Position numbers and translations under genes: made by a program
NCBI RefSeq assembly: GCF_014695395.1
Contig: NZ_JACJOF010000028.1
Coordinates: 62,001 to 126,000 of the forward strand
Direction of reading: 5' to 3'
From: Nodosilinea sp. FACHB-131
Lineage (GTDB): Bacteria; Cyanobacteriota; Cyanobacteriia; Phormidesmidales; Phormidesmidaceae
DNA length: 64,000 nt
In this document: positions 1-64,000 of the stretch, piece by piece
How positions within the stretch are numbered: position 1 is the stretch's first letter
Layout of the letters: each line of letters begins with the position of its first letter
The notes under the pieces: model-generated
What the model saw: the letters and a program-made list of their open reading frames with translations, nothing else
What the model was told of the DNA's origin: nothing
The model's database searches: none

Positions 1-206
1 AAGAGGGGGTGTGCCGCTACGATGCCAATATTGGGCCTCACCACCACTTTCGCTGTCAGAACTGTGGGGCGATCGCCGACATTCCCTGGGAAACCCTAGC
101 CAGCGTCAACCTGCAAACCCTCAGTCCCCGCTGGCAAGTCGAGAGCTATGAGGTGACCGTGCGGGGTGTGTGCGATCGCTGTCAGCCCGCCCCAGCCCAT
201 GACTAA
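1..206 (+). CDS. Fur-family metalloregulator, C-terminal fragment (5' end outside window)
   Basis: Only about the last 68 codons are present, because the reading frame enters from the left edge. What remains is the dimerisation and metal-binding half of a Fur/PerR-type repressor. It has the run HHH after a short Arg-Tyr-Asp stretch, a first C-x2-C pair (C-Q-N-C) and a second C-x2-C pair (C-D-R-C) near the end, the usual structural zinc site. The winged-helix DNA-binding half is missing, so Fur, PerR and Zur cannot be told apart. A second complete Fur gene lies at 60937-61392. The stop codon overlaps the next gene by 8 nt, suggesting coupled translation. Confidence 0.85.
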   Translation, partial: EGVCRYDANIGPHHHFRCQNCGAIADIPWETLASVNLQTLSPRWQVESYEVTVRGVCDRCQPAPAHD

Positions 207-459
207 CCCAATAACTGAACCCACGGCTGTCACTAGCCCTTGGCAGCTTAAACCCTGGTGGTGTCAGCCCTGGTCAATTGTGCTGACGGGGGTTGCGATC
301 GTAGGCAGCAGTTGGCTGCTGCTCCACCGTCTCTGGCTTACGACCCTCGTTGCAGCTCCCATCGGTGTGTGGATGGGCTTTTTCTTGCTGCTCTGGCCGC
401 GCCTAATGCGAGAAGCGGGCTATTTAGATGCTTCGCCGGTTGACCAACAGCCCCACTAA
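199..459 (+). CDS. small two-helix membrane protein, cyanobacterial family (DUF6737-like)
   Basis: An 86-residue protein. The ATG at 199 overlaps the end of the upstream Fur-family frame; the open frame reaches back to 166, but that stretch lies inside the upstream gene. A short polar N-terminus leads to a Trp-rich WWCQPW motif and two hydrophobic segments (about residues 22-42 and 45-62) joined by a short basic turn, so it is probably an inner- or thylakoid-membrane protein. The motif recalls the small cyanobacterial family DUF6737; that assignment is from memory. No catalytic residues are visible and the function is unknown. Confidence 0.65.
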   Translation: MTNPITEPTAVTSPWQLKPWWCQPWSIVLTGVAIVGSSWLLLHRLWLTTLVAAPIGVWMGFFLLLWPRLMREAGYLDASPVDQQPH

Positions 460-546
460 CTCTTTTTAATCGATGCTCCCAATCGGCAGGCACCTACCTA
501 ATGTTGCCGATGCCGATGCCCCAGGGGTCACGCAAAAAGCAACGGC

Positions 547-1503
547 TTAAAAGGGCAGCTTTTTCTTGCTGGCTTTTTCGCTGTCGTAGTCGAGTTCCTT
601 CAGCTTTTTCATGATGCGGCTAAAGTACTCTTGCATATAGTCTTCGAGGGTGGTGATTTCTTCCTTAGGAATACCAAACACCTGGTAAACCTCATCCATA
701 GGAGCATCGAGGGGCTGACTACCGGCGACCACTTCTACAAAGGCGAGGCGATCGGCAAAGTTCCAGCCCCACTGAAAGAACTGCGCCACCTTGCGAATCG
801 CCCGCAGCAGTTCCAGCGAAATGCGTGAAACCCTGGCCTCTTGACCACACTTGCGCTCACAAAGGCGCATGATTTCGTAGGCTCCCCAGGCGCGGGTGCC
901 CGCCAAGGGAAAGCTCCGGTTCTCCGTTTCGGGCACCGATAGCGCCCTAACCGCAAACCGAGCAATATCCTGGGTATCCATGTAGGCGATGGGGGCGGCT
1001 TCGCCCATAACCCAAATCGGCTGCTTTTCGAGCACGGGGATGGCGTATTGACCAATTAGCCCTTGGAGAAAGCCGCAGGGCTGCAAGATGGTGTAGCTAA
1101 GCCCTGACTCGGCCAAAAATTTCTCGGTGCAGCGCTTGACGTTCATCAGCGGCACGTGGGGAAACTTTTCGGAGTTCAGAATAGAAAAAAAGATGAATCG
1201 CTTGACGCCAGCGTCGCGGGTGGCTTTGATCAGGTTGACCTTACCTTGCCAGTCAACCTGCAGCACCGACTCGGAGGGCCGGGCTGTAGAAGCATCGATT
1301 ACTGCATCAACACCCTCAAGGGCCGGAGGCAGGGTCTCTGGCTTGGAAAGGTTGCCCCGCACCAGTTCTACCCCCCACTCTCGCAAAAAGGCAGCTCGCT
1401 GGGCGCTCCTTACCAGGCAGCGGACTTCGTGCCCCTCATCCAGGGCACGGCGAGCAATTTGCCTGCCAAGGGTGCCAGTAGCGCCAACGACCAATACTTT
1501 CAT
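547..1503 (-). CDS. ycf39: Ycf39-type NAD(P)-binding SDR/NmrA-like protein
   Basis: A 318-residue atypical short-chain dehydrogenase of the NmrA/Ycf39 group. The N-terminal Rossmann motif GATGTLG (residues 8-14) is present, followed by strands alternating with helices. The Tyr-x3-Lys catalytic pair of classical SDRs is not evident, as is usual in this group. Ycf39 proteins bind the high-light-inducible proteins and help deliver chlorophyll to newly made photosystem II D1 protein. Overall length, the CGFLQGLIGQYA stretch and the lysine-rich C-terminal tail fit Ycf39. It lies just downstream of petM on the same strand, a pairing common in cyanobacteria, and the two are probably co-transcribed. 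Start is the ATG at 1503. Confidence 0.88.
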   Translation of the reverse strand: MKVLVVGATGTLGRQIARRALDEGHEVRCLVRSAQRAAFLREWGVELVRGNLSKPETLPPALEGVDAVIDASTARPSESVLQVDWQGKVNLIKATRDAGVKRFIFFSILNSEKFPHVPLMNVKRCTEKFLAESGLSYTILQPCGFLQGLIGQYAIPVLEKQPIWVMGEAAPIAYMDTQDIARFAVRALSVPETENRSFPLAGTRAWGAYEIMRLCERKCGQEARVSRISLELLRAIRKVAQFFQWGWNFADRLAFVEVVAGSQPLDAPMDEVYQVFGIPKEEITTLEDYMQEYFSRIMKKLKELDYDSEKASKKKLPF

Positions 1504-1579
1504 GAGGGAATTGATACAAAAGTTTAACTTCCTCTAAGAATATCAGATGGCTCCACTGGTTACACCCCTGAAGCAAAAT

Positions 1580-1684
1580 CTACTCTTCGCCGCCCTGCAC
1601 CCGCAGCAGCAAAAACCCAATCCCCAGGCCCAATAGGGTCAGGGTAAAGATAATGATCGCCGTATTGAAAATTTCGCCGCCCAT
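1580..1684 (-). CDS. petM: cytochrome b6f complex subunit 7 (PetM)
   Basis: A 34-codon gene found by reading the minus strand between ycf39 and pdxA. The product begins MGGEIFNTA, has one transmembrane helix rich in Ile, Leu and Gly, and ends LLLRVQGGEE, the typical PetM C-terminus. PetM is a single-span peripheral subunit of the cytochrome b6f complex in the thylakoid membrane and affects its stability and electron flow. The start is ATG at 1684 with a purine-rich GGAGAG just upstream. Transcription is divergent from pdxA and probably continues into ycf39, 76 nt downstream. Confidence 0.93.
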   Translation of the reverse strand: MGGEIFNTAIIIFTLTLLGLGIGFLLLRVQGGEE

Positions 1685-1797
1685 ACGCTCTCCTTCCACA
1701 GCACTATAGTAATTGAGCCAGTTGCCCAGCCCGCCGGAGATTGGCTTATCCCCTGGCCGCCCTCATTTTAGACCAGTTTGGTATCACCCCCTGCGCT

Positions 1798-2886
1798 ATG
1801 ACTACCTCTGCGACGTTGGTCTCTAGCCTGTCTTTGCCGCGCCCTCGGCTAGCAATTCCCCTGGGCGACCCAGCGGGCATCGGCCCTGAAGTTATTCTCA
1901 AGGCGCTGGGGGCGAGGGATTGGTCTGCGATCGCAGCCGTCACCCTGCTGGGGACGCGATCGCTCCTACACCAAACCCTGGCGGCCCTTCAGCAATCCCC
2001 CTACGCCGGACCGCTGCCTACCTTAGACTCTCTGGATTTTGTGGATATTTCCCCGCCGCTGCCGCTAGAAACGGTGACCTTTGGCCAGGCCAGCGCCGCC
2101 ACCGGGACCGCCAGTTTCGCCTATCTGCAGGCCGCCATTAAGGGCGCTGTGGCGGGGCAGTACGATGCGATCGTCACCGGACCGATCGCCAAATCAGCGT
2201 GGAAAGCGGCCGGGCACCACTACCCTGGCCAAACGGAACTTTTGGCCGCTGGGGCTAAAGCAGAGCGGTTTGGCATGGCCTTTGTAGCCCAATCCCCCCA
2301 CACGGGCTGGTGGCTGCGGGCCCTCTTGGCCACCACTCACATTCCCCTGCGCCGGGTACCCGAGGTGCTAACGCCAGAGCTACTCACCCAAAAGCTCGAT
2401 CTGCTCATCCACAGCCTGAAGCAGGACTTTGGCCTAACGCAGCCTCGCATTGCCGTGGCGGGCCTCAACCCCCACAGCGGCGAAGGCGGGCAACTGGGCC
2501 GCGAAGAGGTGGACTGGCTGGTTCCGTGGCTAGAGGCTCAGCGCCAGCGTTACCCCCAGATGCAGTTCGATGGCCCGATTCCCCCCGATACGATGTGGGT
2601 GCGCCCTGGGCAAGCCTGGTTTGGCACCGAGGGGAGGGCGCTAGCAACGGCCCACGATGCCTACCTGGCCCTCTATCACGACCAGGGGCTGATTCCAGTA
2701 AAGCTGATGGCCTTTGATCGGGCGGTGAATACTACGGTAGGACTTCCCTTTGTGCGTACCTCTCCAGACCACGGCACGGCGTTTGACATTGCCGGCAAGG
2801 GAATTGCCGATGCCAGCAGCATGGCGGCGGCGATAGAGGTCGCGGTGGCGATGGCGGGGCGGCGGGGGTTGGAGGTGGATGGGTAG
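1798..2886 (+). CDS. pdxA: 4-hydroxythreonine-4-phosphate dehydrogenase
   Basis: A 362-residue PdxA, which oxidises 4-phosphohydroxy-L-threonine in the DXP-dependent pathway of pyridoxal phosphate synthesis. The N-terminal GDPAGIGPE motif is at residues 23-31. The metal-binding histidine motif [10 protein letters not shown] is near residue 293, and the [12 protein letters not shown] block lies near the C-terminus, all in the family order. The frame is open back to 1741, but the ATG at 1798 gives the usual short lead-in before the first motif. The gene stands alone, divergent from petM, and its stop codon runs straight into an octameric G-rich tandem repeat. Confidence 0.95.
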
Positions 2887-2929
2887 GCGGGTAGATGGGT
2901 AGGCGGGTGGGCAGGTGGATAGGTGGGTC
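2882..2929 (+). repeat. octameric G-rich tandem repeat, six GGTxGxxx units
   Basis: Six consecutive 8-nt units, all starting GGT and most reading GGTAGGCG or GGTGGATA, begin inside the pdxA stop region and run into the spacer. The phase is exact through all six units. Similar octamers occur after the zinc-ribbon gene at 13896 and between cobO and the MpaB-like gene near 42563. This looks like the short tandemly repeated sequences of cyanobacterial spacers. Confidence 0.75.
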
Positions 2930-3040
2930 AGATCAAGGCTCCGGTTTCTAGGCGGAGGGGGTTGGCAAAGGGCAGGGGGGGAGTAGAGGCATTAGTGGGC
3001 CTCTCTTCAGAAGAACGGGTGCGGTAGAGTACTTGGGTCA

Positions 3041-4765
3041 ATGGCTTCTCTACTATGTACTATGGCGACTCAAGGCGACCTCTACGACCAGCTCCATCGG
3101 CTTGATGGTCAGGGGTATGGAGCGTACAAGGGGCTCCAGGGAAAGTATGACTTTGAGAATTTTGGGCTGCACATTGACCATGTGCAGGGTGACCCCTTTG
3201 CGGCACCGAGTCGGGTGCGGGTGGTGGTGCCGCAGGCGGTGGCGGGGTTTCCTCAAGACCTGTGGGAGTTTCCCTGTCGGGCGATCGCCCTGGCCGACTA
3301 TCTCACCCGTCAGTTTTACCGGGCAACTCAGTCGGGCCAGCGGCCATCGGGTTCGGGCAAAAGCGGATTGATTGGTATTGTGCGTCCCAGCCAGGCCATG
3401 CTCAACCGCAGTGCAGCCAGAGTAACTGGGGAAGCGGTGGAGCTGCGGTTTACGGTGGGTTTACCGGCCTTTGGGCGGCGAATCGCGGGGCGGCAGGCAG
3501 CGGAGTTGCTGTGCCAGTCTGTTCCTTACTTGGTTGAGAGAACCTTGTTTTATAACGCGCTAGACGGGGCGAAGCTTCGGCACCATGCCGATACGGCTGA
3601 AGATGCGGAGGAGCTGCGATCGCAGCTCCCTCACCACAACCTGGTGGCCTTCATTGCTGATGGCGCCATCCTGCCCCGGCGCAGCGGCGTAGACGAGCGC
3701 CCACTGGAGAATCAGGCGATTCCTTTCAAATCCCCGGAGTCGCTGCGGGTGACGTTGCGCTGTCCCCACGGGGGAGAGATCACCGGAATGGGCATTCCCA
3801 AAGGCATTACGCTGATTGTGGGGGGCGGCTACCACGGCAAATCGACCCTGCTGCGGGCGATCGAGGCGGGGGTATACAATCACGTTCCTGACGATGGGCG
3901 GCACCAGGTGGTCACCGCCCCAGCGGCGGCTAAGGTGCGAGCAGAGGATGGCCGCAGCATTGTCGGAGTTGATATTTCGCCGTTTATTGGCAGCTTGCCC
4001 CAGGGCAAATCGACGCAGAATTTCTCCACGCCCAATGCCAGCGGTAGCACTTCCCAAGCGGCTAACATCATTGAGGCGATCGAGGCCGGGGCGACGGCGC
4101 TGCTGGTGGATGAAGACACCTCGGCGACAAACTTCATGATTCGCGATCGCAGAATGCAGGCGCTCATTGCCAAAGATCGCGAGCCCATTACCCCGTTCAT
4201 CGACAAGGTGCGACAGCTCTTCACCGACTACGGCATCTCCACTGTGCTGGTGATGGGGGGCAGCGGCGACTACTTTGATGTGGCCGACACCGTGATCGCT
4301 ATGGATGAGTTTTGCCCCCAGGACGTGACCAAGCAAGCCAAAGCCATTGCAGCAGAGTTTAAGACAGCGCGCGATCGCGAAGGCGGCCAGTGCTTCGGCA
4401 CCCTCACACCGCGAACTATTCGGCCCGACAGCATTGACCCTAGTAAAGGCCGCCACAGCGTCAAGCTCAGAGCGCGGGATGTCGAGCAGCTTCAGATTGG
4501 CACCGAGGCAATTGATCTCTCAGCGGTGGAGCAGTTAGTGGAGCCAGGACAGGTACGGGCGATCGCGGCTGCGATCGTCTATGCCCAGCGCTACCACATG
4601 ACCTCAACCACACCGCTACTTGAGGTCATCACGGCAGTTATGGCCGACATCGATCAGTACGGGCCAGACTGTCTGACCGAGTGGCCCATGGGCGATCTAG
4701 TTTGGTTTCGCGGTCTAGAGCTAGCCGCAGCTATTAACCGGCTGCGTACCCTCCAAACTGATTAA
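3041..4765 (+). CDS. predicted ATPase of the ABC class (COG3044 type)
   Basis: A 574-residue P-loop protein. It is not a transporter subunit: there is a long N-terminal domain of about 240 residues, then a nucleotide-binding core with Walker A GGGYHGKST (261-269) and Walker B ending in D357-E358 (LLVDEDTSAT), and a helical C-terminus. This layout matches the soluble ABC-class ATPases of COG3044, whose physiological role is not settled. No permease or substrate-binding protein lies nearby. The start is ATG at 3041, with ATG at 3062 an alternative that removes seven residues. The gene is monocistronic and has no partner on its strand. Confidence 0.82.
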   Translation: MASLLCTMATQGDLYDQLHRLDGQGYGAYKGLQGKYDFENFGLHIDHVQGDPFAAPSRVRVVVPQAVAGFPQDLWEFPCRAIALADYLTRQFYRATQSGQRPSGSGKSGLIGIVRPSQAMLNRSAARVTGEAVELRFTVGLPAFGRRIAGRQAAELLCQSVPYLVERTLFYNALDGAKLRHHADTAEDAEELRSQLPHHNLVAFIADGAILPRRSGVDERPLENQAIPFKSPESLRVTLRCPHGGEITGMGIPKGITLIVGGGYHGKSTLLRAIEAGVYNHVPDDGRHQVVTAPAAAKVRAEDGRSIVGVDISPFIGSLPQGKSTQNFSTPNASGSTSQAANIIEAIEAGATALLVDEDTSATNFMIRDRRMQALIAKDREPITPFIDKVRQLFTDYGISTVLVMGGSGDYFDVADTVIAMDEFCPQDVTKQAKAIAAEFKTARDREGGQCFGTLTPRTIRPDSIDPSKGRHSVKLRARDVEQLQIGTEAIDLSAVEQLVEPGQVRAIAAAIVYAQRYHMTSTTPLLEVITAVMADIDQYGPDCLTEWPMGDLVWFRGLELAAAINRLRTLQTD

Positions 4766-4835
4766 CCCGCTCGCTAGAAGCGCAACCGCCATCTCGCGCC
4801 CTGGAGAGCGAGGTCTAGGACGCTCAGCAATTGAG

Positions 4836-5900
4836 CTATTCAGCCCACTGTAGCTTTGCGTTGGCCGGTGTATTTCGGTTTTCAGCTACTTTGTTGAGAA
4901 TGCGCTCTAGGTGACGACCGGCACAGGGGTCAGAAAAATGCTCCTGGGCATAGGCGCGGGCGTTCTCACCGAGTTTTTGGCGCAGGGCGTCGTCGTGCCA
5001 GAGTAGGTCGATGGCCTCGGTCATGCTCTCCAGAGAGTTAGGTTCGACTAACCACCCGGTTTCGCCGTGGATGATATAGTCTTCGGCCCCGTAGAAGTTG
5101 GTGACGATCAGCGGTCGGCCCATCATCATGGCCTCTACCAGGGTGACCTGCCCGGCTGCCGTGACTCCTTCTTTGGGCTGTAGCGGCACAATATTCAATC
5201 GAGCCTGCTGAGCTAGACGTAAGCACTCGTCCTTGCTGATGCCAAAGGGCAGTTCCACCTGTTCAGGAATCGTCATGCCCTCAACGGCACCCTGGCCAGT
5301 AGCCACCACAGTTTTAAGGTTGAGCTTTTTGACCGCTTCAAACAGAGTGGGAAAATCGCGATGGGCAGACCCAAGGGAGGCAATGAAGGGAGTATCTCGA
5401 TCTTCCTCGTACTCGATGGGGATCTCGGGCACCTGATAGGGCAAAAACTCGAACCGGCTAGCAGGCAATCCCAGCCACTGGCTATAAAGTTCAATCTCCT
5501 TACGGGTGTGCACCACGAAATGATCAACTTGGCTTAGGCTAGCTCGAGCAAGTTTCTGACGCAGACCTGTTCTACAGGTGCCCACATTAAAAAGCCACGC
5601 TACTACAGGCTTGTTGGAAAACCTCAGCTTTTGCTGTAAACCCACTGCTGAAGCCACCTGAGGAAACACGGTGATCACTCCATCGGCATCTGAGTTAAGG
5701 GCGTCAGCGGCCTGTCTCATATAGACAAGCCAATCGTTGATCGGCGTAAATTTAGACTTGCGATCGTGCCACTTCGGCAGCGGTTTTTGTCGCGGAATGA
5801 GCTGAAACTCGTGGGCATCGCCTGGCACAAAAGGCTCTAACCAGTTGGCAGTATCGATAGTATCAATGTCAAAAAATGGTGCAGCGATCGCCCATTTCAT
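4836..5900 (-). CDS. glycosyltransferase family 4-like protein
   Basis: A GT-B-fold glycosyltransferase of about 354 residues. The C-terminal half has the nucleotide-sugar motif typical of group 1 transferases: EAMMMGRPLIVTN followed by the GETGWLV loop. The N-terminal acceptor domain is less conserved. The ATG at 5900 is preferred because GAGG lies about 9 nt upstream; the frame extends to a TTG at 5927. Donor and acceptor cannot be read from sequence. A second glycosyltransferase lies upstream on the same strand, but a hairpin terminator and a 490-nt spacer separate them, so they are probably not one transcript. Confidence 0.8.
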   Translation of the reverse strand: MKWAIAAPFFDIDTIDTANWLEPFVPGDAHEFQLIPRQKPLPKWHDRKSKFTPINDWLVYMRQAADALNSDADGVITVFPQVASAVGLQQKLRFSNKPVVAWLFNVGTCRTGLRQKLARASLSQVDHFVVHTRKEIELYSQWLGLPASRFEFLPYQVPEIPIEYEEDRDTPFIASLGSAHRDFPTLFEAVKKLNLKTVVATGQGAVEGMTIPEQVELPFGISKDECLRLAQQARLNIVPLQPKEGVTAAGQVTLVEAMMMGRPLIVTNFYGAEDYIIHGETGWLVEPNSLESMTEAIDLLWHDDALRQKLGENARAYAQEHFSDPCAGRHLERILNKVAENRNTPANAKLQWAE

Positions 5901-6389
5901 AGTCACAACCTCATTGGCAAGCAGCAAGAGAACCGATTGATATCAGCCCATAACGCTCAAGACACCGACAGCTCATCAGGAAAACCCTCAGAGGCTTTTC
6001 GCCAAATTATGCTCGGGCTGAACTCTCATGGAAAGCACTGATAGTTTGGTGCTAGAGAATCACTAAGGTAAGCCTCCACCTGAATATGAGCACCCACGTC
6101 GATCTAACTGCTTCAGCGCACAGTATAGGCTAGAAACCAAGCGAAAGCTTTTACCCAGCAAATATCGTTAGATACTATAACGTTCCTCACCTAACCAGAA
6201 AACATCACTAATTAGATCAGCCCAGAGGAGTACCAATTTTCTATAGAGGATCTACCAATAGAAATACATAAAAGGGAACGTAGATAAACTCCACGTCCCC
6301 TTTTATGTAGTCGGCTGAATGCCCTAGTCTAGAGCAATCAGCTTACTGGTTAAATAAACTTGTGGCGATAACCACTGTTAAATAAACCA
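5901..6389. other. AT-rich intergenic region without a gene
   Basis: Apart from the hairpin at 6266-6309 I see no coding frame with a credible start, no tRNA and no repeat shared with the rest of the window. Base composition is clearly more AT-rich than the flanking genes, and GCGATCGC is absent. Confidence 0.6.
6266..6309 (-). terminator. hairpin terminator between the two glycosyltransferase genes
   Basis: Arms at 6266-6281 and 6294-6309 pair at 15 of 16 positions around a 12-nt loop. The arms carry AAAAGGG and CCCTTTT, so either strand ends in a U-rich side. It lies just past the stop codon of the upstream minus-strand glycosyltransferase (6390-7535), where a terminator is expected. Confidence 0.6.
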
Positions 6390-7535
6390 TTAAACTGGTC
6401 TTGCTCGTATAACCATGGGCCGGTCTGGCGTGGCGCTGCTAGCAACCCGTTGCAGCAATCGAGACACCTGCTCAATATGCTGCTCACTCGTGTGGTTCTC
6501 CAAATAGTGCTGGTAAGCGGCCTCTGCTCTAGCACTCGCCTCCTCAGGGTGGCCTAGGACATATACAATAGCGGCTTTCAACTCTTCAGCAGAGTCGGGT
6601 TGCACGCCCCAAACGAGGCCTTTCTCAGCCATTTCTGTGGCCAGGCCCATAGTTTTGGTAATGATTACCGGCCGGCGGCAGGCCATTGCTTCCATTAAAA
6701 CCGTTAGGCCAGCGGCATAGGTGTTGTCGAGCAGGCTGATTACGGCAATATCGGCACTGCGGTAGAGATCGCGCAACTCAACCCAGTCGAAGTACCGCAT
6801 TTCCATGTTTTGGGGCGGTTGCTCGGGAATTTTGCACTGAGTTTTAGAGGTGGCATTGGGCGATACAGCGCAGACTTTGACGTCGAGATCTAACTGGTGG
6901 GTAGCATTAGCGAGAGTGACATAGTCTCGCTGCTCCAAACCAGCACTGGCAATCAACGGACGGTGCTTTTCAATTGTGCCAGGTTCGGGGTAGAAGAACT
7001 GCTTGTCGGTCTGCTCAGCCAGACAAGTCACGCCATCCTCAGCCAGGTTGAGCATGTCCTTTAGAGTTTGGGCCTTTAAAGTCGTGTTGACGGTGAATGC
7101 AGTAATACTGCGATGCAGCTGAAACCATTTGAGCAGCAGTTTGGGTCGCGACCGTTCCGGACACATCACGTTGACAACTAGCCGAGGCCGATTTTTTTTG
7201 AATAACGCGAGCAGGGCTAGGGGTAGACCAGCATCTTCGCCACAGCAGTAGACAACATCATCGGAGTTGGTCTGGGCCAAAACTTGTCTGGCTAAGGCCC
7301 ACTGATGCGGTCTGCCAATGATTTTAGAAAGAAATTTGTCGAGGCCATTTACCAGACTGTCATCTTCAAAATCTGGCTGATGGACTTGAGCATTGAGTCT
7401 CTCTTTGAGCTGCCAAATAGTGTGCCGCGGCCCTTGGCCGCAGGCGGCGCGGTTAACGAAGTGCTCGAAGTCAAATTTTGTGCTGGTTAGAATGTGGAAC
7501 TTTGAGGTGTTGGCTTGGCTGGGTAAGGATGTCAT
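6390..7535 (-). CDS. glycosyltransferase (GT-B fold, group 1)
   Basis: A 381-residue protein. The C-terminal domain has the group 1 signature: a RSADIAVISLLDN stretch, then LTVLMEAMACRRPVIITKT, where the Glu contacts the donor sugar phosphate. The N-terminal half is divergent, so only the family is assigned. The start is the ATG at 7535. It has the same orientation as the glycosyltransferase at 4836-5900, and both sit in the AT-rich part of the window, which suggests a small exopolysaccharide or glycan locus. The substrate is not readable. Confidence 0.78.
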   Translation of the reverse strand: MTSLPSQANTSKFHILTSTKFDFEHFVNRAACGQGPRHTIWQLKERLNAQVHQPDFEDDSLVNGLDKFLSKIIGRPHQWALARQVLAQTNSDDVVYCCGEDAGLPLALLALFKKNRPRLVVNVMCPERSRPKLLLKWFQLHRSITAFTVNTTLKAQTLKDMLNLAEDGVTCLAEQTDKQFFYPEPGTIEKHRPLIASAGLEQRDYVTLANATHQLDLDVKVCAVSPNATSKTQCKIPEQPPQNMEMRYFDWVELRDLYRSADIAVISLLDNTYAAGLTVLMEAMACRRPVIITKTMGLATEMAEKGLVWGVQPDSAEELKAAIVYVLGHPEEASARAEAAYQHYLENHTSEQHIEQVSRLLQRVASSATPDRPMVIRARPV

Positions 7536-8181
7536 GGCGGACCGACCTAGGATTTGTAGATGAGCAGTGGAATTTAATGCGATCGCATCTTCTCAAGTAA
7601 TTCTTGAAAGCCTTAGAAGGGTAGTTCTTCGAGCCTATCAAAAAAGACTTTTTGGAGATTGAATATGCATCGAACTGCCTATCCTAAATCTGTAGTCTAT
7701 AGCTGCATAAATAGGTATTTCAAAAGCTAGTTCGGCGTGAAAAGTAAAACCCATGGCTCCGTGTCTCCAAAGATATTCAAGCGCTATCCTTAGCGTGAAG
7801 GCAAGCATAAGCATTTGGGATACTTCGCCCGACTACAGGGTTAAGGAAGGCTTAAGGTTTTATTATTAAACTCTTCCAAATAGAGTCGCCGAAGTCGCAA
7901 AAGCCTACGGCTGGCATAACGTTGACTACAGTTTGCATAGGCTCACCCATGATTTACCCAGTCAACGTACTAGCTGACTAGAGCAAAACTACAGATTAGC
8001 GCTATGCACATGGGCAGCCCGTCATGTCTAACTACAGGATTGGTTAAGTCTCTGCCAAAGTTATCATGCTTACCTCGTGAGTACATACCAATACTTACGT
8101 AGGAAACGCAATCTTAATCATTCTTGCGAGGCTTAAGCGTTTTATAAAGCTCTTATATTGAATTCCTTCGCCTCTCAGGCC
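7536..8181. other. 646-nt AT-rich intergenic region, no gene seen
   Basis: Both strands were read. No frame has a supported start and recognisable product, and no tRNA or strong long hairpin is evident. The stretch is noticeably richer in A and T than the rest of the window and contains one GCGATCGC-like site near its left end. It could hold the promoter of the glycosyltransferase at 6390-7535 or an unrecognised RNA. Confidence 0.5.
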
Positions 8182-8685
8182 CTAAGCAGATACAACCCAG
8201 CTATTGAGGCGAGATAAGGCTATTTTCTCAATTTCCGATAACGCGGTAGACATCTCTGCATCCGTGGAATTGCATAATCTATCTACAAAGTTTTTTAAGA
8301 TTGATAGTTTGGTATGTCCTGCCACTGCCAATATAAAGGGGAAGCCGAACTTGTCTTTGTACTGCTGGTTAAGGGCTTGAAATTGATGGTATTCCTCGCT
8401 AGTGAGACTATTAAGCCCGGCTTCGCTCTGCTCCGACACCGAAGATGCGGCCATAGCAACCCTTGTACCTAAGTCGGGATGGGCGTTGATCAAGGCCAGT
8501 TGGTCTGCGGAAGGCATCGTCTTCACAACGGCTACCATGTGCTGGTGGAGATCGGCCACGGAGATGAAGGGGCGCAGAGGCCAAACCTGGGCGGCGATCG
8601 CCGGCGTTTCTTCAAAGGCAGGACCGATGGCGGCAACAAAATCGGCCTCGGCCATGGCGTTGAGCTGGTCTAGGGTGTAGGGCAT
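8182..8685 (-). CDS. uraD: OHCU decarboxylase
   Basis: A 167-residue 2-oxo-4-hydroxy-4-carboxy-5-ureidoimidazoline decarboxylase, which makes S-allantoin in uric acid breakdown. The catalytic histidine lies in NAHPDLG (H69), and the later KFGFPFI block matches the family. The length is standard. The start is ATG at 8685. Neither uricase, HIU hydrolase nor allantoinase is present in the window. The upstream neighbour on the same strand is purK, a purine-synthesis gene, so synthesis and breakdown functions lie side by side; a 107-nt spacer leaves co-transcription open. Confidence 0.9.
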   Translation of the reverse strand: MPYTLDQLNAMAEADFVAAIGPAFEETPAIAAQVWPLRPFISVADLHQHMVAVVKTMPSADQLALINAHPDLGTRVAMAASSVSEQSEAGLNSLTSEEYHQFQALNQQYKDKFGFPFILAVAGHTKLSILKNFVDRLCNSTDAEMSTALSEIEKIALSRLNSWVVSA

Positions 8686-8792
8686 GGGGGAGGTGAGGAA
8701 GTTTTGGGGTTTGTTCGCGCAGCGTCTCCAACGGAGAAATGCTCAGTTTTGAGTTTTGGGTTCAAGGCATAAGCTCAAAACTTAAAGCGTCC

Positions 8793-9962
8793 TTATTGAT
8801 TCAACTCGCCGTACCAGGTAGCCTCGATCGCAGCGGCGGCGGCAATGGGGTCTGCTGCTGCACCGAGCCGCAGGGTGATGTGCCCCAGCTTGCGCCCTGG
8901 GCGAATGGCTTTGTTGTACCAGTAGAGGGTAGCTTCAGGCCATTGCTTAAGGGTCTCAAGCTTCTGGTGGTGGCTAGCTTCAGGTTCGTCTAGCCCCAGC
9001 AAGTTAATCATGACGGCCTGAGGGCAGTTGAGCGCAGTGGAGCCAAGGGGGCGATCGCTCACAGCCCGCAGCTGCTGCTCAAATTGGGATGTCTCGCAGG
9101 CATCGAGACTGTAGTGGCCCGAGTTGTGGGTACGGGGGGCAATTTCATTAATCAGCACCCGGTCATCCGGGGTGAGAAAGCACTCAATACCAACGATGCC
9201 CACCAGCTGAAGCTGCTCGACCAAAGTGCGGGCAATGCTAGTCATCCTCGCTGCGACCTCGGGATTTACCTGGGCGGGGGCAAAGACGCGGCGACAGATC
9301 TGCTCGACCTGCTGAGTTTCTACGGTGGGAAAGACAGTAATATCTCCAGCTGCCGAACGGGCAACCATAACTGCCAGCTCTTGTTTGAAAGGCACAAACT
9401 CCTCTAGCAGCACTGGGGCACGGTTAAATTTGTTCCACGTGGCGCTGAGCTGAGCCGCGTCTTTGACGACTGAGGTGCCGTAGCCGTCATAGCCCAAACG
9501 GCGGGTCTTCATCACTAGTGGAAAACCGATGGGCTCTGCTCTGGCGGCGAGTTCGGCCTCGCTTTCGTCGCCATTCAAAAAGTCGTAGCGAGGGTTGGGT
9601 AGGCCAATGCGCGCAAAAAACTCACGCTGGTGACGCTTGTCGAGCACCAGGGCCAGTACGTCTAGGCCGGGGCGGAAGACTGTGCCCTGCTGAGCCAGAG
9701 CCTGAAGCCCTTCGCAGTCGATAAACTCGTTCTCAAAGGTAATCACGTCGCACTGGACTGCGAGGGATGCAGTAGCGGCAACCTCGGCGACGGGGGCAAG
9801 GATAGTGGAATGGGCGATCGCCACGGCCGGGTCAGTGCTTTGAGGAGTCTGCACCACTAGCTCTAGACCCAGCTTCTGCGCCGCTGGTCCCATCATCCAG
9901 GCGAGCTGACCGCCGCCAATAACACCGACTCGCTGAATTGGGTTGGGGGTTGCCTGCTCCAT
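8793..9962 (-). CDS. purK: 5-(carboxyamino)imidazole ribonucleotide synthase
   Basis: A 389-residue ATP-grasp enzyme that carboxylates aminoimidazole ribonucleotide with ATP and bicarbonate in purine synthesis. The N-terminal GVIGGGQLAWMM motif is typical of PurK. The ATP-grasp core follows, with the MKTRRLGYDGYGT strand and the EIAPRTHNSGHYS metal and nucleotide site. The ATG at 9962 is chosen over an upstream GTG at 9989 because it leaves the normal short N-terminus. The gene is on the minus strand, between rel upstream and uraD downstream. Confidence 0.94.
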   Translation of the reverse strand: MEQATPNPIQRVGVIGGGQLAWMMGPAAQKLGLELVVQTPQSTDPAVAIAHSTILAPVAEVAATASLAVQCDVITFENEFIDCEGLQALAQQGTVFRPGLDVLALVLDKRHQREFFARIGLPNPRYDFLNGDESEAELAARAEPIGFPLVMKTRRLGYDGYGTSVVKDAAQLSATWNKFNRAPVLLEEFVPFKQELAVMVARSAAGDITVFPTVETQQVEQICRRVFAPAQVNPEVAARMTSIARTLVEQLQLVGIVGIECFLTPDDRVLINEIAPRTHNSGHYSLDACETSQFEQQLRAVSDRPLGSTALNCPQAVMINLLGLDEPEASHHQKLETLKQWPEATLYWYNKAIRPGRKLGHITLRLGAAADPIAAAAAIEATWYGELNQ

Positions 9963-10085
9963 GGTGCGCCTACCGTCGTGCAAACCCACATTATCCTACG
10001 GCGCTTCAGCAGAATGTTTTGGTGATCAATGATCTAGTGGTCTGCAAAACCAAAAGTTACCAGTTGTTGGGGGTTCAGGGGCCAA

Positions 10086-10121
10086 GGTATAGGGTTTAAG
10101 GCCGACCTTAAACCCTATACC
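10086..10121. repeat. perfect 16-bp inverted repeat, possible terminator after rel
   Basis: GGTATAGGGTTTAAGG at 10086-10101 pairs perfectly with 10106-10121 around a CCGA loop. Less perfect outer arms (GGGTTC and GAACCC) extend it. It lies just downstream of the rel stop codon on the minus strand, so it may act as its terminator. The core AAGGTATAGGGTT recurs in the hairpin at 61401-61465, which makes it a dispersed repeat as well. Confidence 0.75.
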
Positions 10122-10169
10122 CTACACCCCGAACCCTGTAGAGCCCGTCACATCCAGCTTGGCCCGGTC

Positions 10170-12455
10170 CTAGGCGACCTGACTCATCCGGCGAATTTTG
10201 AGCACATCGGTCATCTTGCGAATTTGCCCAAAGGTTTGTTCGAGGTGAGCATGATCCTTGACATCGAGCCCCAGATCGATCTCGGCGGTTTGGCCTGGGA
10301 AAGTTTTGACCTGGGCCTTATGGACGTTAATCTGCAGGTCTGACAGGTGGGAGAGAATGTCTTTGAGGACGCCTACGCGGTCGATCACCTCAATGCGCAC
10401 CTCCACCGGGTAGGTGTGGCGAGAGCCACTGTGGTCAACCGGGTTCCAGCTAACGGGAATGATGCGATCGCCCGGAATATCGGCCAGATTAGGGCAGCCC
10501 TGGCGGTGGATGGCAATACCCCGGCTACCCAACGATACGCTGCCCATAATCGGTTCGCCGGGCAGCGGGTTACAGCAGCCCGCAATGTGGTGCACCAGCC
10601 CCTCAATTCCCAAAATCGGATCTTTAGAGGGGACAGGGCGGGGGCGATGGGGGCTGGTGACAGCCCCAGCTATAAACCGATCAGAATCTTGCAGCGACGA
10701 CTCGGGCGACAGCGTCTCTAGGGGCTGCTTGGCCTTGACGGCCTCCCGCAGGCGATTGACAAACGAATTGAGCGTCACCTCGCCGTAGCCTAGCCCGGCC
10801 AGAAAGTCGTCGACGCTCTGGTAGTTGCAGCGCTCGGCGGCTAGCTGGGCGGGTTCAGACTTGAGCAGGGCGTCGAAGCCGCTGCGGCCCAGCTCTTTTT
10901 CGAGCATGTCGCGGCCTCGGGCAATGTTTTCGTCGCGGTGCGATCGCTTATACCACTGACGAATGCGGTTGCGGGCGCTGGGGGTGACCACAAAATTGAG
11001 CCAGTCGAGGCTGGGGTGGCTGTTCTTTTGGGTAATAATTTCGACGATGTCGCCATTCTCCAGCGGCGTGTCGAGGGTGACCATGCGACCATTCACCTTA
11101 GCTCCGGCACAGTGGTTGCCAACCTCAGTGTGAATGCGATAGGCAAAATCTACGGACGTTGCCCCCCGGCTCAACGGCACCACATCGCCATCGGGGGTGA
11201 AGACGTAAACGTCTTCGTCAAACAGATTGCCCTTAACGTTTTCGAGAAATTCTTTGGCGTCTTTGAGGTCGTTTTGCCACTCCAAGAGCTGCCGCAGCCA
11301 GGTAAATTTTTCGTCGTCGGCGTTGATGCGGGTGTTGGTGGAAGCGCCGGTTTCTTTGTACTTCCAGTGGGCAGCAATACCGTACTCGGCGATGTGGTGC
11401 ATCTCAAGGGTGCGAATCTGCACCTCAATCGGCTTACCCTTGGGGCCAATTACCACCGTATGCAGCGATTGGTAGCGGTTGGGTTTGGGCAAGCCAATGT
11501 AGTCTTTAAACCGACCGGGAATGGGGCGAAAGGCGTCGTGGACAATTGCCAGGGCGCGGTAGCAGTCTTCGTTGGTGCCTACGATCAAGCGAATAGCAGC
11601 AATGTCGTAAATCTCACTGAAATCCTTTCGCTGCCGCTCCATTTTGCGGTAAATGCCGTAAAGATGCTTGGGGCGACTGTTGACATCGACCACCTGAATT
11701 TCAGACTGGTGCATGCGCTGTCGCAGGGTTTCGGCCACCTGCACCAGCCGCGCCTCGCGATCGGCCCGCTTTTCGGTGACGTGGCGCTGCATTTGGCGGT
11801 AGGCATCGGGCTCTAAATACTTAAACGACAGATCTTCCAGTTCCCACTTGAAGCGGCCGATCCCCAGACGGTTAGCTAGGGGCGCAAAGATCTCCATGGT
11901 TTCGCGGGCGATGCGGCGGCGTTTTTCATCGCTGAGATGCTCCAGGGTGCGCATGTTGTGGAGGCGATCGGCCAGCTTGACCACAATCACCCGGATATCC
12001 TGAGCCATGGCCAAGAACATGCGGCGAAAATTTTCGGCCTGGCGCTCGGTTTTGCTCTCAAAATTAAACTTCGATAGCTTGGTGACCCCTTCCACCAGCT
12101 GCCGCACCTCGTCGCCAAAATGGCTTTCCAGTTCCTCGGGAGTGATGTCGGTGTCTTCGACAATGTCATGGAGGAAGCCAGAGGCAATCATGGCGCTATC
12201 GCCACCCAGGTCGCGCAGTAGTCCGGCTACGGCAATGGGGTGGCAAATGTAGGGCTCGCCCGAGGCCCGATACTGCCCTTTGTGCAGGGTGTAGGCAAAC
12301 TCAAAGGCCTGACACACCAGCAGGTTGTTAGATTTATCTTTCGGGTCTTGGGCAGAGTCGTCTTGACTGTCATCGTGGTGGGTTAGCACGCAAGTTTCGA
12401 GCCAACCGGGCAGGGTGCAGTCATCGGGGAGGGGTGGATGAACTGTTGCAGTCAT
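10170..12455 (-). CDS. rel: bifunctional (p)ppGpp synthetase/hydrolase, RelA/SpoT family
   Basis: A 761-residue alarmone enzyme. The hydrolase HD domain includes CHPIAVA (H72) and LHDIVEDT (H96-D97). The synthetase domain carries RFKDYIGLPKPN and RYQSLHT. A TGS domain (DVYVFTPDGDVVPL) follows, then a Cys-containing CCNPLPGEP region and a C-terminal ACT domain. An intact HD site together with an intact synthetase site supports the bifunctional form that makes and degrades (p)ppGpp, typical when a bacterium has one long Rel. The start is ATG at 12455; the 20 or so residues before the HD domain are acidic and not conserved. It is transcribed toward purK, with a palindromic repeat between. Confidence 0.95.
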   Translation of the reverse strand: MTATVHPPLPDDCTLPGWLETCVLTHHDDSQDDSAQDPKDKSNNLLVCQAFEFAYTLHKGQYRASGEPYICHPIAVAGLLRDLGGDSAMIASGFLHDIVEDTDITPEELESHFGDEVRQLVEGVTKLSKFNFESKTERQAENFRRMFLAMAQDIRVIVVKLADRLHNMRTLEHLSDEKRRRIARETMEIFAPLANRLGIGRFKWELEDLSFKYLEPDAYRQMQRHVTEKRADREARLVQVAETLRQRMHQSEIQVVDVNSRPKHLYGIYRKMERQRKDFSEIYDIAAIRLIVGTNEDCYRALAIVHDAFRPIPGRFKDYIGLPKPNRYQSLHTVVIGPKGKPIEVQIRTLEMHHIAEYGIAAHWKYKETGASTNTRINADDEKFTWLRQLLEWQNDLKDAKEFLENVKGNLFDEDVYVFTPDGDVVPLSRGATSVDFAYRIHTEVGNHCAGAKVNGRMVTLDTPLENGDIVEIITQKNSHPSLDWLNFVVTPSARNRIRQWYKRSHRDENIARGRDMLEKELGRSGFDALLKSEPAQLAAERCNYQSVDDFLAGLGYGEVTLNSFVNRLREAVKAKQPLETLSPESSLQDSDRFIAGAVTSPHRPRPVPSKDPILGIEGLVHHIAGCCNPLPGEPIMGSVSLGSRGIAIHRQGCPNLADIPGDRIIPVSWNPVDHSGSRHTYPVEVRIEVIDRVGVLKDILSHLSDLQINVHKAQVKTFPGQTAEIDLGLDVKDHAHLEQTFGQIRKMTDVLKIRRMSQVA

Positions 12456-12916
12456 AAGGGTGCCAGTGACCTATCAGGGATTGCGGATGGACTAGAAAAC
12501 TGCCAAAAACAGGAATTTGTATTTGAACACTGTATTCAAGTCTATACAAGACTCAAAGAGCTAGATTTTTAATAGAGTAGGGTCGCCTCAAGACAGCTAA
12601 GGACGTCTACCGATCTATATTGAATTGAAATAAAAAACCAAACAGAAATCGTACAAACGTTCTGTCAATAGGCCAATGTAGTGGGGCTACAACAAAGTAG
12701 CTCGCCGAGATAAAAATAAACTACACCATAACTTTGAGAAAAATCTCATCGACGGTCCGAGCCGCAATAAATACTTAAGGCTGACTCGGGGTTGATGGAT
12801 AGTTATGTATTAACCTTAACATTTGTCCCCGACAAGGGGAATCAGCAATTTATCTCTAGCTATCGTAAAACTATTGTCAAGCCGCCACCGATACGGCCCT
12901 AAGGGGTGAGCTATCC
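12456..12916. other. divergent promoter region between rel and the patD-like gene
   Basis: The 461-nt spacer separates two divergently transcribed genes and must contain both promoters. It is AT-rich, especially 12500-12800. I see no tRNA, no coding frame with a supported start and no strong hairpin. Confidence 0.5.
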
Positions 12917-13258
12917 ATGAAGAATGCCCTAGAAACTCTGCGATCGCACCTCCAGACCCTGGTCGCTCTAGCCCAGTCTGGCAACCCCGACGGGCGCGTG
13001 CTACAGGCGCAGTTTTTGCTGGCTCAGCAACAGTTTCAGCACCAGATGCTGCCCCTGGGAGAAGATTTGCCTAGCGCCCAACCCGTGCTGACTGAGATCA
13101 ACCGCACCCTGCGGCTGCTGGCCATGGATGTGGCATTTTTGCAGACGGCTCGTCAGTCGACCACAGCCCAGCAGCGGCAGCAGCAGATGCTCGAAAAACT
13201 GGGTCAGTTGCTAACCTTTTGCCAGGCTTTGGAGCAGGCGATCGCCAACCCGACTTAA
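12917..13258 (+). CDS. patD: PatD-like protein (heterocyst frequency control family)
   Basis: A 113-residue, largely helical soluble protein. The central LRLLAMDVAFLQTARQ stretch followed by a Gln-rich QQRQQQM segment resembles PatD, a small Anabaena protein that limits heterocyst frequency and interacts with FtsZ. Homologues also occur in filamentous cyanobacteria without heterocysts, so the name does not imply differentiation here. ATG at 12917 follows a GGGGTGAG sequence as a plausible ribosome site. A HIP1 site lies within the first codons. The next gene starts 47 nt downstream on the same strand, so they could be co-transcribed. The family match is from memory. Confidence 0.65.
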   Translation: MKNALETLRSHLQTLVALAQSGNPDGRVLQAQFLLAQQQFQHQMLPLGEDLPSAQPVLTEINRTLRLLAMDVAFLQTARQSTTAQQRQQQMLEKLGQLLTFCQALEQAIANPT

Positions 13259-13305
13259 CGCTCCAGCCTAGGTGGTTTAATATTAGGGGTTCGTTGGGTT
13301 GATGG

Positions 13306-13893
13306 TTGGGAGTAGGTGCTTTGTATCAGTGCCCAAAGGAAGGGGATATTGACCTTCAAGACAGTCAGCTAGCACCGGGGCTAGCGGTCCACGGCTGCCC
13401 CAGCTGTGGCGGCAGTTGGATTCCACCGGAGCATTACGCGACCTGGCAGCGATCGCAGATCGATCCCGATGCTCCCGTTCGGGTGGCGGTGTTGCCGCTG
13501 TCGCTACACACTGGTTTTGAGCCCGCCGCGCTCGACAACCGGGCAGCCCTGTGCCCCGACTGCCGCAGCTATCTAGTGCGAGGGCGCATTACCCTGCCCC
13601 AGGGGTCGTTTTATGTTGAGCGCTGCCCCAACTGCAACGGCATCTGGTGCGATGGCGGCGAGTGGGAGATCTTGCAGCAGCTCGATTTACAGGCCCATAT
13701 CAACTATATTTTTTCTGCTGATTGGCAGGCCCAGGTGCGTGAGCTAGAGCACACCGAGCGAGAAAAACTGGCCACCATTGACAAGCTGGGAACCGATATT
13801 GCCCAGCGCGTTTTTGAGCTAGCTGACCTGCTAGAGCAGCACCCCAATGGGGATTTTGGGGTGGCGTATTTGATGCGGCGGGTGGATCAGTGA
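13306..13893 (+). CDS. zinc-ribbon (zf-TFIIB type) protein
   Basis: Up to 195 residues with three metal-binding knuckles: CPSCGG near residue 31, CPDCRS near residue 85 and CPNCNGIWCDGGE near residue 104, the last in the form typical of the zf-TFIIB family. A helical C-terminal third follows. These proteins are conserved in cyanobacteria without a firm function; nucleic-acid or protein binding is plausible. No ATG is available in frame near the start. TTG at 13306 opens the frame, and TTG at 13321, with GGGAG about 8 nt upstream, is at least as likely. An octameric repeat follows directly after the stop. Confidence 0.75.
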   Translation: MGVGALYQCPKEGDIDLQDSQLAPGLAVHGCPSCGGSWIPPEHYATWQRSQIDPDAPVRVAVLPLSLHTGFEPAALDNRAALCPDCRSYLVRGRITLPQGSFYVERCPNCNGIWCDGGEWEILQQLDLQAHINYIFSADWQAQVRELEHTEREKLATIDKLGTDIAQRVFELADLLEQHPNGDFGVAYLMRRVDQ

Positions 13894-13895
13894 AT

Positions 13896-14057
13896 GGATG
13901 GGTAGATGGGTGGATGGGTGGATGGGTGGATGAGTAGACGGGTTAGATCACTGACATAGGCATTTGCTCTCTCCGGTCTGCACTTTTCGCCCCCCTCCAA
14001 TTCGCTACTATCGCACCCCTTACCCATCCACCCCCTACCCATCCACTCCCTACCCTC
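13896..14057. repeat. octameric GGATGGGT tandem repeat with inverted partner
   Basis: Six 8-nt units of GGATGGGT type run from 13896 to 13943. About 75 nt later, 14020-14057 carries the complementary motif (ACCCATCC, CTACCC) several times. The two blocks can fold into a long G:C-rich hairpin between the zinc-ribbon gene and the ABC ATPase. The unit is the same size and composition as at 2882-2929. Confidence 0.75.
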
Positions 14058-14058
14058 C

Positions 14059-15687
14059 ATGCCAGACTCCCTGCTTGCTCTCGAAAGCTTTTCGGTCACC
14101 TACCCAGGCCAGGAAGCGCGTGCGGTGGATCGGGTGTCTTTAGACCTGTCGCCAGGGGAAAAGCTGGGCCTGGTAGGTGAGTCAGGCTGCGGCAAGAGCA
14201 CCTTGGGAAGGGCGGCGCTGCGGCTGTTGCCCAAGGCCACAGATCTGGGGGGGCGGGTGTGGTTTAACGGGGAGTCAGTGCTCGACTTTAGCCCTCAGCG
14301 GCTGCGGCAGTTTCGGGGTGAGGCGATCGCCCTGGTCTTTCAAGACCCAATGACGCGGCTCAACCCGCTGATGACCATCGGCGACCACTGCGTAGAGACG
14401 CTGCGCGCCCATCGCTCTGAGGTGTCCTACAGTGAAGCCAAGGCGCGGGCGATCGCCGTGCTAGAAAAAGTCAATATTCCCCCCAGCCGCTTTGGCCAGT
14501 ATCCTCACGAGTTTAGCGGCGGCATGCGCCAGCGGGTGGCGATCGCCCTGGCGATGATTCTAGAGCCCAAGCTGATCATCGCCGACGAGCCCACCACCAG
14601 CCTAGATGTGACGGTGTCAGCCCAGATTCTTGATGAGCTGACGCGGCTGTGCGACGAGCTGGGCACGGCCCTGGTGTTAATCTCCCACGACCTATCGCTG
14701 GTGGCAGAATACTGCGATCGCGTCGCTGTCATGTACGAAGGTCGGGTGGTAGAAGAGGGCACCGCTGCCACGGTGCTGCAAAGCCCTAAGCATAGCTACA
14801 CGCGATCGCTGGTAGAGTCGGCCCTGCAAATGCAGCAGGCCGAGGGGCTGGCCTACACCGCCACCGCTATAGAACCCATTTTGCGGCTGACAGACGTAAA
14901 ACAGCACTACACCCTGGAGGCCAACCCGATTGCTCGGCTGCTGGGCGGTCAGGAGTCTAAGGTAATCAAGGCTGTGGACGGAGTTTCGCTAGAGATCTAC
15001 CCCGGCGAGGTGGTGGGGCTGGTGGGCGAGTCGGGCTGCGGCAAGAGCACCCTGTCGCGCACCATTCTGCAACTGGTAAAGCCCACCGCTGGGCAGGTAG
15101 AGTTTTGCGGCACCGACCTTACTACCCTCTCCCGCGAAGACATGCGGCAGCAGCGGCGACAGCTGCAAATGGTGTTTCAAGACCCCCATGCCTGCCTCAA
15201 TCCAATGATGACCGTGGGCAAAAGCATCGCCGACCCGCTGCTGATCCACGGTCTTGCTACAGTCAATGAGGCCGAAAAGCAGGCCCACGACATGCTCGCC
15301 CGCGTCAGCCTCAACCCCACTGCCGACTATTTCAACCGCTTTCCCGGCGATCTATCGGGGGGGCAGCAGCAGCGGGTGGCGATCGCCCGTGCCCTGATCA
15401 CCCATCCCAAGCTGGTGATCTGCGATGAGCCAGTGAGCATGCTCGACGCCACGGTGCAGACCCAGGTGCTCGATCTAATGATTGCCCTCAAGCACGAGTT
15501 TGATCTCACCTACCTGTTTATTACCCACGACCTGTGGGTGGCGCGGTTTATGTGCGATCGCATTGCCGTCATGCAGCAGGGCAGAATTGTGGAAATTGCC
15601 CCCACCAAAACACTGTTCGAATCGCCCCAGCATCCCTACACCCAAACCCTCCTGCAATCAGCTCCGGTGCTGGCTAGAGAAGCCTAA
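14059..15687 (+). CDS. fused two-domain ABC transporter ATPase, dipeptide/oligopeptide type
   Basis: A 542-residue protein with two complete ABC nucleotide-binding domains in tandem. Each has Walker A GESGCGKST. The signature is FSGGMRQRV in the first and LSGGQQQRV in the second, with Walker B IIADEPTTSLD and VICDEPVSMLD respectively. This arrangement is that of YejF and GsiA, where the DppD-like and DppF-like ATPases of a peptide importer are one chain. It would energise uptake of peptides or similar solutes through a membrane permease pair. No permease or binding-protein gene adjoins it, so the partners must be elsewhere. The start is ATG at 14059, immediately after the inverted octamer block. 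Confidence 0.9.
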   Translation: MPDSLLALESFSVTYPGQEARAVDRVSLDLSPGEKLGLVGESGCGKSTLGRAALRLLPKATDLGGRVWFNGESVLDFSPQRLRQFRGEAIALVFQDPMTRLNPLMTIGDHCVETLRAHRSEVSYSEAKARAIAVLEKVNIPPSRFGQYPHEFSGGMRQRVAIALAMILEPKLIIADEPTTSLDVTVSAQILDELTRLCDELGTALVLISHDLSLVAEYCDRVAVMYEGRVVEEGTAATVLQSPKHSYTRSLVESALQMQQAEGLAYTATAIEPILRLTDVKQHYTLEANPIARLLGGQESKVIKAVDGVSLEIYPGEVVGLVGESGCGKSTLSRTILQLVKPTAGQVEFCGTDLTTLSREDMRQQRRQLQMVFQDPHACLNPMMTVGKSIADPLLIHGLATVNEAEKQAHDMLARVSLNPTADYFNRFPGDLSGGQQQRVAIARALITHPKLVICDEPVSMLDATVQTQVLDLMIALKHEFDLTYLFITHDLWVARFMCDRIAVMQQGRIVEIAPTKTLFESPQHPYTQTLLQSAPVLAREA

Positions 15688-16156
15688 ATGATCAGGTTTC
15701 TGAGCCAGATTTCGGCTAAAAGCTTTGGTAAAAAATCGCCGTAGCCACCAAATCTAAGACACCAGCCACCGCACGGTCAAAAACCGAGGCGACGCGTGAA
15801 TAACCATGGCTTTGAAGGCAATGCAGACCATAGCAGGTGAAGTCTCGGCAAAGACAGCCTAAAAGACCAGGATTCGAACTTGCGGGCATTGTCTCATGTT
15901 TCACTCTTCTATTTTCATTTTTTCATTATTAAGAATGATACAAAATGTCTAAATCAACTTGGCGATGGAGATAGTTCAATCGTTATCTCTACCGCGGTTT
16001 TTTAATTCTAAGCTACCGAAGCCTTAAAAATTTTTGAAGCTTAGTTCGTAAAGAGCTCCGTAGAGCTGTAGTCTATTGCGTGAACCACTAGACTCTAGCG
16101 CTAAAGCTTTCGACGACTCTCCTGAAATTCGTCCTGTGCAATCTCCCAGGGCATCT
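15688..16156. other. AT-rich spacer with a tRNA T-arm-like remnant
   Basis: No supported gene. At 15868-15884 the minus strand carries CGCAAGTTCGAATCCTG, which differs by one base from the T-arm of the tRNA-Arg at 43669. No acceptor or anticodon stem accompanies it, so it is not a tRNA. The region after 15900 is strongly AT-rich. Confidence 0.5.
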
Positions 16157-17983
16157 ATGAAACAGCTTCCCTTTATTATTCAAAAATTTGTTTTCGCAGA
16201 TGAAAATCTAGCTAACATCGTTGATCTAGACGACACCAGCGGCGTTGAGGGTAAAATTCCTGGCTACTTTGTCATGAGTAGCGCCCCACCCAACATTGAA
16301 GATGCCGAGGAAGACAGCGAAAGAATTCAGCAGCAGGCTAACCAGGGCATTGCCGACATTGCCGACCACCTGCACCGCATGATGGGCAACGCCGACGATG
16401 GTTTCGCCGAGCTTGTGATTACGGTGCATGGCTACAACACTAGTCTCCATGGGGTGCAGGCTTGGTACAAGAATATTTTTAAGTATGCCAACCGCCACGA
16501 TCCGGCCATTGGCAGCAGCCCTCACCGCGTTTTTATTGGCTATCGCTGGCCCTCTGAGAATGTGGCGCTCAGCCAGCCCAAAAAGGTTTTAGAAGCCCTG
16601 GGTGCCCTCCCGCCGCTGCCACGAGATTTGCTGCTGACCGGAGCGATTTGTGCACTGGGGCTGCTGATTCTTGAATTACTCAACGCCCTGGAGACCTCGA
16701 CCTGGGGATTTTTAATTAGCCTTTCTCTGATGCTGTTGCTTACCTTGGGGTTGCTCATGGCGGCTCTGGTTGTGCTGCGGCTGATTGTGTATTTTCGCGA
16801 CAGCTATCGGGCCGACAATTTTGGCGTGCTAGATCTAGTCGAACTGCTGCGCCAGATCGACCAGGCGATTGTGCAGCGCACGGCCAATGCTCTATTTCCT
16901 CTAGCCAATACTGAGCGCGAGCAACAGCAAGCGCGGCTCAAAGCTCGAGAGTACTGGGCCCAACGCAGCCGCAATAAGGTGAAACTCAGCTTTATTGGCC
17001 ACAGCATGGGCGGGTTTGTGGTGACCAATGTGATTCGCATTTTGTCGGATGTGTTTGACACGCGATCGGTAAACAAACAGCCGCCCAGCGACGTAGGTGA
17101 TGTGTATCGTTTGGAGCGGTTAATTCTTGCCTCTCCCGACATTCCGGTGCTGACAATTGTGTCGAGTCGGGCCAACTTTTTGTCGTCGTCTCTGCGGCGT
17201 TTTTCAGAATCGTACCTGTTTTGCAATGAGGGAGATATTGCGCTGCGTATTGCCTCTACGGCAGCCAACTATATTGCTTTTCCCAGCCGCACTCAGGCCA
17301 GAGGCTATCGCTTAGGCAATGTGGCGCTGCAAAACAAAATGGGCAGCATCAACGATTATGGACTGGTCAATTTAGCCTCTCTCGATCGCGACTTTCCAGT
17401 AGATTTATCCGTAGGTGAGGCGATCGCTCAGGCAAGTCAAAAGGTCATGGAAAATCTATTTCTGACCTACGAGCGGTTTCAGGCGCGAGGGGTAGTCACC
17501 CTGGGTGATTTGTTTAAGGTGCAGTCAAAGCGCGACAGCCAACGCGCTACGGTGGCCGATTTCTTTACCTATTTCGACTGTACCGACTACACCGATCTGA
17601 AGTTTGATCTGCAGAGCAATAGCTGCTCTATCCAGCCGATGGGGCTCTTGACCCGCGCGCTGGGGCGATCGGCCCTGAGCCCCTGGGACTATTTGATGCT
17701 GACCCTCGACTACGGCACCGGCAAGCGAGACGTGCACGGCGGCTATTTTGATGGCCAATTTAGCCAGCAATTGCTCTATCGGCTAGCGTTTTTGGGGTTT
17801 AGCGGCTATCTCGATACGCTCGATCGCGATCGCCAAGTTGCCCTCAGCCAGCTCCATCTCGATTGCCAGAAGTTCAAAATTCAGGGCTATCTATCGCCCA
17901 TGCGCTACCGGGTTAGCGTTCAGGGCGGCAGCGTGGGTGGCACGAAGACGGATATGTTAGATGCGATGAGGACGCCTCGGTAG
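16157..17983 (+). CDS. alpha/beta-hydrolase with an internal transmembrane hairpin
   Basis: About 608 residues from ATG 16157; a TTG at 16076 would add 27. An early strand region (LVITVHGYNTSLHG) forms the oxyanion side. The nucleophile elbow is GHSMGG, with Ser near residue 281. Between them lie two strongly hydrophobic helices, roughly encoded by 16620-16790, then a charged helical stretch. A DUF900-like alpha/beta hydrolase is the nearest recognisable class, so esterase or lipase-like activity is plausible but not assigned. The C-terminal 200 residues are not recognised. It is convergent with the ferredoxin gene and probably monocistronic. Confidence 0.7.
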   Translation: MKQLPFIIQKFVFADENLANIVDLDDTSGVEGKIPGYFVMSSAPPNIEDAEEDSERIQQQANQGIADIADHLHRMMGNADDGFAELVITVHGYNTSLHGVQAWYKNIFKYANRHDPAIGSSPHRVFIGYRWPSENVALSQPKKVLEALGALPPLPRDLLLTGAICALGLLILELLNALETSTWGFLISLSLMLLLTLGLLMAALVVLRLIVYFRDSYRADNFGVLDLVELLRQIDQAIVQRTANALFPLANTEREQQQARLKAREYWAQRSRNKVKLSFIGHSMGGFVVTNVIRILSDVFDTRSVNKQPPSDVGDVYRLERLILASPDIPVLTIVSSRANFLSSSLRRFSESYLFCNEGDIALRIASTAANYIAFPSRTQARGYRLGNVALQNKMGSINDYGLVNLASLDRDFPVDLSVGEAIAQASQKVMENLFLTYERFQARGVVTLGDLFKVQSKRDSQRATVADFFTYFDCTDYTDLKFDLQSNSCSIQPMGLLTRALGRSALSPWDYLMLTLDYGTGKRDVHGGYFDGQFSQQLLYRLAFLGFSGYLDTLDRDRQVALSQLHLDCQKFKIQGYLSPMRYRVSVQGGSVGGTKTDMLDAMRTPR

Positions 17984-18010
17984 GGGAGTGGGCGAGTAGG
18001 AGGGTGGGGT

Positions 18011-18337
18011 TTACCAAATGGGGGTTTGGCCTTGGCCCCAAAAGCCGTCGTATTTGGTGACGGCAATATCGCCTAGCACTTGGGTTTGGCAGGCGAGGCG
18101 TAGGTTGCGGGCGGGGTCGTGGGGAGGGAGTGACCGGCGCGTCTTGTCTTTCCAGTTAGTCGCCGACACCTTGCCCTCGATCGCCACCGCGCAGGTGCCG
18201 CAGGTGCCAAGACTGCGGCAGTTGATTACCTTCGCCTGACCGTTGTAGAGATCGACGCCATGGGCCAGCAAAACCTGACGCAGGTTGGCTCCGACCTCGC
18301 ACTGAATTGTCTTTCCCTGGGCAGTGACGGTGGGCAT
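18011..18337 (-). CDS. 2Fe-2S ferredoxin-like protein
   Basis: A 108-residue electron carrier of the plant-type ferredoxin fold. Cluster ligands are C40, C46, C49 and C83, in the order C-x5-C-x2-C-x33-C. The first gap is one residue longer than the C-x4-C of photosynthetic PetF, which points to an alternative ferredoxin rather than the main photosystem I acceptor. No signal peptide is present, so it is cytosolic or stromal-side. It is divergent from cimA (about 130 nt apart) and its start is ATG at 18337. The redox partner cannot be named from context. Confidence 0.88.
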   Translation of the reverse strand: MPTVTAQGKTIQCEVGANLRQVLLAHGVDLYNGQAKVINCRSLGTCGTCAVAIEGKVSATNWKDKTRRSLPPHDPARNLRLACQTQVLGDIAVTKYDGFWGQGQTPIW

Positions 18338-18470
18338 GGCATTTCCTGGCGGACGAAGAATATCTACGTTTTATAACGCGATCGCCCCCATCCCCTCAAG
18401 CAAGCCCAAGCCAGAGCTTACTCTAGATAACTGTGACACCATAACGAGACTACCTAGGGCACCACTGGCT

Positions 18471-20189
18471 ATGGCTGAGCGCAATTGCACCCCCCTTCAC
18501 ATCTACGACACCACTCTGCGCGATGGGGCGCAGCGGGAGGGGCTAGCCCTGTCGATTGAAGACAAGCTGCGGATTGCGCGACGGCTCGACGCCCTGGGTG
18601 TGCCCTTTATCGAAGGCGGTTGGCCGGGGGCCAATCCCAAAGATGTGCAGTTCTTCTGGCAGCTCAAAGAAACTCCCCTCACCCAGGCCAGCATCACCGC
18701 CTTTTGCTCAACCCGCCGCCCCGGCAAAGTCGCCGCCGAAGAGCCAATGCTGCAACCGGTGCTGGCTGCCGGCACCGAGTGGATTACGCTGTTTGGCAAA
18801 TCGTGGGATCTGCACGTCACCACCGGCCTGCAAACCACCCTGGCCGAAAATCTGGCCATGATCGACGATACCATTCGCTACTTTCGCAGCCAGGGCCGCC
18901 GGATCATCTACGACGCCGAGCACTGGTTTGACGGCTACAAAGCTAACCCCGACTATGCCTTAGAAACCCTCGAAGCGGCGGTCAAAGCTGGGGCTGAATG
19001 GCTGGCGCTGTGCGACACCAATGGCGGCACCCTACCTCACGAAGTCGGTGAGATTGTGACTGCCGTGAACACCTGGCTTCAACAGTTGCCAGAACCACGG
19101 CCCCAGTTGGGCATTCACACCCACAACGACAGCGGCACGGCGGTGGCCAACGCCATGGCAGCCGTGGAGGCGGGGGCCACTATGGTGCAGGGCACGATCA
19201 ACGGCTACGGCGAGCGCTGCGGCAATGCCAACCTCTGCACGCTGATCCCCAATCTGCAAATCAAGCTGGGCTACCCCTGCATTGCCCCAGCCCGACTCGA
19301 AACCTTGGCCGAAACCAGCCGCTTTATCAGTGAGGTGGTAAACCTAGCCCCCGACGACCACGCGCCCTACGTAGGGCGATCGGCCTTTGCCCACAAGGGC
19401 GGCATTCACGTCAGCGCCGTCGAGCGCGAGCCCAAAACCTACGAGCACATCAACCCGGCCACCGTGGGCAACAGCCGCCGCATCGTGGTGTCTGATCAGG
19501 CGGGGCTGAGCAATGTGCTGGTGAAAGCCCGTAGCTTTGGCCTAGAGCTAGACCGCCACAACCCGGCCTCGCGCCAGCTACTCACCCGGCTCAAAGCCCT
19601 GGAGCACGAGGGCTATCAGTTTGAGGCGGCCGAGGCTAGCTTTGAGCTACTGATGCGTGAAGCACTGGGCGATCGCCCCCGCTTCTTTGACCTCAAAGGC
19701 TTTTACATCAACTGCCAGCACCAGGGCAACGGCGACGACCACAGCAGCCAATCGCTGGCCACGATCAAAGTTATGGTGGGCGAGGAAGAAATTCTCGCGG
19801 CGGCTGAGGGCAACGGGCCAGTAGCGGCGCTAGATACGGCCCTGCGCAAGGCGCTGCTGACGTTTTATCCGGCGATCGCCAACTTCCACCTCTCTGACTA
19901 CAAGGTGCGCATCATTGATAGCGGCGCGGGCACGGCAGCCAAAACACGGGTGCTGGTAGAGTCGGGCAACGGTGCCCAGCGCTGGACAACGTTGGGGGTT
20001 TCGACCAACATTATCGAAGCCTCGTATCAGGCTGTCACCGAAGGGCTAGAGTATGGCCTGATGATGGAAACCGCGCGCCCTTACTGTGCGATCGGTGGCG
20101 AAATCGATCGGTTTGACGCCGATGCAGCCCTACAAAAGACCCGTGAGACGGCTCTGACTAAGCTCAAGCAAGAGTTGGGCTTTGAGTAA
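18471..20189 (+). CDS. cimA: citramalate synthase
   Basis: A 572-residue enzyme of the HMGL-like family that condenses pyruvate and acetyl-CoA to citramalate, the threonine-independent entry to isoleucine synthesis. The N-terminal HIYDTTLRDGAQREG motif, the LCDTNGGTLPHEV and HTHNDSGTAVAN metal-site motifs, and a C-terminal LeuA allosteric domain (VKVRIID, then IEASYQAVTEGLEYGL) identify it. 2-isopropylmalate synthase is the main alternative, but GGTLPHEV and the domain spacing favour CimA. The frame is open to 18324; ATG 18471 is chosen because the family starts about ten residues before the first motif. Confidence 0.92.
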   Translation: MAERNCTPLHIYDTTLRDGAQREGLALSIEDKLRIARRLDALGVPFIEGGWPGANPKDVQFFWQLKETPLTQASITAFCSTRRPGKVAAEEPMLQPVLAAGTEWITLFGKSWDLHVTTGLQTTLAENLAMIDDTIRYFRSQGRRIIYDAEHWFDGYKANPDYALETLEAAVKAGAEWLALCDTNGGTLPHEVGEIVTAVNTWLQQLPEPRPQLGIHTHNDSGTAVANAMAAVEAGATMVQGTINGYGERCGNANLCTLIPNLQIKLGYPCIAPARLETLAETSRFISEVVNLAPDDHAPYVGRSAFAHKGGIHVSAVEREPKTYEHINPATVGNSRRIVVSDQAGLSNVLVKARSFGLELDRHNPASRQLLTRLKALEHEGYQFEAAEASFELLMREALGDRPRFFDLKGFYINCQHQGNGDDHSSQSLATIKVMVGEEEILAAAEGNGPVAALDTALRKALLTFYPAIANFHLSDYKVRIIDSGAGTAAKTRVLVESGNGAQRWTTLGVSTNIIEASYQAVTEGLEYGLMMETARPYCAIGGEIDRFDADAALQKTRETALTKLKQELGFE

Positions 20190-20293
20190 GTCCGCTTTGA
20201 GCGCGCCCTGCTTTGTGGCCGACTTGCGATCGCCCAACATAATGAAAAAGACGAAGCTGGGTTTTTGCCAGCGGTCAATCAGACAGCAAAACG

Positions 20294-20659
20294 ATGCCAA
20301 CTCCCCCAGAATCGACAGATTACTACGCGGTCTTAAAGGTGAATCGACAGGCGAGCTTGCTGACCATCAAACAGTCTTATCGAAAACTAGCCCGTCAGCT
20401 TCACCCCGACCTTAACCCCAACGAAGTGGCAGCGGCAGAGCAATTTAAAGCCTTAAATGAAGCTTATGAAGTGCTCTCAGACCCGGCAAAACGCCGCCAA
20501 TACGATCGCTATGGTGTCCACTGGAAAAAGGCCGAGCAAGGGCATGCGTCCACCAGCCACCCCAGCAACAGACAAAATGATGACTTTGACGAAATGGAAT
20601 TTGGTCGCTTTGGCCGCTTCGAAGACTTGCTCGGGGATCTCCTAGACCGCTATAGCTAG
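20294..20659 (+). CDS. J-domain (DnaJ-like) protein
   Basis: A 121-residue protein consisting of an N-terminal J domain with the diagnostic H37-P38-D39 tripeptide and the QYDRYG end, followed by a short acidic and Phe/Gly-containing tail ([22 protein letters not shown]). There is no zinc-finger or substrate-binding domain, so it is a short type III co-chaperone that would stimulate an Hsp70 ATPase. The start is ATG at 20294. It lies about 100 nt after cimA on the same strand. Confidence 0.9.
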
Positions 20660-20855
20660 AATTTTGGCCACTTTTTAGCAGCTAGCTAAGTAGCTAGCTG
20701 CAATTAATAGTTTCACCTAGCCGATATTGCCGTTGTTGATAATCTTCACCAGTCAACCGACACACAGAAACGTAAGCTGCTTAGGGCTACCAACAGACAC
20801 CCGCCTGCCCAAACCCTGGTAGTTCACAATCTGATGTTCTGAGATGCCCGATCGC

Positions 20856-20891
20856 AAAAAAACGCAGACCAGAGTTCTCTGGTCTGCGTTT
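20856..20891 (-). terminator. factor-independent terminator of the M50 protease gene
   Basis: AACGCAGACCAGAG (20861-20874) pairs perfectly with 20877-20890. On the minus strand the stem is followed by seven consecutive T residues, a textbook intrinsic terminator. It sits 25 nt beyond the stop codon of the minus-strand protease and could also serve the plus-strand J-domain gene weakly. Confidence 0.88.
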
Positions 20892-20914
20892 GAGTTAATG
20901 TGATTTAGCAAGGG

Positions 20915-22033
20915 TTAGGCCGCCTGGGGCGATTGCAGCAAATGCTGAATCGAGGTCTTCTCTAGCAGACCCGCCAGAGAGCCATCGTTACTGATCACCG
21001 CTAGCGCCTGAATCTTCCGAGTCTCCAGGGTCTTGATGACCTCCATCAGCGGCTGCTCAGCACCCACCGTCACGATGTCACCGGCCGATTCCATAATGGC
21101 GGCAACGGTAGTCTCGGCCCACTGCTCACGGGGCACCTGCTTGAGGGCATCAACCAGCACCGTGCCCACCAGCAAACCCGTCTCGTCGGCCACCAAAAAC
21201 TTGCGCCAAGCCGAGGGAGCCGCTAGCAGAGCGTCGTCGGCAAACTCCCGCAGAGAAGTGTTGGCATCGACAACCGGGCTGTCTTGCGCCATGGCATCTT
21301 TAGCCGTCAAGCCAGCCAAGCGACCCTGCACAGTACCAAACTGCGCAGTGCGGTTAGCATTTTGCAGCAGAAACACACCAATCAGCAGTGTCCAAACGCT
21401 GCCCACAGGGCTAATACCCAAAACAGAGCCAATACCCAAAGCGATCGCAGTCCAACCCAACACCTGACCCACGCGGCTGGCAAACACCAGACCCTTGTGG
21501 GGCTGACCCGTAATCTTCCACACCAGCGACTTCAGCACGTTACCGCCATCCAGCGGCAGGCCAGGGATCAGGTTGAAGGCACCCAGCGCCAGGTTAATGT
21601 AGGCCAGCAGCGACACAATGCCCGCGATCGGCCCAGACAGGGGCAAGACTAGTCCAGCGATCGAGAAGAGGCCAAATAGAGCAAAGCTGACCAATGGGCC
21701 TGCGATCGCCACTTGAAACGCCCCGTTTGGCGTCTCAGACTCTTTCTCTAATGCCGCCAAACCGCCAAACAAAAACAGCGTAATTGAGTTAACGCCAATG
21801 CCCTGCTTCATTGCCGCAAAGCTGTGTCCCAGCTCGTGGGCCAGCACCGAGGCAAACAGCGTCAGCGCTGCACCCAGCCCCAGCACCCACGGCAACGACC
21901 CACCCAGGGTTGGAAACGCCGCCGCCAAACCACTGCCGTACTGCCACGTCACCAGGGCCAGCACCAAAAACCAAGACACATTCACATAAAAGGGAATACC
22001 AAACAGATTCCCCACCCGTAAGTTGCCATTCAT
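20915..22033 (-). CDS. site-2 protease family M50 membrane metalloprotease with CBS domains
   Basis: A 372-residue integral membrane protease. The zinc site H66-E-L-G-H70 lies in a transmembrane helix. The second ligand motif is LIPGLPLDGG (D162), followed by two CBS domains from about residue 235 to the end. Six or so hydrophobic segments fill the first 220 residues. Such SpoIVFB-like rhomboid-independent proteases cut substrates within the membrane, with the CBS pair probably sensing adenine nucleotides. The ATG at 22033 is preceded by GAGGTG at good distance and is preferred to the longer frame to 22084. Confidence 0.9.
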   Translation of the reverse strand: MNGNLRVGNLFGIPFYVNVSWFLVLALVTWQYGSGLAAAFPTLGGSLPWVLGLGAALTLFASVLAHELGHSFAAMKQGIGVNSITLFLFGGLAALEKESETPNGAFQVAIAGPLVSFALFGLFSIAGLVLPLSGPIAGIVSLLAYINLALGAFNLIPGLPLDGGNVLKSLVWKITGQPHKGLVFASRVGQVLGWTAIALGIGSVLGISPVGSVWTLLIGVFLLQNANRTAQFGTVQGRLAGLTAKDAMAQDSPVVDANTSLREFADDALLAAPSAWRKFLVADETGLLVGTVLVDALKQVPREQWAETTVAAIMESAGDIVTVGAEQPLMEVIKTLETRKIQALAVISNDGSLAGLLEKTSIQHLLQSPQAA

Positions 22034-22178
22034 AGGGCACCTCGTAATTAAACCTGAGAATAGGAAGCAGGCTGTGAAACGCATTCCCTATCCAATGGCT
22101 TCATTGTAACGAACTGTTAAAGAGCCTCTAATCCATCGAAGGTGGTGAGAACCGAAGTCAAAGGGACGGGTTGGCGTA

Positions 22179-22293
22179 GGGAGGGTGAGGGAGATGGAGA
22201 AGGTGAGGGAGATGAGGAGGGTGAGGAAGCTCAGCTAAGACAAAAGACAAGCATCCAAAGACTCCCCCATCTCCCTCATCTTCCTCACCCCCT
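22179..22293. repeat. GGTGAGGGAGATG repeat with inverted copy
   Basis: The left block (22181-22229) contains two near-identical copies of GGTGAGGGAGATG plus a partial third. The right block (22262-22293) is the reverse complement of the same motif. The two can form a long hairpin. The right block supplies the last codon and the TGA stop of the minus-strand ParA gene. Confidence 0.7.
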
Positions 22294-22905
22294 ACTCTCT
22301 GTCTCTAGCGCAAAAGCCAAGACCTCTTTACCCACAGCGACATAGTCCTGCCAGCCCATCTCGGCCTTCGGGTCTTTCACGTCATAGACTGCCGCACCGG
22401 CCAGAGCAGCTTTTTGAAAGGCGCTATAACGACGAATGCTCCCCGCAAACAGAGGTAGGCCGGTGCTTATCAACATGGTTCGCACCTCAGCCCCAGCCCG
22501 GCTTGGGTGAGGAGGAATCATAGTCAGCAAAATGCGGTAAGGAGCCACAGGTAGCCCTGCCAGATGTTCCACCATGAGAGCTAGGGCGTCGAGAGCCAAA
22601 ACATCGGGGGTACTGGGCAGCACCAGTAAGTCGCAGGAGGCCGCCAGCAAGGCCAGATCGTCGGCAATAGGGCGGGCCTGAGTGTCGATCACCACATGGC
22701 CGTGAGGAGTGGGAAGTTCTCTCGCCTGCCACTGATTAACTACTAGAAAGGGCAACTCACCTCGGCTGGCCCAGGCCAAGGCCGACTGGTTGGGGTCAGC
22801 GTCAATCAACAAGGTTTCAGCATAGCCCTGTAAAAAGGCAGCCAGATGAATGGCAGTGGTAGTCTTGCCCACGCCTCCTTTAAAGCTGGCTACGGTCACA
22901 ATCAT
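22285..22905 (-). CDS. ParA/MinD-type P-loop ATPase
   Basis: A 206-residue deviant Walker ATPase. KGGVGKTT (residues 9-16) is the Walker A motif with its signature lysine. DADPNQSA and VVIDTQARP are the A' and B motifs. Members position plasmids, chromosomes or protein complexes. No ParB or parS-like sequence is visible next to it, so this is an orphan ParA; many cyanobacterial orphans place carboxysomes (McdA) or other cargo, but the missing McdB-like neighbour argues against naming it. The start is ATG at 22905. The 3' end is formed by the intergenic repeat. Confidence 0.87.
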   Translation of the reverse strand: MIVTVASFKGGVGKTTTAIHLAAFLQGYAETLLIDADPNQSALAWASRGELPFLVVNQWQARELPTPHGHVVIDTQARPIADDLALLAASCDLLVLPSTPDVLALDALALMVEHLAGLPVAPYRILLTMIPPHPSRAGAEVRTMLISTGLPLFAGSIRRYSAFQKAALAGAAVYDVKDPKAEMGWQDYVAVGKEVLAFALETESRG

Positions 22906-23044
22906 AGATTGAGAATCGGGTCTGGACGTTGCTTCGGACTGGCTGCTTTAAGGGCAGGGCTGGCATCATGGTCAAGGTTTGCCCTTGCTGCCATCAAGGA
23001 ATGCCAGTGCCGTAAGGGTAGCGCTAGTCTGACCTGACGCAGCG

Positions 23045-23410
23045 TTAGCGAGAGGCAACTAGCACCACACCGCCCATAATTAACCCCAGTCCGACTAGAC
23101 GCCCAAACGATAGATCTTCTTTAAAGATAACTACGCCAATAATGACCGAGGCGAAGTAAATCAGCGAAGCCGACGGAGCCGCTACACTCAAATTGACCCG
23201 CGTCAGCAGCAGGATGTAGGTAACTGCCCCGAGCCCATAGGCGGCAAGACCTGCTAACAGAGCAGGCGTAGTCGCAATGCTCAGAATGTGGCTGAGGGCG
23301 TTAGCACTGGTTACTTTGCCTAGCTGCAAAGCCCCCAGCTTAAGAAAAAGCTGGCCAAAGGAGCTGGCAATGACCGAAATCAACAGCAGACCAAGTTCCT
23401 GGAGAGTCAC
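23045..23410 (-). CDS. EamA/SMR-like four-helix membrane transporter
   Basis: A 121-residue protein with four hydrophobic helices and short loops, the size of one EamA repeat or a small multidrug-resistance protein. Helix 1 contains a Gln-Leu-Phe-Leu-Lys stretch, and helix 4 (GRLVGLGLIMGGVVLVA) is Gly-rich as in EamA repeats. A half-size protein would act as a dimer. The substrate is unknown; a sugar or undecaprenyl-phosphate flippase subunit (ArnE-like) is an alternative. The start is ATG at 23410. Confidence 0.8.
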   Translation of the reverse strand: MTLQELGLLLISVIASSFGQLFLKLGALQLGKVTSANALSHILSIATTPALLAGLAAYGLGAVTYILLLTRVNLSVAAPSASLIYFASVIIGVVIFKEDLSFGRLVGLGLIMGGVVLVASR

Positions 23411-23561
23411 GGCATTTCCTTGAGGCAGATAGAAGGCTATAGATTTAACGACGTCAGCCAGAGGCGTATGGTAGCGAACTTAGGGGTCCAAAGGAAACTC
23501 ACCCAACCGCGAAGCCTGTTTCCCCAAGCTACGATAGAAGTTATTGAATAGCCCCCAAATT

Positions 23562-24428
23562 ATGACTGGTAAAACCCTGCTGGTAGGGCTGCGCGCCGAC
23601 CAGTTTCGTCACCCCCTTGATCTCGAAGCTACCCGCGCTCTGAAGCAGCTGCCGGGGCTCGATGTGATGGTGCGCATGGCCCTAGCCCCCCTGGCAGAGC
23701 GGTTCTTTCACCTCGACCATTTGGCCTCAAGTTTGCAGGTGAGCGATCGCCAGCTGCCCGACCTGCACCAGTCGCTGGTGGAAGCCTGTCGCATTCTCGA
23801 CCTAGAGGTGCCTCAGCTCTACGTGCGCCAAAACCCGGTACCCAACGCCTATACCTTTGCCATGCGTGGCGAGCAGCCCTTCATCGTCATCCACACGGCG
23901 CTGATCGAACTGCTGACGCCGGCAGAAACCCAGGCGGTGATTGCCCACGAACTGGGTCACCTCAAGTGTGAGCACAGCGTCTATCTCACCCTGGCAAACC
24001 TCATTACTTTGGCCGCCAGCCAGCTACCCCTAGGTGAAGTGCTGGCCCAGAGCCTTCAAAATCAGCTGATGGAGTGGGTGCGCTGTGCCGAGTTTACCTG
24101 CGATCGCGCTGCCCTGCTAGTTGCCCAAGACCCCCGCATCGTCGCCTCTTTGCTGATGAAGCTCTGCGGCGGCTCGCCCTCGCTAGTTGACCAGCTCAAT
24201 GTCGATGCCTTTATCGCTCAGGCTCGTGCCTACGACAGTCTCAGCGACGACGCCATCGGCGAAGCCCTCAAGCAGGTGCGTACTCAGGGGCTTACCCACC
24301 CGGTGCCCGTCCTGCGCGCTAGGGAAATCGATCGCTGGGCAAGCACCAATGATTACTACCAGCTGGTTAAACGCCCAACAGTTGAGTATAATGAGGACGC
24401 ATCCAAGGGCGGATGGCGGAATTGGTAG
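23562..24428 (+). CDS. M48-family zinc metallopeptidase
   Basis: A 288-residue Ste24/HtpX-like protease. The zinc motif H129-E-L-G-H133 is followed by a membrane-proximal hydrophobic stretch, and the third ligand is probably in CAEFTCDRAAL. No strong N-terminal transmembrane pair is seen, unlike HtpX, so it resembles the shorter cyanobacterial M48 proteins. ATG 23562 is preferred over an upstream TTG at 23544. The last 22 nt of the gene, including the stop codon, lie inside the tRNA-Leu gene on the same strand, which is unusual. Confidence 0.88.
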   Translation: MTGKTLLVGLRADQFRHPLDLEATRALKQLPGLDVMVRMALAPLAERFFHLDHLASSLQVSDRQLPDLHQSLVEACRILDLEVPQLYVRQNPVPNAYTFAMRGEQPFIVIHTALIELLTPAETQAVIAHELGHLKCEHSVYLTLANLITLAASQLPLGEVLAQSLQNQLMEWVRCAEFTCDRAALLVAQDPRIVASLLMKLCGGSPSLVDQLNVDAFIAQARAYDSLSDDAIGEALKQVRTQGLTHPVPVLRAREIDRWASTNDYYQLVKRPTVEYNEDASKGGWRNW

Positions 24429-24488
24429 ACGCACCACACTCAAAATGTGGCGACTTCGGTTGTGCGAGTTCGAGTCTCGCTCCGCCCA
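24407..24488 (+). tRNA. tRNA-Leu (CAA)
   Basis: A full cloverleaf can be drawn. The acceptor stem GGGCGGA pairs with TCCGCCC. The anticodon stem CCACA/TGTGG encloses loop CTCAAAA with anticodon CAA. A long variable arm follows, as expected for leucine, and a T-arm containing GTTCGAGTC. A discriminator A ends it and CCA is not encoded. The gene begins inside the M48 protease coding sequence. A toxin-antitoxin-like pair begins 51 nt downstream. Confidence 0.96.
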
Positions 24489-24538
24489 TTAGTTAAAAGT
24501 TGTATCTTCAGAGCCAGTATTCTAGGGGTTCAAAACCT

Positions 24539-24790
24539 ATGGCTGCCGGTAATGAGACATTGCTATCACGAATTACCTTTAATCCTGAGGTGCTAGGCGG
24601 CAAACCTATCATTCGAGGGCTTAGAATTTCAGTGGCGATGATTCTAGAGCTACTGGCGAAGGGCGCAACCATGCCAGAGATTTTAGAAGATTATCCAGAG
24701 CTAGAAATGGCTGACATTCACGCGGCCTTGCTTTATGCTTACCGCCTAGTTGAGAACGAAGAGGTGTTTGAGCAAAGTTTAGTGTCTTAG
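24539..24790 (+). CDS. DUF433 antitoxin-like protein
   Basis: An 83-residue protein with the DUF433 signature GGKPIIRGLRISV and a helix-turn-helix-like stretch (MPEILEDYPELEMADI). DUF433 proteins are usually antitoxin partners of PIN-like DUF5615 proteins, which is exactly what follows two nucleotides downstream. The ATG at 24539 is preferred; the frame extends to 24500 with a non-conserved lead. The pair sits directly after tRNA-Leu, a common landing site for mobile genes. Confidence 0.88.
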   Translation: MAAGNETLLSRITFNPEVLGGKPIIRGLRISVAMILELLAKGATMPEILEDYPELEMADIHAALLYAYRLVENEEVFEQSLVS

Positions 24791-24792
24791 AT

Positions 24793-25149
24793 ATGAAGTT
24801 CCTGCTGGATGTGAACACTAGCGGAGCTTTGGCTAACATCCTGATTAAATTTGGTCATGATGTTGCTCGGGTCACGGATGTTGATCCTAGAATGAGCGAC
24901 AGCGCAATTTTAGATTGGGCTGTCATCGAAGAACGCATTATCATCACTACGGATTCCGACTTTGAACAAATGATTTGGCTTCAGGGGCGATCGCACTGTG
25001 GTGTACTTCGGTTGGAAAATTTACCTCGTTCGGCAAGGGTAGCTCTCTTAGAAAAAGTCTTGGCTGAGCACATTCAAACTCTCAAAAACGGAGCAATCGT
25101 CATTGCAACGCAACAAAAAATCAGGATACGCAGGAAAACCATAGAATAG
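24793..25149 (+). CDS. DUF5615 PIN-like toxin candidate
   Basis: A 118-residue protein with the family opening MKFLLDVN (the usual form is FLLDEN) and the acidic TTDSDF motif near residue 56. Together these supply the PIN-like nuclease carboxylates. A basic C-terminus (RIRRKTIE) follows. With the DUF433 gene two nucleotides upstream it forms a type II toxin-antitoxin-like operon; the RNase activity is a family inference. The first acidic pair reads D-V-N rather than D-E-N, so one canonical acidic residue is replaced by Val. Confidence 0.85.
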   Translation: MKFLLDVNTSGALANILIKFGHDVARVTDVDPRMSDSAILDWAVIEERIIITTDSDFEQMIWLQGRSHCGVLRLENLPRSARVALLEKVLAEHIQTLKNGAIVIATQQKIRIRRKTIE

Positions 25150-25385
25150 CTAACACTATTTCTACGAGCATCATCTTGGCCGTTCGGATAATTCGATTGG
25201 CGATCGCGTCACCCAAATCCTAACCTTCTGCAAAGTACCTGTTGAGCTAAAAAATTTGCTCCGCATCTATATCCCGCGTAGTGCTCTAACCAGGTGGGTT
25301 ACGAATCTCTGCGGCGGTGAACTGGGTTCAACCAAATCGGGAACTCCAGCTATGATAAGTTCACACGATCTAGTGCTTCTGTACT

Positions 25386-28300
25386 GTGACTGAGCCTGCT
25401 GCAGCCCCCTCCACCTCGTCTACAACCGCTACGGCTGGCCTGCCGCGCCAGCGGTGGCAGGTGGCACCGGCAAATGCACCCCTAGCAACGTTCTTAGCGC
25501 AGGTTACGGGGCTGTCGCCGTTGCTGACTCAGGTGCTAATCAACCGGGGCATTACGACACCAGCGCAGGCCACCGCCTTTCTCGACCCCGAGCGGCAGCA
25601 GTTGCCGTCGCCCCTGGCGGAGTTTCCTGACCTGGCGGCGAGTCTAGAGCTGCTGGTTACGGCGATCGCCACTCAGCAGGCGATTGCTATCTGCGGCGAC
25701 TACGACGCCGACGGCATGACTAGCACCGCCCTGCTGCTGCGGGCCTTACGGGCGCTCGGGGCGCAGGTGAGCTATACCATCCCTAGCCGTATGGCCGAGG
25801 GCTACGGCATCAATACCCGCATTGTTGAGGACTGCTACGCCGAAGGTGTAAGCATCATTCTCACGGTGGACAACGGCATTGCGGCGGTAGCGCCGATCGC
25901 CCGTGCCCGTGAGTTGGGTCTGGCGGTAATTGTCACCGACCACCACGATATTCCCCCCGAGATTCCCCCAGCGAACGCGATTTTGAACCCCAAGCTGCTG
26001 CCCGAGACCTCGCCTTATCGGGGAGTGGCGGGGGTAGGGGTGGCCTACATTTTGGCGGTGTGTCTGGCCCAGGCGCTGGGGCGCACCCAAGACTTGACCG
26101 GGCCGTTGCTAGAGCTGTTTACCCTAGGCACCATTGCCGACCTAGCCCCACTGACGGGGGTGAATCGGCGCTGGGTACGGCGAGGGCTGGGGCTGCTACC
26201 GCGATCGCGCCTTTTCGGCATTCAGGCGCTGATTCAGGTGGCGGGGCTGGCTGACCAGAGCAAGCCGCTGAAGCCGGAGCACATTGGTTTTCGTTTGGGG
26301 CCGCGCATCAACGCCGTGGGCCGGATCAGCGAGCCGCAGATTGTGATTGATTTGCTCACCACCGATGACGTGGGGGTGGCGCTGGAGCGGGCCATGCAGT
26401 GCGAGCAGATCAACGGCACTCGCCAGGATCTCTGCCAGAGCATTGAGCAGGAGGCGATCGCCTGGTGTGAGCAGCAGCGGGCGCTGGGCACGGTGGACAT
26501 TGAGCGCGATCGCGTGCTGGTCGTCGTGCAACCCGGTTGGCACCACGGTGTCATCGGCATTGTGGCCTCGCGGCTGGTGGAGCGCTACGGCGTGCCCGTG
26601 TTTATCGGCACCTACGAGGATGACGACCACAAGGTGATTCGCGGCTCGGCGCGGGGCATTCCCGAGTTTGATGTGTTTGCCGCCCTGCAAACCTGCCACG
26701 ACCTGATGGAAAAGTTTGGCGGCCACCGGGCAGCGGGGGGCTTCTCATTTCTGGCCAATCGCCTGCGCCAGGTGACCACGCGACTATCACACTACGCTTG
26801 CCAAACCCTCTCGGTCGATCTACTCAAGCCTTTAGTTAAAATCGACAGCCAGGCGAGGTTAAGCGATATTCATCAGGGCCTGTTTGATCAGATCGACCAC
26901 CTGCACCCCTGCGGTATTGAGAACCCCGATCCGGTGTTTTGGACGCCGAATGTGCGGGTGCTAGAGCAGCAGACCGTGGGCCGCAACCGCGACCACCTCA
27001 AGCTGGTGCTGGCCGAAGCTGGGGGCGAGACGATTAAGGCGATCGCCTGGCGCTGGGGCGAATACTACCCCCTGCCCAATTGCCTCGATGTAGCCTACAA
27101 GCTCAAGCAGAACGAATGGCAGGGCACCACGACTGTGGAGCTAGAGCTGGTGGGGGTGCGATTGGCGGCGGGGGCAGAACCCGTGAGCGCTACCGCCAAA
27201 GGTCAGCCGCTACCAGCCCGTCTAGGGCTGGCTCTGCCTAAGCTGTCGGTGCCGGTTCCTCTGGCGAAGAGTAGTGATGAAAAGAGGCCGACAACAACAC
27301 GCCTATCCGAGACACCGTCAGGCACAACGGATGCGCTAGGTGTAAAACGGGCAGAGGCGACCGCCCCTCAGCCCCTCTCACCGCCGACAACCCCAGCTGC
27401 GATTCCGGAACGGATTGCTCCACGAATCGCTCCAGTAACCACAGATGCTGCCGAGTTTACCTACAGCAACCGCCGCTACTCCGCTACGACCAAAACGACC
27501 CCAGACGCCACCACCCTCACCATCAGTAACCCCGAGGGCCAGCGGTTAGTCGTCAACCGGGGCGATCAGCAAGGCTGGCTTTACCTACCGGGTGAGTCAG
27601 CCAAGCCGGTTGACCTCAGCGAACCTCACTACGGCAACCTGGTGCGGGCTGGGGCAGCGGCGGTGGAACTTCAGCAAATGACCCAGCGGCTGGCGGTAGC
27701 CGAGGCTCAGCTCAGCGAGAAGGATATCTTACTGGCAGAACGGGATGCTTTATTAGCTGAACAGAACGTTCTGATGGTTCAAAAAGAGTCTCAACTGGCC
27801 ACGTTAAAAGCTGAGAATGCGGCTCTACTCAAGGCCCAAATACAGCTAAGTCAGCCCCAGCCTGCTCCACGACAGGACAATCCTGTTCAGGCGAAAAAGG
27901 CAGATTTTGCGGCAACACAGATCCCATCTATGTCAGTTCAGCCTACTCGGGTCGCTAGGGCCTCAGGTCAGACAGACGTGTCGACTCAGTCAGCGAAGGT
28001 TCAGCCCGTATCACCCGTTCAGCCGTCCCCATCGCCCATAGCAGAACCGCCAGCCGCTACGAAAGCCGCAGCGTTACCCCTGAAGCTCGACGAGGTTAAG
28101 CAGCAGGTGCGTCAGGGGTTGAGCGATCGCGTTTGGTTTTGCCTCAGCGCCGACAGCCAGAGAGACTTGGCCATTGCGGTGGCCCACCTGTCTACCGCCA
28201 GTGGTCCCACGGTTGATGCCACGGCTGTAGCTGGGTTAGCTACAGTGCTCGAGCGCGAACTGTTGCAGCCCCTGCTCGACGACTTTGCCAGCTATGGCGA

Positions 28301-28718
28301 GCAAACCGGCGATCGCGACCTGACCGCCTTAGCCAGCGATCTAGCCCAGAATGCCAGCTTGGCGGCGCTGCCACCGCTGCTGAGCGAAACCTGGCGATCG
28401 CTGACCGCTAAGGCCCTGGCCGCCACCAACAAACCCCGCAAAGCGCTACACGAAACCACCCACGCCGACACCAGCGAAACCCCTTTCCCCATCGACGACA
28501 GCCACCGGGTCATGCTCGACGAATTTCTTCAGGGCTGGGATCATCCCATTGCTCGCTGGCTAACCGGGGGTGGGGCCGAAGCTGCCTCCGACCTGGCTCA
28601 GGTGGCGCAGCTCCAGCGCTCTAGCAACCCTCTGCCGCTGTGGCAAGGGCAAATGCTGCAACATTTAGTGCTGGGCCAGCGTCAAAAAAAGGGAATTTTA
28701 CAGAAAATTTTTGGATAG
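25386..28718 (+). CDS. recJ: single-stranded-DNA exonuclease RecJ with long C-terminal extension
   Basis: A 1110-residue RecJ, roughly twice the E. coli length. The core is complete: CGDYDADGMTS near residue 102, VTDHHDIP near 184 in the DHH domain, the DHHA1 motif GGHRAAGGFS near 445, and the OB domain to about 600. RecJ degrades single-stranded DNA 5' to 3' in recombination and mismatch repair. The remaining 500 residues hold a Pro/Thr-rich linker, a short beta-rich unit near 700-740, a predicted coiled coil near 761-821, another low-complexity linker and a helical domain from about 898. The start is GTG at 25386. Confidence 0.92.
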   Translation: MTEPAAAPSTSSTTATAGLPRQRWQVAPANAPLATFLAQVTGLSPLLTQVLINRGITTPAQATAFLDPERQQLPSPLAEFPDLAASLELLVTAIATQQAIAICGDYDADGMTSTALLLRALRALGAQVSYTIPSRMAEGYGINTRIVEDCYAEGVSIILTVDNGIAAVAPIARARELGLAVIVTDHHDIPPEIPPANAILNPKLLPETSPYRGVAGVGVAYILAVCLAQALGRTQDLTGPLLELFTLGTIADLAPLTGVNRRWVRRGLGLLPRSRLFGIQALIQVAGLADQSKPLKPEHIGFRLGPRINAVGRISEPQIVIDLLTTDDVGVALERAMQCEQINGTRQDLCQSIEQEAIAWCEQQRALGTVDIERDRVLVVVQPGWHHGVIGIVASRLVERYGVPVFIGTYEDDDHKVIRGSARGIPEFDVFAALQTCHDLMEKFGGHRAAGGFSFLANRLRQVTTRLSHYACQTLSVDLLKPLVKIDSQARLSDIHQGLFDQIDHLHPCGIENPDPVFWTPNVRVLEQQTVGRNRDHLKLVLAEAGGETIKAIAWRWGEYYPLPNCLDVAYKLKQNEWQGTTTVELELVGVRLAAGAEPVSATAKGQPLPARLGLALPKLSVPVPLAKSSDEKRPTTTRLSETPSGTTDALGVKRAEATAPQPLSPPTTPAAIPERIAPRIAPVTTDAAEFTYSNRRYSATTKTTPDATTLTISNPEGQRLVVNRGDQQGWLYLPGESAKPVDLSEPHYGNLVRAGAAAVELQQMTQRLAVAEAQLSEKDILLAERDALLAEQNVLMVQKESQLATLKAENAALLKAQIQLSQPQPAPRQDNPVQAKKADFAATQIPSMSVQPTRVARASGQTDVSTQSAKVQPVSPVQPSPSPIAEPPAATKAAALPLKLDEVKQQVRQGLSDRVWFCLSADSQRDLAIAVAHLSTASGPTVDATAVAGLATVLERELLQPLLDDFASYGEQTGDRDLTALASDLAQNASLAALPPLLSETWRSLTAKALAATNKPRKALHETTHADTSETPFPIDDSHRVMLDEFLQGWDHPIARWLTGGGAEAASDLAQVAQLQRSSNPLPLWQGQMLQHLVLGQRQKKGILQKIFG

Positions 28719-28796
28719 TCTCCCTGATCTTACGGTTGCTCAGGGTATGGTGTTTTGAAAGCTTTGCCCAACCCGAGCCAATCGTTTCTACCTCAA

Positions 28797-29747
28797 ATGG
28801 CCAACGCGCTTTTTAAGCCCCAGTTTTTGATGGTTTGCGGCCTCTCGGCGGCTCTGGTGTCCTGCTCGGGCGAAGGGCAGGGCAGCAGCGGCCCGACGCG
28901 GTTTGTCAGCATTCAGCCCATTCAGGTGTGCGACGACTTTGGCGTCTTTTGCGCCGACCTGGCCACCTTTGAAGAAGCTACCCGCAAAATTTGGGCCCAG
29001 GCCAACCTCGACGTCAGCTTTTTGGCCCCCAATCGGCTCAACGCCAGCCGCTTTCTCACCATCGACAACCAAGCCGAGTTTGCCGAGCTATCCTTTGCCG
29101 GCGGGGCCGGAGCCTTTGGACGCAACCCGCTTTCAACCCGCACCTCTGGCCCCATCAGCCTCTGGTTTGTAGAGAGTATCTTCCCCTCAGAAGGGCTTGA
29201 AACCTTTGGCCTGGGATGGATTGACCAAAATGGCGTTTTAATCGACGACGATATTCTCACCTTTAATAACGGCGTGGGCCGCCTCGACACAGTGGCCCAC
29301 GAAATTGGTCACAACCTGGGCCTAACTCATGAGGGCCTTGGGGCCGGGGGCGTGAATAATCTGATGACCGATGGCAGCTTTCGCAATTCGCCCAGCACTC
29401 TCGACGACATTACCCCCGATGGTGCGCGGGTAGATCAGCTCACCGATCGCCAAATTGATGAAGCCCGTGACAGCGGCTTTGCTCGCACTGCGCCAGAATC
29501 CTCTGCCGACAGCGCCCCCCGCGAACTACTCACCACGCTGCCTCCCCTGGCAGACGCAGCTCCTGATGCGTTACCCTGGGTTGCCCCGCCTAAAGTAACC
29601 CCAGTCACCGACCTGGCCCTGCTGCCTGAGGCCGCTTTTGCCGCGACAGCACAGACTCCCCAACCCATTCCCAACGGCCCGGCGATGACGCTGCTAACGA
29701 CGGTACTGCTGGCGGGCTATCTACGCTGGCAGCCCCGAGGGCGGTGA
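28797..29747 (+). CDS. metzincin-type metalloprotease, predicted lipoprotein
   Basis: A 316-residue exported protein. A signal peptide ends in the lipobox L-V-S-C23, so it is probably lipid-anchored. The zinc motif H168-E-I-G-H172-N-L-G-L-T-H178 is the extended metzincin HExxHxxGxxH, and M190 in NNLMTDG is a good Met-turn candidate. A Pro/Ala-rich linker precedes a C-terminal hydrophobic helix and basic tail beginning PIPNGPAMTLL, which resembles a membrane-anchoring or sorting tail. The subfamily cannot be named. TTG at 28755 opens the frame, but ATG 28797 puts the signal peptide at the start. The stop overlaps the next gene. Confidence 0.8.
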   Translation: MANALFKPQFLMVCGLSAALVSCSGEGQGSSGPTRFVSIQPIQVCDDFGVFCADLATFEEATRKIWAQANLDVSFLAPNRLNASRFLTIDNQAEFAELSFAGGAGAFGRNPLSTRTSGPISLWFVESIFPSEGLETFGLGWIDQNGVLIDDDILTFNNGVGRLDTVAHEIGHNLGLTHEGLGAGGVNNLMTDGSFRNSPSTLDDITPDGARVDQLTDRQIDEARDSGFARTAPESSADSAPRELLTTLPPLADAAPDALPWVAPPKVTPVTDLALLPEAAFAATAQTPQPIPNGPAMTLLTTVLLAGYLRWQPRGR

Positions 29748-30412
29748 TGACGGTGCTGATTGGCTGGCTGCTAGTAGCTCAGGGAATGATGGCCGTCGTG
29801 AACGGGTCTATCCCCTTTAGTGAGACGGCACGAGCCACCAGCACTCAGTTGTCTTTGGGCTTGGCCTGGTCTAGCTGGACTACTCTGCCCGGTTTCGTTC
29901 TTCTATCGCAGTCACTGCCTGTGCTTGGCCAGGATTCCATTCCTTACCCGCCGATACTGCGCCATGAAACATCGCCCGCAGGCAACTACCACCTGATTTT
30001 GACGCTAGGGAAAGACGAGGCGGGTGCTCGGCGCACCACCGCTAGCCTGTTTGAGACCTTGGGCGATCGCTGCCAGCAGGTCTGGTCGCACACTCTGCCC
30101 CATAGCTACGGCCCCCGTCTTGCCCTGGTGAACGACACCGGCACCGTCGTACTGCTCGACGAATGGATCAGCGTGGCCAGTTCTCGCGCCATTGTGGTGC
30201 TGGGTTTGAATGGGGAGGTCGAGGCCCAGCACAGCTTTGATGATATTGTCGAGGTCACTGGCCAGTCGCGAGCGGAAGTCGTTGATCAAGCTGCCCAGGG
30301 CTTTTGGCTAAGCGGCAACCCTGAGATGGAGCCCACGGGCGATCGCCTGACAATTCCTACCGCTGGAGGACAGCTCAGCTTAGATTTGGCAACGGGAGAA
30401 ATGGGGTTTTAG
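29744..30412 (+). CDS. conserved hypothetical exported or membrane-anchored protein
   Basis: A 222-residue protein of unknown family. The first 20 residues are hydrophobic (signal peptide or anchor) and a second hydrophobic patch lies near residues 50-62. The rest alternates short strands and Gly/Asp turns (LILTLGKD, VVLLDEWI, IVVLGLNGEV), suggestive of a beta-propeller or beta-sandwich. GTG at 29744 overlaps the metzincin stop; ATG at 29747 is equally possible. The overlap implies translational coupling to the protease, so a regulator, chaperone or partner role is conceivable but not shown. Confidence 0.6.
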   Translation: MMTVLIGWLLVAQGMMAVVNGSIPFSETARATSTQLSLGLAWSSWTTLPGFVLLSQSLPVLGQDSIPYPPILRHETSPAGNYHLILTLGKDEAGARRTTASLFETLGDRCQQVWSHTLPHSYGPRLALVNDTGTVVLLDEWISVASSRAIVVLGLNGEVEAQHSFDDIVEVTGQSRAEVVDQAAQGFWLSGNPEMEPTGDRLTIPTAGGQLSLDLATGEMGF

Positions 30413-30655
30413 CGGTGTGTATGCCCGCACTGCCCAGCCACAAATAGGGCTGTTATAACGAAGAAGAACGATTCTGCCACCAATGCCTGGCTCAGGTTTT
30501 TGCTGAAAGGCAACGGCCATGCGTCTTCAACTGGAATTGGGTAAGTTTCCATTGTCAGATACCAAGCTGTCGTAGGTGGCAAACGACCGTTTGCCTTGCC
30601 CAAATTGCAGCCCATTTCAAGGTTTTGAAAATACTGTTCCAACGAGACAGCAGCT

Positions 30656-31357
30656 ATGGCTAAGGGTGATCAAATTTACGTCATGCGCGATCTGGCGGGG
30701 GTGCCTGGGCTATATCAGCACCACGGCATCGACTGCGGCGATGGCACCGTCATTCACTACAGCAAAGCCCGAGACATTGCCGAGATTGCTCGCACCAGCT
30801 ACGATGCCTTCTCGTGGAACAATCCGGTCTATACCGTTCGAAAATCGCTGATTTATGACCCTGACGTTGTCGTCGAGCGGGCCACCAGCCGCCTAGGCGA
30901 GCGTCAGTATGACTTGCTGCTGAACAACTGTGAACACTTCGCTAACTGGTGTACCACAGGTCGCAGCGAAAGTCGCCAGCTGGCCAACTTTGGCTTGCGC
31001 ACCGATCAGCTCAACCTGCCCGAACTGCGGCGACTGGCCGAGGGCGATCGCCACACCACCACCCCCGCCGAAGCCCGTGCCAACTTTCAAAAAGCCCTGG
31101 GCGACATTGCCGCTGCCTACAACACCACCCTGGCCGATCAGCAAACCGCCTATAAAACAGCTGACGAATGGCATCACGTTGCCCAGAAAGCCCTAGCCAT
31201 CGGTCGAGAAGACCTCGCTAAAGCGGCGCTTCACCGCAAGGTCGCCGCCAATAAGCGCATCGAAACCCTCACGACCCAGCTCAGTGAACTTGTGGAACTG
31301 GAGCTGAATCTTCAGCACAATCGGGCATTCGCAGAACGGCGTCTGGCGATGGAATAA
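30656..31357 (+). CDS. LRAT/NlpC-like domain fused to a PspA-like helix
   Basis: A 233-residue two-part protein. Residues 1-105 resemble the LRAT/H-Rev107 papain-like fold: YQHHGI places a histidine near residue 22-23 and NNCEHFANW carries the conserved Cys92. Cys-His pairs of this family act in acyl transfer or hydrolysis. Residues about 145-233 are helical and resemble a PspA/IM30 segment, with W172 and GREDLAKAALHRK. PspA proteins bind and remodel membranes, so the fusion would bring a lipid-acting enzyme to membranes (inference). The start is ATG 30656. It stands alone. Confidence 0.72.
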   Translation: MAKGDQIYVMRDLAGVPGLYQHHGIDCGDGTVIHYSKARDIAEIARTSYDAFSWNNPVYTVRKSLIYDPDVVVERATSRLGERQYDLLLNNCEHFANWCTTGRSESRQLANFGLRTDQLNLPELRRLAEGDRHTTTPAEARANFQKALGDIAAAYNTTLADQQTAYKTADEWHHVAQKALAIGREDLAKAALHRKVAANKRIETLTTQLSELVELELNLQHNRAFAERRLAME

Positions 31358-31433
31358 GCAGGGAATGAAGAGTAGAGCACAGCGCTAGTGATCTGGGAAA
31401 ACTACGCTCACTCTTTACGACCCTAGTTGTCCC

Positions 31434-31925
31434 ATGAGAAAGAAAGAACTGACTCAGCTGGTTAGTTTTGCCTGCGTTGTGTTTATGGCTCAATTCCCTC
31501 AGCCCAGCCGGGCGCAAACTAGTCAAGCGCAAACTTCTCACGAGGACGCTGTTCAAGCATGTCGATTGGCCCTAGAAGAGGCTAATACTGTGATCTACGA
31601 TGAGCACAAAGCATTCATTGATGATGCTTCAGCGGTTGAGCTAGGTGATCTATACAGCAGTTATCCTGCGCAGAAACCTATAGGCATCTTGTTGCGTGTT
31701 CAAGGGCAATCTGCACCAGAAATGATGCAGTCGCCACAACTCATGACTGCGCTCAGCACAAGCTTGATTAATCGCTGCCAACCCCTCAGCATGGTAACGT
31801 TTCAGCTCGATCAAACAGATTGGGCAGCAACCTTTGGCCTGATAGAGAATCAGATCGTTCCCTTTGAATGTAAAGATCCTGGCCAGTCAACGGTGCTGAA
31901 CTGGGGAGAGGCCTTTTGCCCATAA
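31434..31925 (+). CDS. hypothetical secreted protein
   Basis: A 163-residue protein with a clear signal peptide: MRKKE, a hydrophobic core, and a likely cleavage after PSRAQ near residue 27. The mature part has four cysteines that could form disulfides and no recognised motif. The start is ATG 31434. It is convergent with the phosphodiester glycosidase gene, 17 nt away. Function unknown. Confidence 0.6.
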   Translation: MRKKELTQLVSFACVVFMAQFPQPSRAQTSQAQTSHEDAVQACRLALEEANTVIYDEHKAFIDDASAVELGDLYSSYPAQKPIGILLRVQGQSAPEMMQSPQLMTALSTSLINRCQPLSMVTFQLDQTDWAATFGLIENQIVPFECKDPGQSTVLNWGEAFCP

Positions 31926-31942
31926 CAGAGCTTGCCTAGTGA

Positions 31943-32854
31943 CTATTGCAGTTGTAGATTTTCGACCCAGAGAATCGATTTCACCGGGCGCTGAACAAGT
32001 TCGCCAGAGGCATTGAGACGACCGTAGTGGGTAGTGCCGTCATACATCAGCGTCGAGGAGCTGCCGCCGTCGAGGTTGAGGGCTTGGGTGACGCCGCGAT
32101 CGCCCAGAAAGGCCGCCACTTCCCCCATGGTCATGCCCGAGGGCGACACTCCCGGCACCTGGGCTACCATCATCAGCACCACGCTGCCGTCGGCCTTGAG
32201 GCCCACCGCCGAGCGAGCATTGGGCGACTGGCTACCGAGGGCATCGCGGCGGGTGGCGCGATCGATAAAGCCCTCCTCCACCGACGTATCCTGAGGCAGC
32301 AGCTGAGGGCCAGCACCGACCGCATCCACCAGGGCGCATCCCGCTGGCACAGGGTCTTGATAGAAGGCGATGTCGTAGTTGGGAGTCCCGCCGCAGTCGT
32401 AGCGGCGAAATTCTGAACGATTCAGAATCCTATCCATGTAGCTGGCTAAGTCAGGGTTGCCAATCAGCCGCTCGTTTTGGTTAGGGTCGGCTACCAACGC
32501 GCCATCCTTCACAACGTAGGACGTGGTGAGGCCATTGTTGGGGTCAAAAAAACCGGCGTTGAGGGCGGCAGTCACGCATCCTGCCCCACAAAGTTGAGAG
32601 GCAATCTGGTCAACTCGCGCCAAACCATCCACTACCGCCACCTGCACCGGGTAGCGCACCGGGTCGGGAATCGTGACCACATGCACCGTTGCAGCGGGTA
32701 GGCTGACGGTTTCGTAGACCGGAGGCATCGCCGGTTCTGCTGGAACGACATCCTCTGGAGCCGCATCAGCCGCATTGGGAACAGGGGCACAGCTCGACAG
32801 GCCTATGGTAACAGCCAGACCAACGGTCAGGCAGGGTTGAAAGATAGAACGCAT
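31943..32854 (-). CDS. phosphodiester glycosidase (NAGPA domain) lipoprotein
   Basis: A 303-residue exported protein. The N-terminus has a lipobox (GLSSC) and a Pro/Ala-rich linker. The catalytic domain shows the NAGPA family pattern: ALNAGFFDP in the first half and LNLDGGSSSTLMYDG near the C-terminus, the latter being the best-known signature. Relatives cleave GlcNAc-phosphodiester bonds, and bacterial versions act on cell-envelope glycans. Cysteines at several positions could form disulfides. The start is ATG 32854. Two glycosyltransferases lie divergently upstream, so a cell-surface glycan theme is plausible. Confidence 0.87.
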   Translation of the reverse strand: MRSIFQPCLTVGLAVTIGLSSCAPVPNAADAAPEDVVPAEPAMPPVYETVSLPAATVHVVTIPDPVRYPVQVAVVDGLARVDQIASQLCGAGCVTAALNAGFFDPNNGLTTSYVVKDGALVADPNQNERLIGNPDLASYMDRILNRSEFRRYDCGGTPNYDIAFYQDPVPAGCALVDAVGAGPQLLPQDTSVEEGFIDRATRRDALGSQSPNARSAVGLKADGSVVLMMVAQVPGVSPSGMTMGEVAAFLGDRGVTQALNLDGGSSSTLMYDGTTHYGRLNASGELVQRPVKSILWVENLQLQ

Positions 32855-33019
32855 AGATCCAACAACAGGTTGCCAGCAGTATAGCGAGAAGCGCGATCGT
32901 CCTTGCAGATTGGTCTATTTCCTATCGTTGACCAACACATAGCAGTCCCAGCTTCGGGACATCCCCTGAGGTGATGGGCATACTGGAACCAGCTTGCCCT
33001 CTGAATTGTGTGACAGACA

Positions 33020-34012
33020 ATGGCGGTTCCCACTGTGACAACCGATGCGGCTCAGCCGATGGTCTATCCCTTGGTGTCAGTGATCGTTCCCATCTACAAC
33101 GGTGAGGCCGACCTACCCAAACTGGTGCAACGGCTGGTGGGGCAACAGTATCCAGCCGACCGCGTCGAATTTTTGCTGGTGGACAATGGCAGCTGCGATC
33201 GCACCCCCGATCTCCTGCGAACCGCCGCCGCAACTGCTGCCTCCCAGGGTATTCAGCTGCGGGCCATCACCTACAGCGCTATCCAAAGCTCCTATGCCGC
33301 CCGCAACGCTGGTATTGCCGCCGCTCAGGGTGACATCCTCGCCTTTACCGACGCCGATTGTCATCCTGAGCTGAACTGGCTCGTATCCCTCGTGCAGCCC
33401 TTTACCGACCATTCTGTCGGGTTGGTGGCAGGGGAAATTCAGGCCCTACCCAGCCAAAACTGGCTAGAGCGCTACGCCGATCGCCAGGGCACCCTCTCCC
33501 AGCACAACACCCTCAACCATAGTTTTTTGCCCTACGGCCAGACGGCGAATTTGGCGGTGCGAGCTGAAGTTTTGGATACAGTCGGGCTCTTTCGTCCCCA
33601 CCTAACCACGGGCGGGGACGCGGACCTGTGCTGGCGCATTCAGCAAGCCACCCCATGGCACCTCGTCCATGCTGCCGATGCCGTGGTCTACCATCGCCAT
33701 CGAGATAGCTTGAGGGGTCTGCGCAGTCAGTGGCACCGCTACGGCTGCTCAAACCGCTATCTGCACGACCTGCACGGCGTAGAGCTGATGCGCCCCCTCT
33801 CCGCCAAAGAAATTCGCTATCGTCTGCTGCGCTGGGGCCTAAAAGAACTGCCCCAGGCAACCGTTAAGCTCCTGAACGGTCGCGGCACCGCTTTGGAGCT
33901 AGCGATCACCCCGCTGGATTTGTGGTGCGCCCACGCCCGCACCCAGGGACAGGCCCAAGCCAAGCTGCCCGAGACTGCCCGCACCATTACTCGTCTGGGA
34001 GAACCCGTTTGA
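33020..34012 (+). CDS. glycosyltransferase family 2
   Basis: A 330-residue GT-A transferase. VSVIVPIYNGE opens the nucleotide-binding domain, VDNGS follows, and FTDADCHP supplies the DxD-type metal site. GGDADLCWRIQ holds the likely catalytic acidic residue. No transmembrane helices are evident. It shares the TGATG stop/start overlap with the next gene, so the two are translationally coupled. The product is probably an exopolysaccharide or surface glycan; donor unknown. Confidence 0.88.
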   Translation: MAVPTVTTDAAQPMVYPLVSVIVPIYNGEADLPKLVQRLVGQQYPADRVEFLLVDNGSCDRTPDLLRTAAATAASQGIQLRAITYSAIQSSYAARNAGIAAAQGDILAFTDADCHPELNWLVSLVQPFTDHSVGLVAGEIQALPSQNWLERYADRQGTLSQHNTLNHSFLPYGQTANLAVRAEVLDTVGLFRPHLTTGGDADLCWRIQQATPWHLVHAADAVVYHRHRDSLRGLRSQWHRYGCSNRYLHDLHGVELMRPLSAKEIRYRLLRWGLKELPQATVKLLNGRGTALELAITPLDLWCAHARTQGQAQAKLPETARTITRLGEPV

Positions 34013-35220
34013 TGCGAATTTTGATGATCTCAACGACGTTTCCCTACCCGCCGACGCTGGGAGGGACACAAATTCGCACGTTTTATCTGCTCAAATACCT
34101 AGGGCAGCGGCACGAAGTCACACTGGTAACGCAGCGCTCCACCGAAGTAACGAATGAAGAGGTCAATGCTCTATCTACCTACGTGGATAAGCTAGTGTGC
34201 TTTCCTCGCCCCACAGCCGCAGACCTCCAGCCTGGACTGTCTGGCAAAGTCAGCCGTTTTGCCCATTTTCTGGCTACAGGCACACCCCCCAGCACCACCT
34301 ACCTACACACACCCGCCATGCAGCAGTGGATCGATGGGTGGGTGGAGGGTGGCCACTGCGACGTCATTACCTGTGAGCACAGCGTCAATGAAGTGTTCGT
34401 ACGCCCCAGCTATCGCCAGCGAGTGAAGAAGGTGGTAGTAGATATTCACAGCTCACTCTACGGCACGCTGGTGAATCAGCTAGAGACCAAGACAGCGGAG
34501 AAGCCGCTGCGCGATCGCCTCAACCTGCCCTTGCTCCGCCGCTACGAGCGTCGGTACGCCCAAAAGTTTTCTGACCTTGTGATCACCACTGAGGAAGACC
34601 GTCAATTCTTTGCCCCGATTGCCGGGGCTACTCCCCTGCATGTTGTGCCCAACGGTGTGGATCTGGTGCAATTTCCCTATCGCCGTACTGATCCCGGCGG
34701 TCGCAGCCTGGTTTTCGTTGGCGCGATGGACTACATCGCCAATGTAGATACCGCCAAATATCTGGCCCAAGCCATTCTGCCGCCCCTGCGCCAGCGCTAT
34801 TCCGACGCTAGCCTCTACCTGGTGGGCAACAAACCCACCTTAGAAGTGCAAGCGTTAGGCAATCTGCCGGGAGTCGTCGTTACTGGACGAGTGCCGTCGG
34901 TGGCGGAATATCTGCATCGGGCAACGGTGTGCGTGGTACCCATGCGCATTGGCTTTGGCATTAAGAACAAAACCCTAGAAGCGATGGCGGCGGGGGTGCC
35001 GGTAGTGGCAAGCGATCGCGGCCTCGAAGGTCTCGCCGTAGACCAGCCCCAGCGGGCGCTGCGAGCTAACACGGTGGATGAGTATGTAGAGGCGATCGGC
35101 CAACTCTTTGACCAGCTCGAACTGCGCGCCACCCTATCGCAGCGCGGCCGCGAGCTGATAGAAGACACCTTCACCTGGGAGCGGGCCGGGCAAGCCTACG
35201 AAGCCGTGCTGAACGGCTAA
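34012..35220 (+). CDS. glycosyltransferase family 4 (group 1)
   Basis: A 402-residue GT-B transferase. The N-terminus has LGGTQIRTFYLLKYL, the acceptor-side glycine-rich loop. The C-terminal domain has VPNGVDLVQFPY, VFVGAMDYIANVD and the donor motif GFGIKNKTLEAMAAGVPVVASD. The layout is close to GT4 enzymes of exopolysaccharide clusters, including the PEP-CTERM/EpsH-associated group. The start at 34012 overlaps the GT2 stop by one nucleotide, which also rules out the long upstream frame from 33922. Confidence 0.88.
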   Translation: MRILMISTTFPYPPTLGGTQIRTFYLLKYLGQRHEVTLVTQRSTEVTNEEVNALSTYVDKLVCFPRPTAADLQPGLSGKVSRFAHFLATGTPPSTTYLHTPAMQQWIDGWVEGGHCDVITCEHSVNEVFVRPSYRQRVKKVVVDIHSSLYGTLVNQLETKTAEKPLRDRLNLPLLRRYERRYAQKFSDLVITTEEDRQFFAPIAGATPLHVVPNGVDLVQFPYRRTDPGGRSLVFVGAMDYIANVDTAKYLAQAILPPLRQRYSDASLYLVGNKPTLEVQALGNLPGVVVTGRVPSVAEYLHRATVCVVPMRIGFGIKNKTLEAMAAGVPVVASDRGLEGLAVDQPQRALRANTVDEYVEAIGQLFDQLELRATLSQRGRELIEDTFTWERAGQAYEAVLNG

Positions 35221-35374
35221 ATTTCAAGTTACCAACGCTGTTTGGATGGGGCACAAGGTCCTGCGATCGCGAGAAGTAGGCAATGGGAAAGAGGCATCGG
35301 TAGGATGGAGACAGGCGGCCCTCTGGCCTAGCCCAATTTCTAGGCCCCATCCTTTCAACTTCTGTAGCTCAACT

Positions 35375-36232
35375 ATGGTGTCGCAAAAACTTGACCAGCT
35401 CAAAGCCCTATTCGCCGGGATGGATCGGGCGCTGATCGCCTATTCGGGCGGCATCGACAGCACACTGGTGGCTAAGGTCGCCTACGACGTGTTGGGCGAT
35501 CGCGCCCTTGCCATCACCGCCAACTCTCCTTCGCTCATGCCCGCTGATTTAGAAGAAGCCCAGGTGCAGGCGGCGGCGATCGGCATTGCCCATGAAATTG
35601 TCGCCACCCACGAGCTAGATAATCCTAATTACGCCGCCAACCCCGTCAACCGCTGCTATTTCTGCAAGAGCGAGCTGCACGACACCCTCAAGCCCCTGGC
35701 CCTGGGGCGGGGCTACCCCTACGTGGTGGATGGCGTTAACGCCGATGACCTGGGTGACTACCGCCCCGGCATTCAGGCGGCAAAGGAGCGCGGTGCCAGA
35801 TCGCCCCTAGCCGAAGTGGGCATCACCAAGTTTGAGGTGCGCGAGATCTCGCGCCTGCTGGGTCTGCCCTGGTGGGATAAACCGGCGCAACCCTGCCTCA
35901 GCTCGCGCTTCCCCTACGGCGAAGCCATTACGTTAGAAAAGCTGCGGCGGGTGGGCCAGGCAGAGCTGTACCTGCGGCATTTGGGGCTGCGGCAGCTCAG
36001 GGTGCGATCGCAGGCCGACACCGCCCGCATTGAAATTCCTGTCGAAAATATTAAAGAATTTGTAGCTGCCACCGATCTTGAAGCCCTGGTAAAGGCGCTG
36101 CAAGACTACGGTTTCACCTACGTCACCCTTGATCTAGAGGGCTTTCGCAGCGGTAAGCTAAACCAGGATCTGCCCGCAACTGTCGTTAGCCCATCAGAAC
36201 GTTCCAGCCATGACCTATCTGCTTGCCGGTGA
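35375..36232 (+). CDS. larE: LarE-type pyridinium sulfurtransferase, three-cysteine form
   Basis: A 285-residue PP-loop enzyme of the LarE family, which sulfurates pyridinium dicarboxylate adenylate on the way to the nickel-pincer cofactor of lactate racemase. The PP-loop is SGGIDST (24-30). Cysteines lie in CYFC (C94 and C97) and in QPCLSSRFP (C174). C174 corresponds to the sacrificial cysteine of Lactobacillus LarE, and the extra CxxC matches LarE forms that carry a [4Fe-4S] cluster instead. larA, larB and larC are not in the window. ATG 35375 is chosen over a non-conserved longer frame. The 3' end overlaps glk by 23 nt. Confidence 0.88.
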   Translation: MVSQKLDQLKALFAGMDRALIAYSGGIDSTLVAKVAYDVLGDRALAITANSPSLMPADLEEAQVQAAAIGIAHEIVATHELDNPNYAANPVNRCYFCKSELHDTLKPLALGRGYPYVVDGVNADDLGDYRPGIQAAKERGARSPLAEVGITKFEVREISRLLGLPWWDKPAQPCLSSRFPYGEAITLEKLRRVGQAELYLRHLGLRQLRVRSQADTARIEIPVENIKEFVAATDLEALVKALQDYGFTYVTLDLEGFRSGKLNQDLPATVVSPSERSSHDLSACR

Positions 36233-37265
36233 TATTGGTGGCACCAAAACCATTCTGCGCCTGGTCGAGGCCAGCGCACCCAGTCCATCGACCCCGGTGA
36301 TTCTCAAAAACGAGTTTGAGCGCACTTACTCTAGCCAGGCCTACCCCGACCTGGTGCCCATGGTAAAAGATTTTTTGCACCAAGCCGCCATCGACGCTGG
36401 GCATACCTACGCTCCCGAGCGGGCCTGCTTTGCGATCGCCGGGCCAGTCGTGGAGAACACCTCCAGTCTTACCAACCTGGCCTGGTCGCTAGAGGGCGAT
36501 CGCCTCCAGGTAGAACTTGACCTTGACCGAGTTGAGCTGATCAACGACTTTGAAGCCGTTGGCTATGGGGTCTTTGGCCTCGCTGCCGAAGACATTCACA
36601 CCCTGCAAGCGGGCGACCCCGACGGCAACGCCCCGGTGGCCATTATTGGCGCGGGCACCGGCCTGGGGCAGGGGTTTGCCCTGGCGACTAGCGGTCGCCC
36701 CCTAGTGTTTCCGTCCGAAGGGGGCCACGCCGACTTTGCGCCCCGCTCAGAGCTAGAGTTTCAGCTGATGCGCTATCTGATCGACAAGCACCAGATCTCT
36801 CGCGTGTCGGTAGAGCGGGTGGTATCGGGCCAGGGCATTGTAGCGATCTACCAATTTCTGCGCGATCGCGAGTTTGCTACCGAAACCCCAGAGATCGCCG
36901 AAGCGATCACCGCTTGGGAACGCCAAACCGGCCTCTCCAGCAAAACCGTTGACCCCGGTGCCGTCATTGCCCAGGCCGCCGTGGGCTGCCGCGATCGCCT
37001 CTCCCACAAAGCCATGGAAATTTTTGTCTCCGCCTACGGGGCCGAAGCGGGCAACCTGGCCCTCAAGCTGCTGCCCTACGGCGGCCTCTATGTAGCTGGG
37101 GGCATCGCCGCCAAAAACCTAGACCTGATTATGGCAGGGCAGTTTTTGGATGCGTTTACCCACAAGGGCCGCGTCAGCCCTCTGCTCGATCGGGTGCCGG
37201 TGCATATCGTGCTCAATCCCCAAGTGGGGTTGATCGGAGCAGCTCTTAGAGCTGCTGCGCCCTGA
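36210..37265 (+). CDS. glk: glucokinase
   Basis: A 351-residue bacterial glucokinase (Glk/ROK-unrelated ASKHA type), phosphorylating glucose with ATP. The phosphate-1 motif is GDIGGTKT (7-14), followed by CFAIAGPV, an INDFEAVGYG strand and the IIGAGTGLGQGF adenosine-side loop. The FPSEGGHADFAPR segment is typical. The start is ATG 36210 inside the end of larE, implying coupling. Length is standard. Confidence 0.94.
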   Translation: MTYLLAGDIGGTKTILRLVEASAPSPSTPVILKNEFERTYSSQAYPDLVPMVKDFLHQAAIDAGHTYAPERACFAIAGPVVENTSSLTNLAWSLEGDRLQVELDLDRVELINDFEAVGYGVFGLAAEDIHTLQAGDPDGNAPVAIIGAGTGLGQGFALATSGRPLVFPSEGGHADFAPRSELEFQLMRYLIDKHQISRVSVERVVSGQGIVAIYQFLRDREFATETPEIAEAITAWERQTGLSSKTVDPGAVIAQAAVGCRDRLSHKAMEIFVSAYGAEAGNLALKLLPYGGLYVAGGIAAKNLDLIMAGQFLDAFTHKGRVSPLLDRVPVHIVLNPQVGLIGAALRAAAP

Positions 37266-37402
37266 GCCACAGATGCAGAGCCTAGGGTGCCTCGGTGAAT
37301 AGCCCTGTTGATCTCGAACCCTAAAATACAACCCTGGGTTTTTGGCCTGTGACGATCCCCAAGGGGATAAAATCAAGCATGCAGTGCATCCGTTTGTGAG
37401 GT

Positions 37403-38179
37403 ATGGCAGGTCATAGCAAGTGGGCCAACATCAAGCGCCAAAAGGCGCGGGTTGATGCCGTTAAGGGCAAAGTCTTCGCCAAAATGTCGCGGGAAATCAT
37501 TGTGTCGGCGCGCCAGGGCGGTGACCCAGCGGGCAACTTTCAGCTGCGCACCGCCATCGACAAGGCCAAGGCCGCGGGGGTGCCCAACGACAACATTGAC
37601 AGGGCGATCGCCAAAGGTTCCGGCAACCTCAGTGCCGATAACAGCTTCGAAGCCATCCGCTATGAGGGTTACGGCCCCGGCGGCGTCGCCATCTTAATTG
37701 AAGCCCTTACCGACAACCGCAACCGCACCGCCGCCGACCTGCGCGCCGCCTTCAGCAAGAGCAACGGTAACCTCGGTGAAACCGGCTGCGTCGGCTGGAT
37801 GTTTGAGCAAAAAGGCGTCGTCACCATCATTCACCCCGGCGACGAAGAAGCCCTGCTCGAAGCCGCCATGGAGGCCGGAGCCGAAACCTATGAACTCACC
37901 ACGGTGCTAGGTCGCCGCGACGAGGAAATTCCCGCCGCTGAGCTATTTTGCGCCCCCGCCGATCTGGAGGCCCTCGACACCAACCTCAAAGCCCAGGGGT
38001 TAACCGTCCAACAGGCGGAACTCCGCTGGCTGCCTAGCAACACCCTGGTTGTCGATGACCCCGACCAGGCCCGCCTGCTAGTCAAACTCATGGATGCCCT
38101 TGAAGACCTCGACGACGTGCAGTCCGTCACCGCTAACTTCGACATGGCCGAGGAGTTGATGGATGCGATCGCGGCCTAG
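37403..38179 (+). CDS. YebC/PmpR family regulator
   Basis: A 258-residue protein of the TACO1/YebC family. The start MAGHSKWANIKRQKA is near-invariant in the family, and GVPNDNIDRAIAKG and EGYGPGGVAILIEALTDNRNRT follow in order. Members have been described as transcriptional regulators and, more recently, as translation factors easing ribosome stalling on proline runs. The gene is monocistronic, about 140 nt after glk. Confidence 0.95.
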   Translation: MAGHSKWANIKRQKARVDAVKGKVFAKMSREIIVSARQGGDPAGNFQLRTAIDKAKAAGVPNDNIDRAIAKGSGNLSADNSFEAIRYEGYGPGGVAILIEALTDNRNRTAADLRAAFSKSNGNLGETGCVGWMFEQKGVVTIIHPGDEEALLEAAMEAGAETYELTTVLGRRDEEIPAAELFCAPADLEALDTNLKAQGLTVQQAELRWLPSNTLVVDDPDQARLLVKLMDALEDLDDVQSVTANFDMAEELMDAIAA

Positions 38180-38194
38180 GAGAGCGGGGTAAAT

Positions 38195-38211
38195 GGTGGG
38201 CAATGCCCACC
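38195..38211. repeat. palindrome GGTGGGCAATGCCCACC
   Basis: A perfect 7-bp inverted repeat with a 3-nt centre, 16 nt after the yebC stop codon. The string TGGTGGGCAATGCCCACCC is a frequent dispersed motif in cyanobacterial spacers; that is from memory. Confidence 0.7.
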
Positions 38212-38430
38212 CTACTAAACGCGAGACAGCAGTTGAATCAGGTGGCCATAACCATAGAGTTGAATGCCACCGACAGCTCCGTTTGCAGAACAGACGTTTA
38301 AACCCATGATCAGTCATTCCTTTCCGCCCCAGCGGCAGATCTGGCTGTCTCCCCCAACGTGCGCCACAACCACCTATCGAACAGAACATTCCATGTCGCC
38401 CCAATCCCTGATAACGACAAGTACTCTGCT

Positions 38431-38450
38431 GGGCGAACAGCCGTTCGCCC
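38431..38450. repeat. palindrome GGGCGAACAGCCGTTCGCCC
   Basis: GGGCGAAC and GTTCGCCC form perfect 8-bp arms with a 4-nt loop, followed by CTACA. Like the palindrome at 38195 it resembles a dispersed cyanobacterial spacer repeat. Both fall in the 433-nt spacer between yebC and the Get3d gene, which otherwise shows no gene. Confidence 0.7.
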
Positions 38451-38612
38451 CTACAACAGGAATCGTTGACTCAAAAACCTTCAAGCGTAGAAAAAATAAC
38501 GATTTCGGGGATCACATCCCAACACGCTCTCCCTCTCGTCCTGCGGAAACCCCAAAAACCCTATAGATTATAAAAATAGGGAAACCATAACGGAAAAGGC
38601 GAGGACACCCAC

Positions 38613-39794
38613 ATGCGGGTATTGTTAATGACCGGTAAAGGTGGCGTCGGCAAAACCTCCGTCGCAGCCGCCACGGGCCTGCGCTGCGCAGAACTGGGCT
38701 ACAAAACCCTGGTGCTGAGCACCGATCCCGCTCACTCCTTAGCCGACAGCTTCGATATAGAACTAGGCCACGAGCCTCGCCTAGTGCAGCCCAACCTGTG
38801 GGGCGCAGAACTCGATGCCCTGATGGAACTCGAAGGCAACTGGGGTGCGGTGAAGCGCTATATCACCGACGTGCTTCAGGCCCGTGGTCTTGAAGGCATT
38901 GAGGCCGAAGAGCTGGCCATTCTCCCCGGCATGGATGAAATCTTTAGCCTGGTGCGCATGAAGCGCCACCACGACGAAGGCGAGTATGACGTGCTGATTA
39001 TCGACTCGGCCCCTACCGGCACCGCCCTGCGCTTGCTCAGCCTGCCTGAAGTGGCAGGCTGGTACATGCGCAAACTCTACAAACCCTTTCAGGCCGTTTC
39101 TGAAGCCCTGCGGCCCCTGGTGCAGCCCTTCTTTCGCCCAGTGGCGGGCTTTAGCTTGCCTACCAAAGAGGTGATGGATGCACCCTACGAATTTTACGAG
39201 CAGCTGATTGAGCTAGAGAAAGTGCTCACCGACGCGGGCACCACCTCCGTACGTTTGGTCACCAACCCCGAAAAAATGGTGATTAAAGAATCGCTGCGGG
39301 CCCATGCCTACCTCAGCCTCTACAACGTGGGCACCGACCTGGTGATCGCGAACCGCATCATCCCCGACGAAGTGCAGGACCCCTTCTTCCAGCGGATGAA
39401 GGAAAAGCAGCAGCAGTATAGGCACGAAATTCACGAGAACTTTCACCCACTGCCGGTGAAAGAAGCGCCTCTGTTTGCCGAAGAACTCTGCGGCCTAGAA
39501 TCTCTCCAGCGCCTCAAAGAAACCCTCTATACCGACGAAGACCCCACCCAGGTCTACTACAAAGAGACCACCCTGCGCGTGGTGCAGGAAGAAGGCAGCT
39601 ATAGCCTGGAGCTTTATCTGCCCGGCATTCCCAAAGACCAAATCGAGCTGAGCAAGTCGGCAGACGAGCTGAATGTGCGCATCGGCAACCACCGCCGCAA
39701 CCTAGTTCTACCCCAGGCTTTGGCGGCCCTACAACCCGCCGGGGCTAAGATGGAAGACGACTACCTGAAGATTCGCTTTGCCAGTGCCGGCTAG
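38613..39794 (+). CDS. Get3/ArsA-type ATPase with HSP20-like C-terminal domain (Get3d type)
   Basis: A 393-residue protein. The N-terminal 300 residues form the ArsA/Get3 ATPase: GKGGVGKTS (8-16), [12 protein letters not shown] switch I, and [17 protein letters not shown] switch II. No CxxC zinc pair of eukaryotic Get3 is seen. The C-terminal 90 residues ([29 protein letters not shown]) form an alpha-crystallin/HSP20-like domain. That combination is the Get3d clade of cyanobacteria and plastids. Its client is not settled. The start is ATG 38613, with AGGCGAGGA upstream. The stop overlaps the convergent GNAT gene. Confidence 0.9.
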
Positions 39795-40345
39795 GAAGTA
39801 GGCCGGACAAAGCAGCGATCGCCGGCATCATAGGAGCGCAGGTTGGGGGCCTGGCTAAATTCCACTTCCTCGTACCCCAGCCTTGCCAGCAGTCGGCGAC
39901 TCCTGTCGTTGTCTGGATGCACCGTCGCCCACCACACAGTTTCAGGGACGGCTGTCGCCAGGTAGTCGTGCCACCAGAGCATGGCTTCAAAGGCTAATCC
40001 TTTTCCCCACCAGGCTTCGCCAAACAAGTAGGCGACCTCTCCCCACTCGCCGTACCCGGTTGCCTCAAGACGGCCAATCGTCAGAGCCGGTGGGGCTTTC
40101 AAGCGCACGGCTACATTGAACCATCGCTCGTTAGCTGAATCCACGGGTCCCTTCGCTCGGCTAGCATACTCCGTTTTGAGGTCGGCGCGAGTTGGCAGGC
40201 TCTCAGTCGGCTCGATGAAAGCGAGGACCGAGGGAGTGACCAAAACCGAAAAGAGCTCGTCGGCATGGGCCGCAGTGAGCGGCTCAAACCACAGATTCCT
40301 GCTCTGCATAGGGGCATGGTTCGCTGCTTGGGTGCGCTCCTCCAT
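39791..40345 (-). CDS. GNAT-family N-acetyltransferase (RimJ/RimL type)
   Basis: Up to 184 residues. The start may be ATG 40345 or ATG 40309, giving 172 residues beginning [11 protein letters not shown], which fits the family better. The RimJ/RimL acetyl-CoA fold is seen in [27 protein letters not shown], where the WGKGLA segment is the pyrophosphate loop. The substrate (ribosomal protein N-terminus or small molecule) is unknown. Its stop shares four nucleotides (CTAG) with the convergent Get3d stop. Confidence 0.85.
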
Positions 40346-40586
40346 GATTGCTACCCTACTTGGCGATCGCTGCGCCGATGTCCTATAGCTTTCCTATCCC
40401 GTTGATTTATGGTGGTAGGCACTATTTGTGCTGGTTTGATAATATCCCTGGCAGAGATAGCCTCTGAGCCATACTCTATATAAATAAGTGAGCCAAACTG
40501 TAGCGCTGGCCGAGCTGCGTTATGTTTTAGCTAACGTAGCGGTTACTTTAGCACCAAGAACCGTTAATTGCAGGCAATAACACCCC

Positions 40587-41012
40587 ATGAGCCAAAGACC
40601 CAACGGATACGATGAGTTTGAACGCAGTCGAGAACTCATTCACAACCAGGAGGTTTATCGTCTCAGGCAGGAGCATGCGCGACTGCGGGAAGCCCAGCGC
40701 CGGGCTCGGTTGGCTTGGGTGCGCAATTCTATTGTGCTGCTGGTCGGTGCCTTAGAGGTGCTGCTGGCGCTGCGGTTGTTTCTGCGGCTGACTAGCGCCA
40801 ACCCCAACAACCCCTTTGCTCAAACCATTTACACGCTGTCAGAGCCGTTTATGCGGCCATTCTCGACCCTCTTCATCAGCCCCACTAACGCTGACGCCAC
40901 TCAAATTTTTGACCTCAACAATTTAATTGCCATGGCTATCTATGCCCTGCTGGGGGGCTTGGCGATCGCCCTCGTCAACTACCTCCAAGGCCCAGGTTTC
41001 CAAAGTCGCTAA
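40587..41012 (+). CDS. YggT family membrane protein
   Basis: A 141-residue protein with a polar, Arg/Gln-rich N-terminus of 45 residues and two transmembrane helices (about 47-66 and 109-130). The conserved YggT loop carries LSEPFMRPFSTLF between the helices. YggT/Ycf19 proteins in cyanobacteria and plastids affect chlorophyll-complex and thylakoid organisation and cell division. The start is ATG 40587. The long polar N-terminus is not typical of short YggT members. Confidence 0.88.
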   Translation: MSQRPNGYDEFERSRELIHNQEVYRLRQEHARLREAQRRARLAWVRNSIVLLVGALEVLLALRLFLRLTSANPNNPFAQTIYTLSEPFMRPFSTLFISPTNADATQIFDLNNLIAMAIYALLGGLAIALVNYLQGPGFQSR

Positions 41013-41043
41013 CTGTTGCTCACCGCCAATTGGGATTGGGGCG

Positions 41044-41634
41044 TTAGGCCTCTAGCTTGCCCCCCACAAACGGAGTGCTCCAGATCGCCCAGTTTTCTTT
41101 GTTAAAGGGCGATCGCCAGCGGCGAATCAGCTCCAATTCCAACGACTGGCGGGCCTTGCGATCGCAGTCAGCGTGGGGCCAAAAGCCAATGTTCACCGCT
41201 ACGGACAGTTGGTGAACCCGGTGGGCTTCCACATAGCTGAGAATGTAGCGTTTGCAGTCGTGTACCCCCTTCCAGCGCTGGTTTGACTTGACGGTTTCGC
41301 CCACGTAGAGCAGCACCGCCGCGTCGTGATCGACCACAAAGTACAGAGCGGGCACGCCCGATTCTTGGAACTGCCCCCGCCAAAACTCGGCATTGCGGGG
41401 CGGCAGGGTGAAGGGATCAATCGTATCCGCAGGCGAAGCCTCGACGACATCAAACAGCGTCCCCTGCACTGACGGGTCAGACTCGACGGTGGCCTGAAAC
41501 TGAGCCACCCGCTGCTTCCAGCCCTGGAGTTCGTCGGCTGGCATGGCTGACCCCGCCGGCCGGTTGTAGGCCCACGACAAATCCGCCGCCCGCAGATCGG
41601 TGTCGGAGAGCAAGGAAGGCTGATAGTCAGGCAT
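41044..41634 (-). CDS. GIY-YIG nuclease-domain protein
   Basis: A 196-residue protein. The GIY-YIG motifs are degenerate: ALYFVVD matches the first, LLYVGETV the second, and the catalytic Arg is probably in NQRWKGVHDC. A conserved Glu appears in QSLELELIRRWRSPFNKENW, matching the family end. The N-terminal 85 residues are Asp/Pro/Ala-rich and unassigned. No partner methylase is near, so a restriction role is not supported. The start is ATG 41634. Confidence 0.8.
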   Translation of the reverse strand: MPDYQPSLLSDTDLRAADLSWAYNRPAGSAMPADELQGWKQRVAQFQATVESDPSVQGTLFDVVEASPADTIDPFTLPPRNAEFWRGQFQESGVPALYFVVDHDAAVLLYVGETVKSNQRWKGVHDCKRYILSYVEAHRVHQLSVAVNIGFWPHADCDRKARQSLELELIRRWRSPFNKENWAIWSTPFVGGKLEA

Positions 41635-41703
41635 GGGGCTACCGGTAGCGGCTACGGCTTTTGATAATAGTGCATAACCCCACAGATAGCGTTGGCGAAG
41701 CGC

Positions 41704-42558
41704 CTACAGCCGCGATCGCAGCGTCTCTGGCCCAATATCCTCCAGGGTGTAGCCCTCGGGGTAGCTGCGAATGGATTGATCAACAAAGAAATCGGGCTCG
41801 GTACGCGGCGGTAGACGGCGCAATAGGCGACTGCGGGCTTTAAGGGCGATATTGGCTAGCTGCTGCACCGCTACCGGCACCGGCTGCCATCCCAGCGCCG
41901 CTAGCAAGGGCGGGTCGAGCAGGCAGGGCAGTCCCCAATTCACTAGTGGTCGGATGACGGCAGGAAACCACGACAGCAGCATGTGTCGGGTGGCGTCAGC
42001 GACCCGCTGGTTGGTGGGAGCATAGGCAAACTGCTCAGCCTCAAACTCGCGGTTGAACTGCTCAAACGTCTCGTAGGTCGGCGGAATGTCTTGGATACCC
42101 ATGCGATCGCCAATCGCTCGCCAGAAGTAGTAGCAGGCCAGCCGCTCCTGCTGACAAAAGGGCCGCCAACCAAAGCGATCGCACCACCGCACCGGCTCAT
42201 ACACAAAGGTCGAGAGCACGTAGAGGAAGTCGCGGTTGCCGATAGCATAGTGGCGATGAATGGCATTCATGCGCTGAATAAACGCTTCGCCTCGGGGGCT
42301 GTCGTAGCCGTGCTTGAACACCTCAGACACCACAATGCCAGTGTCGTCGTAGCGCTTTTGGGCATGGTGGCGAAACTCACCCGTTTTATCCAGCAGCGCC
42401 GATACGCTGGGGATGCAAAACGTTCGCAGCAGAGCAACCTCCAGGGCGCGGGTGACATCCCAGGGGAACTCGTAGCCCGCCAGCAGGCAGCAGATTTCGA
42501 CATGGTCGCGCTCGGGGTCGAGGCTCTGAATGCGGCGTAGGGTGGCGTAGCGATCCAT
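41704..42558 (-). CDS. MpaB-like oxygenase (DUF2236)
   Basis: A 284-residue helical protein. GYEFPWDVTRALEVALLRTF near the N-terminus and MNAIHRHYAIGNRDFLYVLSTFVYEPVRW in the middle, with a histidine cluster, match the MpaB/rubber-oxygenase superfamily, whose members bind heme or iron through conserved histidines. The reaction here is unknown. The start is ATG 42558, right next to an octameric repeat shared with the upstream cobO end. Confidence 0.82.
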   Translation of the reverse strand: MDRYATLRRIQSLDPERDHVEICCLLAGYEFPWDVTRALEVALLRTFCIPSVSALLDKTGEFRHHAQKRYDDTGIVVSEVFKHGYDSPRGEAFIQRMNAIHRHYAIGNRDFLYVLSTFVYEPVRWCDRFGWRPFCQQERLACYYFWRAIGDRMGIQDIPPTYETFEQFNREFEAEQFAYAPTNQRVADATRHMLLSWFPAVIRPLVNWGLPCLLDPPLLAALGWQPVPVAVQQLANIALKARSRLLRRLPPRTEPDFFVDQSIRSYPEGYTLEDIGPETLRSRL

Positions 42559-42562
42559 GGGG

Positions 42563-42600
42563 AGTGGATGGTGGATAAGTAGGTGAGTGGATGGGTGGAG
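42563..42600. repeat. octamer-like GTGGATG repeats between cobO and the MpaB-like gene
   Basis: AGTGGATG, GTGGATAA, GTAGGTGA, GTGGATGG and GTGGAG follow each other in the 42-nt spacer. The units are less regular than at 2882 and 13896 but have the same composition and size. Confidence 0.6.
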
Positions 42601-43278
42601 TTAGTATTCAATGCCGGGTTGGGCTTTGATGCCCTGTTCGCGGAAAGGGTGCTTCACTGGGGTCATCTCCGTCACCAGGTCGGCCTGGTCGATTAGCGCC
42701 TGGGGTGCGCCTCGTCCGGTGAGAATGACGTGGGTCATCTCCGGCTTTTCGGCTAGCCCCGCCGCCACCTGATCGACGCTCAGAAAACCGTGCTTGAGGG
42801 CAATGTTAATTTCGTCGAGCAAAATAGTTTTGTATTCGGGGTTACGGATGTAGGAAAGGGCGGTTTCCCAAGCGGTTTGGGCCGTTTGGGTATCGCGATC
42901 GCGGTCCTGCGTATCCCAGGTAAACCCTTCGCCCATGGCGTGGAAGGTGAGCTGGTCGCCAAACCGCTCTAGCACGGCCTTTTCCGCCGGTTCCCACGCG
43001 CCTTTGATAAACTGCACGATCGCTACTTTGTAGCCGTGGCCAACAGAGCGCAGCACCATGCCCAGGGCGGCGGTGGTTTTGCCCTTGCCGTTGCCGGTGT
43101 TGATAATTACCAAACCCTTTTCGACATTGCGCTCGGCGATGCGCTGCTGCTGCACCTCCTGGCGGCGCTGCATTTTGCGGCGATACTGCTCTTCAGATAA
43201 ACCTGCCCCTTCAGCCTCTTGGGTCAGGGCGGCGGCAGCAGCATCGAGGGGATTGGCGGTGTCAGTAGGTTGAGTCAT
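42601..43278 (-). CDS. cobO: cob(I)yrinic acid a,c-diamide adenosyltransferase
   Basis: A 225-residue corrinoid adenosyltransferase (CobA/CobO type), transferring the adenosyl group of ATP to cob(I)alamin precursors. The P-loop is GNGKGKTTAALG. VQFIKGAW, ILLDEINIALKHGFL and VILTGRGAP follow in family order. The first 40 residues are a polar, Gln/Arg-rich extension typical of CobO. The start is ATG 43278. No other cobalamin gene is in the window. Confidence 0.95.
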   Translation of the reverse strand: MTQPTDTANPLDAAAAALTQEAEGAGLSEEQYRRKMQRRQEVQQQRIAERNVEKGLVIINTGNGKGKTTAALGMVLRSVGHGYKVAIVQFIKGAWEPAEKAVLERFGDQLTFHAMGEGFTWDTQDRDRDTQTAQTAWETALSYIRNPEYKTILLDEINIALKHGFLSVDQVAAGLAEKPEMTHVILTGRGAPQALIDQADLVTEMTPVKHPFREQGIKAQPGIEY

Positions 43279-43369
43279 GGGGTTTCAGATAAAGGGTGAG
43301 GCGGGCAAAACGCATGGATCAGCCGCATGGGCCTAGATAGTTTCTGCACTATTTAGCCAGATTAAGCTG

Positions 43370-43548
43370 CTACGACACACTAGAGCGATCGTACACCCAG
43401 CCAAATCGCTGGCTAAAGCCGTAGTCATTCAGCGGCATCAGCACTTCGCCACCGGATGAAAGCTGCTCAAAGGCCTGGTTAAGCTCAGCTTCACTGCTTA
43501 ATCGACGAATAGCAAGAGGGGGTTAAAGGAAAAGACATACGGGGTCAT
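43370..43548 (-). pseudogene. decayed VOC/PhnB-like gene fragment
   Basis: On the minus strand an ATG at 43548, with a perfect GGAGG ribosome site, encodes MTPYVFSFNP-LLLFVD and then a stop. After a +1 shift the frame continues SSEAELNQAFEQL, SGGEVLMPLNDYGFS and QRFGWVYDR before a stop at 43370. The second half is the characteristic end of PhnB-like VOC proteins (PLNDYGFSQRFGWVYDR). The N-terminal part of the domain is absent and the fragment is frameshifted, so it is a remnant. Confidence 0.7.
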
Positions 43549-43668
43549 AGCCTCCTCAGCGGACTTCAAACATGGGGAACGGGGCAACGACTGGCCATGC
43601 TCGATTGTGAGTTAAGGACAAGCCATTGTGACAACGCCCTTAGCAGATGCTAGAATGGTGCAGCCTAA

Positions 43669-43741
43669 GGGCATGTAGCTCAGTGGATAGAGCACTAGAT
43701 TCCGGTTCTAGGGGTCGCAGGTTCGAATCCTGCCATGCTCG
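43669..43741 (+). tRNA. tRNA-Arg (CCG)
   Basis: A 73-nt cloverleaf. Acceptor arms GGGCATG and CATGCTC pair with one G:T. The D-arm is AGCTCAGTGGATAGAGC. The anticodon stem CTAGA/TCTAG encloses TTCCGGT with anticodon CCG. The T-arm is GCAGGTTCGAATCCTGC, and G is the discriminator base. CCA is not encoded. Confidence 0.96.
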
Positions 43742-43768
43742 TTTCTGATATAGCAAGGGATTCACCCG

Positions 43769-43808
43769 CTCCGTAGCCTCTCCATCTGGTGGAGGCTGCG
43801 GAGTTTTG
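43769..43808 (+). terminator. terminator downstream of tRNA-Arg
   Basis: CCGTAGCCTC (43771-43780) pairs with GAGGCTGCGG (43792-43801) with one mismatch, and AGTTTTGGG follows. It lies 30 nt after the tRNA and fits a factor-independent terminator. Confidence 0.65.
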
Positions 43809-43984
43809 GGTTTAGACCCTGTCCAATTTTATGCCGTAGGGGTAACGCCCATTCTAGGGCACATCCCCCTGAGGATGTTCTTTTGCTGAGGGTTGAGGCC
43901 TATTTCAGTATCCCTAGGCCAGTCTTTGTTTGACTACCTACCTTCAGCGATCGCCAAGTAGCAAATGAAGCTTAACTGGTAACC

Positions 43985-44020
43985 TCGCAAGCTTAGTTAG
44001 TTAACTTTGTAAGCTTGCGA
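43985..44020. repeat. 11-bp perfect inverted repeat
   Basis: TCGCAAGCTTA at 43985-43995 pairs with TAAGCTTGCGA at 44010-44020 around a 14-nt loop. The rest of the 580-nt spacer from the tRNA to the DUF1517 gene shows no supported gene; the 81-codon minus-strand frame in it is not recognised. Confidence 0.6.
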
Positions 44021-44322
44021 CGTTGTGAATGCGATCGCGGTGGTCACCACAGCATTGATGGAAATAACTGCGACTTGTAGCGTCAGAACCACACCGCAAT
44101 GCTGAGCAAGTTGATCAGGAACTTGAGAGACAGAAAAAAGCTGTCTTAAAGGATGCAGCTTGCGTCCTATTAGTCTTGTCTCATGAACCAGCCCAACCCT
44201 CTGTTGAGTTATCCGCCTAAACCATGGTAGGAACCACACCATTAATCAGCCCTTAGATCAAGACCATCATGAATTTGGCTATCTAGAATAGAACCTGTAC
44301 GCCGCTCTCAAATTAAATTGCT

Positions 44323-44916
44323 ATGAGTTTGCGCGATCGCTTCAGTCAAATTAGCGGACAGACCCGCTTTGTCGTGTGTCGCATTTTTGTGCATCTCTCA
44401 GGCCGAGAAGTAGCACCACTTCTGGGTGTGCTCAATCAAGCAGTACGTGAGGCGATTAACTCAGAAGGTGATATGCAGGTGTTGGGCAATCAACTCGTGC
44501 AGGTCTGCGAAAGCTTGCTGGAGTACGAAACGTTTTGGCAATCGGCAGCCAACGAAGGAGATGTTCTTTGGGATGAGGGCGATGCTGGAGATTATGTGAA
44601 TGAGCTATTTACCGACTCGGCTGCACGTTATGGTAGCGAAATAGGGTCTGACTCCAATGGAAATGAGAATTTCGCCATCCCCGTGACACAAAATGTGGTC
44701 GTCATGCTCACAGTTGCCTCTGAAGGCGAAGTGCCTGAATTAGAAACTAACCTAGCCGACGTCACTGCTTTGAAGGCAGGCTTAAAAGCTCTAGTCAACC
44801 TGAATTATAGGGGAACTTTAAGAGCAATTCAGATGCATTTTTCTCCTGCCCAATTGGGTGACGAACTCACATCAGACCAACTGATCGAAAATTTTCCTGA
44901 ACTCATTCCGCTCTAG
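44323..44916 (+). CDS. DUF1517-like protein
   Basis: A 197-residue protein. The C-terminal 75 residues (VVVMLTVASEGEVP, then TALKAGLKALVNL, and ELTSDQLIENFPELIPL) match the DUF1517 pattern in which a strand, a helix and an LT-x-E-L-x-x-x-P-x-L ending appear. Most family members carry an N-terminal membrane helix and a Gly-rich region; this one does not, so it looks like a soluble short form. The role is unknown; plastid and cyanobacterial members exist. The start is ATG 44323. The lipoprotein gene follows closely. Confidence 0.75.
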   Translation: MSLRDRFSQISGQTRFVVCRIFVHLSGREVAPLLGVLNQAVREAINSEGDMQVLGNQLVQVCESLLEYETFWQSAANEGDVLWDEGDAGDYVNELFTDSAARYGSEIGSDSNGNENFAIPVTQNVVVMLTVASEGEVPELETNLADVTALKAGLKALVNLNYRGTLRAIQMHFSPAQLGDELTSDQLIENFPELIPL

Positions 44917-44951
44917 TTTTTGTGATTCACAACGCTTCTCCCCTAACTACA

Positions 44952-45809
44952 ATGATGCGCAAACTTTCTGCTTCTTTATTAGCATTGGCCCTAGTGTGGT
45001 CGTCGGTTAGTTGCACTAGTCCAGTAGATTACTCCACGTCGCAACCAGCACCGCAACCTCCGCAAGAAACAACTGTCCCTGCTGCTAGCTCAATTACAGA
45101 CGGGGCTTACCCGGTGCAGCAAGCTACCTACGATGACAGTTCGGGTGAATACAGCCTAGTATTGCTCAACACTGCCCCTGAGCAGTCGATGTTTCGCAGC
45201 GCCAATTTGCCGTTGGCACGCCTAACCGACGAAGAAATCTCTGCGGGCAAATCGAGTGAACTGCGCGTTGAAAACGGACAGCCAGCGCTGTATCTGACAC
45301 CCGACTTTCGCATTGAATATGTTCACAACGTTACGGCAACTCAAACCGACCCGCAGACTGGACAGGAACAAGTCGTCATTGTTCGTCGAGAGCCAAGCTT
45401 TTGGACTCCATTTGCAGGAGCGCTAGCGGGTCAGGCGATCGGTAGCTTACTCTTCCGTCCGCAGTACTACATGCCGCCACTTTATCAACCGGGTGTAGCC
45501 CTAGTCGGCCATGGCGGTTATGGACGAAGCTACAACGAAGCCGTTTCGCGCTATCAGTCACGCTACAAGGCACCCCCTGCTGAACATCGGAACCGTCAGT
45601 ATCGAGCCAGCGGCAGACTACGCTCGCCTGGTAGCACTGCCCCACGTGTTAATACCAATAGACCTTCAGGCAATGGTGTCGGCAACAGCAATTTGCGACG
45701 TAACAACCGACGAAATGAGCGTGCTCGGCCTTCAGGCGGTAGTTTTGGTAGTTCACAACGCCGCTCCGCCCCACGCCGTAGCCCTTCCAGATCCGGCAGA
45801 CGGCGGTAA
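44952..45809 (+). CDS. hypothetical lipoprotein with Arg-rich C-terminus
   Basis: About 285 residues. The signal peptide MMRKLSASLLALALVWSS ends in a lipobox-like SVSC. A Pro/Gln-rich linker precedes a moderately conserved middle. A hydrophobic stretch (PFAGALAGQAIGSLLF) precedes a very basic, low-complexity tail with SGRL, NNRRN and SPSRSGRRR. The overall design is that of an exported or outer-membrane-attached protein with a polycationic tail. The frame opens with GTG 44922, but ATG 44952 (or 44955) starts the signal peptide. It closely follows DUF1517 (35 nt), so they may share a transcript. Confidence 0.65.
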   Translation: MMRKLSASLLALALVWSSVSCTSPVDYSTSQPAPQPPQETTVPAASSITDGAYPVQQATYDDSSGEYSLVLLNTAPEQSMFRSANLPLARLTDEEISAGKSSELRVENGQPALYLTPDFRIEYVHNVTATQTDPQTGQEQVVIVRREPSFWTPFAGALAGQAIGSLLFRPQYYMPPLYQPGVALVGHGGYGRSYNEAVSRYQSRYKAPPAEHRNRQYRASGRLRSPGSTAPRVNTNRPSGNGVGNSNLRRNNRRNERARPSGGSFGSSQRRSAPRRSPSRSGRRR

Positions 45810-45831
45810 TATCTTAGTAATCCACACGAAA

Positions 45832-45943
45832 GCTAGTTGAATTCACCTTCGGTAAAGACAATGGAGAACTCAACTAGCATCCCGTGAGGGTGCCGAACCG
45901 AAAGCTAGAACTGCAAGGGAGCTAGCCTTTAGTTTGGCACCCT
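45832..45943. repeat. two consecutive long hairpins after the lipoprotein gene
   Basis: First hairpin: 45832-45844 with 45866-45878, 12 of 13 pairs. Second: 45887-45908 with 45922-45943, 20 of 22 pairs including wobbles, around a 13-nt loop. CGAAAGCTAG occurs in both left arms as a direct repeat (45827 and 45899). No T-run follows, so these are not typical terminators. A structured RNA or a mobile-element remnant is possible. The rest of the 312-nt spacer holds nothing else recognised. Confidence 0.65.
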
Positions 45944-46121
45944 TAATCCGGCATGATTAAGGAAAACTACATTCTCTCTTCCCTGCCTAGAAACATTTCC
46001 TGCAAAAATAACTCACTCAATGCACCGTAGAAGTGTAACCGTATCATTCATACTTGTAAGGTAGAAGTGACATTAACAGCGTTGGCTAGCACTTCACTAA
46101 ATCTGTTAAGGCATTGAACTG

Positions 46122-46430
46122 ATGTCTATTCGATTTACTATCGCAACGCCACTTGGGTTTAGTGTCAGAACTACCGATGCTTACTGGCAGAAATTAATCA
46201 TTAAACATCCGGATATAGCCGATCTTGAAGGTCTTGTGCAGCAAGTGCTCTACAACCCCGATGAAGTGCGCCAGAGCAGTCGCGATGAAAGCGTATTGCT
46301 GTTTTATTTACTAAGTAAACCTCAGCGCTGGGTCGTTGCTGTCGCTCGGCGCTTGAATGGGGAAGGATTTCTGAGCATAGCTTATCAAACCGACGCCATT
46401 AAAGAAGGAGTAGTACTATGGCACAAGTAA
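46122..46430 (+). CDS. small protein of unknown family, partner of DUF2283 (TA-like)
   Basis: A 102-residue protein. An N-terminal strand leads to DAYWQKLIIKHPDI, then NPDEVRQSSRD and LLFYLLS, RWVVAVARR, and the ending GFLSIAYQTDAIKEGVVLWHK. This pattern recurs in cyanobacterial genomes next to DUF2283 genes and resembles small toxin-like nuclease folds of the RelE/DUF4258 kind, though I am not sure of the family. It overlaps the next gene by 13 nt, so the two are coupled. The start is ATG 46122. Confidence 0.7.
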   Translation: MSIRFTIATPLGFSVRTTDAYWQKLIIKHPDIADLEGLVQQVLYNPDEVRQSSRDESVLLFYLLSKPQRWVVAVARRLNGEGFLSIAYQTDAIKEGVVLWHK

Positions 46431-46642
46431 AAGTCTTTTATGAACCTGAGATGGAGCTGCTCACGGTCTTTTGGCAAAGCCCACGTCCTAACCAACTTTG
46501 TCCTGAACTTAGCGATGGTGTTATTCTTATTAAAGACTCCGATAACGGTGAACCAATTGGGATGGAGCTGTTGTCTTATAAACCCGGCGATGCCCGTTTT
46601 GACTCAGTTAGCGTAGAAATTGGGGCAACTCAACTTGCTTAG
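46418..46642 (+). CDS. DUF2283 protein
   Basis: A 74-residue protein with the DUF2283 pattern: VKVFYEPEMELLTVFW, then DGVILIKDSDNGEPIGMELLSY. Members are small and often follow a partner protein as here, and an antitoxin role has been proposed; none is shown. The overlap with the upstream gene implies stoichiometric synthesis. The start is ATG 46418. Confidence 0.85.
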   Translation: MAQVKVFYEPEMELLTVFWQSPRPNQLCPELSDGVILIKDSDNGEPIGMELLSYKPGDARFDSVSVEIGATQLA

Positions 46643-46831
46643 TTTGTGAGGATGCAACCTCTCGTGAATACTCTCTGTTGTCTCTGGGCTAAAAACTTTC
46701 CCTCTACAGTTAGCACACATACAGTTTGTAGCTAACTCAAGTGCCAATGCGATCGCAATCATTCACCAGGCACGGGTGGGATGGAGAGAACTTCTCTGCC
46801 GTTAGACCAAACCGTTCCCAACGTGGAGGAG

Positions 46832-47386
46832 TTAAGGCCGAGACAAGGAGCTTTTTCTAATGGCAGCGGCACTGGTGCCTGCGATCGCCCCCCAGACAAT
46901 AGTCGCTACCAGGCTGAAAGCAACGGCCCGAGTATCGGTCGAGTAGTCGGTAGCGCCGCCACCACTCAGCCCAATCATGAGGTTGATGGGCACCACAAAC
47001 AGCGCCAGATAGACCAACCCAACCGTGCCGCCGCCTAAGGCTGCCCCTCTCGCCAATCGTCGCGTCGTGCCGCCTAGAGCACCCCCCAGCCCTCCCAACC
47101 CAGCGGATAGCCCAAAAAATATCCAGGCCGGGTAAGACGATACCAGGGCAGGCAAACTAATGCCCACATGATTCCGAAAAAACGGCCCGCCCCAGTTAAA
47201 CACGTAGTAAGAAAAGAGCACCGCAATTAGATACTGGCCGACGCCGCCTACCAAGGCCCCAACCACGCTGCCCAGCCAGAGGCGTTTGCGGCTTGCTGAA
47301 ACCTGTTTTCCCATGGCGTTTGGCTCAAAGGGTAGAGGGAAACTTACAGCCGTCGAGTCGGTGGGGTTGACCAAGGCTGCGTGCAT
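46832..47386 (-). CDS. conserved hypothetical membrane protein
   Basis: Up to 184 residues, with four to five hydrophobic helices rich in Gly and Ala (LGSVVGALVGGVGQYLI, FFGLSAGLGGLGGALGG, LYLALFVVPINLMIG and LVATIVWGAIAGTSAAA). The ATG at 47314 (MGKQVSASRKRLW) would remove a 24-residue non-hydrophobic lead and puts a positive-inside charge before the first helix, so it may be the true start. There is no recognised family and function is unknown. Confidence 0.6.
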   Translation of the reverse strand: MHAALVNPTDSTAVSFPLPFEPNAMGKQVSASRKRLWLGSVVGALVGGVGQYLIAVLFSYYVFNWGGPFFRNHVGISLPALVSSYPAWIFFGLSAGLGGLGGALGGTTRRLARGAALGGGTVGLVYLALFVVPINLMIGLSGGGATDYSTDTRAVAFSLVATIVWGAIAGTSAAAIRKSSLSRP

Positions 47387-47462
47387 TGGGTTAGCTGGGC
47401 CTGAAGATTCCTTCAGGCCCAGCGCCAGGACTCTTTCACGGCAAAAGCGATCGCCTTGCTAG

Positions 47463-48770
47463 CTAGAGCGGACGCGATCGCTCGGATTTGCGGCTGTCCC
47501 ACGACAGCTCCAGGGCTTTGCGAAAGTCATCCATCGCCAGAGCCGCCCCATGGCCCAGTCGAATGTTGGTGTGGCCGCGTCCGATATAGGCTTCCGCTAA
47601 GGAAGGGCTGATCTCAATGGCGCAGTTAAAGTCGTCGAGAGCTAACTCCCACTCGTCGAGAAAGTAGAGGGCATAGCCGCGATCGCAGTAGGCCATGGCA
47701 TCGCTCTCGTTGAGCTCCAGGGCGCAGTCAAAGTCGGCGATCGCCGCTGGGTAGTCTTCTTGGCGGCTGAATACGCGACCCCGGTTGGCTAAGATGCGAC
47801 CACTGTGGGGGTTGAAGCGCAGAGCCAGAGTGTAGTCGGCGATCGCCCCTTCCATGTCGCCCACCTGGGCCCGCAGCAGCCCCCGGCTGTCGTACAGGTC
47901 GGCCAGGCGAAAGCGCAGGTTCAGCGGGGTGTCTTCGCTCAGGGTAGCGTCGGGGCTGTCGAGGGCCAGACCCACCAGAGTTTGGTTGTAGGAGCGGTCT
48001 TGCAGCTCGGGGTTAAGCTCTAGCACCGTGGTGTAGTCGTCGATCGCCCCTTGAAAATCGCCCAGCTCGTGGCGCAGCATACCCCGGTTGATATAAGCCT
48101 CGGCATAGTCAACCTGGCAGTCGAGGGCGCGGTTGATGTCGAGGGTGGCCTGGTAGGTATTGCGCAGCTGAAAATAGGCCACCGCCCGATAATTGTAGGC
48201 TTCGGCGTGGTGGGGCTGGCTCTGCAACAGCCGAGAAAAGTCGGCAACAGCAAACTGGTAGGCTTCGCGGCGGTGTTCGGCCAGGGCGGCAAGGGCCCCC
48301 TGTTTGAGGTAGGCTAACCCTCTCCACAGCAGAATTTTGGCGAACTTGGGCTGCTCGGCCAGCACCACCGAAAAGTCTGCGATCGCCCCACCGTAGTCTT
48401 CTAAATCGAGCTTGATGCGACCCCGGTTGCCGTAAGCTTTCACCGAAGTTGGCTGGAGTTCGATCGCCCGATCCAGGTCACCCAGGGCCTCGCTTAGCTG
48501 ACCCACCAGCCGATAGACGCTGCCCCGGTTGATGTAGGCATTAGTGAAGGTCGGCTCTAGGCGCAGGGCGGCCGAGAAGTCGTCAATAGCGGCCCCATGG
48601 CGGCCCAGGTCGCGGTGGGCACAGCCCCGGTTGTAAAAGCCCTTGGCGCAGGTTTGGTCTAGGGCTACAGCCTGGGAAAACTGGGCGATCGCCGCTTCAA
48701 AATAGCCCAAGCGGGCTTGCTCAATGCCGGCTTTGAGAAGGTCGCTAAGCTGACGGGCTTGAGTTGTCAT
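47463..48770 (-). CDS. tetratricopeptide-repeat protein
   Basis: About 435 residues composed almost wholly of TPR units, at least ten, each with the helix pattern around G/A-x-Y-N-R-G and AIADFxxAL. Examples are FYNRGCAHRDLGRHGAAIDDFSAAL and AYINRGMLRHELGDFQGAIDDY. TPR arrays form superhelical protein-binding scaffolds. ATG 48770 (MTTQARQLSDLL) is preferred to the frame start at 48848 because it leads directly into the first repeat. No signal peptide is seen. It is the next gene downstream of the cysteine desulfurase, separated by 121 nt. Confidence 0.88.
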   Translation of the reverse strand: MTTQARQLSDLLKAGIEQARLGYFEAAIAQFSQAVALDQTCAKGFYNRGCAHRDLGRHGAAIDDFSAALRLEPTFTNAYINRGSVYRLVGQLSEALGDLDRAIELQPTSVKAYGNRGRIKLDLEDYGGAIADFSVVLAEQPKFAKILLWRGLAYLKQGALAALAEHRREAYQFAVADFSRLLQSQPHHAEAYNYRAVAYFQLRNTYQATLDINRALDCQVDYAEAYINRGMLRHELGDFQGAIDDYTTVLELNPELQDRSYNQTLVGLALDSPDATLSEDTPLNLRFRLADLYDSRGLLRAQVGDMEGAIADYTLALRFNPHSGRILANRGRVFSRQEDYPAAIADFDCALELNESDAMAYCDRGYALYFLDEWELALDDFNCAIEISPSLAEAYIGRGHTNIRLGHGAALAMDDFRKALELSWDSRKSERSRPL

Positions 48771-48891
48771 AGGCCTGCCGGGGAATTTAACACTACACGG
48801 TGTAAATCGAATCTGGGCAATGCTCTTGCCGATGCCCCTGAACCCCAAAGCTAATCTCCATTATGCCCCATCGAGTCAACCGTGGGGGTAC

Positions 48892-50049
48892 TCAAATCGT
48901 CGCCTGACGCAGTGCCTGCACAGTGGTTATTACTCCAGCTGCCACTTGGTCAATCTCAGCAGCGGTGGTAAACCGCCCCAGGCCAAAACGTAGGGAGGCA
49001 TAGGCCAGGTCATCCTCTCGCCCCAGCGCCTTGAGCACGGGGGAAGGGGCGGTGCTGGCGGTGCTACAGGCCGCCCCCGACGACAACGCCACGATCCCCC
49101 GCAGCCCCAGCAGCAGCGCCTGGCCATCGACTCCCTCAAAGCTGACGTTGAGATTGCCTGGCAGCCGCTGGGTAGGGTGGCCATTGAGATGCAGGCCACC
49201 CAGGGGGTGCAGCCTATCCCACAGCCGCTGGCGCAGTGTCACCAGCCGAGCGGATTCTGTCTCCAATTCAGTCAATCCCAGCTCCACCGCCTTGGCAAAC
49301 CCCACGACCTGAGGTGGATAGAGGGTGCCCGACCTGAGGCCTCGCTCGTGGCCACCGCCGTGGAGCTGCGGGGCCAGGGGCACCCGCGGCCGTCGCCGCA
49401 CGTAAAGAGCACCGATCCCCTTAGGGCCATAGACTTTGTGCGCCGTTAGCGACAACAGATCTAAGTTCATGGCCTCTACGTCGAGGGGAATTTTGGCGAT
49501 CGCCTGGGCCGCGTCGCTGTGGAAGAAGACCTTGCGATCGCGGCACCGCGCCCCAATCTCTGCCAGGGGTTGCAGCACCCCGATCTCGTTGTTGGCCGCC
49601 ATCACCGACACCAGCACGGTGTCGTCGCGAAAGGCCTTCTCTAGAGCGTCGAGATCCACCAGCCCATCAGGCTGTACCGGCAGGTAGGTGACCTCAAAGC
49701 CCAAAGATTCGAGATAGCGGCAGGGGTCAAGCACGGCGCTGTGCTCGGTCTGCACCGTAATAATGTGTCGCCCCCGGCTAAAGCAGGCTTCGGCAATGCC
49801 CTTGATCGCCAGGTTGTTGGCCTCGGTGGCCCCGCTAGTAAAGACAATTTCCTCAGGGCTGGCGTGAATGGCGGCGGCTATGGTTTCCCTGGCCTTCGTC
49901 ACCGCCGCCTCGGCCTCCCAACCGTAGGCGTGAGTGAGGCTAGCGGGGTTACCAAAGTGCTCGGTAAAGAACGGCAGCATCGCCTCCACCACCCGGGCAT
50001 CCACCGGGGTCGTGGCGTGGCAGTCGAGATAAATCGGTCGATGTACCAT
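48892..50049 (-). CDS. cysteine desulfurase (NifS/IscS type)
   Basis: A 385-residue PLP enzyme that mobilises sulfur from cysteine for Fe-S clusters and thio-cofactors. YLDCHATTPVD opens the protein, the PLP lysine is in LTAHKVYGPKG, and the active Cys lies in SSGAACSTAST near residue 328. FTSGATEANN is the cofactor site. The class I insertion and overall length fit NifS/IscS; the gene could be the housekeeping IscS or a NifS-like paralogue. No nif gene is near. The start is ATG 50049, divergent from the membrane protein at 50057 with only 7 nt between start codons. Confidence 0.92.
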   Translation of the reverse strand: MVHRPIYLDCHATTPVDARVVEAMLPFFTEHFGNPASLTHAYGWEAEAAVTKARETIAAAIHASPEEIVFTSGATEANNLAIKGIAEACFSRGRHIITVQTEHSAVLDPCRYLESLGFEVTYLPVQPDGLVDLDALEKAFRDDTVLVSVMAANNEIGVLQPLAEIGARCRDRKVFFHSDAAQAIAKIPLDVEAMNLDLLSLTAHKVYGPKGIGALYVRRRPRVPLAPQLHGGGHERGLRSGTLYPPQVVGFAKAVELGLTELETESARLVTLRQRLWDRLHPLGGLHLNGHPTQRLPGNLNVSFEGVDGQALLLGLRGIVALSSGAACSTASTAPSPVLKALGREDDLAYASLRFGLGRFTTAAEIDQVAAGVITTVQALRQATI

Positions 50050-50056
50050 AGGCCCT

Positions 50057-50641
50057 ATGAATACTCCCAGTCACCTGATTCTCAACCTGGCCCTGCTGCG
50101 TCGCCCAGTGACCCCGGCGATGACTTGGCCGATCTTGATCGGTGCGCTGATTCCCGATGCGGCCATGTTTGTATTCTACGGCTGGGCTCGCTGGCAAGGT
50201 CTACCCGAGCAAACTATCTGGGGCGAGGCCTACTACAGCCAGCCCTGGCAGGCCATCTTTGCCGTGGGCAACTCCATACCCCTGGGGCTGCTGGGGGTAG
50301 CGCTAGGCTATAGCCTCAGGCGGCTCTGGTTTGGCCCTGGAATGGGGTTTCTGGGTGCCAGTATGGTGCTGCACCACCTGGCCGACCTGCCCCTGCACCA
50401 CGACGATGCCCATCAGCACTTTTGGCCCCTCAGCTCAGTCCGCTTCATCAGCCCCGTCTCCTACTGGGATGTAGACCACTGGGGGCGTCTGGGGGCGACG
50501 ATAGAACTGGTGCTGGTGCTGATCGCCAGCGCCTACCTGCTGCCCCGGCTCAGCTCGAGGTTTAGCCAAGCACTGCTGGGGGTTACGGTGGCGCTGACCA
50601 CCGTGGCCTACGGTGCGCTGGTGCTCGTGCCCCTAATCTAG
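50057..50641 (+). CDS. integral membrane protein, YdjM/DUF457-like
   Basis: A 194-residue protein with five or so hydrophobic helices. It starts MNTPSHLILNLALL and has IGALIPDAAMF in the first membrane region, a glycine-proline-aspartate pattern seen in YdjM-type predicted membrane hydrolases. A His/Asp-rich loop (MVLHHLADLPLHHDDAHQHFW) sits between helices and could bind metal. The biochemical function is unknown. It shares a CTAG stop overlap with the convergent diguanylate cyclase gene. Confidence 0.7.
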   Translation: MNTPSHLILNLALLRRPVTPAMTWPILIGALIPDAAMFVFYGWARWQGLPEQTIWGEAYYSQPWQAIFAVGNSIPLGLLGVALGYSLRRLWFGPGMGFLGASMVLHHLADLPLHHDDAHQHFWPLSSVRFISPVSYWDVDHWGRLGATIELVLVLIASAYLLPRLSSRFSQALLGVTVALTTVAYGALVLVPLI

Positions 50642-52680
50642 TACCGAGGTCTAAATACCTGATACTGGTTGCGGCCGGCGTCTTTAGCGGCATAGAGAGC
50701 CTGGTCAGCAAGTTCTAAAATAGCCTCGGCTGGGCTGTCGAGGGTCGGGGTTACGGTGGCAATTCCGAAGCTGAGGGTGATGGTATCGCCGCTGGGGCTG
50801 GCCCCGTGGGGCAGATCGAGGGTTTGCAGGTGATGGCGCACTAGCTGCACTACGCGAATAGCCCCGGCGGTATCGGTATCGGGCAGCACCAGGGCAAATT
50901 CTTCACCGCCGTAGCGAGCGGCTAGGTCAGCGGGTCGGCGAATGCCAAAGCGAATGGCGCTGGCAATCTCTACCAAACATTGGTCACCCGCAGCGTGGCC
51001 GTAGGTGTCGTTGTAGGGTTTGAAGTAGTCAACATCGGCCAGCACCACGCTCAGCGGCTTGCGCTCTCGGGTCAGCCGCTGCCACTCCTGGTTGAGGTAT
51101 TCATCGAGCCAGCGGCGGTTGGCCAACTGCGTCAGGCTGTCTACCTTGGAGATGCGATCGAGCTCTTGGTTAGCCGCCTGGAGCTGGCGGTACAGTTCTG
51201 CCTGGTGCAGAGCCGTATTGAGCTGGTCGGCGAAGTGTTGCAGCATGTTGGCCTCAAAGGGCTGCCACTGGCGGTGTTCGCCGCAGGCATGGACCACCAA
51301 AATGCCCCACAGGGGCTGGCGATCGCCCCCAAAGGGGTGGGCAATGGGCGCAATCATCGCCGACTTCACCCTGATCGCTGAGAGAAAGGTGAGCAGGTCT
51401 GGAGACCAAGGCTCCGCTGCAATGTCATTGATGATGTAGGGCTGCCACGTATACAGCCGCTCTAGGTAGGCAGCAGGCAGCGGCCCAGACGGAATCATGG
51501 TGTCGGTAATGGTGGCGTAGTCGGGACTGGTCGACTGCTGGGCAATACGGCGATCGCCATTAGCTAAAATCTGAAAAATCACCGCTCGGTCGGCACTAAA
51601 CACCGTTTTAACGCCGGCTACCGTGGCACCCAAGATAGTTTCTAGATCGAGGCTTTCGCGCATGCGCGCCGTCAGCATGCGCAGCAGCTGCTCTTGCCCC
51701 ACTCGGCGGCTGAGGGTGGCCTCGGTAGCTCTAAGGCTGGCCTGCAACTGGCGGCGATCGGTGTAGTCTTCGGCCCAGCCCACCATATAGCGGGGTTGAT
51801 TTTGGTCATCGTTGACCACTTGCACGTGGGCCTGCACCCAGCGCACGTCGCCGTTGGGGCGCACAATGCGATACTCCCGCCGCACAGAATTGCCGTCAAA
51901 CTGCCGCCCGACAGACGCCTGCACCCGAGGCAAATCATCGGGATGCACCTGCCGAAGCCACAGGCCGGGATCGCTGTAGAGCAAGGCTGGAGAATGGCCC
52001 CAAATGCGTTCGTAGGCCGCACTAACGTATAGAAACTGGCCAGACACCGCATCGCGAATAAACAGAACCTGCTCAACGTGATGGGTAAAGAGATCAAACA
52101 GCTGCTCAGTTTGGCTACGGACAGAGGACGCTTGGAGCTGCTGTTGCAGCCCGTGTTGGTAAACCCCTTGGCCAAAGTGACGCGCCACATGCACTAGCAA
52201 ATCGCAGCTCGATGGGTTCCACGGGCGGGGGCCGCGGCAGTGGTGGGCAATGAGCATTCCCCACAAGTGAGTCCCGGCGAATATGGGAACCGCTAAGTTG
52301 GCCTGCACCTGTAGGCGACTCAGCAAGTCGGCGTAGCAGGGATCAAGGGTGCCGTGCTGCACGTCGGCCACCAGACTCAGCCGACCCCGGCGATCGCGAT
52401 CTTCCTGGCCCCTGGCGAAGCAGGATTCGCTGATCCGCTCGCCCCGCAAAGGCCGCCAAGCAGCATCTACCGACTCGGCGACGATAAAGCCATCGTGGGG
52501 AGACAACACCTGATAGACCACGACCCGATCGGTGTCGAGCAGCGGACGCAGCCGATCCACCCCCTGCTGAAGCCATACCTCTAGCTCACTGCCCGCCGCC
52601 GCCGCGTCGCAAATTGCAGTCACTGTGTCTAGAATTTGCGCTTGACTAATATCGGGCTGGGGGAGGGATTGGCGCGTCAT
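50638..52680 (-). CDS. sensor diguanylate cyclase, GAF-PAS-GAF-GGDEF
   Basis: A 680-residue soluble protein. GAF 1 (about 30-180) is of the phytochrome-like kind and has Cys115 in LDPCYADLL. PAS with a C-terminal cap lies near 200-310 (IWGHSPALLY, then a YMVGWAEDYT cap). GAF 2 spans about 340-500. The GGDEF domain has G591-G-E-E-F595 with the allosteric I-site R582-x-x-D585 five residues before. It should make c-di-GMP with feedback inhibition. GAF 1 may be bilin-binding, since Cys115 sits at the cyanobacteriochrome attachment position, but Tyr follows where His is usual. The start is ATG 52680. Confidence 0.9.
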   Translation of the reverse strand: MTRQSLPQPDISQAQILDTVTAICDAAAAGSELEVWLQQGVDRLRPLLDTDRVVVYQVLSPHDGFIVAESVDAAWRPLRGERISESCFARGQEDRDRRGRLSLVADVQHGTLDPCYADLLSRLQVQANLAVPIFAGTHLWGMLIAHHCRGPRPWNPSSCDLLVHVARHFGQGVYQHGLQQQLQASSVRSQTEQLFDLFTHHVEQVLFIRDAVSGQFLYVSAAYERIWGHSPALLYSDPGLWLRQVHPDDLPRVQASVGRQFDGNSVRREYRIVRPNGDVRWVQAHVQVVNDDQNQPRYMVGWAEDYTDRRQLQASLRATEATLSRRVGQEQLLRMLTARMRESLDLETILGATVAGVKTVFSADRAVIFQILANGDRRIAQQSTSPDYATITDTMIPSGPLPAAYLERLYTWQPYIINDIAAEPWSPDLLTFLSAIRVKSAMIAPIAHPFGGDRQPLWGILVVHACGEHRQWQPFEANMLQHFADQLNTALHQAELYRQLQAANQELDRISKVDSLTQLANRRWLDEYLNQEWQRLTRERKPLSVVLADVDYFKPYNDTYGHAAGDQCLVEIASAIRFGIRRPADLAARYGGEEFALVLPDTDTAGAIRVVQLVRHHLQTLDLPHGASPSGDTITLSFGIATVTPTLDSPAEAILELADQALYAAKDAGRNQYQVFRPRY

Positions 52681-53166
52681 GCGTCAGACATAGCAAAAGA
52701 AAAGCAATTATGTTTTGTAAGCCATTAACCCACCATCGCCCTTAGCAGCTGCATAGTAGGTCTCACCTATTGGCTATACAAAAGCCCCTGTCCCTATTCC
52801 CGACTGCCGCTCATTAGGAAGGCCAAGCTCGAGCCGGAGAAACTTTTTTTACCCTAGTCTTAGAGTCAGGCTCTGACCGAATACCAGACTTGCTTTCTCC
52901 TGTGCCAAAAGCTGAAGCATTTCACCCCCAAAAAGGCACTTATTGAGACAATTTAACTTCAAATTAGGGCACAGTGGCTGAAAGAACCTGGGTAAGCCTA
53001 CCGAAATCTCAAAAATTGCCCATGTTTAGCGCATTCTACCCTTTCTTAAGGTTTTGGACACCCCCAGCCCGATCGCCCTAGACAGGGATCACCGACGCAA
53101 CCCAGCCCCTCACTCAAAAAATATTGCAGAATGTAAAGAGAAATGGTTTACCACCGGGACTAGCCC
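52681..53166. other. intergenic region between two divergent genes, no gene seen
   Basis: The 486-nt spacer holds promoters for the diguanylate cyclase and the oxygenase. It is moderately AT-rich. No RNA gene, strong hairpin or coding frame is supported. Confidence 0.5.
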
Positions 53167-54597
53167 ATGACATCCCTTGCGATCGCTCCCCAGTCCACCG
53201 CCGCTTTGCCCGCTGGTGGCCCCGATCCTGACCGGTTTGACTGGACCGAGGCTTGGTACCCTGTCGCTTACGTAGAAGATCTCGACCCAGTGCAGCCCAC
53301 CCGCTTCACGCTGCTTGACCGGGGCATTGTCATCTGGTGGGACACCAAAGGCCAATCCTGGCGAGTATTTGAAGACAAATGCCCCCACCGCCTTGCCCCC
53401 CTATCCGAGGGCCGGGTGAATGAATCTGGCGAGCTAGAGTGCCCCTACCACGGTTGGACATTCGCTGGCGATGGTGCCTGCACCCACATTCCTCAGCAGT
53501 CTATTGATGGCCAGGGCAACCGGTCATCGCGGGCCTGTGCTCTGGCTCTGCCGACTGCGATCGCCCAGGGGCTGCTGTTTGTTTATCCTGGCCAGGCCGA
53601 AAACGCTCCCCAAGTTGAACTGCCGATCATTGACCCAATCGAGGCAGAACCCGACGGCTGGGTGGTGCTCAACACCTTTCGCGACCTGCCCTACGACGCC
53701 CTCACCCTGCTTGAAAACGTGCTGGATGCCAGCCACATTCCCTACACCCACCACAAAACCGTAGGCAAGCGAGAAAACGCGGCCCCCATGGAAATGGAGG
53801 TGCTAAATGCCGGGAAACAAGGATTTCAGGGGCTCTGGCCCGAAGGCCCCCGCAAGGGTACGCTGGGGACTCAGAACACCACCTTCGTCGCCCCGGCGAT
53901 GATGTACCACGACCTCACTTCAAAGCAGTTTGGCCGCACCTTGACCGTGGTCTACGCGACCCCAATGAGCAAGGGTAAGTGTCGGTTATTTGCTCGCTTT
54001 CCCTTTAAATTTTCGTCAAAATTGCCCGCTACGGTGATTGGCCTCACGCCCCGCTGGTATAGCCACATCGGCAACAATGGCGTACTCGAAGATGACCAAA
54101 TTTTTCTGCACCTGCAAGAGCGCGAACTGGAGAAAGCCATTGGCAAAGCCTCTCCAGAGGAGAATCGCACCTACGCCCAGGCCTGCTACCTGCCCACCCA
54201 GGCCGATCGCTACGTACTGGCCTTTCGCAACTGGGTCAGCGACTTTGAGGCCGATCCTTTCCCTGGCCGAACCCTTGAACCAGAGTTGAGCCAAGCCGCG
54301 CTGCTCGATCGCTACCACTCCCATACCCAGCACTGCAAAAGCTGCCGCACAGCCCTAAACCGCATTCAAACCCTGCGTTGGGGACTATTGGGGGTGAGTG
54401 CGGTGCTCTGGTCGCTGCTGCCGATCGCGATCGCCACGGGCAGCCTTACCAACCTCACCGCCACCCTGCTGGGTCTGCTGCCTCTAGCCACCGCTGCGGC
54501 CTGGGCAGGCCTGGGCATTTTAGAACGCCGATTTTATGAAGGCCGCGCAGTGCCACCTCGCAACCTGCCCGAGAAAAAGGCCAAGGCTAAAGGCTGA
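53167..54597 (+). CDS. Rieske non-heme oxygenase, PaO/Tic55-like
   Basis: A 476-residue oxygenase. The Rieske [2Fe-2S] ligands are C72-x-H74 (CPHR) and C92-x2-H95 (CPYH). The mononuclear iron site is ENVLDASHIPYTHH, with H190 and H195. The C-terminal part has two hydrophobic helices and a C390-x2-C393 pair. Rieske core, C-terminal anchor and CxxC are the layout of pheophorbide a oxygenase, Tic55 and chlorophyllide a oxygenase relatives. The likely substrate class is a tetrapyrrole, but which one is unknown. The start is ATG 53167. Confidence 0.88.
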   Translation: MTSLAIAPQSTAALPAGGPDPDRFDWTEAWYPVAYVEDLDPVQPTRFTLLDRGIVIWWDTKGQSWRVFEDKCPHRLAPLSEGRVNESGELECPYHGWTFAGDGACTHIPQQSIDGQGNRSSRACALALPTAIAQGLLFVYPGQAENAPQVELPIIDPIEAEPDGWVVLNTFRDLPYDALTLLENVLDASHIPYTHHKTVGKRENAAPMEMEVLNAGKQGFQGLWPEGPRKGTLGTQNTTFVAPAMMYHDLTSKQFGRTLTVVYATPMSKGKCRLFARFPFKFSSKLPATVIGLTPRWYSHIGNNGVLEDDQIFLHLQERELEKAIGKASPEENRTYAQACYLPTQADRYVLAFRNWVSDFEADPFPGRTLEPELSQAALLDRYHSHTQHCKSCRTALNRIQTLRWGLLGVSAVLWSLLPIAIATGSLTNLTATLLGLLPLATAAAWAGLGILERRFYEGRAVPPRNLPEKKAKAKG

Positions 54598-54726
54598 TTA
54601 AGGGCACAGCAGTCTGACCAAGCAGGTCAATCGCGATCGGTTTTTGTCGGTAGCCTGGACTGGCTTAGACCCCCGTGAGCAGTTGAGGGCGAACCCCATT
54701 CGCGCCTACGCATGGGGATAGCTGGG

Positions 54727-55491
54727 CTAACCGGCTGGAATTACCTGCACCATACCCACCAGGTCAATGCCTTCAGAGGTGACCGCTAGCTGGCGAATAT
54801 TGACCTCTGACCCCAGGTCAAAGGCAATTTCGTCCAGCACAATCGGCGGCTGCGATTCTCCAGTCGCTGAAACCACCTTGGCCACCGGCTGCTCTAGACA
54901 CAGCCACCGTCCATCCCGCATCGCCAACCCCAGAGTTAGCTCTAGCGCGTCATTGCTAAAGGATGCCCCTGGCCAGCGCAGCGTCATGCGATCGCTGGCC
55001 AGAGCAATATTGACCTCGGAAGACGCATCCCCGTCACCCAACCAGCGCACTAGAGGTACCTGCTTTTCGGACACGGCTCCGGCCAGCAACTGCTTCAGCA
55101 CATCACGCAATCCCTGACCCAGCAGTGGGGAACCCAGAGAAGCGCGCAGATCCTCGGCTAGCACCGTCACCTGGCCATCTACTGGAAAGGGCTGCAACAG
55201 CCGCAGCGGTTTGCCCCGCAGCACCTGGGGCAGATTGACGCGAATATCCGTCGCGTTGACCTCGGCCTGACTGACGTGCAGCCCCTGGTACACCGCCTGG
55301 CGAGCCGCCAGAGTCACCTTTGGCAGGTAGCCGCCTAAAATTTGGCGGTCTTTGCCGTCGATGGCAAACTCTAGCCCCTCTAGGTGGTCGAGCTGAGTGT
55401 GCAGCCAGAGGCGAATCGCGGGGGGCAGCAGCCGACTGATGATGCGGCTGCCCTTGGCGGCGTCGGCAGAATTAGCAGGGTCAGAAGTCAT
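54727..55491 (-). CDS. DUF2993 protein
   Basis: A 254-residue protein of the cyanobacterial LmeA-like DUF2993 family. The N-terminal SRLLPPAIRLWLHTQLDHLEGLEFAIDGKDRQILGGYLPKV region leads to an alternating strand-rich fold that in relatives binds lipids. ATG 55491 (MTSDPAN) is preferred over a longer frame to 55518. No signal peptide. It follows the PaO-like gene in a convergent arrangement. Confidence 0.82.
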   Translation of the reverse strand: MTSDPANSADAAKGSRIISRLLPPAIRLWLHTQLDHLEGLEFAIDGKDRQILGGYLPKVTLAARQAVYQGLHVSQAEVNATDIRVNLPQVLRGKPLRLLQPFPVDGQVTVLAEDLRASLGSPLLGQGLRDVLKQLLAGAVSEKQVPLVRWLGDGDASSEVNIALASDRMTLRWPGASFSNDALELTLGLAMRDGRWLCLEQPVAKVVSATGESQPPIVLDEIAFDLGSEVNIRQLAVTSEGIDLVGMVQVIPAG

Positions 55492-55689
55492 AGGCGGACT
55501 ACAGAGAACAAGACTCAATCATGCTAGGCCTGCTCCCTTCAAGAGCCGAGGTCCACGACCATCGCATCCCCAAACTCTAGCAGGGGATGTGCCGCAGATT
55601 GGAGCGAGAGAGGAGGGAGGGGCGATCGCATTCCTTCACTCTCCCCAACAGCCTTCAAAGTCATGATTTCATGACGCAATAATACGCAT

Positions 55690-55729
55690 GGGGATCAATT
55701 TGTCATGATTTTCTGACAAATTGATCCCC
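55690..55729. repeat. perfect 16-bp inverted repeat
   Basis: GGGGATCAATTTGTCA (55690-55705) pairs perfectly with TGACAAATTGATCCCC (55714-55729) around an 8-nt loop TGATTTTC. It lies in the spacer between the divergent DUF2993 and DUF4912 genes, not at a gene end, and has no T-run, so an operator or a mobile-element remnant is more likely than a terminator. A weaker palindrome with a similar core (GTCATGATTTCATGAC) lies about 20 nt to its left. Confidence 0.75.
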
Positions 55730-55880
55730 GAACCCCCACTCTCTCGCTCATAGAGCCAGAAAAGCCTTGCTAGGGGCTTGATCCCAGCGATAGTTTTTGG
55801 CATGCTACAGGGCAACGGTTGGTCCCCGCTTGCACCTGAAGCCCGGTAGCTAGGCAATAAAGATTCTAGCCGGAGTATCC

Positions 55881-55900
55881 CGATCCCGTGATTGGGATCG
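55881..55900. promoter_or_regulatory. 7-bp inverted repeat upstream of the DUF4912 gene
   Basis: CGATCCC (55881-55887) and GGGATCG (55894-55900) are perfect arms with a 6-nt centre, 81 nt upstream of the DUF4912 start codon. The spacing fits an operator, but no known site is recognised. Confidence 0.45.
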
Positions 55901-55980
55901 CACTCCCCACTGGCAGCTATCCCCTTCGGCCTGTCGTGATTGATCGTCTGTCGTCCTGGTCTCTATGAGGAGAGTGCTCT

Positions 55981-57324
55981 ATGTCTTCCCCCCGCCCACC
56001 CTTAGAAGAAATGACCCTGCGGCAGCTCCGCAAAGTAGCCAGTGAGTATGAGGTGTCCCGCTACAGCCGCATGCGCAAGACCGAGCTAATTGAGGCCATT
56101 CAAGCTATTGACGCCAAGCGCGGTTTGGGAGCAGCGCCAGTTTCTGCCCCAAAGGTGCCAGCGGTGGTACCCGCTATGGCCGGCGCTACCGCTGGAGCAA
56201 CTCCCACCTACACAGCTCCAACTCCGCCCCCAGTGGAGGTCTTGGCCACCGTGGATGATGGCCTAGCTGATTTGCCCAGCGGCTATGGCGAAAGCCGCAT
56301 TGTGCTCATGCCCCGCGACCCTCAATGGGCCTACTGCTACTGGGATATTCCCCACACCCACAAAGATGAGCTGCGGCGGCAGGGGGGCTCACGGCTGGCT
56401 CTGCGCTTCTACGATGTCACCGATATTGATTTTCTGCGCCAGACTCCCCACAGCTTGCAGCAGTACGAGTGCGACGAAATGGCGCGGGAGTGGTACCTAC
56501 CGATTCCGGTTAGCGATCGCGACTATGTAGCCGAGATTGGCTACCTCTGCAACGATGGCCGCTGGCTAGTCCTGGCCCGCTCCCTGCCCGTCCATATTCC
56601 CCCCGTCTACCCCTCCGACTGGGTCGAAGACCACTTTGTGACCGTTGATTGGCAGGCTGACCTGCGCGGCAAGGCGGTAGCGGCGCTCAAGCACCCCAGC
56701 CAGCGTGCCGCCGAAAGCACCAACGCCATTTACGACGAAGTCTATGCCATGACCCAATCCACCGAGGCCCAGCGGGTCGCCGGGTCACTCTTCGGCTCCA
56801 TGCAGCACGTGCCGGGTTCCATGGCTCCCGAAAAGGCCGTCAGCTCCTACGTGTTCCCCTCCGGAGCCGGGCTGTGGGCTGTGCCCGGTGCCGCGGCGGC
56901 TGGCGTACCCACCATGTCGGGCATAGGTGCCTTTAACGAGCTCACCATGTCAGGGGCTGGGTTCAGCGGGGCAGGGTTCACCATGTCGGGCGCTGGTCTG
57001 ACCATGTCGGGAGCGGGCTTCTCGGCCTCGGCGCCGCCCATTCGCCCTCGCAAGTTCTGGCTGGTGGCCGATGCCGAGCTGATCGTCTATGGAGCCACCG
57101 AGCCCGATGCTACCGTCACCATTGGCGGGCAGCCGATCAAGCTCAACTCCGACGGCACCTTCCGGTTCCAAATGTCGTTCCAGGACGGCAATATTGACTA
57201 TCCAATCATGGCGGTAGCGGCGGATGGCGAGCAGACTCGCGCCATCCACATGACCTTCGATCGCGCTACCCCCTCGCGCCGCACCAACACCAAAGACGAA
57301 GCGGTGTTGGAGTGGTTGCCCTAG
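55981..57324 (+). CDS. DUF4912 protein with Rho-N-like domain and MSGAGF repeats
   Basis: A 447-residue protein. The first 45 residues form a Rho-N/SAP-like helical motif (MTLRQLRKVASEY, then RMRKTELIEAI), which usually binds RNA or DNA. A Pro/Ala linker is followed by a DUF4912 domain (PQWAYCYWDIP and YVAEIGYL). About residues 310-350 hold near-repeats of TMSGAGF. A second DUF4912-like beta unit (KFWLVADAELIVYGATEPDATVTIGG) ends it. The family is common in cyanobacteria; function is unknown. The start is ATG 55981 after GAGGAGAG. A clear terminator follows at 57356. Confidence 0.85.
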   Translation: MSSPRPPLEEMTLRQLRKVASEYEVSRYSRMRKTELIEAIQAIDAKRGLGAAPVSAPKVPAVVPAMAGATAGATPTYTAPTPPPVEVLATVDDGLADLPSGYGESRIVLMPRDPQWAYCYWDIPHTHKDELRRQGGSRLALRFYDVTDIDFLRQTPHSLQQYECDEMAREWYLPIPVSDRDYVAEIGYLCNDGRWLVLARSLPVHIPPVYPSDWVEDHFVTVDWQADLRGKAVAALKHPSQRAAESTNAIYDEVYAMTQSTEAQRVAGSLFGSMQHVPGSMAPEKAVSSYVFPSGAGLWAVPGAAAAGVPTMSGIGAFNELTMSGAGFSGAGFTMSGAGLTMSGAGFSASAPPIRPRKFWLVADAELIVYGATEPDATVTIGGQPIKLNSDGTFRFQMSFQDGNIDYPIMAVAADGEQTRAIHMTFDRATPSRRTNTKDEAVLEWLP

Positions 57325-57355
57325 GCTGCCTTGCTTAACGGCAGAATCACAAGTT

Positions 57356-57387
57356 AAGGAGCGCTCCTCGGGGCGCTCCTTTTTTTG
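57356..57387 (+). terminator. factor-independent terminator after DUF4912
   Basis: AAGGAGCGC (57356-57364) pairs with GCGCTCCTT (57373-57381) around an 8-nt loop, followed by a run of seven T. It lies 31 nt after the stop codon. Confidence 0.92.
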
Positions 57388-57477
57388 CGAAATGAGACAA
57401 CTCCCCGCATAGAATGAGTTGTTACCCCCGCCTGGCGCCCCGGTCCCGATCATTCACCCTAAGTAAATTTCTACGCC

Positions 57478-58209
57478 GTGAAACTATTTCTATTCCATAC
57501 TCCTGAAGAAGTGCCTGAGCAGGGTGCGCCCGACTGTGCGATCGCCATCGATGTGCTGCGGGCCACCACCACCATGGCGGCAGCCCTGGCGGCGGGGGCT
57601 GAGGCTATTCAAGTCTTTAGCGACATCGACGACCTGCTCACCACCAGCGAAACCTGGCCCACCGACAAACGCCTGCGAGCGGGCGAACGGGGCGGCGGCA
57701 AAGTTGAGGGCTGCGACCTGGGCAACTCGCCGCTCGATCACTCCCCCGAAAGGTCAGGCGGCAAGCGCCTGTTTATGAGCACCACCAACGGCACTCGCTG
57801 CCTCAAGCGCATCGAGCACGCCCCCACAGTGATCACCGCCGCCCTAACTACCCGCCAGGCCGTGGTGAATTTTGTGCTCAGTCAGCAACCGGAAACCGTG
57901 TGGATCGTCGGCTCGGGCTGGGAGGGCACCTATTCCTTAGAAGACACGGTCTGTGCTGGAGCCATCATTCACGGCATTATTGCCGCGACGGGGCAGACCT
58001 TTAAGGATTTGGCCGGGAATGACGCGGCGATCGCCGCCGTCAGCCTCTACCTACAGTGGCAAGACCAGCTACTCGACCTGATGCACTACGCCAGCCATGG
58101 CCAACGCCTGCTGCGCCTCAACAACGAAACCGACCTACAATACTGCGCTCAGCTCGACGTGCTCGACATCGTGCCCCGCCAGCATGAGCTAGGCGTGCTG
58201 GGGCTTTGA
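57478..58209 (+). CDS. comB: ComB family 2-phosphosulfolactate phosphatase-like protein
   Basis: A 243-residue ComB-family enzyme. [15 protein letters not shown] near residue 24, [19 protein letters not shown] near residue 67 and STTNGTRCL near residue 100 are the conserved blocks. In archaea ComB dephosphorylates 2-phosphosulfolactate in coenzyme M synthesis; bacterial members are widespread and may act on other phosphoesters, so the substrate here is uncertain. No comA is in the window. The start is GTG 57478, well placed after the terminator. Confidence 0.9.
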
Positions 58210-58220
58210 GCGAGGGTGCG

Positions 58221-58248
58221 AGGTGTCAGGTGTCAGGTGTCAGGTGTT
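58221..58248 (+). repeat. heptamer tandem repeat AGGTGTC
   Basis: AGGTGTC repeats three times and a fourth copy ends in T, in perfect 7-nt register. It is followed by CCGAAACCCGAAACC, which has a similar repetitive look. It is 12 nt after the comB stop codon. Confidence 0.8.
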
Positions 58249-58395
58249 AAATTAATAGCCCGAAACCCGAAACCTGATACCCAACCTAAATTTCTATTTC
58301 AGGCGGTTCTCAGCCAGACCTCAGAATTTTTGCCTATGCTCTAGGGAAAGGATTAAACGAATTCCCAGCCAGCACCTCAGGGCAAGGAGACTACC

Positions 58396-59823
58396 ATGGC
58401 CGTTGACTACGATTTGGTCGTTATTGGCGGCGGTTCTGCCGGGCTAGTCGCCGCCAGTGCCGCGGCCCAGCTCAAAGCCAAAGTCGCCCTGGTCGAGCGA
58501 GCAGGCAGCCTCGGCGGCGACTGCCTGCACCACGGCTGCGTGCCCAGCAAATCCCTTATCCACGCCTCGCGCGCGGCCCACGAAGTCGCGCGCAGCCCCC
58601 AATTTGGCGTTCATGCCCAGCTTGAAAAAATCGACTTCCAGGCCGCCTTGGGCCACGTGCACCGGGTGGTCGACACCATTCAGGTGCACGACTCCACCGA
58701 ACGCTTTGAGTCGCTTGGGGTCGAGGTGATCTATGGCAAAGGCGAATTCACCGACTCTCGCACCTTTAGCGTCAACGGCCGCGCCCTCAAGGCTCGCAGC
58801 TACATCATTGCCACCGGCTCTCGCCCGGCCAACCCCAATATCGAGGGGCTAGAAGAAGCGGGCTATATCACCAACCTGACGGTTTTTTCCCTTAACTATC
58901 AGCCGCAGGCTCTGGCAGTAATTGGCTCTGGCCCCATCGGCTGTGAGCTAGGTCAGGCCTTCGCCCGCTTGGGCACCGAGGTCACCCTGATCGGCGGCCA
59001 GGACCATGTTCTGCCGAAGGAGGACCCCGAAGCCGCCGCCGTGGTGCAGGCGCAAATGGAGAAGGATGGCGTGCGCATTCTCAACGGCACCCGTGCCCAG
59101 CGAGTCGAAGTCATCGACGGCAAGAAGCACGTTCACACCACCAACGGCACCGTGGTAGTTGACGACATTTTGCTGGCGGCGGGCCGAGCACCCAACATCG
59201 ACTCGCTGAACCTAGAGGCCGCTGGGGTCGCCGTGGGCAAGGAGGGCGTTACGGTGAACGCTAAGCTGCAAACCACCAATTCTCGCATCTATGCCGCTGG
59301 AGATGTAATTGGCGGCTATCGGTTTACCCACGTGGCTGGCTACGAGGCGGCCGTGGCCATGCAAAACGCCCTACTGTTTCCCACCAAAACCGCCGACTAT
59401 CGAGTCATACCCTGGGCAACATTCACTGACCCTGAGCTGGCCCGGGTGGGCCTGACCGAAGCCGAGGCCCGCCAGCATTACGACGATGTTTATATTCTCA
59501 AGCAGGATTTTGCCGGGGTCGATCGCGCCCTAGCCGAGGCCTCTGGTCAAGGGTTTGCCAAAATCATCACTCGCCGCAACGGCAAAATTTTGGGGGCGCA
59601 CCTGGTTGGTCCCCACGCCGGGGAGCTGATTCACGAAGTTGTGCTGGCCATGAGCAACAACCTCAAGGTCGGCACGCTGACCGGTATGATTCACATCTAC
59701 CCCACCCTGGCGGAGGTAAATAGCAAGGCCGCCCTCCAGCTGACGAAGCAGAAGTACGCTAAAAATGAACGTCTTCAGGGGCTATTGTCCAGGGTATTTG
59801 GGGTGCTGCGATCTTGGAGTTGA
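58396..59823 (+). CDS. FAD-dependent pyridine nucleotide-disulfide oxidoreductase, MerA-like
   Basis: A 475-residue flavoprotein. The FAD motif is VIGGGSAGLVAA and the redox-active disulfide is C43-x4-C48 (GGDCLHHGC). The NAD motif is VIGSGPIGCELGQAF, and a second FAD motif (IYAAGDVIGG) follows. The C-terminal dimer motif reads HIYPTLAE, with Tyr instead of the His of lipoamide dehydrogenases, as in MerA. The C-terminal Cys pair and the N-terminal HMA domain of true mercuric reductases are absent. A general disulfide or quinone reductase is therefore more likely. The start is ATG 58396 after AAGGAG. Confidence 0.88.
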   Translation: MAVDYDLVVIGGGSAGLVAASAAAQLKAKVALVERAGSLGGDCLHHGCVPSKSLIHASRAAHEVARSPQFGVHAQLEKIDFQAALGHVHRVVDTIQVHDSTERFESLGVEVIYGKGEFTDSRTFSVNGRALKARSYIIATGSRPANPNIEGLEEAGYITNLTVFSLNYQPQALAVIGSGPIGCELGQAFARLGTEVTLIGGQDHVLPKEDPEAAAVVQAQMEKDGVRILNGTRAQRVEVIDGKKHVHTTNGTVVVDDILLAAGRAPNIDSLNLEAAGVAVGKEGVTVNAKLQTTNSRIYAAGDVIGGYRFTHVAGYEAAVAMQNALLFPTKTADYRVIPWATFTDPELARVGLTEAEARQHYDDVYILKQDFAGVDRALAEASGQGFAKIITRRNGKILGAHLVGPHAGELIHEVVLAMSNNLKVGTLTGMIHIYPTLAEVNSKAALQLTKQKYAKNERLQGLLSRVFGVLRSWS

Positions 59824-60009
59824 TTGGAGCAAAGGGGTGAAACGCCCATGGCTAAGGGGATAGCGGCGATGCCTAGGTGAATACCGAAGAAAATTGGCAG
59901 AACTTCACATAGGGCTTATTTCTTCTTTACGTAGATTCGCCTACATTAGTCATGAGCCGCTAAGGCTTCTATAGGGTACGTACTATACTGAAACATCTAA
60001 TAAGAACTA

Positions 60010-60045
60010 GGGCCTCCAGCTTTCGAGCTGGGGGCCTTAGTTTTT
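60010..60045 (+). terminator. terminator with a UUCG loop, after the oxidoreductase gene
   Basis: GGCCTCCAGCT (60011-60021) pairs with AGCTGGGGGCC (60026-60036), with one G:T, around TTCG, an unusually stable tetraloop. TTAGTTTTT follows. It lies about 190 nt after the upstream stop codon. Confidence 0.85.
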
Positions 60046-60093
60046 GGAGTTCACGGTATAAGGGGTAAGCGGTGACAAGCAACAGGAGAAGCG

Positions 60094-60822
60094 GTGCAGC
60101 GATTGATGGTTGAGCCTGATCAAGTGGTTGCTGACCAGCTTTGTCTGACCAGCAACCAGCAGCATTACCTGTATCGAGTGCTGCGACTGGGGGCTGGGCA
60201 GCAGTTTGTGGCCCTCGACGGCCAGGGGCAACAGTGGATTGCCACCCTGACTGCCAAGTCAGATGCAGCGACGATCGCGCCCCTTCCCCTTTCAGCCTCA
60301 GCCATCCAGGCCCCGATTACCCTGGCGATCGCCCTACCCAAAGGCAGCGGCTTCGACGATGTCGTGCGCCAGACCACCGAGCTGGGGGTGAGCACGCTCC
60401 AGCCGGTGATTAGCGATCGCACCCTGCATCAGCCCAATCCCAAGAAGTTAGAGCGCTGGCAGCGCATTGCCGCCGAAGCCACCGAACAGTCGGAACGGCT
60501 GCTGCTGCCCCAAATCCTTCCTCCCGTGCCCTGGCGAGACTATCTCAAGCAGACGATTGAGGGAAATCGGTGGCTCTGTGTGGCGCGGGGTGATGCTCCC
60601 CACCTGCTGGCGGTGGCTCAGGCTAGCGATCCTGCCATCCCTGCCGTGGTCGCCACCGGGCCAGAGGGGGGCTGGACGGAGGCTGAGGTAGCGGGGGCGA
60701 TCGCAGCCGGTTTTCAGCCAGTTTCCCTGGGGCCTCACATTCTGCGAGCCGTCACGGCTCCATTGGCCGCGCTCACCCTGGTCATGGCTGCCTATGCCCT
60801 AAACGAAGTTAAAGACATTTAA
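60094..60822 (+). CDS. rsmE: 16S rRNA m3U1498 methyltransferase
   Basis: A 242-residue SPOUT methyltransferase that methylates U1498 of 16S rRNA. The N-terminal PUA-like domain contains QQHYLYRVLRLGAG. The SPOUT domain contains ALPKGSGFDDVVRQTTELGV, then ATGPEGGWTEAEV and the knot motif LGPHILRAVTAPLAAL. The length is standard. The start is GTG 60094 after AGGAGAAG. The fur gene follows about 115 nt downstream with its own AT-rich promoter. Confidence 0.94.
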   Translation: MQRLMVEPDQVVADQLCLTSNQQHYLYRVLRLGAGQQFVALDGQGQQWIATLTAKSDAATIAPLPLSASAIQAPITLAIALPKGSGFDDVVRQTTELGVSTLQPVISDRTLHQPNPKKLERWQRIAAEATEQSERLLLPQILPPVPWRDYLKQTIEGNRWLCVARGDAPHLLAVAQASDPAIPAVVATGPEGGWTEAEVAGAIAAGFQPVSLGPHILRAVTAPLAALTLVMAAYALNEVKDI

Positions 60823-60837
60823 AGCAGTCTTCGGAGT

Positions 60838-60865
60838 CATTCTCAATAACAAAAAATTATTGCAA
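60838..60865 (+). promoter_or_regulatory. fur: Fur-box-like AT-rich palindrome upstream of fur
   Basis: CAATAA (60844-60849) and TTATTG (60857-60862) form an inverted repeat within a very AT-rich stretch about 75-95 nt before the fur start. Autoregulation by Fur is common, and the sequence shape resembles an iron box, though it is not a perfect match. Confidence 0.45.
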
Positions 60866-60936
60866 ATACCTCGAAAAGTTCGCTAGTATTCTCATTAAGA
60901 GCCAGTTATTGAAATTTAGCGGGGAGAGACCAGGCC

Positions 60937-61392
60937 ATGGCTGCTTACACTCCATCAGCCCTTAAAGCCGAACTCAACGAGCGCGGCTGGCGCATGACTC
61001 CCCAGCGCGAGACCATGCTCAAAACCTTCCAGAACCTGCCCGAGAGCACTCACCTCAGTGCCGAGGATCTGTGCGACCTGTTGGAGAAGGAGGGCGAACC
61101 CATCAGCCTCTCCACCATTTACCGCAACCTCAAGCTGATGGCGCGCATGGGCATTTTGCGCGAGCTAGAGCTAGCCGAGGGCCAGAAGCGCTACGAGATC
61201 AACCAGCCCGCCCCTCACCACCACCACCACCTGATCTGCGTGCGGTGCAACAAGACCATCGAGTTCAAAAACGACTCGGTGCTCAAAGTAGGGTCCAAAA
61301 CCGCCGATCGCTCCGGCTACCACATTCTGGATTGCCAGCTGCTGATCCACGGTATCTGCCCCAGCTGCCAGCGATCGATTGTGCCCATCTAG
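60937..61392 (+). CDS. fur: ferric uptake regulator, FurA type
   Basis: A 151-residue Fur protein. The winged-helix domain has LSTIYRNLKLMARMGIL as recognition helix region, with LNERGWRMTPQRETML at the start. The metal domain has APHHHHHLICVRCNKTIEF, with C-V-R-C as one zinc pair and C-P-S-C near the end as the second. This is the complete form typical of the iron-responsive FurA of cyanobacteria; a second Fur-family gene is cut by the window start. The start is ATG 60937 after GGGGAGAG. Confidence 0.93.
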   Translation: MAAYTPSALKAELNERGWRMTPQRETMLKTFQNLPESTHLSAEDLCDLLEKEGEPISLSTIYRNLKLMARMGILRELELAEGQKRYEINQPAPHHHHHLICVRCNKTIEFKNDSVLKVGSKTADRSGYHILDCQLLIHGICPSCQRSIVPI

Positions 61393-61400
61393 GGGTTTTG

Positions 61401-61465
61401 GGTGCAAGGTATAGGGTTCAAGGTCTGTAATTAGCCCTAAATCCTATACCCTTATACCTTGCACC
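61401..61465. repeat. long palindrome between convergent genes, GGTATAGGG family
   Basis: GGTGCAAGGTATA (61401-61413) pairs perfectly with TATACCTTGCACC (61453-61465). Inner partly complementary parts (AGGGTT, CCTAAAT, CCTATACCC) extend the stem. It lies between the convergent fur and 61476-61931 genes and could terminate both. AAGGTATAGGGTT is also the core of the repeat at 10086. Confidence 0.75.
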
Positions 61466-61475
61466 TCGTCCCCGT

Positions 61476-61931
61476 CTAGAGCACTTCGTGGGTGTACTTG
61501 TGCTGCTTAACGTTGTCGTTCTTTGAAATTTTGCGCTGGCTGTTGAGCACCCGCTTTCTCTCGGTGGAATAGTTGAGATCGCGGCGCAGGGTGCCAGCGG
61601 GCACTAGCTCTGCCGCTGCGGGCCGAGACTGATAGGTACGAGCGGCGGCCAAGATGCGCTCTTCGTAGTCGGCGCAGGGTTGGGCAGGGGCCGCAGCGAT
61701 CTCGGGTAGTTCCATCGCTAGGGCTTGGGCCATGGTGGTGCCACAGACGGCGCTGTAGGAAGTGGGCACCCCTTGAATTACCGATTCGAGATAGGACGAC
61801 GGAATCGGCTCAAGCACCTGAATCTCGATAGTTTCGCCCTCTTGGCGCAGGTAGCAGGTGGCCAAGCCCACCACCAGGTAGCTGTCGGCAGGGACGGTGT
61901 CGGCTGGGGTCTGAGGTGCAGTTTGAACCAT
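61476..61931 (-). CDS. conserved hypothetical protein
   Basis: About 151 residues. ATG 61931 (MVQTAPQTPADT) is preferred over the frame start at 62039. A moderately hydrophobic beta-like N-terminal half (YLVVGLATCYLRQEGETIEIQVLEPIPSSYLES) contains a Cys, and a helical second half ends in a basic tail (RKRVLNSQRKISKNDNVKQHKYTHEVL). No domain is recognised. It is convergent with fur and upstream of the photolyase gene. Function unknown. Confidence 0.6.
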   Translation of the reverse strand: MVQTAPQTPADTVPADSYLVVGLATCYLRQEGETIEIQVLEPIPSSYLESVIQGVPTSYSAVCGTTMAQALAMELPEIAAAPAQPCADYEERILAAARTYQSRPAAAELVPAGTLRRDLNYSTERKRVLNSQRKISKNDNVKQHKYTHEVL

Positions 61932-62103
61932 GAAAATACCAGGGATTTCAACAAGGAAAAGTAGTGCGATAGTCGAGGACCGGCCCTTAGGGGGCGATCG
62001 CCACGGGGTGAAATCACTATCCACCCCTCGAATCTGCATTTTAGCCCTAGGGCCAAGGGGGCTGCGATCGCCCTCTCAAACCGTCACAAAACACAACTTC
62101 TAG

Positions 62104-63603
62104 CTACGGGTGAGCCTTATGCCAATCCTGTGCCTGCTGGTGGATTGCCTCTAGCTCCTCGCTATCCATCCGGTCTAGGTTCTTGAGAATAAAGCTCATG
62201 CGACCCTGGGTTTGCAGTTTGTCGCGGTGGCGACTGAGAAAATCCCAGTAAAAAAAGTTAAACGGGCAGGCGTCTTCCCCAGTGCGCTGCTTGGGGTTAT
62301 AGCGGCAGCCTTTGCAGTAGTCGCTCATTTTGTTCACGTAGTTGGCCGACGAGGCGTAGGGCTTGGAGGCCAGCAGCCCGCCATCGGCAAACTGGCCCAT
62401 GCCAATCACATTGGTCTGCATCACCCAGTCGTAGGCGTCGATAAACACCGCGTGAAACCAGTTTTTGACCTCCTGGGGCACAAACCCAGCAATCAGCGAA
62501 AAGTTGCTGAGAATCATCAGTCGTTGAATGTGGTGGGCGTAGCCGGTGCGCTTGATCTGGTCGATCGTCTGGTGCAGACAGTTCATCTCAGTCTCACCAG
62601 TCCAAAAAAACTCGGGCAGGGGCTGGCGGTGGTCAAACCAGTTGCGATCGCCGTAGTCAGCGTCAAAATGCAAATACAGTCCGCGCATGTACTCGCGCCA
62701 GCCCATCACCTGGCGAATGAATCCCTCCACGCTGTTGAGCGGCAGATCGTGCTCAGCCAACGCCGCCTCGGCCCGCTCCACCACTTCTAAGGGATGCAGC
62801 AGGCCCAGGTTGAGGTAGGGCGAGAGCAGGGCGTGCCACATGGTGTCTTCGCCGGTCACCATCGCATCTTGGTAGGGGCCAAAGGTCTTGAGTCGCTCGG
62901 CAATGAACCCATCTAGCACTTGCAAGGCCTGCTCGCGGGTGACGGCCCAGCGAAAGGGGGTAGCCTCGCCAAAGGTGGAAATCTCTAGCTTTTCCACTCT
63001 GTCGATCACAGCCTGGGTGGTGACATCAGGCTCAAACCAGTGGGGAGCTGGGGTGTTGAGCTTGCCCTTGGGGGGCTTGCGGTTGTCCTTGTCAAAGTTC
63101 CACTGGCCGCCTAGGGGCTGGTCGCCTGTCATTAACAGGTCAAAGCGCTGGCGGCCCTCGCGGTAAAAGCTCTCCATCAGCAGGCTCTTGCGCTTGTCGG
63201 CCCAGGCCTTAAAATCCTTAGCCGGCCAGAGAAAGAGGTTGTTGTCGAGAATCGTCAGCTTGCAGGGCAGATCGAGCCCCTGCAACCAGGCAGTGAAAGG
63301 GTGGTCAGTGGCCTCCATTAGCCGCAGTTCGGTAATGCCCTCGGCTTTGAGCCAGTCGCGCAGAGCCGTCTCGGTATCGTTGGCGATCGCGTAGGTAACC
63401 GCCCACCCCGCATTCTTCAATTCGTCTGCAAAGTGACGCATGGCTGACCACACCAGCACCAGCTTTTGCTTGTGGTAAGGGCGCTCCTCAGCAAAGGTTT
63501 GAGCTTCTATGAATAGAACCGAAGCGGCTTTGCCCGCGCAACTGGCTAGTGCAGCGTGATTGTGCCAGAGCTGATTGCCCAGTACCCAAACCCCAATGGT
63601 CAT
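62104..63603 (-). CDS. [4Fe-4S] cryptochrome/photolyase (FeS-BCP type)
   Basis: A 499-residue photolyase/cryptochrome of the iron-sulfur group. Cysteines C342, C430, C433 and C446 have the spacing C-x87-C-x2-C-x12-C, the same as the four cluster ligands of Agrobacterium PhrB. The N-terminal antenna domain (VLGNQLWHNH) and the C-terminal FAD domain (GWREYMRGLYLHFDADYG, then HHIQRLMILSNF) are in order. These enzymes repair UV (6-4) photoproducts or act as photoreceptors. The start is ATG 63603. Confidence 0.93.
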   Translation of the reverse strand: MTIGVWVLGNQLWHNHAALASCAGKAASVLFIEAQTFAEERPYHKQKLVLVWSAMRHFADELKNAGWAVTYAIANDTETALRDWLKAEGITELRLMEATDHPFTAWLQGLDLPCKLTILDNNLFLWPAKDFKAWADKRKSLLMESFYREGRQRFDLLMTGDQPLGGQWNFDKDNRKPPKGKLNTPAPHWFEPDVTTQAVIDRVEKLEISTFGEATPFRWAVTREQALQVLDGFIAERLKTFGPYQDAMVTGEDTMWHALLSPYLNLGLLHPLEVVERAEAALAEHDLPLNSVEGFIRQVMGWREYMRGLYLHFDADYGDRNWFDHRQPLPEFFWTGETEMNCLHQTIDQIKRTGYAHHIQRLMILSNFSLIAGFVPQEVKNWFHAVFIDAYDWVMQTNVIGMGQFADGGLLASKPYASSANYVNKMSDYCKGCRYNPKQRTGEDACPFNFFYWDFLSRHRDKLQTQGRMSFILKNLDRMDSEELEAIHQQAQDWHKAHP

Positions 63604-63745
63604 TGCGCTGCATCCTCGAAAGTGCCTGCTTCATTGTTACGCAGGTTGCCAAGAATCAAGGATTTAAGCACGTGGAATGGCCGTCTCGGCTGTTCCTAAT
63701 CGATGGGATGCCCAGCCGACCCATGGATTTAATAAAACCCGATTC

Positions 63746-64000
63746 CTAGTCTCGCAGCGTGGAGGGGCGTCCGGTGAGGCGCTGAAAGAGGAGCTGAACA
63801 CCCAGCAAGAATATCCCCAGGGCCGCCAGCCCAAAAATCCCAGCCCCCAGGGCCGCCATGCCGACGACCAGGGTGCGCACCGCTGATGAGATATTTGCCA
63901 CCGCTGGGTTGTCCGTCAGCACGGGGCGAGCGGCAAAGTTGGCGGCGATCGAGAGCATCATGCGGTAGGCCAGCATAGCAATGGTGCCTGCCACAAAGGA
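63746..64000 (-). CDS. DUF3082 membrane protein (5' end outside window)
   Basis: A partial gene running off the right edge on the minus strand, with at least 85 residues. The pattern NFAARPVLTDNPAVANISSAVRTLVVGMAALGAGIFGLAALG is typical of the DUF3082 proteins of cyanobacteria and plastids, which have two transmembrane helices. The frame stays open past a GTG at 63994, so the true start lies beyond the window. No function known. Confidence 0.82.
   Translation of the reverse strand, partial: SFVAGTIAMLAYRMMLSIAANFAARPVLTDNPAVANISSAVRTLVVGMAALGAGIFGLAALGIFLLGVQLLFQRLTGRPSTLRD

Follow-up and report, generated by a model that had tools for sequence, protein, structure and literature searches.

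A single gene of Nodosilinea sp. FACHB-131 joins an LRAT-type thiol enzyme domain to a helical hairpin which, judged from profile comparisons, is derived from PspA/Vipp1, and which carries a conserved tip in a protein that lacks the helices flanking this hairpin in its relatives. The gene lies within a stretch of 64,000 nucleotides that was analysed as a whole (the window), and its parts are located in Table 1. Such a composition points to an enzyme that may be directed to membranes being repaired; the likeliest role appears to lie in repairing membranes or remodelling lipids, with no connection to retinoids, much as a first-pass annotation of the sequence had supposed. Vipp1 and PspA, the bacterial ESCRT-III proteins, are known as mechanical membrane remodellers, and an enzyme bearing a tip that receives their helix alpha5 would, if the proposal set out below is true, couple their mechanical action in repair with chemical changes to the lipids.

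Table 1. Parts of the fusion gene and the frames upstream of it, in positions of the window
Feature	Position	Strand	Remarks
Fusion gene	30656..31357	+	233 aa and stop; LRAT domain, linker, PspA/Vipp1 hairpin tip
LRAT/NlpC-like domain, residues 3-104	30662..30967	+	PF04970, 2.7e-23; His22, His34, Cys92
Variable linker, residues 113-143	30992..31084	+	Without transmembrane segment; from entropy, hydropathy and pLDDT
PspA/Vipp1-derived helical hairpin, residues 144-228	31085..31339	+	Equivalent to Vipp1/PspA 43-127; tip 165-195
Alpha5-acceptor equivalents	31169..31231	+	W172 (W71), L187 (L86), K189 (R88), L192 (L91)
RecJ-like ORF (by eye), 1110 aa	25386-28718		Upstream; long low-complexity C-terminal extension
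Protein with weak Reprolysin match	28755-29747		Upstream
Protein without Pfam match	29744-30412		Upstream

The start and stop of the 233-aa frame were confirmed, and its first position aligns with a methionine in 79 of 83 full-length relatives, whose starts were placed at the methionine closest to the aligned start. These 83 distinct proteins of 221-242 aa were pooled from several searches, two broken loci (L090, L092) having been excluded before counting; in the former a fusion copy is split across two frames, and in the latter the frame stops soon after the LRAT domain. The two-part anatomy proposed in the first pass is upheld by matches of LRAT (PF04970; 83 bits, cut-off 24.3) to residues 3-104 and of PspA_IM30 (PF04012; 7.1e-5, 23.0 bits, model positions 48-126 of 220) to residues 150-228, and the residues it singled out, H22, C92 within NNCEHF, W172 and GREDLAKAALHRK, are correct in the window protein. 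Of the two profiles that it proposed as a check, LRAT exceeds its cut-off, whereas PspA_IM30, in a separate part of the chain, falls short of the 33.9 bits required. Between the two, the linker (residues 113-143) has the highest mean entropy of five regions compared (2.59 bits), and the maximal 19-residue hydropathy is 0.28 over the entire protein and 0.25 past residue 104.

Conservation among 52 non-redundant fusions is highest in the LRAT domain, at a mean entropy of 1.14 bits. All 83 full-length relatives have His22, His34 and Cys92, which bears out the earlier claim of LRAT-type catalytic residues; N90, N91, E93, H94, F95 and W98 are likewise invariant (83/83), the catalytic cysteine lying inside the NNCEHF motif at residues 90-95. 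Two histidines thus precede the cysteine of NCEHF in the window protein and in all 83 relatives, a His-His-Cys order which we take to be the permuted order of NlpC/P60. AlphaFold2 models reached a mean pLDDT of 71.9 from 25 sequences and 75.6 from 62, with several loops at low confidence and values under 50 across linker residues 109-135. The LRAT fold is present in the predicted model: the first model superposes on human PLAAT3 (7zom) with Z 13.0 and rmsd 2.0 over 95 residues at 25% identity, further PLAAT structures score close behind, and structure prediction, which had been recommended as a check, thereby agrees with the domain assignment. An ordinary NlpC/P60 peptidoglycan hydrolase is not favoured, given that the match is to LRAT and that no N-terminal signal peptide was seen by eye.

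In the single protein the PspA match is weak, and the NCBIfam PspA model (TIGR02977) gives 1.5e-6 over residues 161-215, far under its equivalog cut-off; homology of the hairpin was therefore tested in four ways. PF04012 is matched at E<=0.01 by 25 of 25 aligned members (best 2e-10), all of which also match LRAT, so the fusion is kept in homologues as anticipated. A profile of the same 25 sequences, searched against PDB sequences, retrieved 22 distinct sequences at E<=0.01, comprising 13 of Vipp1/PspA (best 1.2e-9), nine of PLAAT/HRASLS/LRAT (best 6e-9), and nothing else. A PspA/Vipp1 profile built from 30 proteins of the window's and related genomes matches all 83 full-length relatives (21.6-54.3 bits), and alignment of the fusion and PspA/Vipp1 profiles with hhalign scores 89.8 (probability 98.4%), against a mean of 13.2 and a maximum of 20.4 in 100 column shuffles that preserved heptad class. 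The C-terminal PspA-like segment is thereby confirmed. Chance coiled-coil similarity is rejected by the profile search of PDB sequences together with the heptad-preserving shuffle control. Fold searches with the predicted model could not settle the origin of the hairpin alone. Foldseek returned no match at E<=0.001, and ESCRT-III chains, Vipp1 and PspA among them, are numerous in its matches up to E 0.1; in superposition of the hairpin, unrelated coiled coils reach Z 12.4 against 11.9 for Vipp1, with similar scores for chemoreceptors, and the list consequently says little on this part. The profile tests bolster homology of the hairpin, and not the claim of docking considered below.

The alignment of residues 144-228 with Vipp1/PspA 43-127 needs no gap; its register was taken from L032, one of the two PspA/Vipp1 proteins of the window's genome (L032, L033), and confirmed with the 30-protein profile. 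The AlphaFold2 model places helices at 137-181 and 185-232, and at the tip the ten-residue mean pLDDT rises to as much as 98. The protein has no helix alpha0: the PspA match begins after it, at model position 48, and is preceded by the LRAT domain and the variable linker. Helices alpha3-alpha5 are also absent, the window protein ending at the equivalent of about PspA position 132, and alpha6 is likewise missing. Alpha0 (residues 1-22) is described as the membrane-binding helix in both PspA and Vipp1 (PMC8281802). The first-pass description of this part as a membrane-binding element is therefore not sustained: what is retained is the tip of the alpha1/alpha2 hairpin, a site of protein-protein contact within the polymer. 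In Synechocystis PspA, the fixed contacts between hairpin and alpha5 are reported as W71, K74, R88, L91, F196 and M212, a second interface as R44, K55, L125, K128, L138 and R142, and the residues tested for ATPase activity as R44, E126 and E179 (PMC11746142); in Vipp1, L86 cross-links to alpha5 (PMC8281802).

Counts of these contact residues in 52 non-redundant fusion proteins and 30 genuine PspA/Vipp1 proteins divide them into two sets. The equivalent of W71 is tryptophan in 52/52 fusions (29/30 genuine proteins), that of R88 is arginine in 46 and lysine in six (R/K in 30/30), that of L91 is leucine in 40 and isoleucine in 12 (leucine in 30/30), and that of L86 is leucine in 48 (30/30). Position 74, arginine in all 30 genuine proteins, is valine in 51 fusions and isoleucine in one, V175 of the window protein standing where PspA has K/R74, and the alpha5 groove of the fusions is thus not identical to that of PspA. 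In contrast, R44 (30/30), K55 (30/30), L125 (29/30) and E126 (30/30) are fixed or nearly so in genuine PspA/Vipp1, and the same positions vary freely in the 52 fusions. Mean entropy among the 52 non-redundant members is 1.37 bits at the tip (165-195) versus 1.92 and 2.27 bits in the shafts; L209 and L212, in the second shaft and outside the tip, are also nearly invariant. Together this pattern indicates that the surface which in PspA/Vipp1 holds alpha5 of a neighbouring subunit is kept with one consistent change, and that those positions of side-by-side packing and ATPase activity which were compared have been released.

From these features we infer an enzymatic activity, a lipid substrate, docking on alpha5 and a role in membrane repair. 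Our preferred, if tentative, reading is that the protein may be a PLAAT-like lipid hydrolase or acyltransferase docking on alpha5 of Vipp1/PspA assemblies. It would be a thiol enzyme of the cytoplasm, PLAAT/LRAT-like, that acts on acyl lipids by hydrolysis or acyl transfer, with catalysis through Cys92 together with His22 and His34. The hairpin tip would bring this enzyme to stressed or growing inner or thylakoid membranes, and would accept helix alpha5 of a genuine Vipp1/PspA subunit in a membrane-bound assembly; the hairpin would thus act as an address tag, in place of the hydrophobic segment of related LRAT proteins. The cyanobacterial substrate is more likely PG or galacto- or sulfolipids than phosphatidylcholine, the latter to our knowledge not being a usual lipid of cyanobacteria. 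The fuller proposal, in which a severed ESCRT-III hairpin tip captures alpha5 as a tag and lipids are remodelled at repair sites, a hydrophobic anchor taking this place in other lineages, is possible but more doubtful. If it is true, then an ESCRT-III hairpin is used as a transferable interaction module, and a single gene copy with one cysteine and one tryptophan would provide a simple genetic handle on local lipid turnover in thylakoid repair.

The replacement of K/R74 of the alpha5 groove by valine in 51 of 52 fusions would also suit a hairpin that serves only self-association or direct lipid binding, with no link to a Vipp1/PspA polymer. Hairpins of such a kind often self-associate, and many unrelated coiled coils superpose on this one. 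We nonetheless regard that explanation as rather unlikely, given that conservation is strongest at positions grouped in the PspA tip, residues of the alpha5 contact among them, L209 and L212 outside the tip notwithstanding, and given that alpha0, the known lipid-binding helix, is absent. Absence of the protein's own alpha5 might also be read differently: retention of most of the alpha5 acceptor without an alpha5 is the design expected of a chain terminator, a decoy or regulator which would cap or block alpha5 of Vipp1/PspA and limit polymer growth, catalysis being secondary or absent. With invariant catalytic residues, and an LRAT domain that is the best conserved region of the protein, such a function seems improbable.

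A departure from lipids altogether, with the LRAT-type domain acting as a non-lipid thiol hydrolase in PPPDE-like deconjugation or in signalling with FHA/kinase neighbours, would draw on weak matches to Peptidase_C97 (PPPDE), reached at E<=0.01 by 14 of the 25 members, and on upstream genes of the FHA family, which occur in 23 of 58 loci and in one scanned representative also encode a Ser/Thr kinase domain. In the window protein Peptidase_C97 scores 16.1 bits against 83 for LRAT, the closest solved structures are PLAAT phospholipase/acyltransferases, and many relatives have hydrophobic tails, all of which make the non-lipid alternative an improbable one, if less so than a decoy. The neighbourhood itself was compared through blastp clusters in 58 fetched loci. 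An FHA-cluster gene lies upstream on the same strand in the 23 loci, with another frame intervening before the fusion in L056 and L067, and is preceded by a zinc-ribbon and FHA cluster gene in 22 of them; the Pfam scan covered representatives, L061 standing for the two clusters and L073 for itself, and the FHA protein of L073 also bears the kinase domain. Neither the window nor its nearest relatives have these neighbours. Where they occur, they hint at control of the fusion by phosphorylation. Downstream of the fusion gene, the window encodes a protein without a match and a phosphodiester glycosidase, and clustering of the neighbours in the fetched loci brought out no psp gene. Loci with the FHA-type upstream arrangement are found among L047-L073, plus L084 and L090, and in some a gene of 6-phosphogluconolactonase type lies ahead of the FHA genes.

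Among characterized systems, the PLAAT/HRASLS proteins (PLAAT3, 7zom) share with the fusion the LRAT fold, the NCEHF motif with its catalytic cysteine and the His-His-Cys order. PLAATs have a C-terminal membrane helix; the fusion lacks a hydrophobic C-terminal anchor and has the PspA hairpin instead, and its activity is predicted. PspA/Vipp1 (IM30, bacterial ESCRT-III) share the tip of the alpha1/alpha2 hairpin and most of the alpha5-contact residues, whereas the fusion lacks alpha0, alpha3-alpha5 and alpha6, does not keep R44, K55, L125 and E126, and has an added enzyme domain. Within cyanobacteria, the same LRAT domain occurs in TM-type proteins, where a hydrophobic segment replaces the hairpin, and in Prochlorococcus/Synechococcus proteins, which mostly carry a hydrophobic segment and a helical tail without a PspA score. 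The remark in the first-pass annotation that no standard name exists for this combination is fair, yet a fusion of PspA_IM30 with NlpC/P60 was already mentioned by Ravi et al. (2024; mSystems, PMC11237479), in one sentence with the exemplar AFZ52345.1, for which modification of phosphatidylcholine is predicted. That fusion resembles the window protein in uniting the same two superfamilies in one protein and in its predicted lipid modification; the term LRAT is absent from the main text of that article, and its passages on the fusion describe neither hairpin-tip anatomy nor distribution (PMC11237479). Compared by description only, AFZ52345.1 is likely to belong to the same family, and if so the fusion as such is already in print. 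Results of the present analysis are the assignment of the enzyme domain to LRAT, the restriction of the PspA part to its tip, the comparison of interface residues and the distinction of tail types. Among the open-access papers searched, none joins LRAT with PspA, and none of those on lecithin retinol acyltransferase in cyanobacteria concerns the window protein, as judged by title and the start of the abstract.

A protein search of 386 cyanobacterial genomes, evenly drawn from the phylum, gave matches in 102, of which 44, the window's own genome included, hold a near full-length match; outside that genome these share 39-54% identity, and each of the 44 has one full-length fusion copy. In two further genomes (G027 and G036, with loci L117 and L118, respectively) both parts are present and are joined by a longer linker. 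LRAT itself is matched in 98 of the 386 genomes and exceeds its cut-off in 93. The window's genome contains one LRAT match, and two full-length PspA/Vipp1 proteins besides the partial match of the fusion. Of 172 relatives the best 80 were retained; 56 of these loci match across nearly the entire query, in addition to L090 and L092, and include Leptolyngbya, Microcystis, Moorena, Spirulina, Pleurocapsa, Prochloron and Phormidesmis; the other 22 are picocyanobacterial and match in the LRAT part only. The 12 closest named loci of these best 80, at 81-97% identity, belong to Leptolyngbya, Nodosilinea, Phormidium, Tildeniella and a filamentous cyanobacterium. Full-length PspA/Vipp1 is encoded in 45/45 other hairpin-type genomes examined (43, plus G027 and G036), in 7/7 genomes taken for the TM type, and, above cut-off, in 31 of 32 family-f20 genomes with an LRAT gene, which are taken for picocyanobacteria on grounds of size and sequence likeness and whose LRAT genes have no PF04012 match at E<=0.01. 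Co-occurrence with PspA/Vipp1 does not discriminate between the types, as 52/52 hairpin and TM genomes and 31/32 f20 genomes hold one. A PspA_IM30 match was not found in f20 genomes G314 and G107, the former of which has an LRAT protein.

The tails that follow the LRAT domain differ in type. In the 83 fusions the maximal 19-residue hydropathy after this domain is -0.03 to 1.41 (median 0.46), as compared with 1.78-2.41 in nine TM-type LRAT proteins (from 20 stretches fetched). The picocyanobacterial proteins (L093-L114; Prochlorococcus and marine Synechococcus), mostly with a hydrophobic segment and a helical tail, span 0.92-1.97 (22 proteins; median 1.78), and three further f20 LRAT proteins have values of 0.78, 1.39 and 1.58, such that the hydropathy ranges of the tail types overlap. 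L117 and L118 have a hairpin plus a hydrophobic segment (hydropathy 1.77 and 1.87), and they are among the relatives that do pass the PF04012 cut-off (34.0 and 35.7 bits, respectively). Both kinds of tail are missing from two short LRAT proteins (L115, L123); of the other LRAT loci, L128 and L132 are fragmented, and L133 and L134 are distant. Homology of the picocyanobacterial tail to the PspA hairpin is not established: the PspA/Vipp1 profile matches 0 of 22 of these proteins, and hhalign on the 16 of 22 that hold the motif used for cutting gives a probability of 6.7% against the fusion hairpin and 0.55% against the PspA profile. A tryptophan aligns with W172 in six picocyanobacterial sequences of one alignment, and in the tail alignment it is missing from four of 16 (L095, L096, L097, L098). 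Partner loss as the cause of the picocyanobacterial tail change is rejected on the presence of PspA/Vipp1 in 31/32 f20 genomes with LRAT. In many one-contig f20 genomes the LRAT gene is located at about 54-62 kb.

A tree of 70 LRAT domains, for which 42 were taken from the 83 fusions and 16 from the 22 picocyanobacterial proteins, was built on 111 columns, few for 70 rows, with a midpoint root for drawing only. On this tree the hairpin, picocyanobacterial and TM groups need one change each, the TM group of nine rows having support of only 91/82. L118 sits with the picocyanobacteria on one side of a 99/93 branch and L117 on the opposite side; the latter falls outside a 99/90 group that contains the hairpin and TM proteins. 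This arrangement would fit an ancestral LRAT protein that combined the two parts, one of which was lost in each later lineage; with a root placed at the midpoint, and no significant match between the picocyanobacterial tail and PspA, this is put forward as a suggestion. L117 and L118 may be intermediate between proteins with an anchor and those with a hairpin. A mobile-element setting or acquisition by horizontal transfer is not favoured, since no plasmid or phage place covers 80% of the protein (0 of 30 matching plasmid records and 0 of two phage records do so at one place) and the tree groups by tail type. LRAT/NC-domain genes were seen on two Acinetobacter phage contigs (H11, H12) and in various plasmid records (H1-H10), these Acinetobacter phage and plasmid matches covering at most 65% of the query among the matches listed. 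Lastly, ORFs with partial PspA hairpin matches were observed beside a full-length PspA/Vipp1 pair in four genomes (G312, G253, G095 and G235; for example G312:C1:2794220-2794882), and in G312 and G253 there are two such partial matches in frames of 323-329 codons.
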